Shown here one piece after another: positions 1 through 64,000 of a stretch of DNA of 64,000 bases. The position numbers and the translations under genes are program-made. The notes beneath the pieces are model-generated. The model saw only the letters and a list, made by a program, of their open reading frames with translations. It did no database searches and was not told where the DNA came from. The stretch lies in the NCBI GenBank assembly GCA_028876495.1, contig JAGWRO010000018.1:96969-160968 (forward strand), given 5' to 3'. Source of the stretch: Bacteroidota bacterium (GTDB taxonomy: Bacteria > Bacteroidota > Bacteroidia > Chitinophagales > Chitinophagaceae). Each line of letters starts with the position of its first letter. The stretch's first letter is position 1.

Positions 1-702
1 TCCATTTCCTTTACCCTTGCAGGTTTTAATGGCTTTGATGATGCGGCAGGATTAATCAAATTTAACCGTGCGCTTGCTGCGAGAGTTAGTATATATCAAC
101 AAAAGTGGCAGACAGCACTTGATGATTTGACTGAATCCTTTTTTGGATTAAACACGGGTTTCAATGTAGGTGTTTACAATGTTTTTGGAACAGGCTCAGG
201 GGACCAGTTGAATCCGATGTTCATCCCTCAAAATCAAACAGGGGAAGTCCGGTTGGCCCATCCATCTTACGCAGCAGATATTGAAGCAGGCGATGACAGG
301 ATTAGTAAGGCTACTTTACGTAATGCTACTGCGTCATTAAGCGGACTTAGCAGCAACAGGGACGTATGGGTATATACTTCTGCTACTGCTCCAATACCCA
401 TTATAAGAAATGAAGAATTAATTCTTATTTATGCCGAAGCTAATATTCAATTGAATAATTTAAATGAGGGTGTTAAAGCAATAAATGTTATAAGGAATGG
501 TCACGGGCTGACTGATTATAATGGTTCCGTAACCCAGCCTGCTTTAATTACTGAAATGCTAAAGCAAAGGAGATATTCATTGTTTTTTGAAGGTCATCGC
601 TGGATTGATCTGCGCAGGTACCATCTTTTAAATACCCTGCCACTTGACCGCCCCGGAGACAATGTGTGGTCAGAATTTCCTTTACCCGTTACCGAACAAT
701 AA
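1..702 (+). CDS. RagB/SusD family nutrient uptake outer membrane protein, C-terminal part (5' truncated by window)
   Basis: Frame 1 is open from base 1 (SISFTLAGFNGFDDAAGLIKFNRALAARVSIYQQKWQTALDDL...); LIYAEANIQLNN and RRYSLFFEGHRWIDLRRY are typical SusD C-terminal features. Confidence 0.85.
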   Translation, partial: SISFTLAGFNGFDDAAGLIKFNRALAARVSIYQQKWQTALDDLTESFFGLNTGFNVGVYNVFGTGSGDQLNPMFIPQNQTGEVRLAHPSYAADIEAGDDRISKATLRNATASLSGLSSNRDVWVYTSATAPIPIIRNEELILIYAEANIQLNNLNEGVKAINVIRNGHGLTDYNGSVTQPALITEMLKQRRYSLFFEGHRWIDLRRYHLLNTLPLDRPGDNVWSEFPLPVTEQ

Positions 703-766
703 TTAATCAATGCCGATGCCGTTTTCCAGATAAGAAGATTGGTGTTAGCATTTAATTTCTAAATGT

Positions 767-2230
767 ATGATCCCTTATAAAAAAGTCTTTTTAATTTGCG
801 CTGTAAGTATCTGCTTCTTACGGGGTATTGGTCAAAAAATTACAGCCAGTTATACCCGTTCTGCATCGGAGGCAAACTTTTCGGGCAGGGTGTTTTTATA
901 TCTTTCCAAAGATTCTAAAAGCCCGAAAGATGAAATGATTGGCGTACAAAAATTTCCCTGCTTTTCCATTACTGTAAAAAATGTGCATCCAAACCAAAAG
1001 GTTGTCTTTGATGATGCAGCCACCTATTATCCTGTTATCCTGTCTGATATCGAAAGAGGAAAATATCATGCACAGGTGGTATGGGACAGAAACGAAGGAG
1101 GCCGATCTATCGGTGAAAGTCCAGGTAATATGTATAACCAGTCTTTGGTAGTCAATCTGACTAAAAACATACGCCAAACTTTTAATATCGTATGCAATGA
1201 AGTGAATAAAGAACAGCCTTTTGTTGAAACCAGATACATAAAGGAATTAAAAGCTCCTTCGGCCTTGCTGACAGCATTTTATAAAAGAACCACCACTATA
1301 AACGCGGCTATCCTGCTTCCAAAAGAATATTTTGAACAGCCTGACAGAAAATTCCCTGTACTATATTGGGTTTCAGGCTATGGTGGCGATTATCATGCCT
1401 TTTCTGGAAGGAATGATCCGGGCGAACCTATTGATACAACCCCTTGCATCCGGGTTTTTCTTGATGGTAATTGCCCGGGCGGACACTCGGTATATGCCAA
1501 CAGCGACAACAACGGCCCATGGGGAGATGCACTTACACAAGAATTGATTCCTTTAGTAGAAAAAACATACAGAACGAATGCTGCCAGGCTCCTGACAGGC
1601 CACAGCAGCGGGGGGTGGTCAGTATTATGGCTGCAAACTCATTATCCGAAAATATTTACCGCTTGCTGGGCGAGTTCTCCTGACCCGGTTGATTTCAGGA
1701 GCTTTCAGCAGATTAATTTGTATAGCGATAAAAATTTGTATTACGCAGCAGACAGTACTTTTCATTTGGCAGCCACCATTGCTGGCCGTTACCCTTGGAT
1801 TTTGATGAAAGATATGTGTGCAATGGAACACGTGATATGGCGGGGCGAGCAAATGCATTCTTTCAACTTCGTTTTCAGCACCAGGAACAAAGATGGAACC
1901 CCGCGCAGTTTGTGGAATGATGCAACCGGTGAAATTGACCCGGTAACATTTGAACACTGGAAAAAATATGATATCTCATTATTCGTTCGATCTAACTGGC
2001 AGCAGCTTAAGCCGGATTTGCAAGGGAAAATAAGGGTATCCTTGGGTGAACAGGATAATTTTTTATTGAATTACCCTGTCCATTTATTTGATGATGAGAT
2101 GAAAAAGATAGATGCCGTCTTTGTTTTCGCCTATTATCCGGGGGATCATTTTACCGTTTCTACACCGGAATATAAAACAGCTGGTTACCAGTTTTTGGAG
2201 ATGAAGTATCATGAGCTTGCAAATAAATAA
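767..2230 (+). CDS. Putative alpha/beta-hydrolase esterase (esterase D / enterochelin esterase-like), secreted
   Basis: Signal-like N-terminus; GHSSGGW nucleophile elbow; 487 aa ORF. Confidence 0.75.
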   Translation: MIPYKKVFLICAVSICFLRGIGQKITASYTRSASEANFSGRVFLYLSKDSKSPKDEMIGVQKFPCFSITVKNVHPNQKVVFDDAATYYPVILSDIERGKYHAQVVWDRNEGGRSIGESPGNMYNQSLVVNLTKNIRQTFNIVCNEVNKEQPFVETRYIKELKAPSALLTAFYKRTTTINAAILLPKEYFEQPDRKFPVLYWVSGYGGDYHAFSGRNDPGEPIDTTPCIRVFLDGNCPGGHSVYANSDNNGPWGDALTQELIPLVEKTYRTNAARLLTGHSSGGWSVLWLQTHYPKIFTACWASSPDPVDFRSFQQINLYSDKNLYYAADSTFHLAATIAGRYPWILMKDMCAMEHVIWRGEQMHSFNFVFSTRNKDGTPRSLWNDATGEIDPVTFEHWKKYDISLFVRSNWQQLKPDLQGKIRVSLGEQDNFLLNYPVHLFDDEMKKIDAVFVFAYYPGDHFTVSTPEYKTAGYQFLEMKYHELANK

Positions 2231-2392
2231 TTGTCTTCCGAGAGTAAAATGATGGTAAGTGCAAATAGGCAGGAATAGCAGACCAACAAAAAAGCTGATT
2301 TTTTATTTTCATTTATTCAACGTTTCTGTTTTCTTTTCTAATTCAAGTTTCAAGTTTTAAAAATTATTTTTTAACCAATTTAATAAATAACC

Positions 2393-2935
2393 ATGGCACA
2401 TATTCAATTAAACAACGAATTGCCGGGAATTGTAGGCTTATTACATTATAGTCCGGAAACAGCTAAACCCTTAAATGACCTGGCCGAAGTATTGTTGGTC
2501 CAGGAAAACTCACTTACAAGAGGCGAAAGAGAAATGATCGCCTCATCTGTATCCTACTGGAATGATTGTCATTTCTGTCACAGCAGTCATGGCGCTGCCG
2601 CTGCCAATCTGTTGAAGCAACCAGTCAGCTTTTTGACTGAAATAAAAAAAGGATTTCCCGGTACCGAAATTTCTCCTAAAATGTGTGCCTTGCTTAACAT
2701 TGCAAAGCATGTACAGCAGGGTGGTAAGAATGTAACGGAAGAGGACATACGAAAAGCAAGAGAAGCCGGCGCGGTGGACAAAGAAATTCACGATACGGTT
2801 TTGATTGCGGCAGCTTTCTGCATGTACAACCGTTATGTAGATGGGCTGGCTACATGGGCGCCAAAAGAAGATGAAGCTTTTATGCCGATGGGCCAGATGT
2901 TGGCCGAACGCGGTTATCGGGCAACTACCCCATAA
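2393..2935 (+). CDS. Carboxymuconolactone decarboxylase / AhpD-like peroxidase-related protein
   Basis: SYWNDCHFCHSSHGAAAA with CxxC(x)3H AhpD-type motif. Confidence 0.8.
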   Translation: MAHIQLNNELPGIVGLLHYSPETAKPLNDLAEVLLVQENSLTRGEREMIASSVSYWNDCHFCHSSHGAAAANLLKQPVSFLTEIKKGFPGTEISPKMCALLNIAKHVQQGGKNVTEEDIRKAREAGAVDKEIHDTVLIAAAFCMYNRYVDGLATWAPKEDEAFMPMGQMLAERGYRATTP

Positions 2936-3152
2936 AGAGGACAGATAGTAATAATGAAATGAAATTTCCTGATTAGTCCTCGTTTGCAATGTTGCAACGA
3001 GGACCGATAGTGGAATTCTTTTTGCTAAAGGCAATGCCACATGCCAGTGAACGAAGAATAAATTCGATTTTCTTTTTTTGAAATTCAGTTTCGAATATTA
3101 GTGGCTTATCGGAACTTAGCCAATCAACGGAACGGCTATCTAAAAAAATAAA

Positions 3153-3455
3153 ATGATTTACTTTACTCAATTGATTTACATCAAAGAAGGGCAGGAGCAG
3201 GTGTTTGATGAATTTGAAGCGATTGCCATTCCTGCCATTTTAAAATACAACGGGCGGCTTTTGCTACGTATAAGGCCGACTGAAAATTCATTTATTGAAA
3301 ACAGTATCGATAAACCTTATGAAATCCATTTTGGTAAATTTGACAGCGAACAGGATTTTGAGAACTTTACTCACGATGAAGAGCGAAAGAAATTTCTTCA
3401 CCTGAAGGAGCAATCAGTAAAGACAACAATATTAATTAAAGGCACTCAATTGTAG
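3153..3455 (+). CDS. DUF1330-like small protein
   Basis: 100 aa ORF resembling dimeric alpha-beta barrel / DUF1330 proteins. Confidence 0.5.
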   Translation: MIYFTQLIYIKEGQEQVFDEFEAIAIPAILKYNGRLLLRIRPTENSFIENSIDKPYEIHFGKFDSEQDFENFTHDEERKKFLHLKEQSVKTTILIKGTQL

Positions 3456-3548
3456 AGTAAAATAATCAGTTGAATAGTTGCGTGATTAACCGAGAATTGT
3501 GTTTTTCTTTTTCTCAACTATTTTTTAATATTGGATTGAATATTATTT

Positions 3549-5696
3549 CTATATTTTTATTCGCAAGGCCACATTGAAAACTCTTCCATCTAATGGCGCA
3601 TATATTTGCCTGAATTTTGGATCGCTGATGGGTGGGACCACAATATTTTCAAACCTTGTTTGCCTTACATCAAACAAATTTTCGCAATTGGCAATCAGGT
3701 CGAAATGTTTAAAATGTTTTTGCTCTATCAATCCCGCAGTGAAATAACTTTTTGTCTTTGTATCAAAATCACGAAACATTGAAGAAACATAATAACCTTC
3801 AAAGGCAATAGAAAAATTATCTTCTTTTTCGTAAATGATGTCAATATTTACTTTATGCTTTGGCGTTAATGGAACAAAGGAATGCAGCGTATTGTATTTT
3901 CTGCGTGCATCTACAAAACTGTAACCAACATAGAATTGTAATTGGTCCAAAGTTAAGGTGAGATCGCTTTCGAAACCCTTTGTTAACAGCGGTTCGCTCT
4001 TATTTACAAAGTTAAAAGTATCTAATACCAACGGGTTATTTACTTGCGTAATAAAAAACGACTGATTGAATGTTATTGAACTTTCATCGCCCCATCGTTT
4101 TTTATAATTAAAATCTAAATTTCCTCCGGTAGACTTTTCAGCTTTAATGTTTTTTGATAAAGCCTGAATATTATTGATGCCAGCCTGTTCAGCATCTGTT
4201 GAAAAAATAGTGGGTAGTTTATATCCCAGTCCGCTACCGGCTCTCACATAAAATTCATTACTGAACTTGTACATTACGGCAAGGCGGGGCAATACGAAAT
4301 AGCCAAATTGATTTTGATGATCCGTTCGCAAACCTGCCTCCAAAGAAAATTTTTGTGTGGGCTTCCAGTCGTCCTGTAAAAAAATACCTATAGTACTATA
4401 ATTATAATTTCTTTGCAAATGACTTTTAGTGGTGTCCTCCACAAATTTTTCTGTGGTTTCATTTATTCCTGTTATCAATTGCTGTTTGGCCATCTTAAAA
4501 TTAAATGAAGCTTCGGTGTAGCTGCTTATTTGATTGCCTTTAAAAGTGTAAGAAGTTTGATTAATTCCACGGTTGAAATTAGAAACACTGTTTTTTATGG
4601 TTAGTGATTGATGATCATCCAACTTTTTATCAAATTCAAATTGAGATGAAATACGATTGGAAATATTTTCTTCATAGTACCGGTGCAAACTATCAGTATG
4701 ATTATTCAATACCAGCATATCACCGCCTTTTCTATTATCATAAGTTCCATTCAATCCAAAACGCAGTGTAGTTTTTGGATTAAAGTAATAATAAAATGTA
4801 GGGGCGATCGTAAAAGTTTTCGATTGGGGTACATCAGAAAAGCCATCTTTATTAACATCTGTTGCTTTTTGAAAATTATTGGCAGTAAGAAAAGTAACCC
4901 CAAATTTATTTAATCTCCTGGAAAAATATCCGTCAACATCTGTACCTGACAGAGAGGTCCGGTTAACAAGAAATGTCAATTCTCTTTTTTTCTGTGGTTT
5001 TTTTGAAACTAAATTTATGATACCGGCAATAGCATCGCTTCCATACAATGATGAAGCAGAACCTTTAATTATTTCGACCTGTTTTAAATCGAGCGGTGGA
5101 ATTTGCATAATGCTTAGTCCCTGCGCAAAACTGCCATAGAGCGGGAAACCGTCCTTGAGTATTTGGGTGTATTTGCCATCAAGCCCCTGTAGTCGAATAC
5201 TTACATTTCCATTTACCGCTGATGTTTGCTGCGCCTGAATGCCTGATGATTCCAATAAAAGTTTTGAAATGTTAGCGGGTTTAATATTGGTTTCTTCATT
5301 TACTTCATCTTTCGCAATTACTTCCACCCTTACAGGGATGTCTTCAATGCGTGAATTGGTTCGTGTGGTGGTTACCACTATGTCCGATAATTCGCCACTT
5401 TCCTTTTGAAGATAAATATCAAATGGTTGCTGCTGAGCTATAGGAAATGAAAATTCCATTTCTTTTTTTTCATAACCGATAGATGAAAATACAATTTTGT
5501 ATGTCCCGTTTGGAATGTTATTGATATTTAATATTCCGCTTGCATTCGAGGCTGCACCAAGTTTTAGTTTAGAAATGTATGTCGTTACAGAAGCGAGATT
5601 TTCGTTGGTGGTGCTGTCTTTTATAACAGCTTTAAAACTATTTTGCGCATGGGCAAAAAGCGGAAATAAAAATAATATGGTGATTAACTTTTTCAT
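3549..5696 (-). CDS. TonB-dependent receptor with N-terminal carboxypeptidase-like domain
   Basis: Signal peptide, CarbopepD_reg-like start, plug (IEIIKGSASSLYGSDAIAGIINLVSKKP), beta-barrel ending ALRIKI. Confidence 0.9.
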   Translation of the reverse strand: MKKLITILFLFPLFAHAQNSFKAVIKDSTTNENLASVTTYISKLKLGAASNASGILNINNIPNGTYKIVFSSIGYEKKEMEFSFPIAQQQPFDIYLQKESGELSDIVVTTTRTNSRIEDIPVRVEVIAKDEVNEETNIKPANISKLLLESSGIQAQQTSAVNGNVSIRLQGLDGKYTQILKDGFPLYGSFAQGLSIMQIPPLDLKQVEIIKGSASSLYGSDAIAGIINLVSKKPQKKRELTFLVNRTSLSGTDVDGYFSRRLNKFGVTFLTANNFQKATDVNKDGFSDVPQSKTFTIAPTFYYYFNPKTTLRFGLNGTYDNRKGGDMLVLNNHTDSLHRYYEENISNRISSQFEFDKKLDDHQSLTIKNSVSNFNRGINQTSYTFKGNQISSYTEASFNFKMAKQQLITGINETTEKFVEDTTKSHLQRNYNYSTIGIFLQDDWKPTQKFSLEAGLRTDHQNQFGYFVLPRLAVMYKFSNEFYVRAGSGLGYKLPTIFSTDAEQAGINNIQALSKNIKAEKSTGGNLDFNYKKRWGDESSITFNQSFFITQVNNPLVLDTFNFVNKSEPLLTKGFESDLTLTLDQLQFYVGYSFVDARRKYNTLHSFVPLTPKHKVNIDIIYEKEDNFSIAFEGYYVSSMFRDFDTKTKSYFTAGLIEQKHFKHFDLIANCENLFDVRQTRFENIVVPPISDPKFRQIYAPLDGRVFNVALRIKI

Positions 5697-5780
5697 TGAA
5701 AAATATTACTTGAGGTGCATTAAAATATATAAACAGCTATCCTTGCATGTGAAGAATAGCGAACAATATTTATAATGCTA

Positions 5781-6284
5781 TCAAATACGGAAACAATGAA
5801 TAGCCAGAAACGCTTTTACTGAAGAGGTGTGTGGTGTACTGCTAAGAAGAATGTTTTTATAAGCAGGATATATGGAGGCAATGTAAGTGGTTTTCGAATT
5901 AACAATAACCTGCTTCTGATTATTATGTTTTACTTTTTTTACAACAGTATTAGAGAATTGAGCTATATAATCACCGGAATTAGTATTAATATTTTTATCG
6001 CCTGTCCATTCAACGGAAGTCAATAAAAATAAAAACCCGGTAACTATAAGCAGGCTTTGCTTAATATACTTCCGCTTTAAAATATTAGCCATGAGAAAAA
6101 CACCATGTTCAAAACCGGCCACCCTCTCAATAATTCCAACAAAAAGATTAAATAAGATGGATAAGAGATTGCCCTTTTTGCGCCTGTTGGGTAAGATAAC
6201 CTGACTGACTGTTTTATAGCTGAAGCGTAAAATATCAATAATAAGAAGATATACTTTGTGTATTATTTTTTTTATTTCATTCAT
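5781..6284 (-). CDS. Hypothetical membrane-associated protein
   Basis: 167 aa ATG-initiated ORF with one hydrophobic segment (SLLIVTGFLFLLTSVEW); no recognised family. Confidence 0.45.
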   Translation of the reverse strand: MNEIKKIIHKVYLLIIDILRFSYKTVSQVILPNRRKKGNLLSILFNLFVGIIERVAGFEHGVFLMANILKRKYIKQSLLIVTGFLFLLTSVEWTGDKNINTNSGDYIAQFSNTVVKKVKHNNQKQVIVNSKTTYIASIYPAYKNILLSSTPHTSSVKAFLAIHCFRI

Positions 6285-6522
6285 CAGGTTCCAGAAAGAC
6301 TACAAAGGTAAGTTTTTAAATGGTTTTGGGTGGCTTAGCTCGCCTGGCTGCCATTTTTGTTTGAACTAACCCTTAAATTAAAAGAAACAGTAAACAGGTA
6401 AATTATTATGATTTTATTTCTGCTTCTCCTTCAATTTATTTCTGCATAAACCGAAATCAACGTCAATGCAGTGCATAAACAATTGCGGCTACGAAAAATT
6501 GTAAGTTTGCAAAATTGAATTA

Positions 6523-7170
6523 ATGGCAAATACAACCTTACGTATCGAAAAACTTTATAAATGGGCGTTAGGCCTTGCGATTTTTACCATTGTTTATAAC
6601 ACTGCCGAAGGGCTTATTTCAACCTGGCTGGGTTATGAAGACAGAACGCTTGCTTTATTTGGCTTTGGTGCAGATAGTTTCATTGAAGTAATATCAGGCA
6701 TCGGGATCGCTCACATGGTACTTCGGATACAGCAAAATCATAAAAGCAAAAGAGATAAGTTTGAAAGAACGGCTTTAAAAATAACCGGCTTTTCTTTTTA
6801 TGCATTAGTTATTGGACTTGTGGTTACAAGTGTTTATAATATTTATACTGGACATAAACCGGAAACCACTTTTTGGGGCCTTGTTATTTCATTAATTTCA
6901 ATATTAGTAATGTGGTTTTTGCTTGCTACAAAAACAAAAACGGGCAAACTATTAAACTCGGAGGCAATATTGTCTGATGCCGGATGTACAAGGGTTTGTA
7001 TTTACATGTCTGTTATTTTATTGATAAGCAGTGGAGTTTATGAACTAACTTCTTTCGCATATATTGACAGTATCGGCACACTTGGACCTTCATACTTTGC
7101 TTTTAAAGAAGGAAAAGAATGTTTTGAAAAAGCAAACAGCGATAAATATTGCTCCTGTAAACCTGTATGA
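6523..7170 (+). CDS. Cation-diffusion-facilitator-like membrane protein
   Basis: Multiple TM segments in CDF-like order; C-terminal CSC tail; TAAGTTTG box shortly upstream. Confidence 0.6.
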   Translation: MANTTLRIEKLYKWALGLAIFTIVYNTAEGLISTWLGYEDRTLALFGFGADSFIEVISGIGIAHMVLRIQQNHKSKRDKFERTALKITGFSFYALVIGLVVTSVYNIYTGHKPETTFWGLVISLISILVMWFLLATKTKTGKLLNSEAILSDAGCTRVCIYMSVILLISSGVYELTSFAYIDSIGTLGPSYFAFKEGKECFEKANSDKYCSCKPV

Positions 7171-7375
7171 CTATCCGTTACCCAATCTGCTCTGCCAACT
7201 TCGCCACGGCAAAATAAAAATTTAAATTATTTGTGGGTTTACTTTAGTGAAGAAAATAAAAAATATAGAACCTGCCTGTCTGCCGGCAGGCAAAGAATAT
7301 CGAATGATGAAGTAAAGAAAACACGATCACTTAAATTATATAGTATATTCGACGTATAATACAAACGTTATTGCT

Positions 7376-8617
7376 ATGAATAATTGGCGAATCAAAGTTT
7401 CTCTTTTTATCAATTATTTTGTCTTTGCCATCCTGCTCAACAGTGTTGGCACAGTGATTTTACAGGTACAGAATAATTATAGCGTCACGCAGGGAGCGGC
7501 AAGTATTTTAGAAGCATTCAAAGATCTTAGTATTGCCATCGCTTCTTTCCTGGTTGCATCTTACATCACAAGAATCGGCTATAAACGCTCGATGCTGCTG
7601 GCTTTGGCGTTGGTTATCATTGCTTGTTTGATTATGCCGGTTGTGGGCGGCTTTGCCATGACGAAAATCTTATTTGCTGTTACCGGTGTCAGCTTTGCGT
7701 TGATAAAAGTTTCGGTGTATGCCACTATCGGACTGGTTACTTCCAATAAAAAAGATCACGCCAGTTTTATGAATTTCATCGAATCATTTTTTATGATCGG
7801 CATTCTTGCGGGCTACTTTATTTTCGGCGCTTTCGTTGATAATAATAATCCTGCTTCTACTTCGTGGCTCTGTGTTTATTATTTGTTGGCAGGCATTTCT
7901 GCAGCCGCATTTATATTGTTGCTTACTTCTAAATTGGACGAATCATCTGTAAAAGAAGAAGAAGGCAAATCTTTTGTAAAAGATTTTGCAGATATGGTAA
8001 AACTGGCTATCAGGCCATTAGTTTTAATTTTTATCATCAGCGCTTTTTTTTATGTCTTGATAGAACAAAGCATAATGAGCTGGCTACCTACTTTTAACAG
8101 CCAGGTTTTACATTTATCTACCAGGCTTAGCATACAAATGGCCAGCATCCTGGCCATATCAACTGCTATTGGCAGGTTTATTGCGGGGTTTCTTTTAAGA
8201 AAAATTCATTGGCTTAAAGTAATTATTGCGTGTCTTTTATTGGCAGCGGTGTTAGTGGTTTTGGTAATTCCGCTGGCTTCCAAAATTCATATTATTTCGG
8301 TAGACAGTTGGCTGGCAGCGCCTTTCGTGGCCTATATGTTTCCATTGATCGGATTATTAATAGCACCGGTTTATCCTGCCATCAATTCGGTAATCTTAAG
8401 TTCGTTGCCGTTAAGACAACAAGGACCAATGAGCGGTTTAATTGTAATTTTTTCTGCATTAGGCGGAACTACCGGCTCCATCATCACGGGGCACATCTTT
8501 GAAGCTTATGGAGGCCAAACCGCTTTTTATTTTTCATTGGTGCCTATCACGATCCTGATCATCAGCCTGATTTTTTTCAACCGGCTACAAAAGAAAGAAG
8601 CGGTAGTTGCTACTTAG
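7376..8617 (+). CDS. MFS transporter (sugar-type)
   Basis: 12-TM hydrophobic profile; adjacent to trehalase gene. Confidence 0.85.
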   Translation: MNNWRIKVSLFINYFVFAILLNSVGTVILQVQNNYSVTQGAASILEAFKDLSIAIASFLVASYITRIGYKRSMLLALALVIIACLIMPVVGGFAMTKILFAVTGVSFALIKVSVYATIGLVTSNKKDHASFMNFIESFFMIGILAGYFIFGAFVDNNNPASTSWLCVYYLLAGISAAAFILLLTSKLDESSVKEEEGKSFVKDFADMVKLAIRPLVLIFIISAFFYVLIEQSIMSWLPTFNSQVLHLSTRLSIQMASILAISTAIGRFIAGFLLRKIHWLKVIIACLLLAAVLVVLVIPLASKIHIISVDSWLAAPFVAYMFPLIGLLIAPVYPAINSVILSSLPLRQQGPMSGLIVIFSALGGTTGSIITGHIFEAYGGQTAFYFSLVPITILIISLIFFNRLQKKEAVVAT

Positions 8618-8644
8618 CATTTTTTTATTAACATTAAAAAAATT

Positions 8645-10144
8645 ATGGAAATAAAATATATTTTTTCAATGGGAGAATTGTTTGAAAGGGTTCAGATGGA
8701 AGATGTTTTTCCGGATAACAAAACTTTTGTTGATTGCACACCTAACGCTGCTTTATCGTATATACGTAACAGTTATGAAAAAGAAAAAAACAATCCCGGT
8801 TTCAGTCTCCCGGCTTTTGTTCACCAACATTTTACTTTGCCAAAAGAGATAGAAACCGATTTTGTAAGTGTAAAAGGAAGGCCGGTTAAAGAGCATATCG
8901 AAAAACTTTGGGATGTGCTTACCAGGCAACCGGAAGAATCGCATAACTCACTAGTGCCTTTGCCGAAATCCTATATTGTTCCCGGTGGCAGGTTTCGCGA
9001 AATTTATTATTGGGACAGTTACTTTACCATGCTCGGTTTGCAGGTATCAAAAAGAACTGACCTTATTGAAAACATGGTTGATAATTTTTGTTTCCTCATC
9101 GATAGTTTCGGGTATATCCCTAATGGAAACCGGACCTATTATCTGGGCAGGTCACAACCGCCTTTTTTTGCCTGCATGGTCAGCTTGCTCAGCGAAGAAA
9201 AAGGAGAAGATATTTTAGTGAAGTATTTACCGCAACTAATAAAAGAATATAAATTCTGGATGAAGGGAAAATCGCTGGTGAATCTTAAAAGTTCTTCGCT
9301 TCATCATGTTGCCATGCTGCCTGATAAAAGCATTTTAAATCATTATTGGGATGCCTCAGATACTCCACGACCTGAAGCCTACAAGCATGAGGTAGCGTTG
9401 GCAAAGAATGCTAAAAATAAAAAAAAGTTGTACCACCATCTTCGCGCTGCCGCAGAATCAGGCTGGGATTTTTCTGCGCGCTGGTTTAAAATAAAAGGCG
9501 ATTTTTCAAGTATCCATGCAACAGAAATTATTCCGGTTGACCTCAATTGTCTTTTGCTGAATCTTGAGCAAACGATAGCAAAGGCTTACCAGGTGTCGGG
9601 CGAAATGGCCACCGCCGAAAAATACAACAGCCTCGCAAAGCAACGGAAAAAAAATATCGATAAATATTGCTGGAATGAAGAGCAAGGATTTTATTTCGAT
9701 TTTGATCAGGCAGAAAATAAACAGAAAGAGGTGTTTACGCTGGCAGCAGTTTTCCCGTTGTTTTTTGGAATAGCTTCGCATGAGCAGGCTGCAGGAGTAG
9801 CCAAAGTGTTGAAGAAAAAATTTCTTTCATACGGCGGTCTTATTTCCACGCTTGAAACTACCAACCAGCAATGGGATGCGCCAAATGGCTGGGCGCCTTT
9901 ACAATGGGTGGCTGTGCAAGGGCTGGCCAAATATGGTTTTCCTGATCTTGCCATCGATATCGCCAAACGCTGGCTGGCTATTAATAAGAAAGTGTATGAA
10001 GAAACCGGGAAAATGATGGAGAAATACAATGTAGTAGCTACCGATCTGAAAGCCGGTGGCGGGGAATATCCTGCCCAGGATGGTTTTGGCTGGACAAATG
10101 GTGTTTATCTTGCTTTGGATAAATGGTTGAACGAAATTCATTAA
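8645..10144 (+). CDS. treA: Trehalase (GH37)
   Basis: Trehalase signatures PGGRFREIYYWDSYF and QWDAPNGWAPLQW. Confidence 0.93.
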   Translation: MEIKYIFSMGELFERVQMEDVFPDNKTFVDCTPNAALSYIRNSYEKEKNNPGFSLPAFVHQHFTLPKEIETDFVSVKGRPVKEHIEKLWDVLTRQPEESHNSLVPLPKSYIVPGGRFREIYYWDSYFTMLGLQVSKRTDLIENMVDNFCFLIDSFGYIPNGNRTYYLGRSQPPFFACMVSLLSEEKGEDILVKYLPQLIKEYKFWMKGKSLVNLKSSSLHHVAMLPDKSILNHYWDASDTPRPEAYKHEVALAKNAKNKKKLYHHLRAAAESGWDFSARWFKIKGDFSSIHATEIIPVDLNCLLLNLEQTIAKAYQVSGEMATAEKYNSLAKQRKKNIDKYCWNEEQGFYFDFDQAENKQKEVFTLAAVFPLFFGIASHEQAAGVAKVLKKKFLSYGGLISTLETTNQQWDAPNGWAPLQWVAVQGLAKYGFPDLAIDIAKRWLAINKKVYEETGKMMEKYNVVATDLKAGGGEYPAQDGFGWTNGVYLALDKWLNEIH

Positions 10145-10184
10145 AATAAAAATCCCCGCTATTTGCTCGTTTACTGTTTCTGAT

Positions 10185-11261
10185 TTATCTCAAAAGTTGA
10201 CTCTTATCAATCAAACCGATCATTTCTGAATGAATGACGGCCTTTGAACTGTGTTTAAAATAGCAACAATGAACACCGTGGCTTTCAATTTCTTTTATCC
10301 TGTTTTCTGTTTCTACATTTTTTGTTTTACCAACCTGCCGGATATAAACAGCAAATATTTTTTTGGGGAAATGATTTACCACTGAAAAATATATATCTAC
10401 ATCTATTTGAGAATCGTCGCCCAATAAGACAAATTGCAAATGGGGAAAAGCCTCTATCACACGAACGATGCGGGTGAATTTGGTCATTAAATTATTTGAA
10501 CCCGATTTCCATAACTGCATAATTCTTTTTAGAGCACTTAACAGGTAAATACCTTTCGGTAATTCATTTACCCTGGAAAATTCAGTGATCAAATTATAAA
10601 GATTCCATTCGCTTCCTGAAACATAAAAAAAAGGATTGCAGTTACCCTCAAACTGGTCGTGCCGCGCAAGAAGTTGATAGTGATTTACCACGCCTTTAAA
10701 AGGTTGGCGATTGTGCGCATTTTTGGTAAACAACACATACAATTTTCTTCTCAGCCTCGCAGAATGAGATATTAAAAACGTGTCATCAATATCAGAGATA
10801 AAACCATGCTGCGAAGGAAAAGGAACATAAATTTCACCAACACATTGCACAACACTCAACCGGTAATCCTCTTCTTCAAGTCTTGCCAAAACCTTTTGCC
10901 ATCCTTTGTTTGGAGGCACTTCGGGACAAAATTCGAAACGAAAAAATCCGTCATCGCCTGCTTGGGTATGATGAATAATCCCCTGCCATTCTATCGAAAT
11001 CTTTGCATCAGCAAAAGGAATTACCATAAATAACCTTAGCATTGAAAATAAATTAACGAACCAATTTGTGCGAAACGTTTTTCGTGGAAAAGGGCTTAGT
11101 TTCAGCACATGGCCATACACAATTATTTTTTCATCATTCCCAAAACCATGATACACCTTTATCACAGGATGATAATTAAGCCTAAATAAAAAAAATATTT
11201 TTCTTTTTATCTTTTTGGCGAGTGAAATTTTCTTTTCTTTATGTTCTGAATGTATTTTCAT
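10185..11261 (-). CDS. App1-like (DUF2183) phosphatidate phosphatase domain protein
   Basis: HGFISDIDDTFLISHS (DxDxT), FYVSGSEWNLY, LLGDDSQID motifs. Confidence 0.8.
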   Translation of the reverse strand: MKIHSEHKEKKISLAKKIKRKIFFLFRLNYHPVIKVYHGFGNDEKIIVYGHVLKLSPFPRKTFRTNWFVNLFSMLRLFMVIPFADAKISIEWQGIIHHTQAGDDGFFRFEFCPEVPPNKGWQKVLARLEEEDYRLSVVQCVGEIYVPFPSQHGFISDIDDTFLISHSARLRRKLYVLFTKNAHNRQPFKGVVNHYQLLARHDQFEGNCNPFFYVSGSEWNLYNLITEFSRVNELPKGIYLLSALKRIMQLWKSGSNNLMTKFTRIVRVIEAFPHLQFVLLGDDSQIDVDIYFSVVNHFPKKIFAVYIRQVGKTKNVETENRIKEIESHGVHCCYFKHSSKAVIHSEMIGLIDKSQLLR

Positions 11262-11280
11262 TAATTACTTTCAAAATAAA

Positions 11281-12189
11281 ATGGAGCCATCTTTCACTTT
11301 AAATATATTATTTATTATCAATCCCGCATCAGGTGGCAAGAAAAAAATTAAATGGGAACCAATAATTCGTAATTATTTCAAACAACTTTCTTACCAGATT
11401 GATTTTTTTATCTTAAGAGGAAACGGAGATGCTTCTTCAGTAGGGCATTGGATAAAAAAATTAGCGCCTCAAAAAGTAGTAGCCGTAGGAGGCGACGGAA
11501 CCATTTCCATGGTGGCGGAACAATTGATGGGCACTTCAATTCCTATGGGCATTCTTCGTGGCGGTTCGGCCAATGGTATGGCCACAGAATTGGATATTCC
11601 CCAGAATCCAACGAAGGCATTAGAGACCATATTAAAAGGCGACATTATAAAATGTGATGTGGTAAAAATAAATGATAAAGAGATATGCATACATTTAAGT
11701 GATCTGGGAATGAATGCGAGGATGGTAAAATATTATCATAAAAACGCTATTCATGGTATGTGGGGCTATAGCCGAATGATTCTTAAGATATTGATCCAGG
11801 GAAAACCGGTAATCTCTCATATTTCGGCTGATAATTTGGAAACTGATATACCGGCTTACATGATCGTAATTGCCAATGCCTCAAAATACGGAACAGGAGC
11901 GGTTATTAACCCAAAAGGTTCTATTGATGACGGCAAGTTTGAGTTGGTAGTGGTAAGGCAAATTTCTTTTATTGAATTTGTAAAAATGTTTTTAAAAAGA
12001 ACCCGTTTCGATCCTAAAAAAGTGGAGATATTTCAAACTACTAAAGCCTTAATCACCACTAAAAGAGCTAATCATTTCCAGGTAGATGGCGAATACATTG
12101 GTAAAGTAAACCGGGTATCTGCTGTTGTAATGCCTTCTGCTATTCATGTAATTATTCCAAATGAAAGTGCGGATCTTTCAAAACAGTAA
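11281..12189 (+). CDS. Diacylglycerol kinase family / YegS-like lipid kinase
   Basis: IINPASGGKKK, VAVGGDGTISMVAEQL, GILRGGSANGMATEL; ATG at 11281 preferred over the upstream ORF start that overlaps the divergent gene. Confidence 0.88.
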   Translation: MEPSFTLNILFIINPASGGKKKIKWEPIIRNYFKQLSYQIDFFILRGNGDASSVGHWIKKLAPQKVVAVGGDGTISMVAEQLMGTSIPMGILRGGSANGMATELDIPQNPTKALETILKGDIIKCDVVKINDKEICIHLSDLGMNARMVKYYHKNAIHGMWGYSRMILKILIQGKPVISHISADNLETDIPAYMIVIANASKYGTGAVINPKGSIDDGKFELVVVRQISFIEFVKMFLKRTRFDPKKVEIFQTTKALITTKRANHFQVDGEYIGKVNRVSAVVMPSAIHVIIPNESADLSKQ

Positions 12190-12323
12190 TTGTAATTTTT
12201 TGCTCGTTTACTGCATTAATCTGCTACTTTTTTCTTTTCTCAATAAAGTAAACCATACTTAATAGAATTGATTTATGAAATGCCATGCTACAGGTTTTTA
12301 ATTGCAATTGATGAAACAGGGCA

Positions 12324-12935
12324 TTAATGAATTCTATCTCCCCTCACTTCCATGCTTTGCATCAATTGAGTTTCATATTCAATCCATTCTTTCCACCTTT
12401 TTCTAACTTTTTCTTTGGGTAAATAATTGTCAGCAAGATTGATAAATAAAGTATAATGGCCCGCTTCACTTTCCATAAATTTCCGGTAAAACCTTTTCAT
12501 ATAATCATCTTCCAGGCCTTCGCTTAATCGCTTGAAACGCTCGCAACTCCTGGCTTCTATCAACGCCATTGTAAGTAGATGATCTAAAAATCTTTCTTCA
12601 GGACTACCTCCTTTTTTCTGGAAATCCAGCAACTTATTTACATATATATCTTTTCGTTGTTTGCCCAGAGACAAATTGCGTCTATGTAATTCCGCTAGTA
12701 CCTGCCGGAAATGCCCCCATTCTTCTGTTACGATGGGCGAAAGTTCGTTTACCAGCTTTTCTTTATCGCTGTACTTGGTAATAAGAGAGATACAGGTGGT
12801 GGCTGCTTTTTGTTCGCACCATGCGTGATCCGTCAAAATTTCTTCCAGCGAAATTGAAGCAAGATCGATCCATCTTGGATCAGTAACTAATTTGAGTCCT
12901 AATATGTTTTTTGTGTCTTGCGATAAAGATTCCAT
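12324..12935 (-). CDS. miaE: tRNA-(ms2io6A)-hydroxylase
   Basis: LGLKLVTDPRWIDLA, DHAWCEQKAA, EARSCERFKRLSE, ESEAGHYTLF: diiron MiaE motifs. Confidence 0.9.
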   Translation of the reverse strand: MESLSQDTKNILGLKLVTDPRWIDLASISLEEILTDHAWCEQKAATTCISLITKYSDKEKLVNELSPIVTEEWGHFRQVLAELHRRNLSLGKQRKDIYVNKLLDFQKKGGSPEERFLDHLLTMALIEARSCERFKRLSEGLEDDYMKRFYRKFMESEAGHYTLFINLADNYLPKEKVRKRWKEWIEYETQLMQSMEVRGDRIH

Positions 12936-13004
12936 CTTTCAAAATTAGTTGATTAAATCACATTAGCACATTAGTACATCAACAGATTACCTAATTTTAC
13001 TCCA

Positions 13005-14111
13005 ATGAATGAAAATTTTCTTGATAAAAAAATAATTGACAGAGACCAAAATAACTCTTTGCGACAACTTTCTTTGACGAAGGATACAATAGATTTTTGC
13101 AGCAATGATTACCTGGGAATTGTAAAAAATAAATTAATTGAAAAATCCATGCCTGCGGGGTTTTCTCACGGTAGTACAGGCTCACGGCTACTTTCAGGTA
13201 ATTATGAATTGATAGAAGAAACAGAAAAATTGATTGCCGGTTTTCATAAAGCTGAAGCAGGGCTCATCTATAATTCGGGCTACGACGCCAACACAGGTTT
13301 GTTAAGTTGTGTTCCTCAAAAAAATGATTTGATCATTTACGATCATTTGAGCCATGCTTCCTTGCGCGACGGTATCAGGCTTTCGTTTGCCACTGCATTT
13401 TCATTTTTGCACAATGATTTGGAAGACCTTGAAAAGAAGCTAAAAACCGCAAATACTGATCGTCAGAAATTTGTGGTTACTGAAAGTGTTTTTTCAATGG
13501 ACGGGGATTTAGCACCATTAAACGAGATAAGCGTTTTATGTGAAAAATATAATGCTGCATTAATTGTAGATGAAGCACATGCAACCGGCGTTGTAGGTTC
13601 CAAAGGTGAAGGTTTTGTGCATCAATTGGGTTTGCAGGAAAAATGCTTTGCCCGCATTCATACTTTTGGAAAAGCATGTGGCGTTCACGGAGCGATTATT
13701 CTAGGATCTGAAAAATTAAAAAAATACCTCATCAATTTTTCAAGGCAATTTATTTACAGCACTTCATTGCCACCGGCTTCTGCCGAAGCAATTAAAATTT
13801 CTTATGAAATATTTCCTTCGATGGAAAAAGAGAGAAATCATATTCACAATCTGGTCGATATTTTCAGGGAAGCAACACTTCCATTCAAAATACTAAAAAG
13901 CGAAACGCCTATCCAGGTGGTAATTATTCCCGGAAATGAAGAAGTGAAAAAGATTGCTCAAATTTGCCATAGGAAAAAATTTGACATTCGGCCAATTCTT
14001 TATCCCACTGTTCCAAAAGGACAGGAAAGGTTAAGAATTGTTTTGCATGCCTTTAATACATTTGAACAAGTTCATGGATTGATCAACCTCTTGCATTCAG
14101 AAGTAGCGTAG
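13005..14111 (+). CDS. bioF: 8-amino-7-oxononanoate synthase / AOS-family PLP enzyme
   Basis: FCSNDYLG, GSTGSRLLSGN, IVDEAHATGVVG, HTFGKACGVHGA. Confidence 0.85.
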   Translation: MNENFLDKKIIDRDQNNSLRQLSLTKDTIDFCSNDYLGIVKNKLIEKSMPAGFSHGSTGSRLLSGNYELIEETEKLIAGFHKAEAGLIYNSGYDANTGLLSCVPQKNDLIIYDHLSHASLRDGIRLSFATAFSFLHNDLEDLEKKLKTANTDRQKFVVTESVFSMDGDLAPLNEISVLCEKYNAALIVDEAHATGVVGSKGEGFVHQLGLQEKCFARIHTFGKACGVHGAIILGSEKLKKYLINFSRQFIYSTSLPPASAEAIKISYEIFPSMEKERNHIHNLVDIFREATLPFKILKSETPIQVVIIPGNEEVKKIAQICHRKKFDIRPILYPTVPKGQERLRIVLHAFNTFEQVHGLINLLHSEVA

Positions 14112-14240
14112 AAATAAAATCGTAATTATTTGTGGGTTTACTGTATTTCTTTCTGTAATAATATGCTGAAATTTAAAAATTAGCAAGGAATTTGCATTAA
14201 AGAGTAAAAGGTTTCTCTAAAACAGAAATTACATCACACT

Positions 14241-14741
14241 ATGAAAACAATTATTCTTTCTCTTTCTGCTTTGCTGCTTAGTATGGCAGTTTCGGCACAG
14301 TTAAAAGTAGAAGTAAAATGCCCCGTAATTAATGTCGACGTTCTTAATGGGAATGTGAATCATATTATTATTCCTACTTCAAACGTGGCCCAGATCAAAA
14401 GTAACCTTCCCTGCTATTCAGGTTTTGAAGAAGACATAAAGGCAAAATGCGGTTCTACTGTTTTTTATAAAGACCAGGATATTTATTTTTTCGTTTCCAG
14501 AAATTATATTGAGATAGGCCCTCACTTTAAAGGAAATCTGAGTGTTCCATTGATGGGCGCTTCAAGAAATAGTTTGTTCAGAGTGCTGGGAGACCCCGAA
14601 ATAAAACAACCGGCATGGGATGCTTTTAAAACATCTTATGGCATTTTAATCTTGTATTATAACAAAGAAAATAAGGTAGATAAAATTCAGCTTAGCACTC
14701 AATCTGCTTCAACGATTAAATTGTGTGATGAGTCAAACTAA
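14241..14741 (+). CDS. Hypothetical secreted protein
   Basis: 166 aa ORF with signal peptide (MKTIILSLSALLLSMAVSAQ). Confidence 0.65.
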   Translation: MKTIILSLSALLLSMAVSAQLKVEVKCPVINVDVLNGNVNHIIIPTSNVAQIKSNLPCYSGFEEDIKAKCGSTVFYKDQDIYFFVSRNYIEIGPHFKGNLSVPLMGASRNSLFRVLGDPEIKQPAWDAFKTSYGILILYYNKENKVDKIQLSTQSASTIKLCDESN

Positions 14742-14938
14742 AAAAGTTCGGGGTTTTGAATGATATTTACGTTTCAACTTTCTATGAACGTAAAAAGTTA
14801 CTAATTTCTTAATGTCTAATTGATAAGCAACAGGGCTTTTGCTTTTCACTTCATGACTATAATCATATTTAATGATGACTGTATTCATAGTTATGGTGGA
14901 GAAAAATTTGAATATTTGTTATATGAAGTTATAACAAT

Positions 14939-15733
14939 ATGCTCACAACAGCCAGTCACAAAAAAGTTCTGCATCAATTAAATAGATCCTTCTTAAATGA
15001 GGTTGGCGGACTTTCGCGCTTTGCCGGCAGGTTCTTTAACCAGGCCTTTAGACCCCGTTATGAAATTGCTGAATTTATAAGGCAATGTTTTGTTATCGGT
15101 TATAAATCACTTCCGCTTATAGGCCTTACCTCATTTATTTTGGGATTAGTTTTAACCATGCAGTTAAGGCCCTCGATGGTAAGTTATGGTGTAGAATCTC
15201 AACTACCTGCCATTGTGGGTATTGCTGTAATTCGTGAAATAGGGCCTGTAATTACTGCATTAATATTTGCAGGTAAAATAGGCAGCAGTATTGGAGCCGA
15301 ACTAGGTTCAATGCGGGTTACTGAACAAATAGACGCAATGGAAGTGAGTGGCACTAATCCTTTTAAATACCTTGTGGTGACAAGGGTACTCGCAGCTACT
15401 TTGATGTTACCTATACTGGTGTTGCTTGGAGATGCCATTTCATTATTTGGTTCGTGGATTGGTATTAATATAAGAGGTGCTACCAGTTTTCATTTATACT
15501 GGACACAGGTATTCGATAATCTTGCTTTCACGGATGTATTACCTGCCTTTTTTAAAAGTTTCTTTTTTGGATTTGCCGTTGGCATTATAGGGTGTTTTAA
15601 AGGGTATAATAGTAGCAAAGGCACAGAGGGGGTTGGGATTTCAGCCAACTCCGCTGTAGTAGTTTCTTCAATTGTGATTTTTATATTGGATTTGCTGGCA
15701 GTTCAGGTTACAGATGCGCTTGGCCTTAATTAA
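14939..15733 (+). CDS. mlaE: MlaE family ABC transporter permease
   Basis: GAELGSMRVTEQIDAMEVSGTNPFKYLVVTRVLA signature; first gene of a three-gene cluster. Confidence 0.92.
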   Translation: MLTTASHKKVLHQLNRSFLNEVGGLSRFAGRFFNQAFRPRYEIAEFIRQCFVIGYKSLPLIGLTSFILGLVLTMQLRPSMVSYGVESQLPAIVGIAVIREIGPVITALIFAGKIGSSIGAELGSMRVTEQIDAMEVSGTNPFKYLVVTRVLAATLMLPILVLLGDAISLFGSWIGINIRGATSFHLYWTQVFDNLAFTDVLPAFFKSFFFGFAVGIIGCFKGYNSSKGTEGVGISANSAVVVSSIVIFILDLLAVQVTDALGLN

Positions 15734-15738
15734 AGAAA

Positions 15739-16515
15739 ATGGATCAACTTATTAAACCGGAAATAAATGAAGATAACCAAGAACTTAACGAGCCTGTTTT
15801 GAAAATTCAAAACCTGTTTAAATCTTTTGGCGACAATCATGTGCTGATTGATTTTAATCTTGAATTGAAAAAAGGGGAAAGTGTGGTAGTGCTGGGAAAG
15901 TCAGGTTCGGGAAAATCGGTTATGATTAAGTGTGTAGTGGGATTATTACAGCCTGATAAAGGATCCGTGATCATGTTTGGAAAAAACATCCCGGAATTGG
16001 ATGACGAAGAATTAGACAGGATAAGGGCTAAGGTTGGCTTCCTGTTCCAGGGAAATGCCCTCTATGATTCGATGACAGTAAGAGAAAACCTTGAGTTTCC
16101 GATGCGAAGAACGTGGATACAATTTTCCCAGGAGGAGGTAAAGAGACGGGTGGTTGAAACACTTGAAGATGTAGGCCTTGCCCATACCATTGATATGATG
16201 CCCGCAGAATTATCAGGTGGAATGAGAAAAAGAATAGCCCTGGCCCGCACTTTAATTTTAAGGCCTGAGATTATTTTGTATGATGAGCCGACGACGGGGC
16301 TTGACCCAATAACAGGTAAAGAAATAATTGAGCTGATGAATGAGATCCAGGAAAAATATAATACTTCATCACTTATCATTTCGCATGATATGAAATGTGT
16401 GCAGACAGCAAGTGACAGGGTGGTGGTTTTAATTGAAGGAAGATGCTATGCGATGGGTACTTATAAAGAACTAACACAAAATACAGATCCGAAGGTGAAT
16501 GAATTTTTTGAATAA
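15739..16515 (+). CDS. mlaF: ABC transporter ATP-binding protein (MlaF-type)
   Basis: Walker A GKSGSGKSV, ABC signature LSGGMRKR, Walker B IILYDEPTTGLDP. Confidence 0.93.
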   Translation: MDQLIKPEINEDNQELNEPVLKIQNLFKSFGDNHVLIDFNLELKKGESVVVLGKSGSGKSVMIKCVVGLLQPDKGSVIMFGKNIPELDDEELDRIRAKVGFLFQGNALYDSMTVRENLEFPMRRTWIQFSQEEVKRRVVETLEDVGLAHTIDMMPAELSGGMRKRIALARTLILRPEIILYDEPTTGLDPITGKEIIELMNEIQEKYNTSSLIISHDMKCVQTASDRVVVLIEGRCYAMGTYKELTQNTDPKVNEFFE

Positions 16516-16521
16516 TTTTTT

Positions 16522-17505
16522 ATGGCAAAAAAAGTAGTCAGTAATGTAAAATTAGGCGTATTTGTATTGGCAGGCCTTCTGTTCCTGGTGATATTATTAT
16601 ACATGATAGGGAAAAACAGGAATTTGTTTGGATCGAATTATGTGCTAAAAGCAAGATTTGAAAATATACAGGGGCTTGTGACGGGCAATAATGTGAGGTT
16701 TTCCGGAATACAGGCAGGAACGGTAAAAAGGATAGACATTATTAATGACACGCTCATTGAAGTAACTATGGTGATCGATAAAAAAATGAGTAAGATCATA
16801 CATAAAAATGCGGTTGCTTCTATCAGTACAGAAGGACTTGTAGGTAATAAAGTCGTTAATATTTCACCGTCAAAAATCCCTGATGCATTAGCTAAAGATG
16901 ATGACATTCTCCCTGTAAAAAAAGCAGTGAACACTGATGAAATCATGGAAACTCTTTATAATACCAATAGTGATGTTGCTATAATTGCAGCGGGCTTAAG
17001 GACAACGGTTGAACGTATCAACAAAAGCAGTGCCTTATGGAATTTATTAAATGATGAATCTATCCCGGAAAATATCAGGATTTCCTTTGCAAGCATACGG
17101 TCAACAACAGGCAAAGCGGTAAAGATTGCCGATGACCTGGATAAAATAATACTGGGAGTGAAAAATGGAGAAGGTTCATTGGGGGCTATTTTAAAGGATA
17201 CTTCTTTGGTAAAAAATTTAAATGATGCGATACTGACCATTAATAAAGTTGGGAATGAAGCCGATTCAGTCACTGTTGAAATAAATAAATTGGTAAAAGG
17301 GGTTCATGAGGATGTCTCACAAGGCAAGGGGACAGTGAATGCTTTACTTAAAGATTCGATGATGGTAAAAAAAATAGAAGCCAGTCTTGATAACATTCAA
17401 AAAGGCACCGATGGTTTTAATAGTAATATGGAGGCCCTTAAACATAATTTCTTATTCAGGGGCTATTTCAGAAAATTAGAGAAACAAAAAAAGAAAGCAC
17501 AATAA
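16522..17505 (+). CDS. mlaD: MlaD family (MCE domain) protein
   Basis: N-terminal TM then FENIQGLVTGNNVRFSGIQAGTVKRIDI MCE motif. Confidence 0.9.
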   Translation: MAKKVVSNVKLGVFVLAGLLFLVILLYMIGKNRNLFGSNYVLKARFENIQGLVTGNNVRFSGIQAGTVKRIDIINDTLIEVTMVIDKKMSKIIHKNAVASISTEGLVGNKVVNISPSKIPDALAKDDDILPVKKAVNTDEIMETLYNTNSDVAIIAAGLRTTVERINKSSALWNLLNDESIPENIRISFASIRSTTGKAVKIADDLDKIILGVKNGEGSLGAILKDTSLVKNLNDAILTINKVGNEADSVTVEINKLVKGVHEDVSQGKGTVNALLKDSMMVKKIEASLDNIQKGTDGFNSNMEALKHNFLFRGYFRKLEKQKKKAQ

Positions 17506-17623
17506 TTCCAATTCCACCTGTTTTGCAGCACTGACAGTTGTCATCTTAAACACTGTCGATTGTCATTCATAGAGCATATGCACTTTGCTAACTTGCTTCT
17601 ATTAAAAACTCAAAAATTATTTT

Positions 17624-17881
17624 ATGAATAATACAACAAAAATGCTGACGGCATTTGCAACCGGTGCAGCTTTAGGCTGTGTAAGCGGAATTTTAATAGC
17701 TCCGGCTAGTGGTTTAAGAACAAGAAGAAAAATCAGGAGGAAAGGAGAAAAGATTGTATCAGATGTACACGAAATCGTTTCTGATGTACAGGATAAAATC
17801 AACGAAAGCAAAGATAAGCTTGTGGACTTGAAAGAGGATTTTGTAAAAACAGTGAAAGCCAAAGTTGAAAATTTTGGTTAA
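17624..17881 (+). CDS. YtxH domain-containing protein
   Basis: Small protein with FATGAALGCVSGILIAPASGLRTRRKI. Confidence 0.85.
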   Translation: MNNTTKMLTAFATGAALGCVSGILIAPASGLRTRRKIRRKGEKIVSDVHEIVSDVQDKINESKDKLVDLKEDFVKTVKAKVENFG

Positions 17882-17967
17882 GAAATAATGTAATTACTAT
17901 ATTCTTCATTATTGGAGTTTCTTATTGTTTGTAAAATTTCCTGTAATATTTTTACGGAGATGGAATT

Positions 17968-20124
17968 TTAACCTATCACTTTATCCAAATTAAAAGGAAG
18001 AGAGCGGATTCGCTTTTGTGTCACATCAAAAATGGCATTGGCTATAGCCGGTGCAACGGTTGGCAGTCCTGCTTCGCCGGCACCTTCCGGATGCTCTTTG
18101 CTCTCGATAACATACACTTCAATTTTTGGAGTCTCCTGAATCCTGAGCATTTGGTATTTATTAAAATTTTGCTCAACTACGCTTCCTTTTTCAATCGTTA
18201 GCCCACTCTTGTAAGTCGCGGTCAGCCCCATAACAATACATCCTTCTGTTTGTGCTTTTATGATATCAGGATTTACGGGTATTCCGCAATCTATTGCTGC
18301 TATAATCCTTGTGGGAACGATCTTTCCATTTTTCTTTATCACTTCAGCCACCATTGCTACAAAAGCACCTGATCTTTCTACAATTGCCACACCTCTTCCG
18401 ATATTCTTCCCCTTGTTGTACCAGTCTGATTTTTCAGCGACCTTCTTTAAAACTTCTGTATATCTTTTATGGTTTTTGAGAAGAGAAAGCCTAAAGTCAA
18501 GTGGATCTTTCTTCGCAGCATGAGCCAATTCGTCTATAAAAGATTCGTGGGCAAAACAATTGGTAGAGTGATAGACTGAACGCCAATAGGAAACCGGTAA
18601 ATACAATTTACGCAACACACCGTTCACCCGCATATCAGGAATGGCATATTCAGTATTGATGCCACCTGCAATTCCTCCTGTAGGTTTTGGATTGTTTCCA
18701 TTTTGGTTTCTGATATCCTGGCAAATCACTTTGTGTTCCAATGAAAGTGCGTTACCGTTTTCATCAACTGATCCCCTGCAAACATTTAATGAACAAGCCC
18801 GGAAAGGCCCTTGCGAAATATCATCTTCCCTGGTCCAAATCACTTTCACCGGCGCATTTACCTGGCTGGATAGATCAGCGGCTTCTTCCACCACATCTGT
18901 AAGAGATCTTCTTCCAAAAGCGCCTCCCATAAAAGTATAATGAATATTCACCTTATCTCCGGGAACGTTATATTTTTCTGAAAGAAAATCTCTCATTCCA
19001 TTGGGGTTTTGAGTAGATCCCCAAAAATCAATCTGGTCTTTTTTTACACTTACGATGGCATTCATGGGTTCCATTGGAGCGTGTGCCTGGTAAGGCGTTT
19101 CATAAGAAGCTGCTATTTTAACGGGAGCATTATTGAAAGCTTTTTCAAAATTGCCTCTTTCTTCAAAAACCGTAGGTGTTTGTTGAGATGCATTTTTAAA
19201 ATCTTCTTTTATTTTTTTGGTTGTCCAGTTTGCAAGATCACCATCATCCCATTTTACCTCAAGCAATTTTCTTCCCTGCAAAGCCGCCCAATAATTATCA
19301 GCTATAACGGCAATGCCTGGACGCTTTTGCCCGAAAACTTCGCGCGATGTTTCGAGAACATATTTTACACCTTTTACGGCTTTTGCTTTATCAGCATTAA
19401 AACTTACCATCTTACCAAGCAAAACCGGTGAACGCTCAATGGAGGCATACAACATTCCCGGAACTTCCACATCGAGCCCAAATTGTGCCTTTCCATTTAC
19501 TTTTTCAGGAATATCCTGGCGGGGAAATGATTTTCCTATTATAGTAAAGTCTTTCGAATCTTTTAATGCCGGATTTGAAGGTACAGGCCTTTTAGCAGCA
19601 TCTGCCACTAACTCGCCGTAAGTAAATCGGGCACCGGTATTGCGGTTGATCACATTTGCATTTTCAGCATGACATTTTTCAGCAGGTACGTTCCATTTGC
19701 TTGCAGCAGCGGCAATCAACATTTCTTTTGCGGAAGCGCCTATTTTTCTCATAAGGTCATAATTGCCATTAATACTCCTGCTTCCTACCACCATTTGATC
19801 GCCATAAATTCTTCGATCGGCAGGTGAAGGCATGATAGTGATATGATTCATATCTACTTCCAATTCTTCAGCAATGATCATCGGGATTGCTTCAAAAGTG
19901 CCCTGGCCCATTTCAGGCCGGTGATTGTATAAAGTAATTTTCCCTCTGCTATCTATAAAAATAAACGGGTTTAGGGCTGTTCCCGGCTCATCATTGATAA
20001 GATTAAGATTTACAATCTTTGGCTCTTCACCAAAAATTGAAATATAGCCAAGAGCCAGGAAAGCTCCTGAAATTGCTGAAACTTTTAAAAATTTTCTTCT
20101 TGGAATTTTTGATTCGAATTTCAT
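17968..20124 (-). CDS. Molybdopterin-binding aldehyde/xanthine dehydrogenase-type large subunit (isoquinoline 1-oxidoreductase beta-like)
   Basis: Tat-like SKIPRRKFLKVSAISG; MGQGTFEAIPMIIAEEL; TFMGGAFGRR; EGAGEAGLPTVAPAIANAI. Confidence 0.9.
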   Translation of the reverse strand: MKFESKIPRRKFLKVSAISGAFLALGYISIFGEEPKIVNLNLINDEPGTALNPFIFIDSRGKITLYNHRPEMGQGTFEAIPMIIAEELEVDMNHITIMPSPADRRIYGDQMVVGSRSINGNYDLMRKIGASAKEMLIAAAASKWNVPAEKCHAENANVINRNTGARFTYGELVADAAKRPVPSNPALKDSKDFTIIGKSFPRQDIPEKVNGKAQFGLDVEVPGMLYASIERSPVLLGKMVSFNADKAKAVKGVKYVLETSREVFGQKRPGIAVIADNYWAALQGRKLLEVKWDDGDLANWTTKKIKEDFKNASQQTPTVFEERGNFEKAFNNAPVKIAASYETPYQAHAPMEPMNAIVSVKKDQIDFWGSTQNPNGMRDFLSEKYNVPGDKVNIHYTFMGGAFGRRSLTDVVEEAADLSSQVNAPVKVIWTREDDISQGPFRACSLNVCRGSVDENGNALSLEHKVICQDIRNQNGNNPKPTGGIAGGINTEYAIPDMRVNGVLRKLYLPVSYWRSVYHSTNCFAHESFIDELAHAAKKDPLDFRLSLLKNHKRYTEVLKKVAEKSDWYNKGKNIGRGVAIVERSGAFVAMVAEVIKKNGKIVPTRIIAAIDCGIPVNPDIIKAQTEGCIVMGLTATYKSGLTIEKGSVVEQNFNKYQMLRIQETPKIEVYVIESKEHPEGAGEAGLPTVAPAIANAIFDVTQKRIRSLPFNLDKVIG

Positions 20125-20260
20125 AGCAACCAATTTGAAATGAATAGATAGAAATGCAGGCCCTATAAAATTAAATCAATTGCAGCAGAATGACCATACT
20201 TGCCCGGAAAAGATTCGGATATAGGCAGTCAGGAAAATAAAAATTACTTTAATTTGTTTA

Positions 20261-21736
20261 TTTAGTCAACCCTTAAAAACCAATTCAAGTTTTAAAGAAC
20301 CGAAGAGTTGAAAATAGTTTGTTTTAATAAAGTAATAAATAGTTTGAAAAAAATGGAACAAAAATAAAAGTGGGTTTTGTTTCCACTTGTTCATCATTCT
20401 TTTAAAGTTCATTGCCGCGGCGGCAAGCATTATATTGTTATTATCTCCTTTAATTCCTTTGTAAAAGTTGCGGCTGAGGCGGTGATCTTGTTTTAAATGT
20501 CCAATTTTTGGTTCTATCGCTGCTCTTCTTTTAAATCCTTTTCTGAGTTTTTGTTTTTCATAATTTGTTCTTCTCCTGACCGGTGAATCCGGCATGATAA
20601 TTTTTGTTCCCAATACTTCTTTTACTCCACGATATCCTCTGTCAACAAAATTATTTTTAAGAATTATGCCTGTAAGTCTTTGTTGTTGTTCAATAGAAGG
20701 TTGTAATGTTTTGCTGTCATGTACATTCTTTTCTATGTTGATGGCGCCAATAATCACTCCGCTATTTTTGGTAGTGATGACCGAAACCTTGGAGCCAAAC
20801 TCATATTTTTTATGTTCTTTCCCTTTGCTGATACACGCAACGTGGGGTTCATGCAATGAATAAATTTTTCCTGTGTCAGATTTCTTTTGTGCCAATACTT
20901 TTTTAAATAAAACAAGCGTGTTCTGATAAACGTTGGGTGGCAGCTTGCGCTCCATCTCCCGCACCAATCTTCCTGCAATGGTTTTTACTTTTTTATCTGC
21001 CTTTCTTGCCCTCCCTTTATTTTTCGGATGATTTCTAAATCGCTGGTCCATTAATAATTTCTTTAAAACCCGCTTATAGCTTTGCCTTAGTACTATGTCT
21101 TCTTCGTCTGCAATTGCTATACATTTTTTAATAATTTTACGATGCAGCTTGTTGTCTGTCGGATAGGTGATATTTTTTTCCTGAACCGTTGTATCAGTTG
21201 TTGCTTCCTGCTCCCGGGCATCTTTTCCATTGATGCGGATGCTTTCTTGAAAAATCAATTCTATTCCTTCGGTTCCAATGCGATGCCTGAAATGAACCAA
21301 CTCGGATGCTTCACAAGGTTCACCAGCCGCAAACATTTTTTCACCACTGAAATATTGGTAATAAGCATTCTCAGCCCATTGTTCTACTACGCTTTCGTCG
21401 CTTATGTTACGAATGTGTTTGAGTATGATCAATGATACCATTAACCGGATAGGTTTTCCAGGTCGCCCTTCTTCTGAATATAGTTTTGTAAACGCTTCTT
21501 CAAAAACATTCCAATTGATTTGATTGGCTAAAATATAAAGAGGATGACTTCTATTAAGTTGTTCTTCGAATGTACTGTAAAAGCCAAGCTGTGAGAGGGA
21601 TTTTGGTTTTGAAATCATAAAATAATTTGCAAGGTTTTGAATACAAAATTCATTTTTCCTGCAAATTTTAGCTTTACTTTTTATCCCCAAATCCTTGCTG
21701 ATTGTGCATTACTCTCATTATTAAGGGTTGACTAAA
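20261..21736 (-). mobile_element. IS5-like insertion sequence
   Basis: Perfect 16-bp terminal inverted repeats TTTAGTCAACCCTTAA (20261-20276) and TTAAGGGTTGACTAAA (21721-21736) bracket one transposase ORF; flanking dinucleotide TA on both sides. Confidence 0.88.
20266..21618 (-). CDS. IS5-like (DDE) transposase
   Basis: MISKPKSLSQLGFYSTFEEQLNRSHPLYILANQINW...; EGRPGKPIRLMVSLIILKHI; NFVDRGYRGVK; RRAAIEPKIGHLKQDHRL. ATG at 21618. Confidence 0.9.
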   Translation of the reverse strand: MISKPKSLSQLGFYSTFEEQLNRSHPLYILANQINWNVFEEAFTKLYSEEGRPGKPIRLMVSLIILKHIRNISDESVVEQWAENAYYQYFSGEKMFAAGEPCEASELVHFRHRIGTEGIELIFQESIRINGKDAREQEATTDTTVQEKNITYPTDNKLHRKIIKKCIAIADEEDIVLRQSYKRVLKKLLMDQRFRNHPKNKGRARKADKKVKTIAGRLVREMERKLPPNVYQNTLVLFKKVLAQKKSDTGKIYSLHEPHVACISKGKEHKKYEFGSKVSVITTKNSGVIIGAINIEKNVHDSKTLQPSIEQQQRLTGIILKNNFVDRGYRGVKEVLGTKIIMPDSPVRRRTNYEKQKLRKGFKRRAAIEPKIGHLKQDHRLSRNFYKGIKGDNNNIMLAAAAMNFKRMMNKWKQNPLLFLFHFFQTIYYFIKTNYFQLFGSLKLELVFKG

Positions 21737-21839
21737 TACTATAACCAGAAATATTTGAAAATAATAAGGTTAATTTGCGTATAAACCTAACCGTTAAATT
21801 GTAGCAAACAAACAAGAAAAATTTGCAGATAAGCCTATA

Positions 21840-22691
21840 TTAACTACCAACCGGATTCTCCGGGGTGCTTTTATCTTCCTGTTTTAAATCCTTGAAGGGG
21901 ATTTTAAATATGGATATGAAATTGTTTTCTTCTTCTTTATCCCTCATATAAGTATCTATGCCAAATACTACCTCTTCTGGAGGCATTCTTCTTAAAGTTC
22001 CAAAAATTCTATCCCAAATACTTAGCACATCTCCATAATTAGAATCAGTATATGGATTTTGATAATGGTGATGCACCTGGTGCAGTCCGGGAGTGATAAA
22101 AACAAAGCCTAAAAATCTATCTAATTTTTGAGGCAGCCTGTAATTGATATGGGCGATTGAAGTTGAAAATATTTGAATGATTTGCCTTAATACAAGTACC
22201 CAAAAAAAAGTGCCGGTTAGAAGCACCCACACCAAAGTAAAAGCAAGCCTGACAAAATTTTCTCCGGGATGCTCACGCAACGTTGTAGAGATATCTACAA
22301 TCCTGTCACTGTGATGTACCATGTGAAACGTCCATAGCCTCTTACTTTTATGCATCAATACATGATAAATATATTCTCCAAAGTCAAGAAAGAGAAAACT
22401 GCAGATAAATGAAATCAAGGGATGAACAAACGGATGAAAAATATAAACTACGCCAAAATGGTGATGCATTGTCCATTGCATGGTTTTGGCAAATAAAATA
22501 CTAAAGAGAAGTGAGTTAGGAAGATTAGTTACTATAAAATGCGCATTTATAAAAGCATGTTTCCATTTTTTATAGTTTAAAGTAAGCGCCGCAAGATTTT
22601 CAATGTTCCAGCATAAAAATAAAACACTGGCAAAAATGACCAATTCAGTAGTCTCTGAATGTTGATCAAGGAATTTGATGAGAAGCAGCAT
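21840..22691 (-). CDS. Sterol desaturase / fatty acid hydroxylase family protein
   Basis: Histidine clusters HVLMH, HMVHH, HQVHHH. Confidence 0.88.
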   Translation of the reverse strand: MLLLIKFLDQHSETTELVIFASVLFLCWNIENLAALTLNYKKWKHAFINAHFIVTNLPNSLLFSILFAKTMQWTMHHHFGVVYIFHPFVHPLISFICSFLFLDFGEYIYHVLMHKSKRLWTFHMVHHSDRIVDISTTLREHPGENFVRLAFTLVWVLLTGTFFWVLVLRQIIQIFSTSIAHINYRLPQKLDRFLGFVFITPGLHQVHHHYQNPYTDSNYGDVLSIWDRIFGTLRRMPPEEVVFGIDTYMRDKEEENNFISIFKIPFKDLKQEDKSTPENPVGS

Positions 22692-22728
22692 ACATTATTA
22701 ATAAATTTCGTTTGCGATTTTGTTTTAA

Positions 22729-25257
22729 TCAGAAAGTTATATTAAGACCTATAAAAATTCCACCATTGGGAGCATTGTTTTTATTTAATGCAGAAATTCT
22801 CTGGTAATAATCCACAGAAAAAATGTGAAATATATTTTCAATTCCAACGCCTGCTTCCATAAATGGATCCTTATCAGGAATCCTGAAAGTGGGGTCTTTA
22901 TTATAGTTTCTATTTGCTGCAGACATACTTCCCTTGTATGCATTAAATGAGAAACGTTCGCGCCAGCCCAATCTTTTTATAAAAGGAATTTTATTAAAGA
23001 AAATACCACCGAGATAAAACCGCGAATAAAGACTGATGTATTGATCAGCAGCAAATTCATAAGGAACCATTGTATTGAAAAGATACCTGCTTGCTACAAA
23101 ATATTCATTTCCGGCGGGAACATTTAACAAAAGATAAGGTGCAGTACCAAATGTTTTGCCGACATGAATATTATAATAAAAGAGAAATTTTGGAGGTAAT
23201 CTTAATTCCTGTTCCACACCCACACTTACTTTTTGATAGTTAAATTGAGCATTACCCATTTTTAAACCATATGTAAAGTTGGCTGTAATGATTGGGTGAT
23301 AAGTATCAAAATGAATTTGATCATAATTAAATACAAAACTTCTATCGTTATGCGTAAATCGAATACCGACAGACATTTCTGCCTGGGGTAATGTTTTTGC
23401 AAAAACACTATCTATGGGCAGTTGAGTTTCTTTGCTCAAAGGGTGGTAGACAAAATCAAAAACGGGCGTCATTTCTTTATAGATCAATGAACCATGAGCG
23501 CTTAGACTTTTTGAAATATATTGTTCATGAGTAAATTGAATTTGTTTCAGATAAATACGGGTAGTAGGAATGTTTTTTCTAAAGAAAGAATTGATGATAT
23601 TGTCCTCATCCATTTCATTTTCATAATCCGTCAGGTAATCATAATCGCTGCTTGCATATAACGCGGTTTTAGTCCATTTGGCCGCGTTCCAAATATATTT
23701 TATTCCAAGGCCTCCTTTTAATTTCCGGTCTTTTGTTCCATAAGCTAAGTAGCCGTTCAGGTTCAATTTTTTATTAAATCCGGCTAACGTCCATAGCCCG
23801 GTTCTGAAACGCCATCCTTCGATACTATCTGTGCTGATAAATGAGGAGTAGGGGCCAAGCCGTAGCCTATTATTAAAATCCCAATAACCGGTTGCTGATA
23901 AACTTACAATTTTAGACCCCAATACATAACGACGATTCTTTTTCAATGAATCCACCATTTTGTAAATTCCTTTCTCATGTTGGGTCAATGAATCGCCAAA
24001 CCGGTTTTCGTTCCAGTATTCAGCAGGCTTTATAAGATCAGCGGTCGGCTCACTCTTCATTTTTTTCGCAAATTCATCAGCCATTGGCGAATTAATTTGT
24101 ATATCGCCAATCACAGTTGTATTGGCACTTACCAACCGAACTTTTTTTACATCTTGCTTTACGGGTATTCCTAACAATTCCAAACCGGTTTCAAAATCAA
24201 CAGTCGAGTTGAACTTGTAAGGCATATATTCATAATTCCTGGTGGCAGAGTCCAGGCTCAGCTTATATTCTTCGCTATAGGTGATATTATTAATGAAGTC
24301 GATATTAGCAGTTTTACTCAGGTGCATTTCAACCTTCTTAACAGAGTAAGTACTGTCATTGATCCATAAAGATCCGGAAAAAGCGTTTTCATATTTTGCT
24401 TTGGGTATAAAGCGAATATTATACACTTTTTTTCCGTTTACAACACTGCTGTCATCAAAATAAAAATTGTAATAATTAAATGCAGTATTGCTTATAGGGC
24501 TGGCATACGTTTGGTTGAAAATAGTAAACCAGTTATCGTAAATATTAAAACTAAAATTAAATTTTTCAAGGTGCCAAAGAAATTTATCTGTTTCTAACCC
24601 CAATGTTTTTTTTGCCAGAAGATTTTTCTTATCCATTTTAGGCGAAGTGCTGTGGTATTTGTCAGATACAGATTCCGAAAAATAAATAGGTAAGGTGCTT
24701 TTATTACCGGGATCAGCATCTCTGTAAATTCTTATCACCAGCGCTTTGATTCCCTTGCCATACCCTGCTAAATCACTTATATTTTTGATATCCACTTCAT
24801 GGCGCAGGTACTCTTTATAACTGTAATTTTTAAATCTGTCGGGAGTATTAAAAACCTTATTGGCAATAACTTTTTGCATGTACCTCTTTCCCGGTTCTTT
24901 GTCTCGTTTATCAGCGTATACCACTACTGTTTGTAAAGATTGGGCAGAAGTTTGCATTTTCAATAAAAGCCCGGTGGTATTATTTTTCTGTAAATGATAG
25001 GTAAGATTTTTATATCCTACACTTGTTAACTCCAATGAATTACTCCATTTGGAAGATTCAATACTAAAAGAACCATCTTCTTTTGATAAAGTAGAAACAG
25101 GAAGGCCTTTCAACTGGATGGTTACATTGTCTATTGGCTCCTCTGTATTCACATCTACAATTTTTCCTGAAATAATAATGGTTTGCGCCATAAGTTTAAA
25201 AGAAAAACAAAAAGAGAGCGACAATAAAAAAATAACCTTGATATAGCGGTGAACCAT
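22729..25257 (-). CDS. DUF5686-type outer-membrane protein with carboxypeptidase-like regulatory domain
   Basis: Signal peptide at MVHRYIKVIFLLSLSFCFSFKLMAQ; CarbopepD_reg-like domain; long beta-rich C-terminus. Confidence 0.8.
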   Translation of the reverse strand: MVHRYIKVIFLLSLSFCFSFKLMAQTIIISGKIVDVNTEEPIDNVTIQLKGLPVSTLSKEDGSFSIESSKWSNSLELTSVGYKNLTYHLQKNNTTGLLLKMQTSAQSLQTVVVYADKRDKEPGKRYMQKVIANKVFNTPDRFKNYSYKEYLRHEVDIKNISDLAGYGKGIKALVIRIYRDADPGNKSTLPIYFSESVSDKYHSTSPKMDKKNLLAKKTLGLETDKFLWHLEKFNFSFNIYDNWFTIFNQTYASPISNTAFNYYNFYFDDSSVVNGKKVYNIRFIPKAKYENAFSGSLWINDSTYSVKKVEMHLSKTANIDFINNITYSEEYKLSLDSATRNYEYMPYKFNSTVDFETGLELLGIPVKQDVKKVRLVSANTTVIGDIQINSPMADEFAKKMKSEPTADLIKPAEYWNENRFGDSLTQHEKGIYKMVDSLKKNRRYVLGSKIVSLSATGYWDFNNRLRLGPYSSFISTDSIEGWRFRTGLWTLAGFNKKLNLNGYLAYGTKDRKLKGGLGIKYIWNAAKWTKTALYASSDYDYLTDYENEMDEDNIINSFFRKNIPTTRIYLKQIQFTHEQYISKSLSAHGSLIYKEMTPVFDFVYHPLSKETQLPIDSVFAKTLPQAEMSVGIRFTHNDRSFVFNYDQIHFDTYHPIITANFTYGLKMGNAQFNYQKVSVGVEQELRLPPKFLFYYNIHVGKTFGTAPYLLLNVPAGNEYFVASRYLFNTMVPYEFAADQYISLYSRFYLGGIFFNKIPFIKRLGWRERFSFNAYKGSMSAANRNYNKDPTFRIPDKDPFMEAGVGIENIFHIFSVDYYQRISALNKNNAPNGGIFIGLNITF

Positions 25258-25595
25258 AGTTTCATAAAAAGATACAGAGCATACGAATTCACTTATGCTC
25301 TTACCCCATGAGTGCCATTTTTTTTTAAAAAGGTTGGGTTGCAATTTATACTTTGATCGTTTTGTTTTCAGTGGTATGTTGAGTACAGGTTAAAATTGGC
25401 GCCAAAATTAACCCAGAATTGTTTATTTGGGCAATTTGTTTCCCTTTCGATTTTGTAAAAGTTGCCGTTTAAAAAATAATTCTTGTATTCAAACTCCTGC
25501 AAATAAGCATTTATTGTTTTTGCAGTATAAAAAATCATGCAGTAAACAAAGAAACATTAACAATTCCTATTTTGAATAAGTGGATGAAAAAGCAT

Positions 25596-25626
25596 TTTGC
25601 CCTATCAAACTGAAAACATAATTTTG
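25596..25626 (+). promoter_or_regulatory. Putative Bacteroidota sigma-ABfr promoter of metK
   Basis: TTTG (25596-25599), 19-nt spacer, TAATTTTG (25619-25626) fits TTTG/TAnnTTTG; 21 nt before ATG 25648. Confidence 0.6.
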
Positions 25627-25647
25627 CGGCTCAAAAAACAATTCAAA

Positions 25648-26901
25648 ATGCCATATTTATTTACGTCTGAATCTGTAAGTGAAGGACACCCTGATAAAGT
25701 AGCCGATCAGATAAGCGATGCGCTGATTGATAATTTTTTAGCCTTTGATCCTCAAAGTAAAGTTGCCTGCGAAACTTTGGTAACAACAGGCCAGGTAGTA
25801 CTTGCGGGCGAAGTGAAATCAAAAGCATACCTGGATGTGCAGGAAATTGCCAGGGGAGTAATAAGAAAAATCGGGTATACCAAAAGTGAATACATGTTTG
25901 AAGCCAATTCTTGCGGTATTTTTTCAGCCATTCACGAGCAATCTGCAGATATTAACCAGGGAGTTGACAGAAAGAAAAAAGAAGACCAGGGAGCAGGCGA
26001 CCAGGGAATGATGTTTGGCTATGCTACCAATGAAACAGAAAATTATATGCCTCTTTCCCTTGATATTGCCAACAGTATTTTGATAGAACTGGCAGCTTTG
26101 AGAAGAGAAAATAAAGAAATGAAATACCTGCGTCCGGATGCCAAAAGCCAGGTTACACTCGAATATAATGATGATAATAAACCGGTAAGAATTGATGCGA
26201 TTGTTGTTTCTACCCAACACGATGATTTTGATAAGGAAGAAAAAATGCTGAAGAAAATCTCTGATGATATCAAGAAGATTTTGATTCCGCGCATGAAGAC
26301 GAAATATCCAAAATATGCTCATTTCTTTAATGATAAAATCAAATACCACATCAATCCAACAGGCAAGTTTGTGATCGGTGGCCCGCACGGCGACACCGGA
26401 CTTACCGGAAGAAAAATAATTGTTGACACTTATGGCGGTAAAGGTGCTCATGGTGGTGGTGCATTCAGTGGAAAAGATCCAAGCAAAGTAGACAGAAGTG
26501 CAGCTTATGCAGTAAGGCATATAGCTAAAAATCTGGTAGCTGCGGGAGTTTGCAGCGAAGTGTTGGTGCAGGTTTCATATGCAATTGGCGTTGCCCAACC
26601 CACCAGTATCAATGTAAATACTTATGGAACGGCTAAAGTAGATTTAACTGACGGAGAGATCGCCAAAAAAGTAGAATCTCTTTTTGATATGCGCCCGTTC
26701 TTTATTGAAAAAAGATTGAAACTCCGCAATCCTATTTACCAGGAAACAGCTTCTTACGGCCACATGGGAAGAAAAAACGAAGTAGTTACCAAAACTTTTA
26801 ACCTGCCTAATGGTTCGCCAAAAACAGTTAAAGTAGAACTGTTCACGTGGGAAAAATTGGATTATGTAGCCAAGGTTAAAAAAGCTTTTGGAATAAAGTA
26901 A
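25648..26901 (+). CDS. metK: S-adenosylmethionine synthetase
   Basis: [37 protein letters not shown], GGHGxxG-type and [20 protein letters not shown] motifs. Confidence 0.97.
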
Positions 26902-26924
26902 ATTTCAAATTTTATTTTACACAG

Positions 26925-26960
26925 ACCATAAGTTATCAACCTTATGGTTTTTTTATTTTT
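26925..26960 (+). terminator. Rho-independent terminator downstream of metK
   Basis: ACCATAAG (26925-26932) / CTTATGGT (26941-26948) followed by T tract. Confidence 0.8.
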
Positions 26961-26977
26961 GTATCTTTAAAAAAAAA

Positions 26978-27223
26978 ATGGAAGCGTTTGAAAAAATAGT
27001 TCATTTTGATGAAGAAGGGAATCTTCTATTAAAATTAGGTAAAGATTTCTCAAAAAAGGAGGCCAAAGTAGTAGTATTGATTAAAGACGATGAAATTACC
27101 GAGAAAGAATGGCTAAGTGTAGCAATTAAAGGTGGCGCTTATAATTTCTTAAATGATCCTGCGGAAGATATTTATACTATGGAAGACGGAGTACCTTATA
27201 AAAGTGATCCTGATGAGGTCTAA
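26978..27223 (+). CDS. Putative antitoxin partner of PemK/MazF-like toxin
   Basis: 81 aa acidic ORF overlapping the start of the toxin-like ORF. Confidence 0.6.
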   Translation: MEAFEKIVHFDEEGNLLLKLGKDFSKKEAKVVVLIKDDEITEKEWLSVAIKGGAYNFLNDPAEDIYTMEDGVPYKSDPDEV

Positions 27224-27554
27224 AATGGTTTTAATAAATTTCCCTTTTGATGATTTTTCAGGATCTAAATTAAGACCGGCCCTTTGTTTAACTTCTCCAA
27301 TTTCAAAACATCACCATGTTATTTTAGCTCCCATTACCAGCAATCTTAATAATGCAACAGAGACGACTGATATTTTGGTCGAAAACAAAGAAAATGATTT
27401 TGATAAAACAGGATTAAAAGTTTCTTCGGTTATAAAAATTCACAAGCTCATTACTATTCCCGATAAAATAATACAAAAGACAATTGGGTATTTACCCGAA
27501 TCTCTTCATAGAGAAGTTGACGAGAAATTAAAATTGTTATTCAATATTGCCTAA
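27213..27554 (+). CDS. Type II toxin-antitoxin PemK/MazF-like toxin
   Basis: VLINFPFDDFSGSKLRPALCL and VSSVIKIHKLITIPDKII, MazF/PemK-like; start could be 27213 or 27225. Confidence 0.75.
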   Translation: MRSKMVLINFPFDDFSGSKLRPALCLTSPISKHHHVILAPITSNLNNATETTDILVENKENDFDKTGLKVSSVIKIHKLITIPDKIIQKTIGYLPESLHREVDEKLKLLFNIA

Positions 27555-27592
27555 AAAATTCCCTTTAATAAAATATCAAGAATAAAACCAAA

Positions 27593-28372
27593 GTGAGACC
27601 ACCTAAAACATTTACACAACAACATCGTCCCAAAAAAAATCTTTTGATCGGAGGTATTTCCTCAGTGATTGATGCTATGAAAAGCGGGATTCAATTGGAG
27701 CGCATTTATTTGCAAAATACCATTTCAGGAGACGAAGCAGATGCACTAAAAAAAGTGGCGCTCGAATTTGAAGTACCGGTCAACAAAGTGCCTTTCGAAA
27801 AAATAAGAAATTTTAATCTTGAAAATCCTAAAGGTTGCATTGCCATCAAATCCAAAATAAAATACCAAAACCTACAGGATGTAATTTCTTTTATTGTAGA
27901 AAACGGAGAAACGCCGTTGCTGTTGATGCTTGACGGAATAACGGATATAAGAAATATTGGCGCTTTGGCCAGAACGGCTTTCTGCTGCGGCGTTCAGGCA
28001 ATTGTAATTCCTGAAAAAGGAGTAGGGGCTTTGAATGAAGATGCGATAACTACTTCTGCCGGCGCTCTTGAAAATATAGCGGTTTGCCGCGTAAAAACTT
28101 TGCACAGCGCGATTGATGAAATGCATCTAAATGGAATAAAAGTTTTTGCAAGTGAGATGAAAGCGGAAGAAAAAGTTTTTGAAATAAACTTCAAAGAACC
28201 GTGTGCCATTATCATGGGAAGTGAAGACAAAGGCATTCATCCATCTCTTTATAAAATGTGCGACAAAAGTTTTAAAATACCGATGGAAAAAAATTTTGAA
28301 TCATTAAATGTTTCGGTAGCTGCAGGGATGATTTTATATGAAGCAATGAAACAAAGAATGACTGCCATTTAA
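27593..28372 (+). CDS. rlmB: TrmH/SpoU family 23S rRNA 2'-O-methyltransferase
   Basis: GTG start; GGISSVIDAM; LDGITDIRNIGALARTAFCCG; IIMGSEDKGIHPSLYKMCD; LNVSVAAGMILYEA. Confidence 0.88.
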   Translation: MRPPKTFTQQHRPKKNLLIGGISSVIDAMKSGIQLERIYLQNTISGDEADALKKVALEFEVPVNKVPFEKIRNFNLENPKGCIAIKSKIKYQNLQDVISFIVENGETPLLLMLDGITDIRNIGALARTAFCCGVQAIVIPEKGVGALNEDAITTSAGALENIAVCRVKTLHSAIDEMHLNGIKVFASEMKAEEKVFEINFKEPCAIIMGSEDKGIHPSLYKMCDKSFKIPMEKNFESLNVSVAAGMILYEAMKQRMTAI

Positions 28373-29172
28373 TAACTTTTCTCCTTCACTTTTCCGAAAA
28401 CCCAATAAGTAAGCTTGGTGGAAAGAATGCCAAGACCTGCACCCGCAAGCACTTCCGACAAAAGGTGATTCTTATTGTAAATGCGCAATAAACCAACACC
28501 GGTTGCGACAAAATATCCCGAATAACTCAAAACAGGATGACTGAATTTTAATTCCTGGTGAACGATTTCTGCCCCACGGAATGCATTGGCCGTATGCCCT
28601 GAAGGGAATTCGGTATTGTGTGTATTGTAAACTTCAATATGCTGTGAAATTTTTCTCATGCCATAACCTATGGCGCCGGTAATAAGAATTGAACCTGCAT
28701 CAAGAATAAGGTGTTCTTTAAATGTATGTTGTGTTTTTACGTGAAAAGCATCCATCGTGTATACAGAAGCAGAGGGAACCCACATCAGGTAATCGGCTGC
28801 ATTGGTATGGAAATTTGGATTATACACCTGCACGTGTGTCCAAATTTTATCGTCCAGTTTGGGAATACCGTTGATTACAGGTTTTAAACCGCCGTAGATC
28901 AGTAATGCTCCGGGAATAATGAGGCCTGAAGGTTTCAGGTATTTGTGAAGGGCAACAGGATCCTTGATTTCACCGAATAACATAGGAGGTTGTAAAGGAG
29001 GGACTTTAGCAGCTATAGTATCAACTGAAGGGCTTTCTAAATGTAAACTGTCCTGCGCGCATAAAAAAGAAGAATAAAAAATAAAAAGAAAAGATAAGAG
29101 AAATATGGAAAGTTTTTTAAAAGTCATATAACACTTTTTATTGCTAATAAGAACAAGTTGTAAATATAGCAA
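28369..29172 (-). CDS. PAP2 superfamily phosphatase
   Basis: EFPSGHTANAF and later IYNKNHLLSEVLAGAGLG; PAP2 motifs. Confidence 0.83.
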   Translation of the reverse strand: MLYLQLVLISNKKCYMTFKKLSIFLLSFLFIFYSSFLCAQDSLHLESPSVDTIAAKVPPLQPPMLFGEIKDPVALHKYLKPSGLIIPGALLIYGGLKPVINGIPKLDDKIWTHVQVYNPNFHTNAADYLMWVPSASVYTMDAFHVKTQHTFKEHLILDAGSILITGAIGYGMRKISQHIEVYNTHNTEFPSGHTANAFRGAEIVHQELKFSHPVLSYSGYFVATGVGLLRIYNKNHLLSEVLAGAGLGILSTKLTYWVFGKVKEKSY

Positions 29173-29290
29173 GGATGAATTATGATTTTATGATTAATGG
29201 TAATAAAATCAAAATCCTTTTGATTTATTCATTTACTGTAAGATCTATTTCCTTATTTATTTGCAATTCTGCTTCAAGTATCTTTGCAAA

Positions 29291-31264
29291 ATGGCATATA
29301 AAAATTTGCAGGAATTTATTGATGTTCTTGAAAAAGAAAACGAACTTATACGTATAAAAGAGTATGTAGATCCACATTTGGAAATAGCAGAAATTACCGA
29401 CAGGATAAGCAAAAGTAAAGATGGCGGAAAGGCCTTGCTTTTCGAAAACACGGGTTATGATTTTCCTGTGCTGATGAATGCTTATGGAAGTGAAAAAAGA
29501 ATGTGCCTTGCATTAGGCGTTCATCATTTAAATGATACAGCAAAAGAAATAGAAAATTTATTTCACCTGCTTTCATCTCCCAAAGAAAATATCATTGACA
29601 AATTGAAATTACTGCCGAAACTCGGACAGTTTGCAAGCTGGATGCCGAAAGTCATCAGCGGAAGAGGAGAGTGCCAACAAGTAATTATGGAGAAGCCTGA
29701 TATTACTAAACTTCCCGTAATAACCTGCTGGCCCAAAGATGGTGGCCCATTCGTAACGCTCCCGATCATTCATACGAAAGATCCCAACAATCATTCCCGG
29801 AATGTGGGAATGTATCGTATGCAGGTTTTTAGCCCAACACTTACAGGAATGCATTGGCACAAACATAAAGTTTCAGCAAAACATTTTAATGAATACAAAA
29901 AATTAAATAAGCGTATGCCCGTTGCCGTCGCATTAGGTGGAGATCCGGCTTATGCTTATTCTGCTACGGCTCCTTTGCCCGAAAACGTTGATGAATACAT
30001 GCTTGCAGGTTTTTTAAGGAAGAAAAAAGTGGAACTGGTGAAATGCATTACGCAGCCGGAGATTGAAGTGCCGGCAGATGCAGACTTTATCATAGAAGGT
30101 TATATTGATCCTAATGATGAGTTGATTTGGGAAGGTCCTTTTGGAGACCATACCGGTTATTATTCTTTACCGGATTGGTACCCAAAATTTCACATCACAG
30201 CTATAACTCATAAAAAAAATCCTGTTTATCCTGCAACAATTGTTGGCATTCCGCCACAGGAAGATGCATGGTTGGGAAAAGCAACAGAGCGAATATTTTT
30301 AGCGCCGATAAAGATGACATTGGTTCCGGAAATTGTAGATATGGAAATGCCGGTTGAAGGTGTTTTCCATAATTTGGTAATTGCTAAAATTCAAAAAGAT
30401 TATGCAGGGCAGGCGCAAAAAGTAATGAATGCCATGTGGGGTGCAGGTCAGATGATGTTCAATAAAATATTGGTGGTATCCGCCCCTAACCCCTCCAGAG
30501 GAGGGGAATCGCAAACTTTGCTTCTTACTGATTATGTAAGTGTTGCCAAAGACGTTTTCAAAAATTTAAATCCTTCAACCGATATTTATTTTTCTCAAGG
30601 GCCGATGGATGTGTTGGACCATAGTTGCAGCAAATTGGGATTTGGCGGTAAAATGTGTATTGATGGAACTTTTAAGTATGAGGAAGAAAAGGATGACCAA
30701 TTTTCGTCTGTGTTTCCCCGTTTTATTGCTGATTATGAAACAGAATTACTAAAAAGATTCCCCGAAATAAAAGCGATTAATTTTTCATTGATTGAAAAAG
30801 AAATTCCTTGTTTGCTTATTGCCTTGCAAAAAAATAAAAAGGAGCACGTAAAAAAATTACATGAGCTACTTTTTGAAACCGGAATTATTGATGGAATAAA
30901 AATGATATTGTATGTTGAGCATACAATCAATCCAAACGATCTGCCCGTTGCTTTGTGGCGATTCTGCAATAATCTCGATCCTAAACGCGATCATTTTATA
31001 GTAAAGAAACAATCTCCTGAAAATTCTAATTTATACCTCGCCTGTATCGCGTTTGACGGCACTTTGAAAACAAAAGAATTTGATGATTTTTATCGTGATT
31101 GGCCCAACATTATTATTGCTGATGATAAAACAATTGATTCAGTGGATAAAAAATGGCCTGCACTTGGTTTAGGAGAATTTATCCCTTCGCCATCTTTAAA
31201 GTTTAAAGGGCAAATGTATGGTGAGGAAGCAGTAGCCGAATTTGACAACTCAAATCAAGCGTAA
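29291..31264 (+). CDS. UbiD family decarboxylase
   Basis: WEGPFGDHTGYYSLPDWYP, GIPPQEDAWLGKATERIF, DHSCSKLGFGGKMCIDGT; ATG at 29291. Confidence 0.9.
   Translation: MAYKNLQEFIDVLEKENELIRIKEYVDPHLEIAEITDRISKSKDGGKALLFENTGYDFPVLMNAYGSEKRMCLALGVHHLNDTAKEIENLFHLLSSPKENIIDKLKLLPKLGQFASWMPKVISGRGECQQVIMEKPDITKLPVITCWPKDGGPFVTLPIIHTKDPNNHSRNVGMYRMQVFSPTLTGMHWHKHKVSAKHFNEYKKLNKRMPVAVALGGDPAYAYSATAPLPENVDEYMLAGFLRKKKVELVKCITQPEIEVPADADFIIEGYIDPNDELIWEGPFGDHTGYYSLPDWYPKFHITAITHKKNPVYPATIVGIPPQEDAWLGKATERIFLAPIKMTLVPEIVDMEMPVEGVFHNLVIAKIQKDYAGQAQKVMNAMWGAGQMMFNKILVVSAPNPSRGGESQTLLLTDYVSVAKDVFKNLNPSTDIYFSQGPMDVLDHSCSKLGFGGKMCIDGTFKYEEEKDDQFSSVFPRFIADYETELLKRFPEIKAINFSLIEKEIPCLLIALQKNKKEHVKKLHELLFETGIIDGIKMILYVEHTINPNDLPVALWRFCNNLDPKRDHFIVKKQSPENSNLYLACIAFDGTLKTKEFDDFYRDWPNIIIADDKTIDSVDKKWPALGLGEFIPSPSLKFKGQMYGEEAVAEFDNSNQA
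30483..30508. repeat. GC-rich palindromic mini-repeat inside the ubiD-like CDS
   Basis: CCCCTAACCCCTCCAGAGGAGGGGAA; perfect 7-bp stem CCCCTCC/GGAGGGG with AGA loop (30490-30506). Confidence 0.75.
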
Positions 31265-31271
31265 TAATACA

Positions 31272-31311
31272 AAATGCTATTGGAAAATCCTCAAACTTTC
31301 CAATAGCATTT
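31272..31311. terminator. Bidirectional terminator between convergent ubiD-like gene and lpdA
   Basis: 15-bp perfect stem AAATGCTATTGGAAA / TTTCCAATAGCATTT with 10-nt loop. Confidence 0.85.
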
Positions 31312-31340
31312 ATCAATTTTAAATTCTAAACCTGAAACTC

Positions 31341-32729
31341 TTAAATATCAGTCGCTTCCCCATAAGCTACTGCTGTAGCTTCTTTCACCGCTTCACTAAT
31401 AGTTGGATGCGGGTGAATGGCATTTAATATTTCATGAGCCGTTGTTTCAAGCTTCCTTGCAACCACTATTTCAGCAATTATTTCAGTTACATTATAACCG
31501 ATCATATGACAACCTAACAATTCGCCATATTTTGCATCATAAATTATTTTTACAAAACCTTCTGTAGCGCCTGCTGCAGTTGCTTTTCCGCTGGCGATGA
31601 AAGGAAATTTTCCAATCTTCAAATCATAACCTGCATCCTTAGCCGCTTTTTCTGTATAACCCACTGAAGCGATCTCAGGAGAACAATAAGTACAACCCGG
31701 AACATTATTATAATCTATGGGTTCAGGATTTTTACCAGCCAAATGCTCAGCAGCATTGATGCCTTCTTTCGTGGCTTTATGCGCCAAGGCCTGGTGTGGA
31801 GTGCAATCGCCAATAGCATATAAACCCGGAATATTGGTTTGTTGATTTTTATCTACCAAAATTCTTCCTTTATCGGTTTTAACGCCTACTTCTTCCAGCC
31901 CGATATTTTCAATATTCGCTGTAATTCCGGTAGCACTTAATACTACATCTGCTTCAAGGGTAACTTCACCATCTTTGGTTTTCACTTTTGCTTTTACCCC
32001 GTCTCCGCTTGTGTCTACGCTGGTTACTTCGCTGCTGGTCATAATAGTGATGCCCTGCTTTTTAAAGCTCTTTTCAAGTTCTTTAGAAACTTCTTCATCT
32101 TCAACCGGTACAATTCTTGGTAAAAATTCAACTATAGTAACCTTTGTTCCGATACTGTTATAAAAATACGCGAACTCAGTTCCGATAGCACCCGAACCCA
32201 CTACAATGATTGATTTTGGTTGATTTTCAAGGCTCATCGCTTTGCGGTATTCAATTATTTTTTTGCCATCAAATTTTAGTGAAGGCAATTCTCTCGCTCT
32301 TGCTCCGGTTGCTATAATGATGTTTTTTGCTTCCAAGGTTTGTTTTTTACCATCTGAGGAAGTGACTTCCAATTTGGTAGGAGAAATCAATTTTCCGTTT
32401 CCCATTACCACATCAATCTTATTTTTCTTCATCAAAAAATTAACGCCCTTATTCATCTTATCCGCTACTCCACGACTGCGTTTTATCACGTTCCCAAAGT
32501 TTGGTTTTGGATCTGTCAATTCAATTCCATAATCAGCAGAATGATTTGCATATTCCATTACCTGCGCGCTTTTCAACAAGGCTTTTGTAGGAATACAACC
32601 CCAATTGAGGCAAATACCGCCAAGACTTTCACGTTCTACAATTACTACTTTTTTCCCCAATTGAGAAGCCCTGATCGCTGCCGGATATCCGCCCGGGCCA
32701 CTGCCTAAAACTATTACGTCGTATGCCAT
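31341..32729 (-). CDS. lpdA: Dihydrolipoyl dehydrogenase
   Basis: VLGSGPGGYPAAIRA, GGICLNWGCIPTKALL active-site disulfide, HPHPTISEA. Confidence 0.96.
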   Translation of the reverse strand: MAYDVIVLGSGPGGYPAAIRASQLGKKVVIVERESLGGICLNWGCIPTKALLKSAQVMEYANHSADYGIELTDPKPNFGNVIKRSRGVADKMNKGVNFLMKKNKIDVVMGNGKLISPTKLEVTSSDGKKQTLEAKNIIIATGARARELPSLKFDGKKIIEYRKAMSLENQPKSIIVVGSGAIGTEFAYFYNSIGTKVTIVEFLPRIVPVEDEEVSKELEKSFKKQGITIMTSSEVTSVDTSGDGVKAKVKTKDGEVTLEADVVLSATGITANIENIGLEEVGVKTDKGRILVDKNQQTNIPGLYAIGDCTPHQALAHKATKEGINAAEHLAGKNPEPIDYNNVPGCTYCSPEIASVGYTEKAAKDAGYDLKIGKFPFIASGKATAAGATEGFVKIIYDAKYGELLGCHMIGYNVTEIIAEIVVARKLETTAHEILNAIHPHPTISEAVKEATAVAYGEATDI

Positions 32730-32908
32730 ATTTATTGTGAATTTGTTTTTTGAAATGGTTTTTATAAACGCTGCAAAATTACTTTAGAATGCGCAAAGCA
32801 CAAAAACTGTAACATTTAGTTATTAGTAATATTCTGATATTTTACAGATATTCACGCAAAAATTAGCGATAAAAAATCGTTCCCAAACCTATAAATTCCT
32901 CTTTGCTG

Positions 32909-33472
32909 ATGAAGAACTTTTTGCTTTTCCTTTCGCTTCTTTCCATAGTAATTTTAACGGGATGCAGTGTTTCAAGAAAAATGAATAAACCTGAACCAAC
33001 AGCAGGCAGTGGCATTCACAGCGAAGTAATAATAAAAAAGAAAGTGCCCGCACATTCAATTGATACCAAAAATGTTTTGCCCGAAGATGTGGTAACTTTT
33101 GCTGAAACACTTATTGGAATAAAATATAAATACGGTTCAGAAAGTGTAGAAAGAGGATTTGATTGTTCGGGCTTTGTAAATTATGTCTTTAATCATTTCA
33201 ATATTTCTGTTCCCCGCATTACGATAGATTTTACCAATGCAGGCGAAGAAGTTCCGATTGCTGAAGGCAAACCAGGTGATATTATTTTATTTACCGGAAC
33301 TGATGCAAAAAGCGGGGTAGTGGGCCATATTGGAATTATAACCCAAAATAACAACGGAGACGTAAAATTTATTCACGCATCAACAAGCAGGGGAGTGATC
33401 ATTTCAGGAATGAATTCTTATTTTTTGCCACGTTTTGTAAAGGTAAACAGGTTATTTCCTGAAGGAATGTAA
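32909..33472 (+). CDS. NlpC/P60 family lipoprotein (putative cell-wall hydrolase)
   Basis: Lipobox ILTGCS; RGFDCSGFVNYVF; VGHIGIITQNN; KFIHASTSRGV. Confidence 0.9.
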   Translation: MKNFLLFLSLLSIVILTGCSVSRKMNKPEPTAGSGIHSEVIIKKKVPAHSIDTKNVLPEDVVTFAETLIGIKYKYGSESVERGFDCSGFVNYVFNHFNISVPRITIDFTNAGEEVPIAEGKPGDIILFTGTDAKSGVVGHIGIITQNNNGDVKFIHASTSRGVIISGMNSYFLPRFVKVNRLFPEGM

Positions 33473-33538
33473 GAAGGAAGTTTTTTAATTTATTCTGAAA
33501 GAAATACCTGTTATTTGTTAGTTTACTGTAATACCTGT

Positions 33539-34492
33539 TTATTTTTTAACCCATAGTTTTGATTCCTTTCCCTGTTCTTCCTCAGCATGAGTTTTCAAAG
33601 TGTTGATGCTTAAATTAAGTTCAAAACCAATAAGTATTGCAAGAGAGTTTAAAAAGATCATTATCATGATCACCATGACAGTTCCAATTGATCCGTACAA
33701 AATATTATACCTGCCGAAATTATTTACAAATGTGGTAAATCCGAGAGTAACCAAAATAGATAAAAAGGTGGCAATCACAGCACCAGGCGAAACAAGATTC
33801 CATCGCCTTGTAGTAGAAGGCGCATATCGGTAAATAAAAGCATAGGAATAAAAAATCAATCCAATTATAAAAAGCCACTTTCCGTAAAAGATTAAATTTT
33901 TGAGGTGCAAATCTTTGATACCAATCCAGTCCAAAATGTTACGCTGAAGAAGCAATAAAATAATGCATGCCAGCAACAATCCAAAAAGCATCATGGTTAA
34001 TTTGATGGCTTCCCAACGGGTTTTTAAGCCTTTCATCTTTTGAAACCCCACATGATTCTTATTGAACGATCGCATCAATCCCATCACCGCTCCTGAAGCA
34101 AAAAACAAGGATAAGACAAAGGTGAAGGAAAGCATTCCGATTTTGGAGCCGTTGATAAAACTATCCACAAACTGTATCAGCCCTTTGTTATAAGTGGTGG
34201 AAGGAATAATATCGTGGATCAATCCGTGAAGTTGGCTCTTTAGTGCTTTTTTTGAAACAAAAGGAAGATTCGGCGCCAGGGTAAAAAGAAATAAACAGGA
34301 GGTAGGCACCGACATAATGAAATTATAAGAAATAGCAGAGGCTTTTTCGGTGAAGCTGGGCAAGGTGAAATCCTTTGAAAAATGGTTCACTACCGCATAA
34401 ACTGTCATTCCCTGGAAACCGGGCGGCGACCATACTTTGCTTTTTTTAACCAGGTATTTTACCGGATGAAGAAACCTTTTCTTTTTTTGCAA
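33539..34492 (-). CDS. YihY/virulence factor BrkB family membrane protein
   Basis: Six-TM BrkB-like pattern; YGSIGTVMVIMIMIFLNSLAILIGFELN. Confidence 0.88.
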   Translation of the reverse strand: MQKKKRFLHPVKYLVKKSKVWSPPGFQGMTVYAVVNHFSKDFTLPSFTEKASAISYNFIMSVPTSCLFLFTLAPNLPFVSKKALKSQLHGLIHDIIPSTTYNKGLIQFVDSFINGSKIGMLSFTFVLSLFFASGAVMGLMRSFNKNHVGFQKMKGLKTRWEAIKLTMMLFGLLLACIILLLLQRNILDWIGIKDLHLKNLIFYGKWLFIIGLIFYSYAFIYRYAPSTTRRWNLVSPGAVIATFLSILVTLGFTTFVNNFGRYNILYGSIGTVMVIMIMIFLNSLAILIGFELNLSINTLKTHAEEEQGKESKLWVKK

Positions 34493-34553
34493 AACGCTTA
34501 TCTTATTTTAAACCAAGTTTTTTATTTAAAAAACTAAAATAGTCCTTTTTAAT

Positions 34554-35585
34554 TTATTCACCTTGTTGCTTCGTTTTTATTAAACTGTCCAAAGCCTGCT
34601 GATAGGCCTTAGCGTATGCTTCATGCTGCTTGTAATCAGATGAAAAATCTGAAAATCCTGAAAAATCTGACCGTGCAACAAAAAATAAATAATCCGTTTC
34701 GGGCGAATTTAAAACAGCATCAATTGTTTTTATCGAAGGCGTACAAATCGGTCCGGGAGGCAGACCTGAGTTTAAATAAGTATTGTAAGGTGAAGGAACC
34801 AAAAGATGTTTATGGTAAATTCTTTTCAATCCGAAATCCCGCAAAGCATATTTTACCGTTGGGTCTGCAGCCAGTTTCATTCCTTTTTTTAACCGGTTTA
34901 TGTACACACTTGCTATCTTACCTTTGTCCTCCTCTTTATTAGTTTCTTCTTCAACAATGGAAGCTAAAGTATAAACCTGCTCGGGTGTAAGATTTAGCCG
35001 TTTTGCTTTTTGTTTTCTTTCATCATTCCAGAATTTTTGTTTTTCAGCATACAATTTTTTGAAAATATTTTTCATGGAGGTGTTCCATGTATAAGTATAC
35101 GTATTGGGAATTACATCCGTCATAACGGTATTTGTATCAACATCAAATTGCTGTAACGAATCTCCGTTATTCAGAAAATTCATTACTGTTGAGGAATCAA
35201 TTTCGAAATCGGCGCCGATTTTTTTCGCAAGGTCATCTTTGGTTCTTAGTTTTGTGATTACAAGGTTGACAGGAACCTGGTTGCCTCTGCCAAGCATCTT
35301 TATCAAATGATATAAACTCATACCATTTGTCACCTTGTACTTTCCGGCTTTTACTTTTTGAGGATAATCAGCGTATTTTGCAACCTGGTCAAACCAGAAA
35401 TTATTTGTAATCATATTATTCTTCAAAAGGCTGTCTTTTACATCACGATAAATACTACCGGTTTTGATATATAAAAATTTCTTTTTAGGATTGTGAACAA
35501 CAGGTCCGAAGATATTCCAGGCGCAATAAGCGAATAATAAACCTATGATCAGAATAATAAATAAAATTATTTTACGGGTTTTCAT
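34554..35585 (-). CDS. mltG: Endolytic murein transglycosylase
   Basis: YTLASIVEEET, ASVYINRLKKGMKLAADPTVKYAL, YNTYLNSGLPPGPICTPS. Confidence 0.93.
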   Translation of the reverse strand: MKTRKIILFIILIIGLLFAYCAWNIFGPVVHNPKKKFLYIKTGSIYRDVKDSLLKNNMITNNFWFDQVAKYADYPQKVKAGKYKVTNGMSLYHLIKMLGRGNQVPVNLVITKLRTKDDLAKKIGADFEIDSSTVMNFLNNGDSLQQFDVDTNTVMTDVIPNTYTYTWNTSMKNIFKKLYAEKQKFWNDERKQKAKRLNLTPEQVYTLASIVEEETNKEEDKGKIASVYINRLKKGMKLAADPTVKYALRDFGLKRIYHKHLLVPSPYNTYLNSGLPPGPICTPSIKTIDAVLNSPETDYLFFVARSDFSGFSDFSSDYKQHEAYAKAYQQALDSLIKTKQQGE

Positions 35586-35650
35586 AAAGTCATTTCAAGT
35601 TACTTACTGAAAGTAATACTTTTATCTTTTTTAGAAATAAATACTAATAA

Positions 35651-35679
35651 AAAACCCCGCTTTTTTTAAAGCAGGGTGT
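35651..35679 (-). terminator. Rho-independent terminator downstream of secG
   Basis: Minus strand: ACACCCTGCTTTAAAAAAAGCGGGGTTTTTT. Confidence 0.85.
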
Positions 35680-35696
35680 TAAATAATTTTGATCTC

Positions 35697-36059
35697 TTAT
35701 TGTGCCGGAGTTGGCGTTTTTACAGGTGCCTGTTGCGTAGAAGGCATTGGCATGGTGTTATTTTGTTGCGGTGCCATTGGGGTTCCTACAGGTGCCTCAT
35801 TAATTAAATTATCATTTGAATTGGTTCCTCCCGATTTTGGAATAAACAATGTGGAAGTAAGGCATAACACACCAATGATTGCGGCAAAAAGCCATGTTCC
35901 TTTTTCAAGAACATCCGTAGTTTGTTTTACGCCCATCAACTGATTGCTGAATCCGCCTACTGCAGAGGAAAGACCACCACCTTTTGGGTTTTGAATAAGC
36001 ACTATCACACCTAAGATTATTGAGGCTAAAATGATAATGGATACAAAAAGAAATAACAT
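35697..36059 (-). CDS. secG: Preprotein translocase subunit SecG
   Basis: IQNPKGGGLSSAVGG...VLEKGTWLFAAI; Bacteroidota SecG pattern. Confidence 0.92.
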   Translation of the reverse strand: MLFLFVSIIILASIILGVIVLIQNPKGGGLSSAVGGFSNQLMGVKQTTDVLEKGTWLFAAIIGVLCLTSTLFIPKSGGTNSNDNLINEAPVGTPMAPQQNNTMPMPSTQQAPVKTPTPAQ

Positions 36060-36060
36060 A

Positions 36061-37440
36061 TTAAATGATTTTTAAACTTTCAATTTTGGCTGCAAAGTAA
36101 GCACTTTTGGAGGGATTAATCAAACTTAATTTTTCATACATTTCAATTGCTTTTTCCCTCTTTCCCTGCTTTAGTAAAACCTCTGCCATGGCTTCAGTAA
36201 GAACATTTGCGCTTTTGTTGGAAACTTCTGAAGAGGTTTGAATTAACTTTTCAATTACTTCGTTTTGTTCAGGAAGCTGGCCAGGGTGTAATTTCTTCAT
36301 ACTTTTCAGCCATGCAGTAAAACTTTTTACCTGTTTTCCCAACTGGTCATCATTCAATGCCTCTTCGCTTAACTTAATGCCCTGGGAAGCAAAATAATCA
36401 ACGGTATGCAGCGGCTCAAAAGGAATGCTAAAGTCATCCTCTTCTTCTGTATTAGTTTCTGAATCAGAAGTTTCTTCGCCGGTAATTTTTTCTTCTGTAG
36501 CAGGAATTTTTATGTCAAATACAGATTCTTCTTTTTTAAATGCTGGTTCACTTTCGCTGTAAACTTCATTTGGTTGTTCACTCAATTGTGTTCCAGGCTC
36601 AACCGTTTCTTCTTTTGCTGTTTCTTCGTCTTGCTGCTCTGCAACTTCATTTTCCGAAATTAGATTCTCACTAATTTGTTCGTTTACCGGATGAGCTAAA
36701 CCTTCATCTTCGGTTTGAGATTTAAAAACCTCATCCCAATTTTCACTTTCACTTTCTACTACCGGTTCTGCAACAAGTTCTTCACCCGCGCTTTCAGTTA
36801 CTTCATTTTCTGAAATGAAATTCTTACTAATTTGCTCGTTTACTGGCTGAGCTAAACCTTCATTTTCTGTTTGAGATTCAACAACCTCATCCCAATTTTT
36901 ACTTTCAATTTCTACTTCCGGTTCTGCAACAAATTCTTCATCCGTGCTTTCAGTTCCTTCATTTTCAGAAATAAAATTCTTACTAATTTGCTCGTTTACT
37001 GGCAAGGTCAAATTTTCCTCTTCTGTTTTTGAATCTATAATTCCGGAAGTATTTTCATTGGATATTTCACCAGAGATTGTCTTATAATTTTCATTTATAA
37101 GTAAATCATTATCAACTAATTTTTCAACTTCATTTGAAATTTCCATTTCGCTATTTTCTTCTTCAGCAGCGGACAAGTTAACCTTGATATTATCATTAAT
37201 TTCAGGTTCTCTATCTAATTTTGACAACTGGAATTCCATCCAATAAGGGTTATGCAAATAAATGCCGGTTTGCTTTGCCACTTCTTCAAAACGAGGGTCA
37301 TTATTTTTTTTAAGATGATAAAGCCGTAAAAACCTTGCCACCGAACTTACCGGGAAATTCCGTACATTATTTTCAATTGCCTCTGCATCTATTGAAAGGT
37401 CAGAATAATATAGCTCAGCGTAATTGGTTTCTGTATTCAT
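36061..37440 (-). CDS. Hypothetical protein with acidic internal repeats and TPR-like C-terminus
   Basis: 52-aa internal repeats starting PVNEQIS; C-terminal LLKQGKREKAIEMYEKLSLINPSKSAYFAAKIESL. Confidence 0.8.
   Translation of the reverse strand: MNTETNYAELYYSDLSIDAEAIENNVRNFPVSSVARFLRLYHLKKNNDPRFEEVAKQTGIYLHNPYWMEFQLSKLDREPEINDNIKVNLSAAEEENSEMEISNEVEKLVDNDLLINENYKTISGEISNENTSGIIDSKTEEENLTLPVNEQISKNFISENEGTESTDEEFVAEPEVEIESKNWDEVVESQTENEGLAQPVNEQISKNFISENEVTESAGEELVAEPVVESESENWDEVFKSQTEDEGLAHPVNEQISENLISENEVAEQQDEETAKEETVEPGTQLSEQPNEVYSESEPAFKKEESVFDIKIPATEEKITGEETSDSETNTEEEDDFSIPFEPLHTVDYFASQGIKLSEEALNDDQLGKQVKSFTAWLKSMKKLHPGQLPEQNEVIEKLIQTSSEVSNKSANVLTEAMAEVLLKQGKREKAIEMYEKLSLINPSKSAYFAAKIESLKII
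36674..37001 (-). repeat. 156-bp in-frame repeat, cores at 36674, 36830 and 36986
   Basis: ATTTGTTCGTTTACCG, ATTTGCTCGTTTACTG and ATTTGCTCGTTTACTG spaced exactly 156 bp apart; encode PVNEQIS on the minus strand. Confidence 0.9.
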
Positions 37441-37449
37441 TAATTCTAA

Positions 37450-37977
37450 TTACCAGTTTGAAAATATTTTATTGAAGATGGCATCAGTTACCGTTTTAAT
37501 AATTTTATCCATCAGGCTCGTTTCCGCAGTTTGCAAAGTTTCAGTAGCCGGAAAATCATAATTGCTTGTCAGATCTGTCTCAAAACTTTTTGCAGGATCG
37601 GGATCAACCGTATTTTTAAAGATAAGATGAAAAGTAACATTTAACCGGTTGCTTGAAGCTTGTTGATTTGAAACACCACTTGTTGTAACGCTGTAATCCG
37701 ATACGTAACCGCTTATGTCATAATTGGCATCATCATTTTCGGTTTCACGTAACCGGGTTTGGCCGATGATCTTTTGTCGCACCTTTTCAGTTAACTGAGG
37801 AGCGATGGTTGGATTAACATACCGCGCTTTATTCTCAAATAAATGTACCCGGAAAGTGGTGATATCCGCGGGTATGGGTGAAGTGTCTTTAAAAGAATAT
37901 TTGCAGGTTGCAAACGTGAAAATCGCCGATAAGAAACTGAGAATAGCGAAAAGTTGAATGCTTGATTTTGATTTCAT
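37450..37977 (-). CDS. lptE: LptE family LPS-assembly lipoprotein
   Basis: CKYSFKDTSPIPADITTFRVHLFENKARYVNPTIAPQLTEKVRQKI typical of Bacteroidota LptE. Confidence 0.85.
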   Translation of the reverse strand: MKSKSSIQLFAILSFLSAIFTFATCKYSFKDTSPIPADITTFRVHLFENKARYVNPTIAPQLTEKVRQKIIGQTRLRETENDDANYDISGYVSDYSVTTSGVSNQQASSNRLNVTFHLIFKNTVDPDPAKSFETDLTSNYDFPATETLQTAETSLMDKIIKTVTDAIFNKIFSNW

Positions 37978-38007
37978 TTTTTAGGTTGCTGGCGTTTTAA
38001 ACTGCGT

Positions 38008-39231
38008 TTACTCGTTAATGTTATATTCTTTCAGTTTCCTGTACAAAGTCCTTTCACTGATGCCCAGGTCACTGGAAGCATCCCTTCTTTTTCCACGGTG
38101 CTTTTTAAGGGCTTTTATGATCAGGTCTTTTTCTGCATCCATGATGCTTAAAGATTCTTCTATTTCCTGGTGTTCGGCAATATTGTTGTTGTGAAGAACA
38201 ACCGGCTGGCCAGAAGAAATAGCCGGCGGGCGGGGTTCATTATGGTAATCGTTCAGTACCGGTTCATTCCTGAAACGATTTTCATTCATTGAAGAAGGAT
38301 TTTGCATCACATCAAAAAACATTCTTTTTAACTCGGTTACATCTTTTTTTACATCAAAAAATAATTTGTATAATATTTCCCTCTCGTTGGCAAATTCCTT
38401 TTGATTTGTCCCTTGCTGGTGGGTAGAAAGAACCGGAAGCCTGCTGTAATTATTGTCAGGTAAAAATTGCCTAAGTTCATCACCACTTATTGATTTGTCT
38501 TTTGAAAGAACAGACACCTGTTCAGCAATATTTTTAAGCTCGCGAATATTTCCCGGCCATGGATAATTGATTAATATTTCCCTGGCATCATCAGTCAATT
38601 GAACCGGAGGGGATTTATATTTTTCAGCAAAATCTACCGCAAATTTTCTAAACAGCAAAGGAATATCTTCTTTCCTGTCGCGCAACGCCGGAACCCTTAT
38701 TGGAACTGTGTTTAACCGGTAATATAAATCCTCCCTAAACCTCCCTGTATGTGTATATTCCAAAAGATCTTTATTGGTTGCCGCGATAACTCTTACGTCC
38801 GTTTTCTGCACTTTTGATGAACCAACCCGAATGTATTCGCCGGCTTCCAATACACGCAACAATCGCGCCTGCGTACCCAAAGGAAGTTCACCAATTTCAT
38901 CCAGGAATATGGTTCCGCTGTTGACGGTCTCAAAATAACCTTTGCGTGAATCTACAGCACCGGTGAACGAACCTTTTTCGTGCCCAAAAAGTTCTGAATC
39001 AATCGTCCCTTCAGGAATAGCTCCGCAGTTTACTGCGATAAAAGGATTGTGTTTTCGTGCAGAAAGCGAATGAATAATATGTGAAAAAACTTCTTTTCCT
39101 ACACCACTTTCGCCGTTAATTAAAACGCTCAAATCCGTATTAGCCACCTGGATGGCTACATCCAAAGCATGTACCAACCCCGGCGAGTTTCCTATAATTC
39201 CAAACCTATTTTTTATTGCTTGCTGATCCAT
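38008..39231 (-). CDS. Sigma-54 interaction domain transcriptional regulator (Fis-type HTH)
   Basis: GESGVGKE, ELFGHEKGSFTGAVDSRKGYFE, C-terminal Fis HTH. Confidence 0.93.
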   Translation of the reverse strand: MDQQAIKNRFGIIGNSPGLVHALDVAIQVANTDLSVLINGESGVGKEVFSHIIHSLSARKHNPFIAVNCGAIPEGTIDSELFGHEKGSFTGAVDSRKGYFETVNSGTIFLDEIGELPLGTQARLLRVLEAGEYIRVGSSKVQKTDVRVIAATNKDLLEYTHTGRFREDLYYRLNTVPIRVPALRDRKEDIPLLFRKFAVDFAEKYKSPPVQLTDDAREILINYPWPGNIRELKNIAEQVSVLSKDKSISGDELRQFLPDNNYSRLPVLSTHQQGTNQKEFANEREILYKLFFDVKKDVTELKRMFFDVMQNPSSMNENRFRNEPVLNDYHNEPRPPAISSGQPVVLHNNNIAEHQEIEESLSIMDAEKDLIIKALKKHRGKRRDASSDLGISERTLYRKLKEYNINE

Positions 39232-39235
39232 TCGA

Positions 39236-39568
39236 TTAATCTAAATATTTTTTTATTTCTGTTTTTAAAACCGGTAAATAAACTTTTACGATTGCCCAAA
39301 TCGCACTGCTATCTACTATGTCGTAATCATGTACTATAATGTGTCTTAATGCAATTATTTTCTTTTGATGTGAAACTCTAATATCAGAATTCAATTTTGT
39401 CGCTTTTGATAATGCCTCTCCAATTATTGCTAACCTTCTTTCGTCACCGTCAGTAATTAAAAAATTTGATTCATACTCTTTTAGAGTTTTCACGCCAATC
39501 AAATGCTTATCAATTATTTCGATAGAACTAATTATGTCAGATAGAAAAGCTTTTGCATCTTTAGCCAT
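39236..39568 (-). CDS. HepT-like (DUF86) toxin
   Basis: Rx4H-type motif ALRHIIVHDYDIVD; adjacent to MntA-like nucleotidyltransferase. Confidence 0.83.
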   Translation of the reverse strand: MAKDAKAFLSDIISSIEIIDKHLIGVKTLKEYESNFLITDGDERRLAIIGEALSKATKLNSDIRVSHQKKIIALRHIIVHDYDIVDSSAIWAIVKVYLPVLKTEIKKYLD

Positions 39569-39872
39569 AAATCCTTATTTTGTCAGAATTGATCTGCTTT
39601 AATAAATACGGATTTTTTAATTTCTCATTTGGCATTAAATCAACATTTCTTTTTAGAATTTTCTTTAACGAAAAAAGGAAATCAAAATAGTTATCTGCAT
39701 AATCCAATTCTTTAATTTTTTTCTTGTCGTATTCGTATAAGAAATCCACATCACTCTTCTTATTAAAATATTTTGCATCAGTTGCACTTCCGAAAAGGTA
39801 AAGCGACTTCAATTTATGTTTCTTACATAAATCAACGATCTCAGGAATTTTATTTTCAACAATCGCTACCAT
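39561..39872 (-). CDS. MntA-like minimal nucleotidyltransferase antitoxin
   Basis: LYLFGSATDAKYFNKKSDVDFLYEY (GSx10DxD); ATG at 39872 preferred; 8-bp overlap with the HepT-like gene. Confidence 0.82.
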   Translation of the reverse strand: MVAIVENKIPEIVDLCKKHKLKSLYLFGSATDAKYFNKKSDVDFLYEYDKKKIKELDYADNYFDFLFSLKKILKRNVDLMPNEKLKNPYLLKQINSDKIRIYG

Positions 39873-39877
39873 ATTTT

Positions 39878-41293
39878 TTATTTTACTCTTCCTATCAAAG
39901 TCCCGGCGGTACATTCTTCAATCAATACGTCCACATAATCGCCCTTGTTTAGATCTCCGGTTTTAGGAAATACCACCACTTTATTGTGATCGGTTCTGCC
40001 TGCCCAATGCTCATCGCTTTTCCGGGAATTGCCTTCTATTAATACTTTGAATGTTTTATCTAAATCCCTTTCCATGCTTTTTAAAGAATGAATACGATGC
40101 AATGCAACAATTTCCTGTAATCTTCTTTTCTTTACTTCAAGCGGCACATCATCTTTAAACCTTCTCTCCGCCAGCGTTCCCGGCCTTTCGGAATAAAAAT
40201 ACATATAAGCGAGATCGTATTCGCAATATTCAAAAAGGCTTAATGTTTCTTTATGATCTTCTTCTGTCTCGCCACAAAAACCACTAATAGAATCGGTAGA
40301 TAACCCACAACCAGGGAGAATTTCCCTTATCCGATTCACTTTTGAAATGTACCATTCTCTTGTATAAGTTCGGTTCATCATTTGCAAAATCTTTGAACTT
40401 CCGCTTTGAACGGGAAGATGAATGTATTTACAAATGTTGTCGTATTTCTTCATCGTGAATAACACTTCATCCGTAATATCTTTTGGATGAGAAGTTGAGA
40501 ATCTTACCCTCAGCAATGGAGATATCTGCGCTACTTTTTCAAGAAGATTGGCAAAAGAAATTATCAAATTATCTGAGTTTTTTACCCATTGATAACTGTC
40601 AACATTTTGTCCCAATAAAGTTACTTCACGAAATCCCTGTTCAAAAAGATCGGTACATTCTCTTACCACAGATTCAGCGTCTCTGCTGCGTTCACGTCCG
40701 CGTGTAAAAGGCACCACGCAAAAAGAACACATATTATTACAACCGCGCATAATACTTACAAAAGCCGTAACGCCATTACTATTTAATCTTATAGGAGAGA
40801 TATCGCCATACGTTTCTTCGCGGCTTAGTAAAACATTTACGCCTTTTTGCCCGCTTTCTGCTTCTTCAATTAAGGATGGCAAAGAGCGGTAGGCGTCAGG
40901 CCCAACTACAATATCTACTAATTTTTCTTCTTCCAAAAATTTTGACTTCAACCTTTCTGCCATGCAACCCAACACTCCAACAAGCAATCCCGGATTGTGT
41001 TTTTTCATTTGCCTGAATTCTGTTAGTCTTTTTCTGACAGTCGTTTCTGCTTTTTCACGGATAGAACAGGTATTAATGAAGATCATATCTGCCTCTTCAA
41101 ACTGTGTGGTGATTTCAAAATTTTCTTTCTGCAAAATAGAAGCGATCACCTCACTGTCAGCAAAATTCATCGCACAGCCATAACTTTCTATATAAAATTT
41201 TTTAGTAAACGGATTTGTGACAGCTTTTTTTGGCGCAAATGCTTCTCCCTGCCTGCTTTCATCGTGTTTTGTATCAAGAGCTATTCCCGGCAT
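39878..41293 (-). CDS. miaB: tRNA-2-methylthio-N6-dimethylallyladenosine synthase
   Basis: ESYGCAMNFADSE, radical SAM RGCNNMCSFCVVPFTRGRERSR, TRAM-like C-terminus. Confidence 0.95.
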   Translation of the reverse strand: MPGIALDTKHDESRQGEAFAPKKAVTNPFTKKFYIESYGCAMNFADSEVIASILQKENFEITTQFEEADMIFINTCSIREKAETTVRKRLTEFRQMKKHNPGLLVGVLGCMAERLKSKFLEEEKLVDIVVGPDAYRSLPSLIEEAESGQKGVNVLLSREETYGDISPIRLNSNGVTAFVSIMRGCNNMCSFCVVPFTRGRERSRDAESVVRECTDLFEQGFREVTLLGQNVDSYQWVKNSDNLIISFANLLEKVAQISPLLRVRFSTSHPKDITDEVLFTMKKYDNICKYIHLPVQSGSSKILQMMNRTYTREWYISKVNRIREILPGCGLSTDSISGFCGETEEDHKETLSLFEYCEYDLAYMYFYSERPGTLAERRFKDDVPLEVKKRRLQEIVALHRIHSLKSMERDLDKTFKVLIEGNSRKSDEHWAGRTDHNKVVVFPKTGDLNKGDYVDVLIEECTAGTLIGRVK

Positions 41294-41407
41294 TTTTAAT
41301 TTTATTTCTTAAGGCGGCAAAGATAACAAATTAAAAAATTGCGACACTATGGCAGAAAGTTAATAATATTGTTTTAATACTTTTGGCGCTTCTCTAATTT
41401 TTTCATT

Positions 41408-43294
41408 ATGAAACCATTCTTTTCATGTTTTGTTGCGTACTTATTATTTTTTGGTGAATCCAGCTATTCCCAGCAACTTTTCATTAATACCAACATTCAG
41501 CGTGCCTACGAAAAAGGAACAAGATCGCCAGCCGGAAAACCAGGTAAAAATTATTGGGAAAATCACGCCAATTACAATATCCAGGTAAACTTCAATCCTT
41601 CAACACAATTGCTGCGTGGGCATGAAACGATCACGTATGAAAATAACAGTCCGGATACTTTAAGAAAAATTATTTTTCGTTTGTATCCTGATCTTTATAA
41701 AAAGGGAGTTTACCGGCAAAGTCACATTGCAGAAAAAGACCTGAACGATGGTGTGCAAATTGAATCTTTCAAAATCGGGAATGAAAAGATTAGCAATTTT
41801 AATGATCGGCCAAATGCTTATCGACAAAACATTTTGCTAATCATAAAACCTGACCAGGTTATTTTGCCTCATTCCAAAGTCAATTGTGAAATCACCTGGA
41901 ATTATAAAGTAAATACAGGTTCGCCTGTGCGCACAGGAATGGTGGATAGCACTTCTTATTTTATTGCTTATTTTTTCCCGAGGATTGCAGTATATGATGA
42001 TATTGATGGCTGGGATACCTGGAGCTATAATGGCACTCAGGAGTTTTATAACGATTTCGGAAACTTTAATGTTGAGATCAACCTGCCAAAAAAATATGTA
42101 GTTTGGGCTACCGGCGACAGGGAAAATTCGCCAGACAATTTCACTGGAAATGTTTTGAATAAAATTAAAAAAGCTTCTATATCAACTGATATCATTCACG
42201 TGATTGATGCTGCTGATTATCAAAAAAAAGATGTCCTAAAGAATGATGCTACCGGCAGTTGGAAATTTTCTGCAAAAAAAGTTACAGACTTTGCGTTTGC
42301 TTTAAGCGATCATTATTTATGGTACGCCAGTTCCGTATTGGTAGATTCTTCTACAGGCCGGAGAACGATGGCTGAAGCAGCTTTCAATCCGATTCACGAA
42401 GATTATTTTGATGTCGCCAACCAGGCGCATCAAACCGTTTTTTACACCAGCCATTTTTATCCTGATTATCCTTTTCCCTTCAATCATGAAACGGTTTTTG
42501 ATGGCACCGACCAGATGGAATATCCAATGATGGTAAATGATAATCCAACAAAAACGCATAAAGATGCGGTGCAATTGACAACGCATGAAATATTCCATTC
42601 TTATTTCCCCTTTTTTATGGGTACCAACGAAACGCAATATGCGTGGATGGATGAAGGCTGGGCAACGATTGGCGAATCTGTAATTTCTCCAAAAATGGGT
42701 GAACCGGAGGACGAAGGCATTTTCAGCAAAACCCGTTTTGAAAAAATTTCAGGCACAGACCAGGATGTTCCGCTGATCACCAATACCAAAGATTATGGCG
42801 GAGCCGCTTACCTTGCTAATTCGTATGGAAAAGGAGGTGTTTGCTATTATGTTTTGCAGGATCTTTTGGGAGACAAATTGTATTTTAAAGCCCTTCATCA
42901 ATACATGAATGACTGGCACGGAAAACATCCAACGCCTTATGATTTCTTTTACAGCATTAATAATGGCAGCGGCAAAGATTTGAACTGGTTTTGGAACAAA
43001 TGGTTTTTTGGCTGGCAATATCCTGATCTCGCCATAAAAAAAGTGGAAAATAAAGGAAATGAGGTGCGGATAACGATTGCCAATAAAGGTGGTTTGCCCG
43101 TACCGGTTTATTTAACTTTATTTACAAAAGACGGAAATAAATCTATCAAAAAATATGCGGCTGAAGTTTGGAAAGACAACAAGGAAAAGACTTTCACCGT
43201 TTCCATGCCTTATTCATCTATCACTGAAATTAAATTGGGCAACGAATTTATCCCTGACAAATACGAGCAAAACAATACGTGGAAGGCAAAATAA
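41408..43294 (+). CDS. M1 family metallopeptidase
   Basis: HEIFH...MDEGWATIGE gluzincin motif; signal peptide. Confidence 0.9.
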   Translation: MKPFFSCFVAYLLFFGESSYSQQLFINTNIQRAYEKGTRSPAGKPGKNYWENHANYNIQVNFNPSTQLLRGHETITYENNSPDTLRKIIFRLYPDLYKKGVYRQSHIAEKDLNDGVQIESFKIGNEKISNFNDRPNAYRQNILLIIKPDQVILPHSKVNCEITWNYKVNTGSPVRTGMVDSTSYFIAYFFPRIAVYDDIDGWDTWSYNGTQEFYNDFGNFNVEINLPKKYVVWATGDRENSPDNFTGNVLNKIKKASISTDIIHVIDAADYQKKDVLKNDATGSWKFSAKKVTDFAFALSDHYLWYASSVLVDSSTGRRTMAEAAFNPIHEDYFDVANQAHQTVFYTSHFYPDYPFPFNHETVFDGTDQMEYPMMVNDNPTKTHKDAVQLTTHEIFHSYFPFFMGTNETQYAWMDEGWATIGESVISPKMGEPEDEGIFSKTRFEKISGTDQDVPLITNTKDYGGAAYLANSYGKGGVCYYVLQDLLGDKLYFKALHQYMNDWHGKHPTPYDFFYSINNGSGKDLNWFWNKWFFGWQYPDLAIKKVENKGNEVRITIANKGGLPVPVYLTLFTKDGNKSIKKYAAEVWKDNKEKTFTVSMPYSSITEIKLGNEFIPDKYEQNNTWKAK

Positions 43295-43373
43295 AAATTA
43301 CGGTTATTTATTTGTTTACTGGTTCTCTTCATTATGCCGTCAAAAAATTTTAAATTGTGTAAAATATTTGGGT

Positions 43374-43610
43374 ATGTCAACTCTTGAATTGAAAAAAAAT
43401 CTTATTGAAAAAATAAGCAAAATTGAAAATGAAGATTTGCTTAATGAAGTAAATCGTTTGATTGAAATAGAAACTTCAGATATTGAAGTTTATAAATTTA
43501 GTGACGAACAAAAAGCCGCAATTGCAGAAGCTCAAATCCAAATTAAAAATGGTGAATTTCTAACTGATGAAGAAGCTACTAAAGAAATTAATGAATGGCT
43601 AAAAAAGTAG
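43374..43610 (+). CDS. Putative antitoxin of RelE/ParE-like module
   Basis: 78 aa ORF MSTLELKKNLIEKISKIENEDLLNEVNRLIE...; 16-nt overlap with downstream toxin. Confidence 0.75.
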   Translation: MSTLELKKNLIEKISKIENEDLLNEVNRLIEIETSDIEVYKFSDEQKAAIAEAQIQIKNGEFLTDEEATKEINEWLKK

Positions 43611-43888
43611 TTTGGTCTTTAAGGGCAAGACATGATCGCAAAGACATTTTTAACTATTGGAACAAAAGAAATAAATCTAATCATTACAGCATTCGCTTGA
43701 ATCAATTGTTCAGCCAAGCAGTTTCAATTATTTCTAATTCTCCTAAAATTGGGAAGATGACAGAGGAGAATAATATCAGAATTAAAATAGTTCGGGATTA
43801 TTTAATAATTTATGAAGAATTTGAAAATGAAATTCATATTCTGACGATCTTCAGCAGTCACCAAAATCCTGCAAATTTGAAATTTTAA
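43595..43888 (+). CDS. RelE/ParE-family toxin
   Basis: KKVVWSLRARHDRKDIFNYW...IRIKIVRDYLIIYEEFENEIHILTIFSSHQNP. Confidence 0.85.
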   Translation: MAKKVVWSLRARHDRKDIFNYWNKRNKSNHYSIRLNQLFSQAVSIISNSPKIGKMTEENNIRIKIVRDYLIIYEEFENEIHILTIFSSHQNPANLKF

Positions 43889-43891
43889 TTC

Positions 43892-44947
43892 ATGTTCCAA
43901 ATTCTAATAAAAAAACTGGCTTACGGCGTACTCGTGTTATTTGGCGTAGTGGTGGTAGTCTTTTTGGTTTTCCAGGCATTTGGCGATCCGGCACGAATGG
44001 TTTTAGGACAAACCGGCGACAAGAAAACGATGGAAAATATCCGCAAAGAACTCTATCTCGATCAGCCCAAATGGAAGCAATTTGTTTTTTATGTAAATGA
44101 TATTTCTCCGATTAGTATTGACACCAAAACAGAAATAAAAGAAAAAGGCCTGCGTGGATTTTTTATTCCTGTTAGCGGAAATGAAAACCTCGCTTTCAAA
44201 ATTCCTTACCTCCGCCGAAGTTATCAAACCAAAAAACAGGTGACAGAAGTATTGATGGAAGCCTTGCCGGGAACGATCATGCTCGCTACAGCCGCCATGT
44301 TTTTTGCTATTATTGTTGGGATATTTTTGGGGATACTGGCGGCAGTGAAACAAAATACGTGGGTTGATACCACTTCTGTTTTTGGCAGCGTTATTGGTAT
44401 TTCCGCGCCTTCGTTTTTTATGGCGATCGTTATCGCATATTTCTTTGGTTTGGTGCTGCACGATTATACCGGTTTACCACTCACCGGAAGTTGGTTTAAT
44501 ATTGATCCGGTCACGGGGCAACGGTATCTCACTCTGCAAAACCTGATTTTGCCTGCGATCACGCTGGGCATCAGGCCGTTGTCAATCATTACGCAACTTA
44601 CCCGAAGTTCCATGCTCGACACGCTCAACCAGGATTATATAAGAACCGCTTATGCAAAAGGTTTAAGCAAAAGAAAAGTAGTGCTTCATCATGCATTAAG
44701 AAACGCGATAAACCCGGTGTTAACGGCTATTACAGGCTGGTTTGCTGAATTGCTCGCCGGGGCATTTTTCGTGGAATATATTTTTGGCTGGAAGGGAATC
44801 GGCAAAGTAACGGTGGATGCTTTAGAAAAGCTGGATTACCCTGTAGTTATGGGTTCCGTGCTTTTGGCTGCCACCATTTTTGTGTTGATGAATATTTTTG
44901 CGGATGTGCTTTATGGTGTAATTGATCCGAGAGTGAAGATGAAATGA
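43892..44947 (+). CDS. ABC transporter permease (oligopeptide/DppB type)
   Basis: DppB-like permease; RSSMLDTLNQDYIRTAYAKGLSKRKVVLHHALRNAINP EAA motif. Confidence 0.9.
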   Translation: MFQILIKKLAYGVLVLFGVVVVVFLVFQAFGDPARMVLGQTGDKKTMENIRKELYLDQPKWKQFVFYVNDISPISIDTKTEIKEKGLRGFFIPVSGNENLAFKIPYLRRSYQTKKQVTEVLMEALPGTIMLATAAMFFAIIVGIFLGILAAVKQNTWVDTTSVFGSVIGISAPSFFMAIVIAYFFGLVLHDYTGLPLTGSWFNIDPVTGQRYLTLQNLILPAITLGIRPLSIITQLTRSSMLDTLNQDYIRTAYAKGLSKRKVVLHHALRNAINPVLTAITGWFAELLAGAFFVEYIFGWKGIGKVTVDALEKLDYPVVMGSVLLAATIFVLMNIFADVLYGVIDPRVKMK

Positions 44948-45052
44948 TGGAGTCTTAAAAAAACTACAGGCTAAAGCACAAAGCAGTAAAACCACAAATT
45001 CCCTCAATTTTTATTTTGATTAGAATTTTAAAACCAAAAGTCAAATTACCAA

Positions 45053-45694
45053 TCAGTTTATAGTTTTTTCAAATTCTTTTCCATCTTCAGAACTGAAAAT
45101 TATTTTTTCTACTTCCGCATTCTTAATAACATCTATTTTGAATTGGGGATCCAGAAAATCCAAATCTATTTTTGAGTCATAAAATTCGGTCTTGTCAATT
45201 TCATGTTCTATTGGTAAATATTTGAATTCTCTGTAAGTTTCAAAAGTATATTTAGTATCAGGCAAAGTTGCTCCTCCTAAACTATATCTCCTGGTCTCAT
45301 ACATATGATTGCCGCTTTTAAAATGAATTATTTGGTCAGCCTCAAAACTCGGGGATGCAAGCATAAAAAACAAAATTCCTAAACTAACAAACAGAATTCC
45401 AAAAGACATTGATATCATTCCTATTATTCGAATAATCCTTATAAAAATATTAGTGGATTTATAAAGACTGAAAACTGCCCAACAAAGAAAAAAATATTCT
45501 AATGAAAATACTATATAATCAGCATAGTCTCCTTTTAAAGAGTAGTCAAAAAGAAACAATAAATTATGAAGAACAAAAAATGTAATTATATAGCGGGTGA
45601 TGTTGGAAGAAAAGTTAATTGGAACATGTTGCGAAATAACAGCAGCGATGATAGGAAACCCAATAAATGTCCATATTATGTAATAGAACGCCAA
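45053..45694 (-). CDS. Hypothetical membrane protein
   Basis: 213 aa ORF with about four hydrophobic segments. Confidence 0.6.
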   Translation of the reverse strand: MAFYYIIWTFIGFPIIAAVISQHVPINFSSNITRYIITFFVLHNLLFLFDYSLKGDYADYIVFSLEYFFLCWAVFSLYKSTNIFIRIIRIIGMISMSFGILFVSLGILFFMLASPSFEADQIIHFKSGNHMYETRRYSLGGATLPDTKYTFETYREFKYLPIEHEIDKTEFYDSKIDLDFLDPQFKIDVIKNAEVEKIIFSSEDGKEFEKTIN

Positions 45695-45713
45695 TTTAAA
45701 AGCGATTAATTTT

Positions 45714-45992
45714 TTATTTTATCACCACTTCTTTTATCACCTTTTCACCGAGTTCTTCATTTACCCTTTCGATGATTTTTGGTTTTTGGTAGAGCAGCTC
45801 ATTTTTTAGCGGAGCAACAGATGTATAAATAAACAGTGTTGAATTGATGATCTCAATTTTATCTGTGTAGTTAGCAATGGTTCGTCCCATAATTTTTTCC
45901 CAGGCATCCTTTACCTGCATAGCCTGCACGCCACTTTTCAGTTTGCTTTTTTTCAAAAATTCCTTTAATGCTTCGCCAATTGAAACTTCCAT
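45714..45992 (-). CDS. DUF721 domain-containing protein
   Basis: AWEKIMGRTIANYTDKI...LFIYTSVAPLKNELLYQK; adjacent to recF as often seen. Confidence 0.85.
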   Translation of the reverse strand: MEVSIGEALKEFLKKSKLKSGVQAMQVKDAWEKIMGRTIANYTDKIEIINSTLFIYTSVAPLKNELLYQKPKIIERVNEELGEKVIKEVVIK

Positions 45993-46133
45993 GTTGTAAA
46001 GTTATTTCTTTTTTGCTATCAAGGTACAAAGTGTCAAAGAGGAAGGAACTAATTAATTTTTCTGTTACCTGGATTGTTTCTGCGGGAATATCTTATGTGA
46101 AACTTTGTGTCTTAGTGCCTTTGTGGCAACTCC

Positions 46134-47225
46134 TTATATTAGTTCAATAATCTGCACGGTATCTCCAAACTGCGAAAGTGCATCCAGCAAACGGTCTGCA
46201 TGAGTGTCGGTAATAAAAACCTGGCCGTTATTTTCTTTGCACACATATTCCAATAAATTTTTAATGCGGCTTTCATCAAGCTTTTCAAATACATCGTCAA
46301 GCAATAAAACCGGCGCAGCGTGTTTTACGGATTTTAATATTTCAAATTCTGCCAGTTTACACGCAAACAACAAGCTTTTTCTTTGTCCTTGCGAAGCGAT
46401 GGTTTTAAAAATATTTTCATGCAGCAAAAAAATAAGATCTTCTTTGTGAATGCCCACATTGGTACGCTGTGTAAGCCTATCCTTCTGCCGCGAGGCAATC
46501 AATAATTCTTCAAAATTATTTTCATTTTGAAGGCTGTTATATTCTAAATCAACTTTTTCATTATTCCCGGAAATGTTTTTATAAAACTGTTGTACCAGTG
46601 GAAATAATTTTTCAGAAAATTGCTTGCGCACTTTATGAATATAATTGCCGGGAGGAATTAATTGCTGGTCAAAGGTTTCCAGCAAGGCAAAATCAAACCT
46701 GCTTTTGGCGGCTTCATTTTTCAGGAAACTATTTCTTTGCGCCAGCACTTTGCTATATGTTATCAGTTGTTGCAAATATTCGGCATCAACCTGGCTGATC
46801 AAAGTGTCTAAAAATTTTCTTCTTTCTTCACTTCCCCCGGTGATCATGCCGATATCATCGGGCGCAATAACCACGCATGGAAATTTGCCGATGTGATGCG
46901 AAAATTTTTCATACGCAACATCATCTAAATAAAATTCTTTTTTTTGTGTAGCGCGATAAATGCAAACGATTTTTTGTGATTCAGCAGCTTCAATTTCCTT
47001 TTGCAATTCTCCTTCAAGCCTAAAACCTTCATCACCAAAATGAGTGTTTAAAGCATCCGATTTGGTGAAATAACTTTTGGTAAAACACAAGTAATTAATG
47101 GCGTCAAGAAGATTCGTTTTCCCTTTTCCATTCAGCCCGCATACACCGATTATTCTTTCCGTAAAATCAAATTCTCTTGATCGATAATTTTTATATCCCG
47201 TCAAAGAAATTTTTGTAAAAAACAA
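46134..47225 (-). CDS. recF: DNA replication and repair protein RecF
   Basis: GLNGKGKTNLLDAI, ASQGQRKSLLFACKLAE, LLLDDVFEKLD; apparent TTG start. Confidence 0.93.
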   Translation of the reverse strand: MFFTKISLTGYKNYRSREFDFTERIIGVCGLNGKGKTNLLDAINYLCFTKSYFTKSDALNTHFGDEGFRLEGELQKEIEAAESQKIVCIYRATQKKEFYLDDVAYEKFSHHIGKFPCVVIAPDDIGMITGGSEERRKFLDTLISQVDAEYLQQLITYSKVLAQRNSFLKNEAAKSRFDFALLETFDQQLIPPGNYIHKVRKQFSEKLFPLVQQFYKNISGNNEKVDLEYNSLQNENNFEELLIASRQKDRLTQRTNVGIHKEDLIFLLHENIFKTIASQGQRKSLLFACKLAEFEILKSVKHAAPVLLLDDVFEKLDESRIKNLLEYVCKENNGQVFITDTHADRLLDALSQFGDTVQIIELI

Positions 47226-47320
47226 ATTTTAATGATTTTTTAGTCTTTCATTAATTGAAATGCAAGTTAGCCACTTCTTTACTTCAGCAGTTATAGAACT
47301 CTCCCTGGAGGGCAGGGAGG

Positions 47321-47752
47321 CTACAGCATTCTGCGTAAATAATTTATTTGTCCGAGATGATAATTAAAATGTGCCAACAGGAAGATCAAAAATATTTCTG
47401 TAGAAAATACCTGCTCCCTTATTTTAACCGGGAATTCTTTTTTCATATCTTCTTCTGATAATTTCGGAAGCGTGTTTTTTATAATTTCCTTTAATGAAGT
47501 TATATCTGAAACCAGTTTTTCACGCGGAACATCTTTTAATGAAAATTCGTCATCCCTGTGCCGGATGAAATCAGTATGGCCCAGTATTCTGCCAATAAAA
47601 TCATTGAGATTTCCGACAAGATGCAGGGCTAAATTTCCGGCAGAATTTTTTATGTTGCCTTTTATTTCCCAAAGGTCATTTTCATTTTTAAACAAATTAA
47701 TTTCTTCGATTAATTTGTTCAGGTCTCTTTCGTACAGATCTGCGATGTTCAT
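47321..47752 (-). CDS. DinB-like (DUF1572) protein
   Basis: Four-helix DinB-like pattern ending LLAHFNYHLGQINYLRRML. Confidence 0.8.
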   Translation of the reverse strand: MNIADLYERDLNKLIEEINLFKNENDLWEIKGNIKNSAGNLALHLVGNLNDFIGRILGHTDFIRHRDDEFSLKDVPREKLVSDITSLKEIIKNTLPKLSEEDMKKEFPVKIREQVFSTEIFLIFLLAHFNYHLGQINYLRRML

Positions 47753-47932
47753 TTGATTTAAGTTAAAAGTTTTACAGTAAAAGAAGTTTTAAGTCCGATT
47801 TTTATTTTATTGCGAAAATTTTGGGTTGAATTATTTTCCCAGGAACCCATTTGTAAAGATACGCGAATCAACTATTATTTAAATCTTGTTAAGATATAGA
47901 ATCATTTAGTTATCATTATTATATTTGTGGCT

Positions 47933-49013
47933 ATGACTATAGAATTACTTAAAGATTTGAGAGACCGTTTGATGGTTTTGAGGAGGTTTCTTTGACGTTG
48001 AGAACCGCGAACAAAAAATAAATAACGATAAGCAACTTTCGCTTTCTGCAGGTTTCTGGGACGACAGCAAACGTGCGACTTCCATTTTAAAATCTATCAA
48101 GTTAAATGAATATTGGTTAAATATTTATATAGATGTAAAAACAAAAGTGGAAGATTTTTCTGTACTTTTTGAATTCTGGAAAGAAGGGGAAGCGACAGAA
48201 GAAGAAGTGAAGGAAGCCTATGAAAGCGCTGTAAAAGCTACTGAAGAAGCAGAGTTTAAAAGCACCCTGAACAAACCGGAAGATGAGATGCCTGCTATTC
48301 TGCAAATTAACAGCGGAGCGGGTGGAACTGAAAGCCAGGATTGGGCGGAAATGCTTTTGAGGATGTACCGGATGTATGGCGAAAAGCAGGGCTGGAGCGT
48401 AACCGAGCTGGATTTCCAGGAAGGAGACGGCGCGGGAATTAAAAGCGCTACCTTACAGTTTGACGGGCCTTTTGCTTACGGATTTTTAAAAGCCGAAAGT
48501 GGTGTTCATCGTTTGGTACGTATTTCACCTTTTGACAGCAACGCCCGCCGGCATACAAGTTTTGCAAGCGTTTATGTATATCCGTTAGTTGATGATTCCG
48601 TTGAAATAAAAGTGAATCCGGCAGAGGTAGAGTGGGCTTTTTTCAGGAGTGGCGGAAGCGGCGGACAAAATGTAAACAAGGTAGAAACCGCTGTGAGGTT
48701 GACACACAAGCCATCAGGAATTATTGTAGAGTGCCAGCAAGCAAGAACACAAGGAGAAAACCGCGAGAAGGCAATGTCAATGCTTAAAAGCCGGTTATAT
48801 GAAGAAGAAATGAGAAAAAGGCAGGAGCAGCTTGATGTGAATAATGCTTCGAAGAAAAAAATAGAGTGGGGCAGCCAGATACGCAGTTACGTTTTTCATC
48901 CCTATAAAATGATCAAAGACCATCGCACCGATTATGAAGTTGGAAATGTAGGTCCGGTGATGGATGGCGAACTGGATGGGTTTATAAAAGCATATTTGAT
49001 GATGGAAAGTTAA
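47933..49013 (+). CDS. prfB: Peptide chain release factor 2 (programmed +1 frameshift)
   Basis: ATG 47933; AGGAGG TTT CTT TGA C; frame resumes at GAC 47994; GGQ motif [13 protein letters not shown]. Confidence 0.95.
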
Positions 49014-49115
49014 TTAATTAGCTAATTAACTGATTAGCCAATTAGCTAATTAAAAACAATAGAACAATAAAACAATACAACCACTAATCAATAATTTAAT
49101 AATCAATAATTAAAC

Positions 49116-50279
49116 ATGCCAACAATTCTTATAATTGATGATGAAAAAGCGATCAGAAAAACGCTTTCTGAAATCCTGGGATATGAAGGTTATAAAATTG
49201 ATGAAGCTTCTGATGGAGAAGAAGGTCTGAACAAATTCAGGGTAAAAAGTTACGACCTTGTTCTTTGCGATATCAAAATGCCAAAATTAGATGGCATTGA
49301 ATTTTTGGAAAAAGCCAAAGAAATCAGCCCTGAAGTTCCTATTATTATTATTAGTGGCCATGGCAATATTGAAACTGCCGTTGAGGCGGTAAAAAAAGGC
49401 GCCTTTGATTATATTTCAAAACCGCCTGATCTCAACCGCCTGCTAATTACGCTTCGCAACGCAATGGATAAAACTACGCTTGTTGCAGAAACCAAAGTGC
49501 TGAAAAGAAAAGTGAACAAAGTGCAGGAAATAGTTGGTGAATCACGCCCGATTCAAAAGATAAAAGATACAATTGACAAAATTGCCCCAACCGAAGCGCG
49601 AGTTTTAATTACAGGTGAAAACGGGGTAGGAAAAGAATTGGTGGCAAGATGGATTCACCAGAAAAGCGCCCGTTCTTCCGGTTCTTTGGTAGAAGTAAAC
49701 TGCGCAGCTATTCCGGGAGAATTGATTGAAAGTGAACTATTTGGGCACGAAAAAGGAAGTTTTACTTCAGCAGTAAAACAACGAATAGGTAAATTCGAAC
49801 AGGCAAATGGCGGTACATTATTTTTGGATGAGATCGGCGATATGAGCCTCAACGCACAGGCTAAAGTTTTACGAGCCTTGCAGGAAGGAAAAATTACCCG
49901 TGTGGGCGCTGATCGTGACATCAATGTGGATGTAAGAGTAATTGCTGCCACGAATAAAGATCTTCTTAAAGAAGTTGAAAATAAAAACTTCCGCCTTGAT
50001 TTGTATCACAGGCTTGGTGTTATCATTTTGCATGTTCCCAATTTAAATGAGCGTGCTTCTGATATTCCTTTATTGATCGATCGTTTCTTAACCGACATCG
50101 CTACAGAATACGGCCAGCCCAAAAAAGAAATCGATAAAAAGGCACTTGATCTTTTACAGAAATATAAGTGGACAGGAAATGTTCGGGAGTTAAGAAATGT
50201 AGTGGAAAGACTCATCATCCTTTCCGGGAAAATTATAACAGATGAAGATGTGGAGAATTACGTTTTACCGAAAAAATAA
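49116..50279 (+). CDS. Sigma-54 dependent response regulator (NtrC type)
   Basis: Receiver IIDDEKAIRKTL...LCDIKMPKLDG plus AAA+ GENGVGKE, ELFGHEKGSFTSA. Confidence 0.93.
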   Translation: MPTILIIDDEKAIRKTLSEILGYEGYKIDEASDGEEGLNKFRVKSYDLVLCDIKMPKLDGIEFLEKAKEISPEVPIIIISGHGNIETAVEAVKKGAFDYISKPPDLNRLLITLRNAMDKTTLVAETKVLKRKVNKVQEIVGESRPIQKIKDTIDKIAPTEARVLITGENGVGKELVARWIHQKSARSSGSLVEVNCAAIPGELIESELFGHEKGSFTSAVKQRIGKFEQANGGTLFLDEIGDMSLNAQAKVLRALQEGKITRVGADRDINVDVRVIAATNKDLLKEVENKNFRLDLYHRLGVIILHVPNLNERASDIPLLIDRFLTDIATEYGQPKKEIDKKALDLLQKYKWTGNVRELRNVVERLIILSGKIITDEDVENYVLPKK

Positions 50280-50323
50280 ATTGAATACTTAAAAAGCCAT
50301 TTTTAACCGGCATCATAATTAAT

Positions 50324-50968
50324 ATGAAACACATTTATTGTATCAGTGGTTTCGGAGCCGATGAAAGGGTTTTTGGAAAAATTGATTTCAACAATAATGA
50401 TGTTCATTTTATTCAATGGAAAATTCCTGAAAAGCGCGAAAGCATCCAGTCATACGCTGATAGAATGTCTAAGGAAATATCTCATCCAAATCCAATTCTG
50501 ATAGGTTTATCTTTCGGAGGTATGATGGCGATAGAAATGGCTAAACTGATCCCCGTTGAAAAAGTTATTCTAGTATCAAGTGTTTGCTGTCGCGAGGAAT
50601 TACCTTTTTATATGAAGCTTACCTCTGCTCTCAATTTGAACAGACTCATTCCGATGAAGCCGTATCCTATTCTTGAGCAACTGGAAAATTATAACCTGGG
50701 CGTTGAAGATAAAGAGCAAAAAAAGTTGTTAAAAGAATATCGTAATCATCTCAACCTTCAATACAGCAACTGGGCAATTGACCAGGTGGTGAACTGGAAA
50801 AACGAATGGCTTCCCTCCAATTACATTCACATTCATGGAACCAAAGACCACATTTTCCCGATAAAAGATATTAAGCACCCCGATTATGTTATAAAGAATG
50901 CAGGCCATTTGCTGCTGATGAATAATGCAGGCGAGGTGAATGAAATTTTTAAAAAGGAGTTGTTATAA
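50324..50968 (+). CDS. Alpha/beta hydrolase
   Basis: ILIGLSFGGMMAIE nucleophile elbow; C-terminal NAGHLLL. Confidence 0.8.
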   Translation: MKHIYCISGFGADERVFGKIDFNNNDVHFIQWKIPEKRESIQSYADRMSKEISHPNPILIGLSFGGMMAIEMAKLIPVEKVILVSSVCCREELPFYMKLTSALNLNRLIPMKPYPILEQLENYNLGVEDKEQKKLLKEYRNHLNLQYSNWAIDQVVNWKNEWLPSNYIHIHGTKDHIFPIKDIKHPDYVIKNAGHLLLMNNAGEVNEIFKKELL

Positions 50969-51025
50969 AGTTTTTCAATTTCAAAATTCTGTGTTAAACT
51001 AATGATAACTATTTATTTTAAGATT

Positions 51026-51055
51026 TTTGTTAAGAATTTTTATATGCTACTTTTG
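51026..51055 (+). promoter_or_regulatory. Putative Bacteroidota promoter of lepB
   Basis: TTTG (51026-51029), 18-nt spacer, TACTTTTG (51048-51055); 23 nt before ATG. Confidence 0.55.
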
Positions 51056-51078
51056 TTCCCTTCTAAAAAAAATAATTC

Positions 51079-52614
51079 ATGAGTGTAGGTCTACTTCTGT
51101 TTATTATTGCAGCGATTGCTGTTCTTATTGGTTTGTATGGAATGTTTAAAAAAGCAGGGATCGCGCCATGGAAAGCTTTAATTCCATTGTATAATACTTG
51201 GTTTATGGTAGATAAGATGAAGCTGAAAAAGATTTGGTTTTTCCTTCAGTTTATTCCTATCGCCGGCCAGTTTATCACTATCTGGATCAACATAAAATTT
51301 GTTGAGCATTTCGGCAGGTTTGGTTTGTGGCATCATTTTCTTACTGTTTTCTTTCCCTATATTTATTTTCCTTATCTCGGCTTTTCTGACAAGGAAAGAT
51401 ATGCAGGTACATTAGTAGTAGGTAATTACAAAAAAGGCGCCATACGCGAATGGGTAGACGCAGCCGTTTTTGCTATTGTAGCAGCTACGCTTATACGCAC
51501 TTTTGTTTTTGAAGCTTACACCATTCCGACTCCTTCTATGGAGAAAACATTATTGGTGAATGATTTTTTATTCGTGAGCAAGTTTGCCTATGGCCCCCGC
51601 ATTCCAAATACACCACTGGCACTTCCTTTCATGCATCATACCATTCCCGGAACCAATACCAAATCTTATGTTGAATGGATTCATATTCCTTACATACGCT
51701 GGTTTTCAAAACCTGTAAAAAGAAACGATGTGGTGGTATTTAATTTCCCGGTAAATGATACGCTCATCAATGATGCACAACATGGATCTCAGGTTACTTA
51801 TTACCAGGAGATCCAGGGCAGAATGATGGCAGATCACATCTCTGAACAAGAGGCAAGGCAACGGGTGCTCGATCAATATGGTGATCTTATTATTACCAGG
51901 CCGGTTGACAAAAGAGAAAATTTTATTAAAAGATGTACAGGTGTTGCGGGTGACACATTGCAGATAAAAAACAGGGTGGTTTATATCAATGGTGTGGCAG
52001 AGCCTTTACCTGAATACCATGAATTTAATTACCTGGTTACCACTACGGGTCCAATTAATGCAGACCAATTGAACAGCATCGGTATTCATGATACGGATAA
52101 TCCGGATAAAAACCAGGTGCAAATGATAGGGACGAATTCTTATATTATTGGAATGGACGATGCTGAAAAACTGCAATTAAAAATGCTTCCTGGCATAAAA
52201 GATATTCAGCCACAACCGCTGTCTGATTATGATAAAGGTCAATTCTTATTTCCTTATGAAAATAATGGCTGGACAGTAGATGATTATGGTCCGATTTGGA
52301 TTCCGAAAAAAGGAGCAACCATTCAATTAAATCCGAAAAACATAAAACGCTATCATCGGTGCATTGATACTTATGAAGGAAATAAGTTTGAAGAAAAAGA
52401 TGGAAAATATTTTATCAATGGCCAACCGGCTACTTCCTATACTTTTAAAATGGACTATTACTGGATGATGGGAGATAACCGCCATAATTCGCTCGATAGT
52501 CGCTACTGGGGCTTCGTTCCGGAAGATCATATTGTAGGAAAAGCTTCTCTTATCTGGTTTAGCTATGGCAACAACGGTATCAGGTGGAGCAGGATATTTA
52601 AAACGATCAAATAG
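51079..52614 (+). CDS. lepB: Signal peptidase I
   Basis: IPTPSMEKTLLVNDFLFVSK catalytic Ser region; GDNRHNSLDSRYWGFVP. Confidence 0.93.
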   Translation: MSVGLLLFIIAAIAVLIGLYGMFKKAGIAPWKALIPLYNTWFMVDKMKLKKIWFFLQFIPIAGQFITIWINIKFVEHFGRFGLWHHFLTVFFPYIYFPYLGFSDKERYAGTLVVGNYKKGAIREWVDAAVFAIVAATLIRTFVFEAYTIPTPSMEKTLLVNDFLFVSKFAYGPRIPNTPLALPFMHHTIPGTNTKSYVEWIHIPYIRWFSKPVKRNDVVVFNFPVNDTLINDAQHGSQVTYYQEIQGRMMADHISEQEARQRVLDQYGDLIITRPVDKRENFIKRCTGVAGDTLQIKNRVVYINGVAEPLPEYHEFNYLVTTTGPINADQLNSIGIHDTDNPDKNQVQMIGTNSYIIGMDDAEKLQLKMLPGIKDIQPQPLSDYDKGQFLFPYENNGWTVDDYGPIWIPKKGATIQLNPKNIKRYHRCIDTYEGNKFEEKDGKYFINGQPATSYTFKMDYYWMMGDNRHNSLDSRYWGFVPEDHIVGKASLIWFSYGNNGIRWSRIFKTIK

Positions 52615-52738
52615 TTACTGTGCAGGACAAAACATAGTAAAGAAACAAATTTCCCGGATTCTTGTTTTTCATTTGCAAAATAAAATCCGGTTACAAAATT
52701 TAAGATTACTGAACATTTTTTAAATCTTTTCAATCTTT

Positions 52739-52772
52739 TAAAAAGGAAGCATTCACCTGTTTCCTTTTTTTA
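52739..52772 (+). terminator. Rho-independent terminator downstream of lepB
   Basis: AAAAAGGAA...TTCCTTTTTTT hairpin with T tract. Confidence 0.7.
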
Positions 52773-52917
52773 TTTAGATTAATAGAAGGAATTTCCCCAA
52801 AAGGTTTTTGTCGGCAAAAAAGAAAAACCTGTTAAGGAAAACCTAACAAAATATTTATTGGATGAATGGTAACTTTTTTAGCTGATGATACGTATAAATT
52901 AGCAACGAATCTTTACC

Positions 52918-55350
52918 ATGAACAAATTTTTACTTTCTGTATTGTCGTTTTTCATTTTACCATTTCCGGGTTTTTCACAAGAAAAAATGAAAAAGATCCA
53001 TGCGGTTAAAACAAATGAAGCCTTTAAAATTGATGGCGATATCAGTGAGCCTGGCTGGAAAAAATGTCCTGTAATTACGGATCTTATTGAACTGAGACCC
53101 AATCCGGGAAAGGTAGAATCTTTTCAGAAACGTTCTGAGTTTTACCTTTTGTATGATGACAACTATATTTACTTTGGTGGTTATTGCCATGAGAAAAGCG
53201 CTGACAGTGTTTCCAAAGAATTGGTAGGACGCGACAAAATTGGGAATAGTGATTTTGTCGGAATCGTTTTCGATACGTATTATGATAAAATTAACGGCAG
53301 TGGTTTTTATGTAACACCCTACGGCGAACAATATGATGCAAAATATTCTGAAACCGGAAATGAAGATGATACGTGGAATGCTGTTTGGGAAAGCGCTGCA
53401 AAAATGCAGCCTGATGGATGGACTTTTGAAATGCGCATTCCCTACTCAGCGCTCAGGTTTGCCAATAAAGATAACCAAACCTGGGGCTTAAATATTATCC
53501 GCAAGGAACAACGGACTACTGCACAATATTTCTGGAATGAGATTGATCCCAACAAAAACGGTTTTTTAAGCCAGGAAGGAGAGTGGACAGGAATTGAAAA
53601 GATACATCCTCCGTTGCGGCTTTCTTTCAGTCCTTATTTTTCAACCTATTTGAACCATTATCCTTATCACACAGATGGTGTTAAAGATTTTACCTCTTCG
53701 GTAAATGGCGGCATGGATGTGAAGTATGGTATTAATGAAAGTTTTACGCTCGACATGACCTTGATACCTGATTTTGGGCAGGTTCAAAGTGACAATAAAG
53801 TACTCAATCTTACTCCTTTTGAAGTAAAATACAATGAAAACCGAAGTTTTTTCACCGAGGGAACGGAACTTTTTTCAAAAGGAAATTTATTTTACTCAAG
53901 AAGGATAGGAAGTACGCCTATTCATTATTATGACCTGGAAAATCATATTGATTCAACAGAACACATTGTACAAAATCCTTCAGAATCCAAACTTATCAAC
54001 GCTACAAAAATATCAGGGCGTACTTCTAAAGGATTAGGAATTGGATTTTTAAATGCTATCACTAAGCCGATGTATGCAATTGTAGAAAATCAGCATGGAC
54101 AAAAAAGAAATGTTCAAACCAACCCACTTACGAATTATAACATACTGGTTCTCGATCAAACATTGAAAAACAATTCTTCTGTATCGCTTATCAACACTAG
54201 TGTTTTGAGAAAAGGCAAAGATTATGATGCGGAGGTTACTGCACTGGTTTTTAATTTATACAACAAGAAAAATGTTTACAATTGGAATGGAAAAATTGCT
54301 CTTAGTAATATTTTCAATAAGGCCGGTAAAACGGTTTCGGGCTATATGCATAATATAGGTTTCGGAAAAGTGGGTGGAAGATTTAATTTCCAACTGAATG
54401 AAGAATTAACCACCGAAAATTACAATCCGAATGATTTGGGAATTCTTTTTAATAACAATTACCTGGATCATTATTTATACATTGGATACAACTGGAATAA
54501 ACCGGGTAAATGGTACAACCAACTTCACCTTAACAATAATTTTTCTTACAGCAGAAGAATAACACCGGATGTTTATCAGTCATTTCATTACAATGGAAAC
54601 ATAAACGGTCAGTTGAAAAGCCTGACGTACGTGGGAATGAACATAAATTACTTTGCGAAAGGAAATGATTTTTATGAGCCCCGTGTGCCTGGCAGATTTT
54701 ACGAAACCCCTTCCGGCTTCAATGTTGACGGGTGGTTTGAAACCAATTCTGCCAAAAAGTATTATGTATTGGTAGATGCAAATATTGGTTTCAGTAATTT
54801 ATTTAATAATCGTTATTATAACCTGCAAATCAGTAACAATTACCGGTTTAATGATAAGTTTTCAATAGGGCATAGTATTAATTTAAATCCTTCTTTTAAT
54901 GATGCGGGCTTTGCAGATATCAATGGCGCGGATATTATTTTTTCAAAGAGAGACCGTTCTACGGTTGAAAATATTATTACCTCAAAGTACAACTTCAACA
55001 GGCGCAATGGAATCACTTTTAGGCTTCGCCATTACTGGAGTGAAGTAAGATCCAAAGAATTTTACACACTACAACAAGACGGCTCGCTGCTAAAAAATTC
55101 CATTTATAACGGTAACACCAACCAGAACCTCAATATTTTTAATATTGACATGGTGTACACATGGGAATTTGCGCCGGGAAGTTTTTTAAATATTGTTTGG
55201 AAAAATTCAGTTTATTCAGGGGATCAAAGAATCAATGATTCTTATTTTAAAAACTTTAATCATACCATTTCTGCTCCGCAGGATAATAATATTTCTTTAA
55301 AAGTTATTTATTACCTCGATGCTCTTTCTTTCAGGAAGAAACATTCGTGA
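52918..55350 (+). CDS. DUF5916 / CBM9-like outer-membrane-associated protein
   Basis: Signal peptide; N-terminal carbohydrate-binding-9-like domain; beta-rich C-terminus. Confidence 0.83.
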   Translation: MNKFLLSVLSFFILPFPGFSQEKMKKIHAVKTNEAFKIDGDISEPGWKKCPVITDLIELRPNPGKVESFQKRSEFYLLYDDNYIYFGGYCHEKSADSVSKELVGRDKIGNSDFVGIVFDTYYDKINGSGFYVTPYGEQYDAKYSETGNEDDTWNAVWESAAKMQPDGWTFEMRIPYSALRFANKDNQTWGLNIIRKEQRTTAQYFWNEIDPNKNGFLSQEGEWTGIEKIHPPLRLSFSPYFSTYLNHYPYHTDGVKDFTSSVNGGMDVKYGINESFTLDMTLIPDFGQVQSDNKVLNLTPFEVKYNENRSFFTEGTELFSKGNLFYSRRIGSTPIHYYDLENHIDSTEHIVQNPSESKLINATKISGRTSKGLGIGFLNAITKPMYAIVENQHGQKRNVQTNPLTNYNILVLDQTLKNNSSVSLINTSVLRKGKDYDAEVTALVFNLYNKKNVYNWNGKIALSNIFNKAGKTVSGYMHNIGFGKVGGRFNFQLNEELTTENYNPNDLGILFNNNYLDHYLYIGYNWNKPGKWYNQLHLNNNFSYSRRITPDVYQSFHYNGNINGQLKSLTYVGMNINYFAKGNDFYEPRVPGRFYETPSGFNVDGWFETNSAKKYYVLVDANIGFSNLFNNRYYNLQISNNYRFNDKFSIGHSINLNPSFNDAGFADINGADIIFSKRDRSTVENIITSKYNFNRRNGITFRLRHYWSEVRSKEFYTLQQDGSLLKNSIYNGNTNQNLNIFNIDMVYTWEFAPGSFLNIVWKNSVYSGDQRINDSYFKNFNHTISAPQDNNISLKVIYYLDALSFRKKHS

Positions 55351-55390
55351 AAAATCAACATTCAGTTTAAGAACAGCTTTTAAATTATTG

Positions 55391-55774
55391 TCATTTCCTA
55401 ATTACATAATTCACGTAAGGCAACAGGAAAAGCCATAAGAGAAAGAACAGCCAGATGCGTCCGGCCATAAGATTATAATCTGTAAGTAATGTAGAAAAAG
55501 ATCGTCCGGTGAAAAGGCCGAGTGAAAATTCAAAAAGTACGGTAAGCGCCAACCACATCCCGCCGGCTACAAAAGCCTGTTGGATTTTGGGGATATAAAG
55601 ATGCGGAAAGATCAACCAAACATAGATAGAACATAAAACAATTAAAGTAATAGTAGAAAGCTGATGAGCTCTTAATTCGCTCATTTGCCTGATAAAAACC
55701 AATTGCCTTAAAGTAGCATTGGCAAAGGCAATTACGGTCATCGGTATCCAAAGTATAAAATAGTTAGAAATCAT
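55391..55774 (-). CDS. Hypothetical membrane protein
   Basis: 127 aa ORF with four hydrophobic segments. Confidence 0.6.
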   Translation of the reverse strand: MISNYFILWIPMTVIAFANATLRQLVFIRQMSELRAHQLSTITLIVLCSIYVWLIFPHLYIPKIQQAFVAGGMWLALTVLFEFSLGLFTGRSFSTLLTDYNLMAGRIWLFFLLWLFLLPYVNYVIRK

Positions 55775-55980
55775 TTTCCCCGTTAAAGAAGTGAATAATT
55801 ATGATCCATCCATTAAAACAGATTATCTGGGTTTTTTCTCAAGTTATTTTAACACCAGGCAAACAAAAATGAGGATTATCAGGGAAAAGATTGATCGCTA
55901 TCAGAATAAAAATAAATGCAGATAAAAGCATTGGCTTAACATTTTTATTCTTTATTGGTTTGTAGAAAAAAACTTCTATA

Positions 55981-57138
55981 TTATTTCATCAGAAGGAAAT
56001 ACCCAATCACAAATAAAGTGACCACTGCAGTTATGACGAAGGCAGTTGAAGCGCCGAAACTATACCAAAGTACGCCGGTGAGTGAACTCGCAAGCATTGT
56101 GCAAATGCTTTGTAATCCTGCATAAGTTCCGATTGCTGTTGCTACCTCTTTTTTGTTGCTGATATTCGATATCCATGCTTTTGAAATGCCTTCTGTTGCC
56201 GAAGCATACAATCCGTACAAAAAGAAAAGCACCAAAAATAAATAAAGGTGGTTATTAAAGGCCATCCCAAAATAAAAAATTGCAAATAAGGTAAGGCCGC
56301 CAATAAAAATCTTTTGAAGCCCAATCTTGTCAGCTAAAATTCCTGTCGGAAGCGCAAACACTGAATAAACCAGGTTATAAAAAATATAAGCACCAATCAC
56401 CATCGTATCACTGAGTCCTGATTGTTTTACTTTGAGCAAAAGGAAAACATCAGAGCTGTTGAACAAAGTAAAGATCAAAAGGCCGGTTACCAGTTTCCGG
56501 TATTCGGGTGGGCTCACTTTCCAGTATTTCAGAAATGAAAAAAAAGGAACCGATATTTTTTCTTTTCCCAAAACGGGCTTCTTCTTTTTTAAAAGAAAAG
56601 TTGTAGAAACGGCCAATAGTCCTGGTAAGAAGGCGATTAAGAAAAGCGCCTTATAATTTCCGGGATGATAATACAGGTAAAGAAGCGCAAATGATGGTCC
56701 CAGTGCAGCACCCACCGTATCCATTGAACGATGAAAACCAAATACTTTTCCTTTGGTTTGGGGAGTGGCCTCTTCAGAAAGAATGGCGTCTCTTGCACCC
56801 GTTCTTACACCTTTGCCCAACCGGTCAATGGTTCTTGAAAAAAATATCCAAAGCGGGTAAACAAAAAAAGCCAGCATCGGTTTGGAGATAGCGCTTAATG
56901 CATAACCCGCTTGCACGAAAGGAACCCGTTTCCCGGATAAATCTGAACGTTTACCAAAATAGCCTTTGCTCAATCCTGCAGTGGCTTCTGCAACGCCCTC
57001 GAGTATACCTATCAGAACTACAGAAAACCCGATTGATTTTAAATAAACAGGCATCACCGGGTAGAGCATTTCACTGGCGGTGTCGGTAAATAAACTTACC
57101 AATGATAAAATCCAAACCGTGCGGGAGATGTATTTCAA
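55981..57138 (-). CDS. MFS transporter
   Basis: 12-TM profile; GKGVRTGARDAILSEEA and GFHRSMDTVGAALGP motifs. Confidence 0.88.
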   Translation of the reverse strand: MKYISRTVWILSLVSLFTDTASEMLYPVMPVYLKSIGFSVVLIGILEGVAEATAGLSKGYFGKRSDLSGKRVPFVQAGYALSAISKPMLAFFVYPLWIFFSRTIDRLGKGVRTGARDAILSEEATPQTKGKVFGFHRSMDTVGAALGPSFALLYLYYHPGNYKALFLIAFLPGLLAVSTTFLLKKKKPVLGKEKISVPFFSFLKYWKVSPPEYRKLVTGLLIFTLFNSSDVFLLLKVKQSGLSDTMVIGAYIFYNLVYSVFALPTGILADKIGLQKIFIGGLTLFAIFYFGMAFNNHLYLFLVLFFLYGLYASATEGISKAWISNISNKKEVATAIGTYAGLQSICTMLASSLTGVLWYSFGASTAFVITAVVTLFVIGYFLLMK

Positions 57139-57269
57139 AATTTATTTTGTTTACGATCAGTAGATTTTCCGGGTGTTTTAAAAGAAAATTTAAATGATTA
57201 AAATTAAGGAATAAAGTTCTGCCGGTAACCGAACAAATATTGCTGATTTTTATTTTGCCTAAAAACAAA

Positions 57270-57301
57270 TACGGCTGCAGGTTTTTAAACCGACAGCCGT
57301 A
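57270..57301. terminator. Terminator-like hairpin downstream of the DUF4097-like gene
   Basis: TACGGCTG...CAGCCGTA stem with inner GGTTT/AAACC. Confidence 0.7.
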
Positions 57302-57322
57302 AATAGTAACTTTTTAGGTTGA

Positions 57323-58366
57323 TTAATCAAATACAACATCCAGGTTTCCGCTACCGGCATCTACTGTTACCGGAATGCCACCGCCATTTACGGTTCCTTT
57401 TATTTCGTCTTTGCTATTGGATCCATTAAAATTTTGGAGATTTTGTGTGGAGATTTTCATCGCACTTAATTTCAAATCCATGCCGGTGTTTTTCGGAATG
57501 CTCAATCTTACCTGTCCACCGGAATTATTGATGGAAACATATTTTCCCGGAGTTTCGATTGAAACATCAATATTACCGCCACTGGTAGAAGTTTTAACGC
57601 TGCAGTTAAGTTTTTGCAAAGAAACATTTCCGCCTGAAGTGCGTGCTGCAAGTTCCCCTTTAATAGATTCTGCTTCAACGTTGCCACCGCTGGTTGATGC
57701 ATCAATATTCCCATCCAAATCTTTTAACTGGATAGAACCGCCCGAAGTAGATAAGTGAATTTGACCGGAAGAATTCTTGCCCATTATATTGCCTCCGCTT
57801 GTTGCAAGATTAAGTTCGTCTTTGCAGTTTTTCAGATAAATATTTCCACCTGAAGTTCTGCCTTTGATCTTTCCGCTTAACTCATTTAATTCAAGGTTTC
57901 CACCACTGGTTGCAAAATCCTGGTTGCCCGAAAGCCCTGACAACGTTATATTTCCGCCGCTTGTTTTTAAGTTGGTTGAAACATTGGCCGGAACATAAAT
58001 CATAAACGAAAAACTCAAAGCATTTGTCCAGTTGGTTATCCTGTGCTTTGATTTTGCAGTTGCAGTCAACGTGCCATTATTTACTGCAACAGTAAAATCA
58101 TAATCGTTTTCTATTTTTGATCTGATCTCATCATTGGAAAACCCGTTTCCCCTTCTTCGATTTTCTGAAACGAACACTTCAACGCGTGATTCAGAAGGGT
58201 TAACTGCGTTTACACTTATGTTTCCTCCACTCGTTTGAGAAACAACACTGTTTATCTTTTGTGAAGAAAATAATTTGGTTAAGTAAGGTTGTTTTTCCTG
58301 TTTAGTTTGCGATTTTACTGCAACAGAACTAGCAGCAATAAGCAACAACATCAGATACTTTTTCAT
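57323..58366 (-). CDS. DUF4097-family beta-helical repeat protein
   Basis: Repeated TSGGNI/TSGGNV motifs; signal peptide. Confidence 0.85.
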   Translation of the reverse strand: MKKYLMLLLIAASSVAVKSQTKQEKQPYLTKLFSSQKINSVVSQTSGGNISVNAVNPSESRVEVFVSENRRRGNGFSNDEIRSKIENDYDFTVAVNNGTLTATAKSKHRITNWTNALSFSFMIYVPANVSTNLKTSGGNITLSGLSGNQDFATSGGNLELNELSGKIKGRTSGGNIYLKNCKDELNLATSGGNIMGKNSSGQIHLSTSGGSIQLKDLDGNIDASTSGGNVEAESIKGELAARTSGGNVSLQKLNCSVKTSTSGGNIDVSIETPGKYVSINNSGGQVRLSIPKNTGMDLKLSAMKISTQNLQNFNGSNSKDEIKGTVNGGGIPVTVDAGSGNLDVVFD

Positions 58367-58408
58367 GTTATTTTTTTATAGTGTTTGAAATAATGATTTA
58401 TAGTTTTT

Positions 58409-58455
58409 CAATGGATTAAAATCCATTGTTATAATATGGATCATTCCTACGGAAC
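58409..58455. repeat. Two-hairpin intergenic repeat, copy A
   Basis: CAATGGAT-TAAA-ATCCATTG then TTCC-TAC-GGAA; near copy at 63790. Confidence 0.8.
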
Positions 58456-58504
58456 TACGTTTCTTCATTTTCACATTTTCACATTGGCATTCTTCATTAG
58501 CTAA

Positions 58505-60925
58505 TCACTCACTCCTCAAACTCTCCACCGGGTTGGCCAACGCCGCTTTTATCGCCTGGAAAGTTATGGTGATCAATGCTATCAAAATGGCAATGCCCCC
58601 GGCAATTACAAAAAACCACCAACTGATATATATCCTGTAGGCGAAGTCCTGCAACCATTTATTCATAGCAAACCAGGCAACCGGAGTGGCGATCACAATG
58701 GCAACCAATACCAGTTTTAAAAAATCTTTTGACAACAATTCTACAATACCGGTTACGCTCGCACCCAACACTTTCCGGATTCCAATCTCTTTAGTACGTT
58801 GCTCAGCCGAAAAAGTTACAAGCCCAAATAAACCGAGGCAGGCAATAAAAATCGTGAGGCCTGCAAAGATGGCGAGCAGAGTTCCCATTTTCTGTTCTGC
58901 AGCATAGGTTTGTTGCACTCTTTCATCCAAAAAAGAATAATTCATCGGGCCTTCAGGCGATAAAGACGCCCAGGTTTTTTTCATGGCAGATAGCAATCCT
59001 GCAACATCTTTTGTTTTTGCTTTAACGATCATAGAAGTTGCTCCATTTCCTAAAACCATTACCAGCGGAGCAATCGGTTCGTGCATTGATTTAAAATGAA
59101 AATCTTTCACCACGCCAATCACGTGATAACTGGTTAGCTTTCCTGAATTATCTTTTCTTGAAACAATTTTGTTGAGTGCGTCTTTGTCCCAACCTAACGC
59201 CCTGGCGGCTGTTTGGTTTAAAATGATTGCCGAAGAATCCGTTCCGAATTTGTCTGAAAAATAACGGCCGTAAGCCATTTTCATTCCAAGCGTTTCCAGG
59301 TAATTATAATCAACATCATACCTCAAAGTCTTCACTACATCAGTAACATCGTTACCAGGATAAATAAAAAAATTATTTCCATAGCTGGAACCGGCAGGGA
59401 TGTATCCTGAGATACTTACATTTTCAACCCTCTGATCTTGTTTCAATTTATTATAAAATGCCTGCTGATTATTTTGCAGCATATACGTTTGAGGCAATAA
59501 AATTACCTGGCTTTTATCATAGCCTAATTTGATATGTTGAATGTAAACCAACTGCCTGTAAACAACCGTAGTGGCAATGATCAGCACTATCGAAATAAAA
59601 AACTGGAACACCACCAATCCGCTCCGGATGCCAATCGTTTTTTTGACAGTAGTTATCTTTCCTTTCAGCACCGTCACAGGTTTGAAAGATGAAAGAAAAA
59701 AGGCAGGATAGCTTCCTGCAAAAACGCCGGTGATAATTACTATTGTAAAAAGTGCAGGCGCAATCCATGGATTTTTGCTAAGATTGAATGACAATTCCTT
59801 TCCCGAAAGTTGGTTGAAGAAGGGGAGAGCAAGGTTTACAAAAACAATAGCGAGTATCAAAGCAAAAGCCGTTAGAACAATTGATTCAGTTAAAAACTGC
59901 CGGATAAGGTCGCTTCTTAACGAACCCAACACTTTGCGTATTCCTACTTCCCTGGCTCTTTTTGACGCACTTGCCGTAGATAAGTTCATAAAATTGATAC
60001 AGGCAATCAGGAGCATGAATAAAGCAATCGCACTGAAAATATAAACATAGCGAATATCACCTTCCGGCGACAAATCGTTGGTAAAATCAGAATGAAGATG
60101 AATGTCGGTTAAGGGCTGAAGATATAAACCAATGTTGTTGCCTTTTTTCCTGTATTCTGATAAGGTCATCCCAAAACCTTTTTCAAATTGCGGCCCCATA
60201 TATTTATCCATGTACTCCGGTAATTTTGCCTGGAGCTTTTTATAATTATATCCCTTTGCCAGCACCAGGTAAGTGTAATAACTGGAGGTCATAAACGAAG
60301 CCGACTTTGCATCGGGCACATTTTCCATCGAAGCAAAAAAATCAAAATGAAAATGAGAGTTGTCAGGAACTTTATTGATAACGCCTGAAACGGTGAAGTC
60401 TGTGGGTGCTCCTTTTATCTTCAAAGCTTTTCCCAGCGGATCTTCATTACCAAAATACTTTTCGGCAATTGCTTTGGTAATTACGATCGTATTCGGTTGT
60501 TGGAGCGCTGTAGCTGCATCGCCCTCAATTAACGGAAGCGTAAAAACTTCAAAAAAATCAGGGTCAACAAAAGCGAATGAATTTTCTTCAAAACTTTTGT
60601 CGCCATAGCTTACAAACTGCTGTCCGCCGGTTTTTATGCGAGTAGCCTTTTTTACTTCAGGGTAATCTGCGAGCAGCGTTTTTGCCACAGGCGGCATCAC
60701 ATTGGCTTCATTTATTTTTTGACCATCAATATTTGCCCGAAAAACAACGCGCACTATTTGACCGGCTTTTTTATTATACCGGTCGTAGCTTAGTTCGTTT
60801 TTCACAAACAAGGTTATGATTAAACACGTTGCAATACCAATGGCCAGTCCAAAAATATTGATGACAGAAAAAGCTTTGTTTCTCCAAAGATTTCTGAAAG
60901 CGATTTTAAAATAATTTTTGATCAT
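58505..60925 (-). CDS. ABC transporter permease (FtsX/MacB-like)
   Basis: NLWRNKAFSVINIFGLAIG; ACINFMNLSTASASKRAREVGIRKVLGS; GLFGLVTFSAEQRTKEIGIRKVLGAS. Confidence 0.92.
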   Translation of the reverse strand: MIKNYFKIAFRNLWRNKAFSVINIFGLAIGIATCLIITLFVKNELSYDRYNKKAGQIVRVVFRANIDGQKINEANVMPPVAKTLLADYPEVKKATRIKTGGQQFVSYGDKSFEENSFAFVDPDFFEVFTLPLIEGDAATALQQPNTIVITKAIAEKYFGNEDPLGKALKIKGAPTDFTVSGVINKVPDNSHFHFDFFASMENVPDAKSASFMTSSYYTYLVLAKGYNYKKLQAKLPEYMDKYMGPQFEKGFGMTLSEYRKKGNNIGLYLQPLTDIHLHSDFTNDLSPEGDIRYVYIFSAIALFMLLIACINFMNLSTASASKRAREVGIRKVLGSLRSDLIRQFLTESIVLTAFALILAIVFVNLALPFFNQLSGKELSFNLSKNPWIAPALFTIVIITGVFAGSYPAFFLSSFKPVTVLKGKITTVKKTIGIRSGLVVFQFFISIVLIIATTVVYRQLVYIQHIKLGYDKSQVILLPQTYMLQNNQQAFYNKLKQDQRVENVSISGYIPAGSSYGNNFFIYPGNDVTDVVKTLRYDVDYNYLETLGMKMAYGRYFSDKFGTDSSAIILNQTAARALGWDKDALNKIVSRKDNSGKLTSYHVIGVVKDFHFKSMHEPIAPLVMVLGNGATSMIVKAKTKDVAGLLSAMKKTWASLSPEGPMNYSFLDERVQQTYAAEQKMGTLLAIFAGLTIFIACLGLFGLVTFSAEQRTKEIGIRKVLGASVTGIVELLSKDFLKLVLVAIVIATPVAWFAMNKWLQDFAYRIYISWWFFVIAGGIAILIALITITFQAIKAALANPVESLRSE

Positions 60926-61032
60926 GATGCTTATTTTCGTTTATACTTAACTGTTACTAATACAGTAAATCAACAAATTTTTTAAATTTCTGTTTTCTTC
61001 ATTCTCACATTTTCAAATTTTCACATTTGGAT

Positions 61033-63486
61033 TTACTCACTCCTCAAGCTTTCCACAGGATTAGCTATTGCTGCTTTTATTGCCTGGAAACTGATAGTTA
61101 CCAATGCAATAAGAAGTGCAATGATGGTAGTGATCGCAAAAACCATCCAACTGATATGAATCCTGTACGCAAATTCCTGCAACCATTTGTTCATTACATA
61201 CCATGCAATAGGAGATGCAATAACTATGGAAATACCCACCAGTTTGATAAAATCTTTTGACAATAAAGTCACAATACTGGTTACACTGGCACCTAATACT
61301 TTGCGCACTCCAATTTCTTTTATTCGTTGTTCGGCACTAAAAGTGGCAAGGCCAAATAAACCAAGGCATGAAATTAAAATAGCGATGATGGTAAAGTATC
61401 CAACGATGGCTGACAGTTTATTTTCCGCATCATAATTTTTTTGAAAATCCTTATCCAAAAAACTATACTCAAAAGGTTCATTCGGATTTAAGTTATGCCA
61501 GGTGGTATTAAGGGTTTTCAATAAAGGAGCTACGTCGCCGGGCTTTGCATGAACCACCATATAATTAAACTTTTGATCACTGCTCAATCCGTAACCATAA
61601 GGAGTTATGGGCAAGTGCAGGTCTTCAAAATGGAAATCTTTAACCACACCAATAATCTCATACGTTAGCTTTTTTCCCCTGTATTCAAAATAGACATTCT
61701 TACCAACTGCATCTGCCGGCGAAGCAAATCCAATTTCTTTTATCGCTGTTTGATTTAAAATAATTCGGTTGCTGGTATCCGAAGGAAAATCAGGCGAAAA
61801 TAATCGCCCGGCGACGGGCTTAATGCCGAGCGTTTTCAGGTAATCATAATCAACCGTATTGGTTCGCGTTCTTTTTGAATCGGTCATGGTTTGCCCGTCT
61901 TTATAAAATCCGTTATCACTGGGATTAAAAATTCCGGGATTGTAATAAGAGGCGCCCACGCTTTCTACCTGCGATAGTTTGCTGATCTCGCTTTTAAATG
62001 AGGTATACATATTTTTTGCATTGCCGCTTCGCAAAGGAATTACGATTTGTCTTTGTTTATCAAAACCAAGATTGGCTGAACGCAGATAATTCATTTGTTT
62101 TGAAATAACCACAGAAGCAAGAATAAGGATTACTGAAATGATGAACTGAAAAACAACCAATCCTTTGCGCAAGGATACTGCCGCTAAAGAGTTGGCAAAC
62201 TTTCCTTTTAAAACTTTTACAGGTTTGAAAGATGACAAATAAAATGCAGGATAACTTCCGGCAATTAAGCCGGTAATAACCGATAACAAAAAGAAACCGC
62301 CGATCACTCCCGGATTATTTGTAAAAGACAAGGAAAGATCTTTTCCTGAAATGGAATTAAACGCAGGCAACAAAGCAACCGTGATGATATAAGCGCATAC
62401 AAAAGCCAGGATGCTCATCAGTAAAGACTCTCCAAGGAATTGCCACACGAGGGATTTTTTTTCGGCGCCTAACACTTTGCGAATCCCCACTTCGGCAGAA
62501 CGTTTGGAAGATCTGGCGGTAGAAAGGTTCATAAAGTTGATGCAGGCGATCAGTAAAGTGAACAATGCGATTGAACCAAGAATGTATAAATATGTAAGGC
62601 TGCCTGAAGGAGTTACATCATTGTTCATTCCGGAATGAAGGTGAATGTCTTTTAAGTTGATAAGAAATTGTTTCTTGGTAAAGCCGGCATCTTTTAAATC
62701 TTTAGACTCATATTTTTCAATAAATGCAGGAAATTTTGCTGCTGTCTTAGCAGGATCACTTCCATGCCTTAAGCGGATGTAAGAGTAGAACATGTTGTTG
62801 TTGGCGAAGTTGTTTCCATTGTTTCGGATGTACGCTTCGATATCACCGCCATTCATTGATACAAAAAAATTTGCCTGGATGTGAGATGGTTTGTTGATCT
62901 TTCTAAATACACCTGTAATTAAAAAATCGTTATCGCCATTCGTGCTGCTGCTTATATGAATGATCTTGTTCAATGCCGGTTCATTGCCAAAAATTTTATG
63001 CGCGATGTCTTCTGATATCACCACTGTGCGTGGTTCGTTAAGTGCTGTTTCAGGATTTCCTTCCACAAAATGATAAGTAAACATGCGGAAAAAAGTTGAG
63101 TCAGCGAGATATCCTTTTGTCTCATAAAAAGATTTGGTATCGCCGTTTTTTTCGTGATACTGGAGTAAGGTTTTATCTTCTGCAAACATTCCCATCAGGC
63201 GGGTTGTCTGTTCTACTTCAGGAAATTCCTGTTGCATGGCTGCAACGAGAGGAGCAGGAGTATTTGGCGTTTTGTTTTCCTGGCCCTGCATTATAAAAGT
63301 AGTTCCTACCTGGTAGATGTCATCGGCATTTTTCTGATATTTGTCGTAGCTCATCTCATTGAGGATATACAATGAAATAAGCATGCAGCATACAAGACCA
63401 GCGCACAAACCAAAAATGTTGATGAATGAAAACACTTTATTCTTCATCAGGTTGCGCCAGGCAATTTTGAAATAACTTTTTAGCAT
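61033..63486 (-). CDS. ABC transporter permease (FtsX/MacB-like), paralog of the previous gene
   Basis: Collinear with 58505-60925; identical NPVESLRSE C-terminus. Confidence 0.92.
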   Translation of the reverse strand: MLKSYFKIAWRNLMKNKVFSFINIFGLCAGLVCCMLISLYILNEMSYDKYQKNADDIYQVGTTFIMQGQENKTPNTPAPLVAAMQQEFPEVEQTTRLMGMFAEDKTLLQYHEKNGDTKSFYETKGYLADSTFFRMFTYHFVEGNPETALNEPRTVVISEDIAHKIFGNEPALNKIIHISSSTNGDNDFLITGVFRKINKPSHIQANFFVSMNGGDIEAYIRNNGNNFANNNMFYSYIRLRHGSDPAKTAAKFPAFIEKYESKDLKDAGFTKKQFLINLKDIHLHSGMNNDVTPSGSLTYLYILGSIALFTLLIACINFMNLSTARSSKRSAEVGIRKVLGAEKKSLVWQFLGESLLMSILAFVCAYIITVALLPAFNSISGKDLSLSFTNNPGVIGGFFLLSVITGLIAGSYPAFYLSSFKPVKVLKGKFANSLAAVSLRKGLVVFQFIISVILILASVVISKQMNYLRSANLGFDKQRQIVIPLRSGNAKNMYTSFKSEISKLSQVESVGASYYNPGIFNPSDNGFYKDGQTMTDSKRTRTNTVDYDYLKTLGIKPVAGRLFSPDFPSDTSNRIILNQTAIKEIGFASPADAVGKNVYFEYRGKKLTYEIIGVVKDFHFEDLHLPITPYGYGLSSDQKFNYMVVHAKPGDVAPLLKTLNTTWHNLNPNEPFEYSFLDKDFQKNYDAENKLSAIVGYFTIIAILISCLGLFGLATFSAEQRIKEIGVRKVLGASVTSIVTLLSKDFIKLVGISIVIASPIAWYVMNKWLQEFAYRIHISWMVFAITTIIALLIALVTISFQAIKAAIANPVESLRSE

Positions 63487-63789
63487 AAAAAATCAATTTT
63501 TTAAATTTTTTCTGCTTATATGACTTTAAAAAATTAAGCCACATATTTGGCTATTGATTTTCAAAAGGTTAGAATTTAAATTAAAATAAAAACTGTACGA
63601 TTTTGATACAGTCTGTGTCCCGGTTTGATACACTGGTATATTTCGATTTTAATCTAAAAGTATTTTGTTTAGCGAAGAATTACTGCATATCATAGCTTAG
63701 TAATTAAAAGTGATCTGAATGCTATTTTCGTTTATTCATTGCTGTTATAGCAAACAAACTAATTACGAAAATTTCTGTTTTCTACTTTT

Positions 63790-63836
63790 GAATGGATTGA
63801 AATCCATTCTTACAATATGATCCGTTCCTACGGAAC
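63790..63836. repeat. Two-hairpin intergenic repeat, copy B
   Basis: GAATGGATT-GA-AATCCATTC then GTTCC-TAC-GGAAC. Confidence 0.8.
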
Positions 63837-63954
63837 TGAAATCATTTTCACATTTTCGTATTTTTCAAATTTGCTAATTAACTCAAGTTGCTAGTTAAAA
63901 AGAGCATCGGAATAAAGAATAATTTTGAGTTACCCACTTAAAATTATTTTACCG

Positions 63955-64000
63955 ATGCTCAATGAAGATAAAATTATATCAATTTATTGTTTTGTAGATG
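63955..64000 (+). CDS. IS982-like transposase, N-terminus only (runs off window)
   Basis: ATG CTC AAT GAA GAT... = MLNEDKIISIYCFVD, resembling IS982 transposase N-termini. Confidence 0.55.
   Translation, partial: MLNEDKIISIYCFVD

Follow-up and report, generated by a model that had tools for sequence, protein, structure and literature searches.

How did a GC-rich palindrome come to lie, in frame, within a gene for a UbiD-family enzyme, and by what means might it have arrived? The gene occupies positions 29291–31264 (+) of the window (i.e. the whole 64-kb stretch of DNA that was analyzed), which belongs to a 4.70-Mb Chitinophagaceae genome (G000:C99); Ginsengibacter is among the relatives of G000 (same genus). 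It is of the menaquinone-biosynthesis decarboxylase type and encodes 657 residues from the ATG at 29291, within an open reading frame that opens with a TTG at 29261. The product matches the Pfam families UbiD_N, UbiD and UbiD_C, and it scored 600 bits against the menaquinone-type model TIGR03701 (NCBIfam), above the curated cut-off of 496.

The in-frame insert and its repeat family

In a sequence-only reading of this DNA, it had been claimed that 17 residues separate KILVV from DY in this protein where about 8 are usual, that the extra 27 nt coincide with a palindrome having a perfect stem, and that an “intergenic-type” palindromic mini-repeat had landed in the coding sequence without breaking the frame. 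The excess length was confirmed by alignment: the spacing is 17 residues in the window and 8 (ADEGVKIQ) in most orthologs, VVSAPNPSRGGESQTLLLTDY is found where most orthologs have VLADEGVKIQDY, and E. coli UbiD is likewise ca. 9 residues shorter at the insertion point. Orthologs with the same length and residues would have refuted the claim; they differ in both. Measured against nearer relatives with long loops, the excess is smaller (6 residues compared to G016). The inserted codons (30482–30508, +) read GCC CCT AAC CCC TCC AGA GGA GGG GAA, i.e. A-P-N-P-S-R-G-G-E in frame; the proposed landing of a palindromic repeat without loss of frame is supported. The inserted codons begin with the C-rich foot GCCCCTAA (30482–30489), which is followed by the left arm of a hairpin (CCCCTCC, 30490–30496), its loop (AGA, 30497–30499, identical to the loop of the copy at G000:C22:2068) and its right arm (GGAGGGG, 30500–30506), all on the plus strand. 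The stem of this hairpin (30490–30506) is perfect (7/7), and the hairpin coincides with the extra 27 nt. In an AlphaFold model, the insert is coil between a strand (residues 391–397) and a helix (residues 415–425); the mean pLDDT of the model was only 62.5, and only the order of strand, loop and helix at the site was used. Downstream, an A-T-rich hairpin, probably a two-way terminator, is located at 31272–31312 between the ubiD gene and a convergent gene for dihydrolipoamide dehydrogenase. Elsewhere in the window (36644–37003), a 156-bp unit is present in 2.3 repeats of 90% identity.

The hairpin at ubiD was the only GC-rich stem of at least 6 bp in the window; 20 shuffled windows together contained five. 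The sequence-only reading would have been refuted had the palindrome occurred nowhere else in the genome, and the family is present elsewhere. When up to two mismatches were allowed, CCCCTCCNNNGGAGGGG was found at 17 places in the 4.70-Mb genome, versus 1 for a reversed control pattern. The exact 24-mer is unique in the genome; one further copy differs from it by 1 mismatch, and four others differ by 3. A covariance model retrieved 19 copies from G000 at E ≤ 1 (13 of the 19 at E < 0.003; several of the 19 belonged to the training set), and the aligned copies have a common foot, GCCTCCCC-N-AA, 5′ of the hairpin. In three cases, two copies 85–120 bp apart were arranged as an inverted pair, and even a single pair of this kind would be expected by chance with a probability of ca. 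0.01. These pairs were recorded for comparison to MITEs, which have terminal inverted repeats and a target-site duplication; for want of a sufficiently close, clean empty site, a target-site duplication could not be read at ubiD. The exact 17-mer CCCCTCCAAAGGAGGGG was present in 24 of 297 sampled genomes of the phylum, and the control gave zero. A de novo palindrome survey of 400 kb from G000 and 400 kb from G336 recovered the CCCCTCC family in both, and no second dominant palindrome family was found in the 400 kb from G000.

The varying length of the ubiD loop in the family could be taken to favor an origin of the GC-rich palindrome by chance, or by local slippage where the loop is variable. 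However, foot and stem are common to unlinked copies, and the counts are far above the controls; this explanation can be practically dismissed. That a dispersed repeat, recurrently in frame, explains the palindrome in ubiD is very probable. The repeat had no match above chance to a known RNA family, and its hairpin sequences were absent from the literature searched (subscription papers were not covered, and novelty is not proven).

Copies in and beside other genes

About half of the copies in G000 lie within genes or at gene ends. The term “intergenic-type” needs correction, the repeat not being mainly intergenic. In-frame copies were observed within ValRS, HtpG and a histidine kinase (three paralogs). 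TrpB, a Met-gamma-lyase-type enzyme and a 177-aa protein carry one at the C-terminus, whereas a NuoB-like protein and a GNAT acetyltransferase have one close to the N-terminus. Six of the coding copies read P-S-[K/R]-G-G, and the extra residues are missing from homologs of known structure for ValRS, TrpB and Met-gamma-lyase. The remaining copies are mostly intergenic, with one of them directly after a stop codon. Two copies (G000:C22:2054 and G000:C24:127146) immediately precede the start codons of a pair of short paralogous genes (MATSVYTINKG.. and MNSVYQINKG..). In other Bacteroidota, the same element was found in frame in IcmF, an ABC transporter, MetH and a restriction-modification-type methylase; in two related methylase genes (L199 and L213), the site is shared and the element is inverted in one relative to the other.

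Coding palindromes have been known since Rickettsia. The criterion for a Rickettsia palindromic element (RPE), i.e. an in-frame palindromic repeat in several unrelated protein genes, was met by the present family, which also resembles RPEs in its presence in many housekeeping genes at tolerated loops and termini. The family differs from RPEs in its phylum, in its size and build (ca. 30 nt with a C-rich foot; RPEs are longer than ca. 30 nt) and in being tied to DUF559 units (see below).

There is likewise a resemblance to REP, BIME and REPIN sequences, which are dispersed 20–40 bp hairpins that are sometimes found in inverted pairs and sometimes within genes. The criterion of size and copy number for REPs (an imperfect palindrome of 20–40 bp in many copies) was met, although the ca. 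19 copies of ca. 30 nt are few for a REP. The element might be of the REP type and be moved by a RAYT (TnpA-REP) Y1 transposase, either E. coli-like or of the atypical Bacteroidetes subclass 2.6. The size of the element, its palindromic structure and its inverted pairs are in keeping with this explanation, and in-frame REPs inside genes as well as atypical Bacteroidetes REPs have been published (PMC3733652, PMC6006769); in two Xanthomonas species, REPs are located at about the same site in recB (PMC3733652). However, the foot is GCCTCCCC-N-AA, and neither of the REP feet GTAG and CGTC is present. Further, both RAYT genes of G000 carry other palindromes: the intact gene (L153, G000:C85:2377) is flanked by AACGTC..GACGTT, and the second, broken gene (L152, G000:C50:30590) is near GGCTCC..GGAGCC repeats. 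The CCCCTCC family was found within 700 bp of the Y1 gene at 0 of 30 Y1 loci from other genomes, and no cognate RAYT flanked by the same repeat was found in G000 or 14 other genomes, in which the RAYT flanks carried other palindromes. RAYT was rejected as the mover; this explanation is largely refuted in G000 and was judged quite improbable.

Repeated occupation of the same loops

Judging from the aligned genes, the insertion in ubiD is not a private event, as palindromes lie at the same point of ubiD in several other lineages. The loop contains CCCCTCC/GGAGGGG in G000, G017 and L056, TCCCCCC/GGGGGGA in L074, L124 and L126, CCCCCC/GGGGGG in L076 and CTTCCCC/GGGGAAG in L028. Decayed forms were seen in L024, L025, L027 and L063, as were decayed, non-pairing copies in G019, G011 and G015. 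In each case, the variant resembles the repeats resident in the same genome, with the agreement extending to the GGT loop in G032. Apart from this loop, the ubiD gene of G007 (L055, at 4733) has a second palindrome in reverse orientation near the 3′ end of the gene, and the ubiD genes of L027 and L124 have, after GKMCIDGT, a second variable loop that is occupied by tandem repeats (e.g. GTTTCAGGTTTCAGGTT or GTCGGCAGTC).

Other proteins presented a similar picture. One loop of HtpG holds, in G000, a copy of the own-genome repeat and, in G044, an unrelated palindrome. A loop of ValRS contains the palindrome in G000 and a decayed one in G019; in G002 it is occupied by another hairpin, and in G007, G014 and G018 by repeats of a quite different kind. 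Other in-frame repeats were noted in ValRS loops (L011, i.e. G000:C96, and L346–L365); they read SSQHSAISS and SNQQSAISN in G000, and CACGTCTCACGTCTC repeats are present in G007 and G014.

Must the carriers of ubiD palindromes have acquired them separately? A single ancient insertion could have been kept as a functional hairpin (in mRNA or DNA) by compensatory change and lost in some lineages. The carriers agree in site, orientation and frame, their flanks are locally similar, and the stems stay perfect despite synonymous sites that are near saturation (identity at fourfold sites is 0.53 for G000 and G017 and 0.37 for G000 and L056; the 14 stem bases are identical). The identity of the stems at such divergence also counts in favor of repeated acquisition. 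However, when a tree was constructed from ubiD without the loop and its neighborhood, a single clade of carriers of perfect palindromes was rejected (AU p = 6e-138), and eight changes were needed on the tree. Moreover, stem, foot and tail switch together to the resident family, the copies in three genomes have decayed and no longer pair, and the loops of HtpG and ValRS behave alike. One ancient insertion is therefore considered improbable; a single ancestral event was rejected on the tree, and local mosaicism remains.

The 45 residues that follow the ubiD loop are 91–96% alike among L056, L074, L076, L124 and L126, the whole genes of which are not close, and carriers show little variation in the position and orientation of the insert. 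These features indicate a contribution from the exchange of allele segments or from the replacement of old copies. On this evidence, allele recombination or old-copy replacement would have to be part of the history of ubiD, either alongside fresh insertion or in its place; between replacement and fresh insertion, the data do not discriminate. Retention inside genes, repeated filling of the ubiD loop and decay are supported by sequence comparison.

DUF559 nuclease genes beside the hairpins

DUF559 is a large family of unknown function. Small DUF559 ORFs between copies of the element were first noticed when clusters of elements were read. DUF559 genes were gathered by protein alone, blind to the repeats, from IMG/VR, plasmids and 800 kb of G336. 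A hairpin was counted if it was at least 7 bp, had a pyrimidine arm and was within 260 bp of the gene; 34 loci were usable. Hairpins were observed on at least one side at 27 of these loci, versus 123 of 617 control positions in the same loci (20%, p ~1e-12), and on both sides at 15 of the 34, versus 11 of the 617 (1.8%, p ~1e-14). In a second control, which consisted of Bacteroidota stretches, at least one side was positive in 32/3000 and both sides in 0/3000. When annotated genes were compared, both-side hairpins were present at 6 of 15 DUF559 genes and at 0 of 43 other neighboring genes.

The units were found between operon genes (sufB/sufC, paaD/paaZ and two transhydrogenase subunits), and a whole DUF559 domain, with hairpins on both sides, was found in frame between the enzyme domains of MetH (L210) and IcmF (L338, L345). 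The same hairpin build was evident at DUF559 genes of Sphingomonas (cctcccccaa-CCCCTCCCGCCTGCGGGAGGGG), Pseudanabaena (gccccctaaa-TCCCCCAATTCTGGGGGA-ctt) and Deinococcus (cctctcccaa-CCCTCTCCCGCAAGGGGAGAGGG). With the DUF559 profile, PDB 3hrl was retrieved, as was, with a weaker match, 3r3p (“mobile intron protein”, E = 1.2e-4). The resemblance to Vsr-like homing endonucleases (3r3p) comprises the profile match and a small nuclease that stands by itself in a unit situated between operon genes or, in frame, inside proteins; unlike these enzymes, DUF559 units have no intron or intein, their ends are repeats of foot plus hairpin, and homing has not been shown. DUF559 and inverted repeats were not described together in the literature searched (again without subscription papers, and again novelty is not proven).

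The hairpins could instead be mobile by unidentified means, with DUF559 being a passenger or a gene prone to adjoin terminator-like hairpins. The genome under study has hairpins, and a search of the 1.26 Mb that were read of its 4.70 Mb gave no DUF559 gene, nor was there one beside any of its 19 copies; also, 7 of the 34 DUF559 loci had no such hairpin. This explanation does not readily accommodate the hairpins of matching sequence on both sides of DUF559 genes in Bacteroidota, Cyanobacteria, Alphaproteobacteria and Deinococcus, the absence of both-side hairpins from the 43 other genes at the same loci, or the relationship of the DUF559 nuclease to a homing endonuclease. It is regarded as unlikely, if still a serious contender.

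The explanation preferred as a whole, with a probability of roughly 0.7, is that the ubiD palindrome represents one solo copy of a repeat that is dispersed in the genome and has DUF559 as its mover. In this repeat (ca. 30 nt), a C-rich foot is joined by a short A-rich spacer to a hairpin in which one arm is pyrimidine and the other purine; the repeat has no coding capacity of its own. Copies would arrive widely, and of those in genes only the ones that keep the frame in a permissive surface loop, linker or terminus would survive. In different lineages, the ubiD loop after KILVV would on several occasions have received a copy, always a variant of the resident repeat, and older copies would decay to ordinary loop sequence. 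The most likely mover would be the DUF559 nuclease, which is Vsr-like and kin of a known homing endonuclease. Whole DUF559 units would settle within operons, between the genes, or in frame in other proteins, and the solo hairpins would be non-autonomous copies or remnants of such units.

The insert, the repeat family, its in-frame copies, the reuse of the same loops and the association with DUF559 have been demonstrated. The role of DUF559 as mover is an inference with an even chance of being correct; copies were not seen to move, and neither a target-site duplication nor a cut site was observed. The movement of copies and the derivation of solos from units are inferred as well. More tentative, and falling a little short of even odds, is the notion of a minimal mobile unit across phyla, in which a stand-alone DUF559 (Vsr-like) nuclease between C-foot hairpins spreads in a homing-like manner and leaves or mobilizes solos, the ubiD insert being one of them. 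On this view, units and solos alike would settle in housekeeping proteins because the hairpins can keep the frame open. The criterion of an encoded homing-family nuclease was met by DUF559 units elsewhere and not by the window copy. Because the portion of G000 that was read lacked DUF559 and movement is inferred, the window copy was filed as a coding palindrome (RPE-like), not as a REP.

To our knowledge, no mover has been named for most coding palindromes. Here, hairpins of the same build occur as solos in essential genes and, in at least four phyla, flank a small nuclease gene on both sides; a concrete candidate enzyme is thereby provided. If true, the preferred explanation would account for odd in-frame loops and for DUF559 “fusions” in otherwise ordinary proteins, and it would give DUF559 a testable role. 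At G014:C75:27795–28551 (L322), four elements of a second family (TCTCCC-TAAA-GGGAGA) are arrayed around a DUF559 gene.
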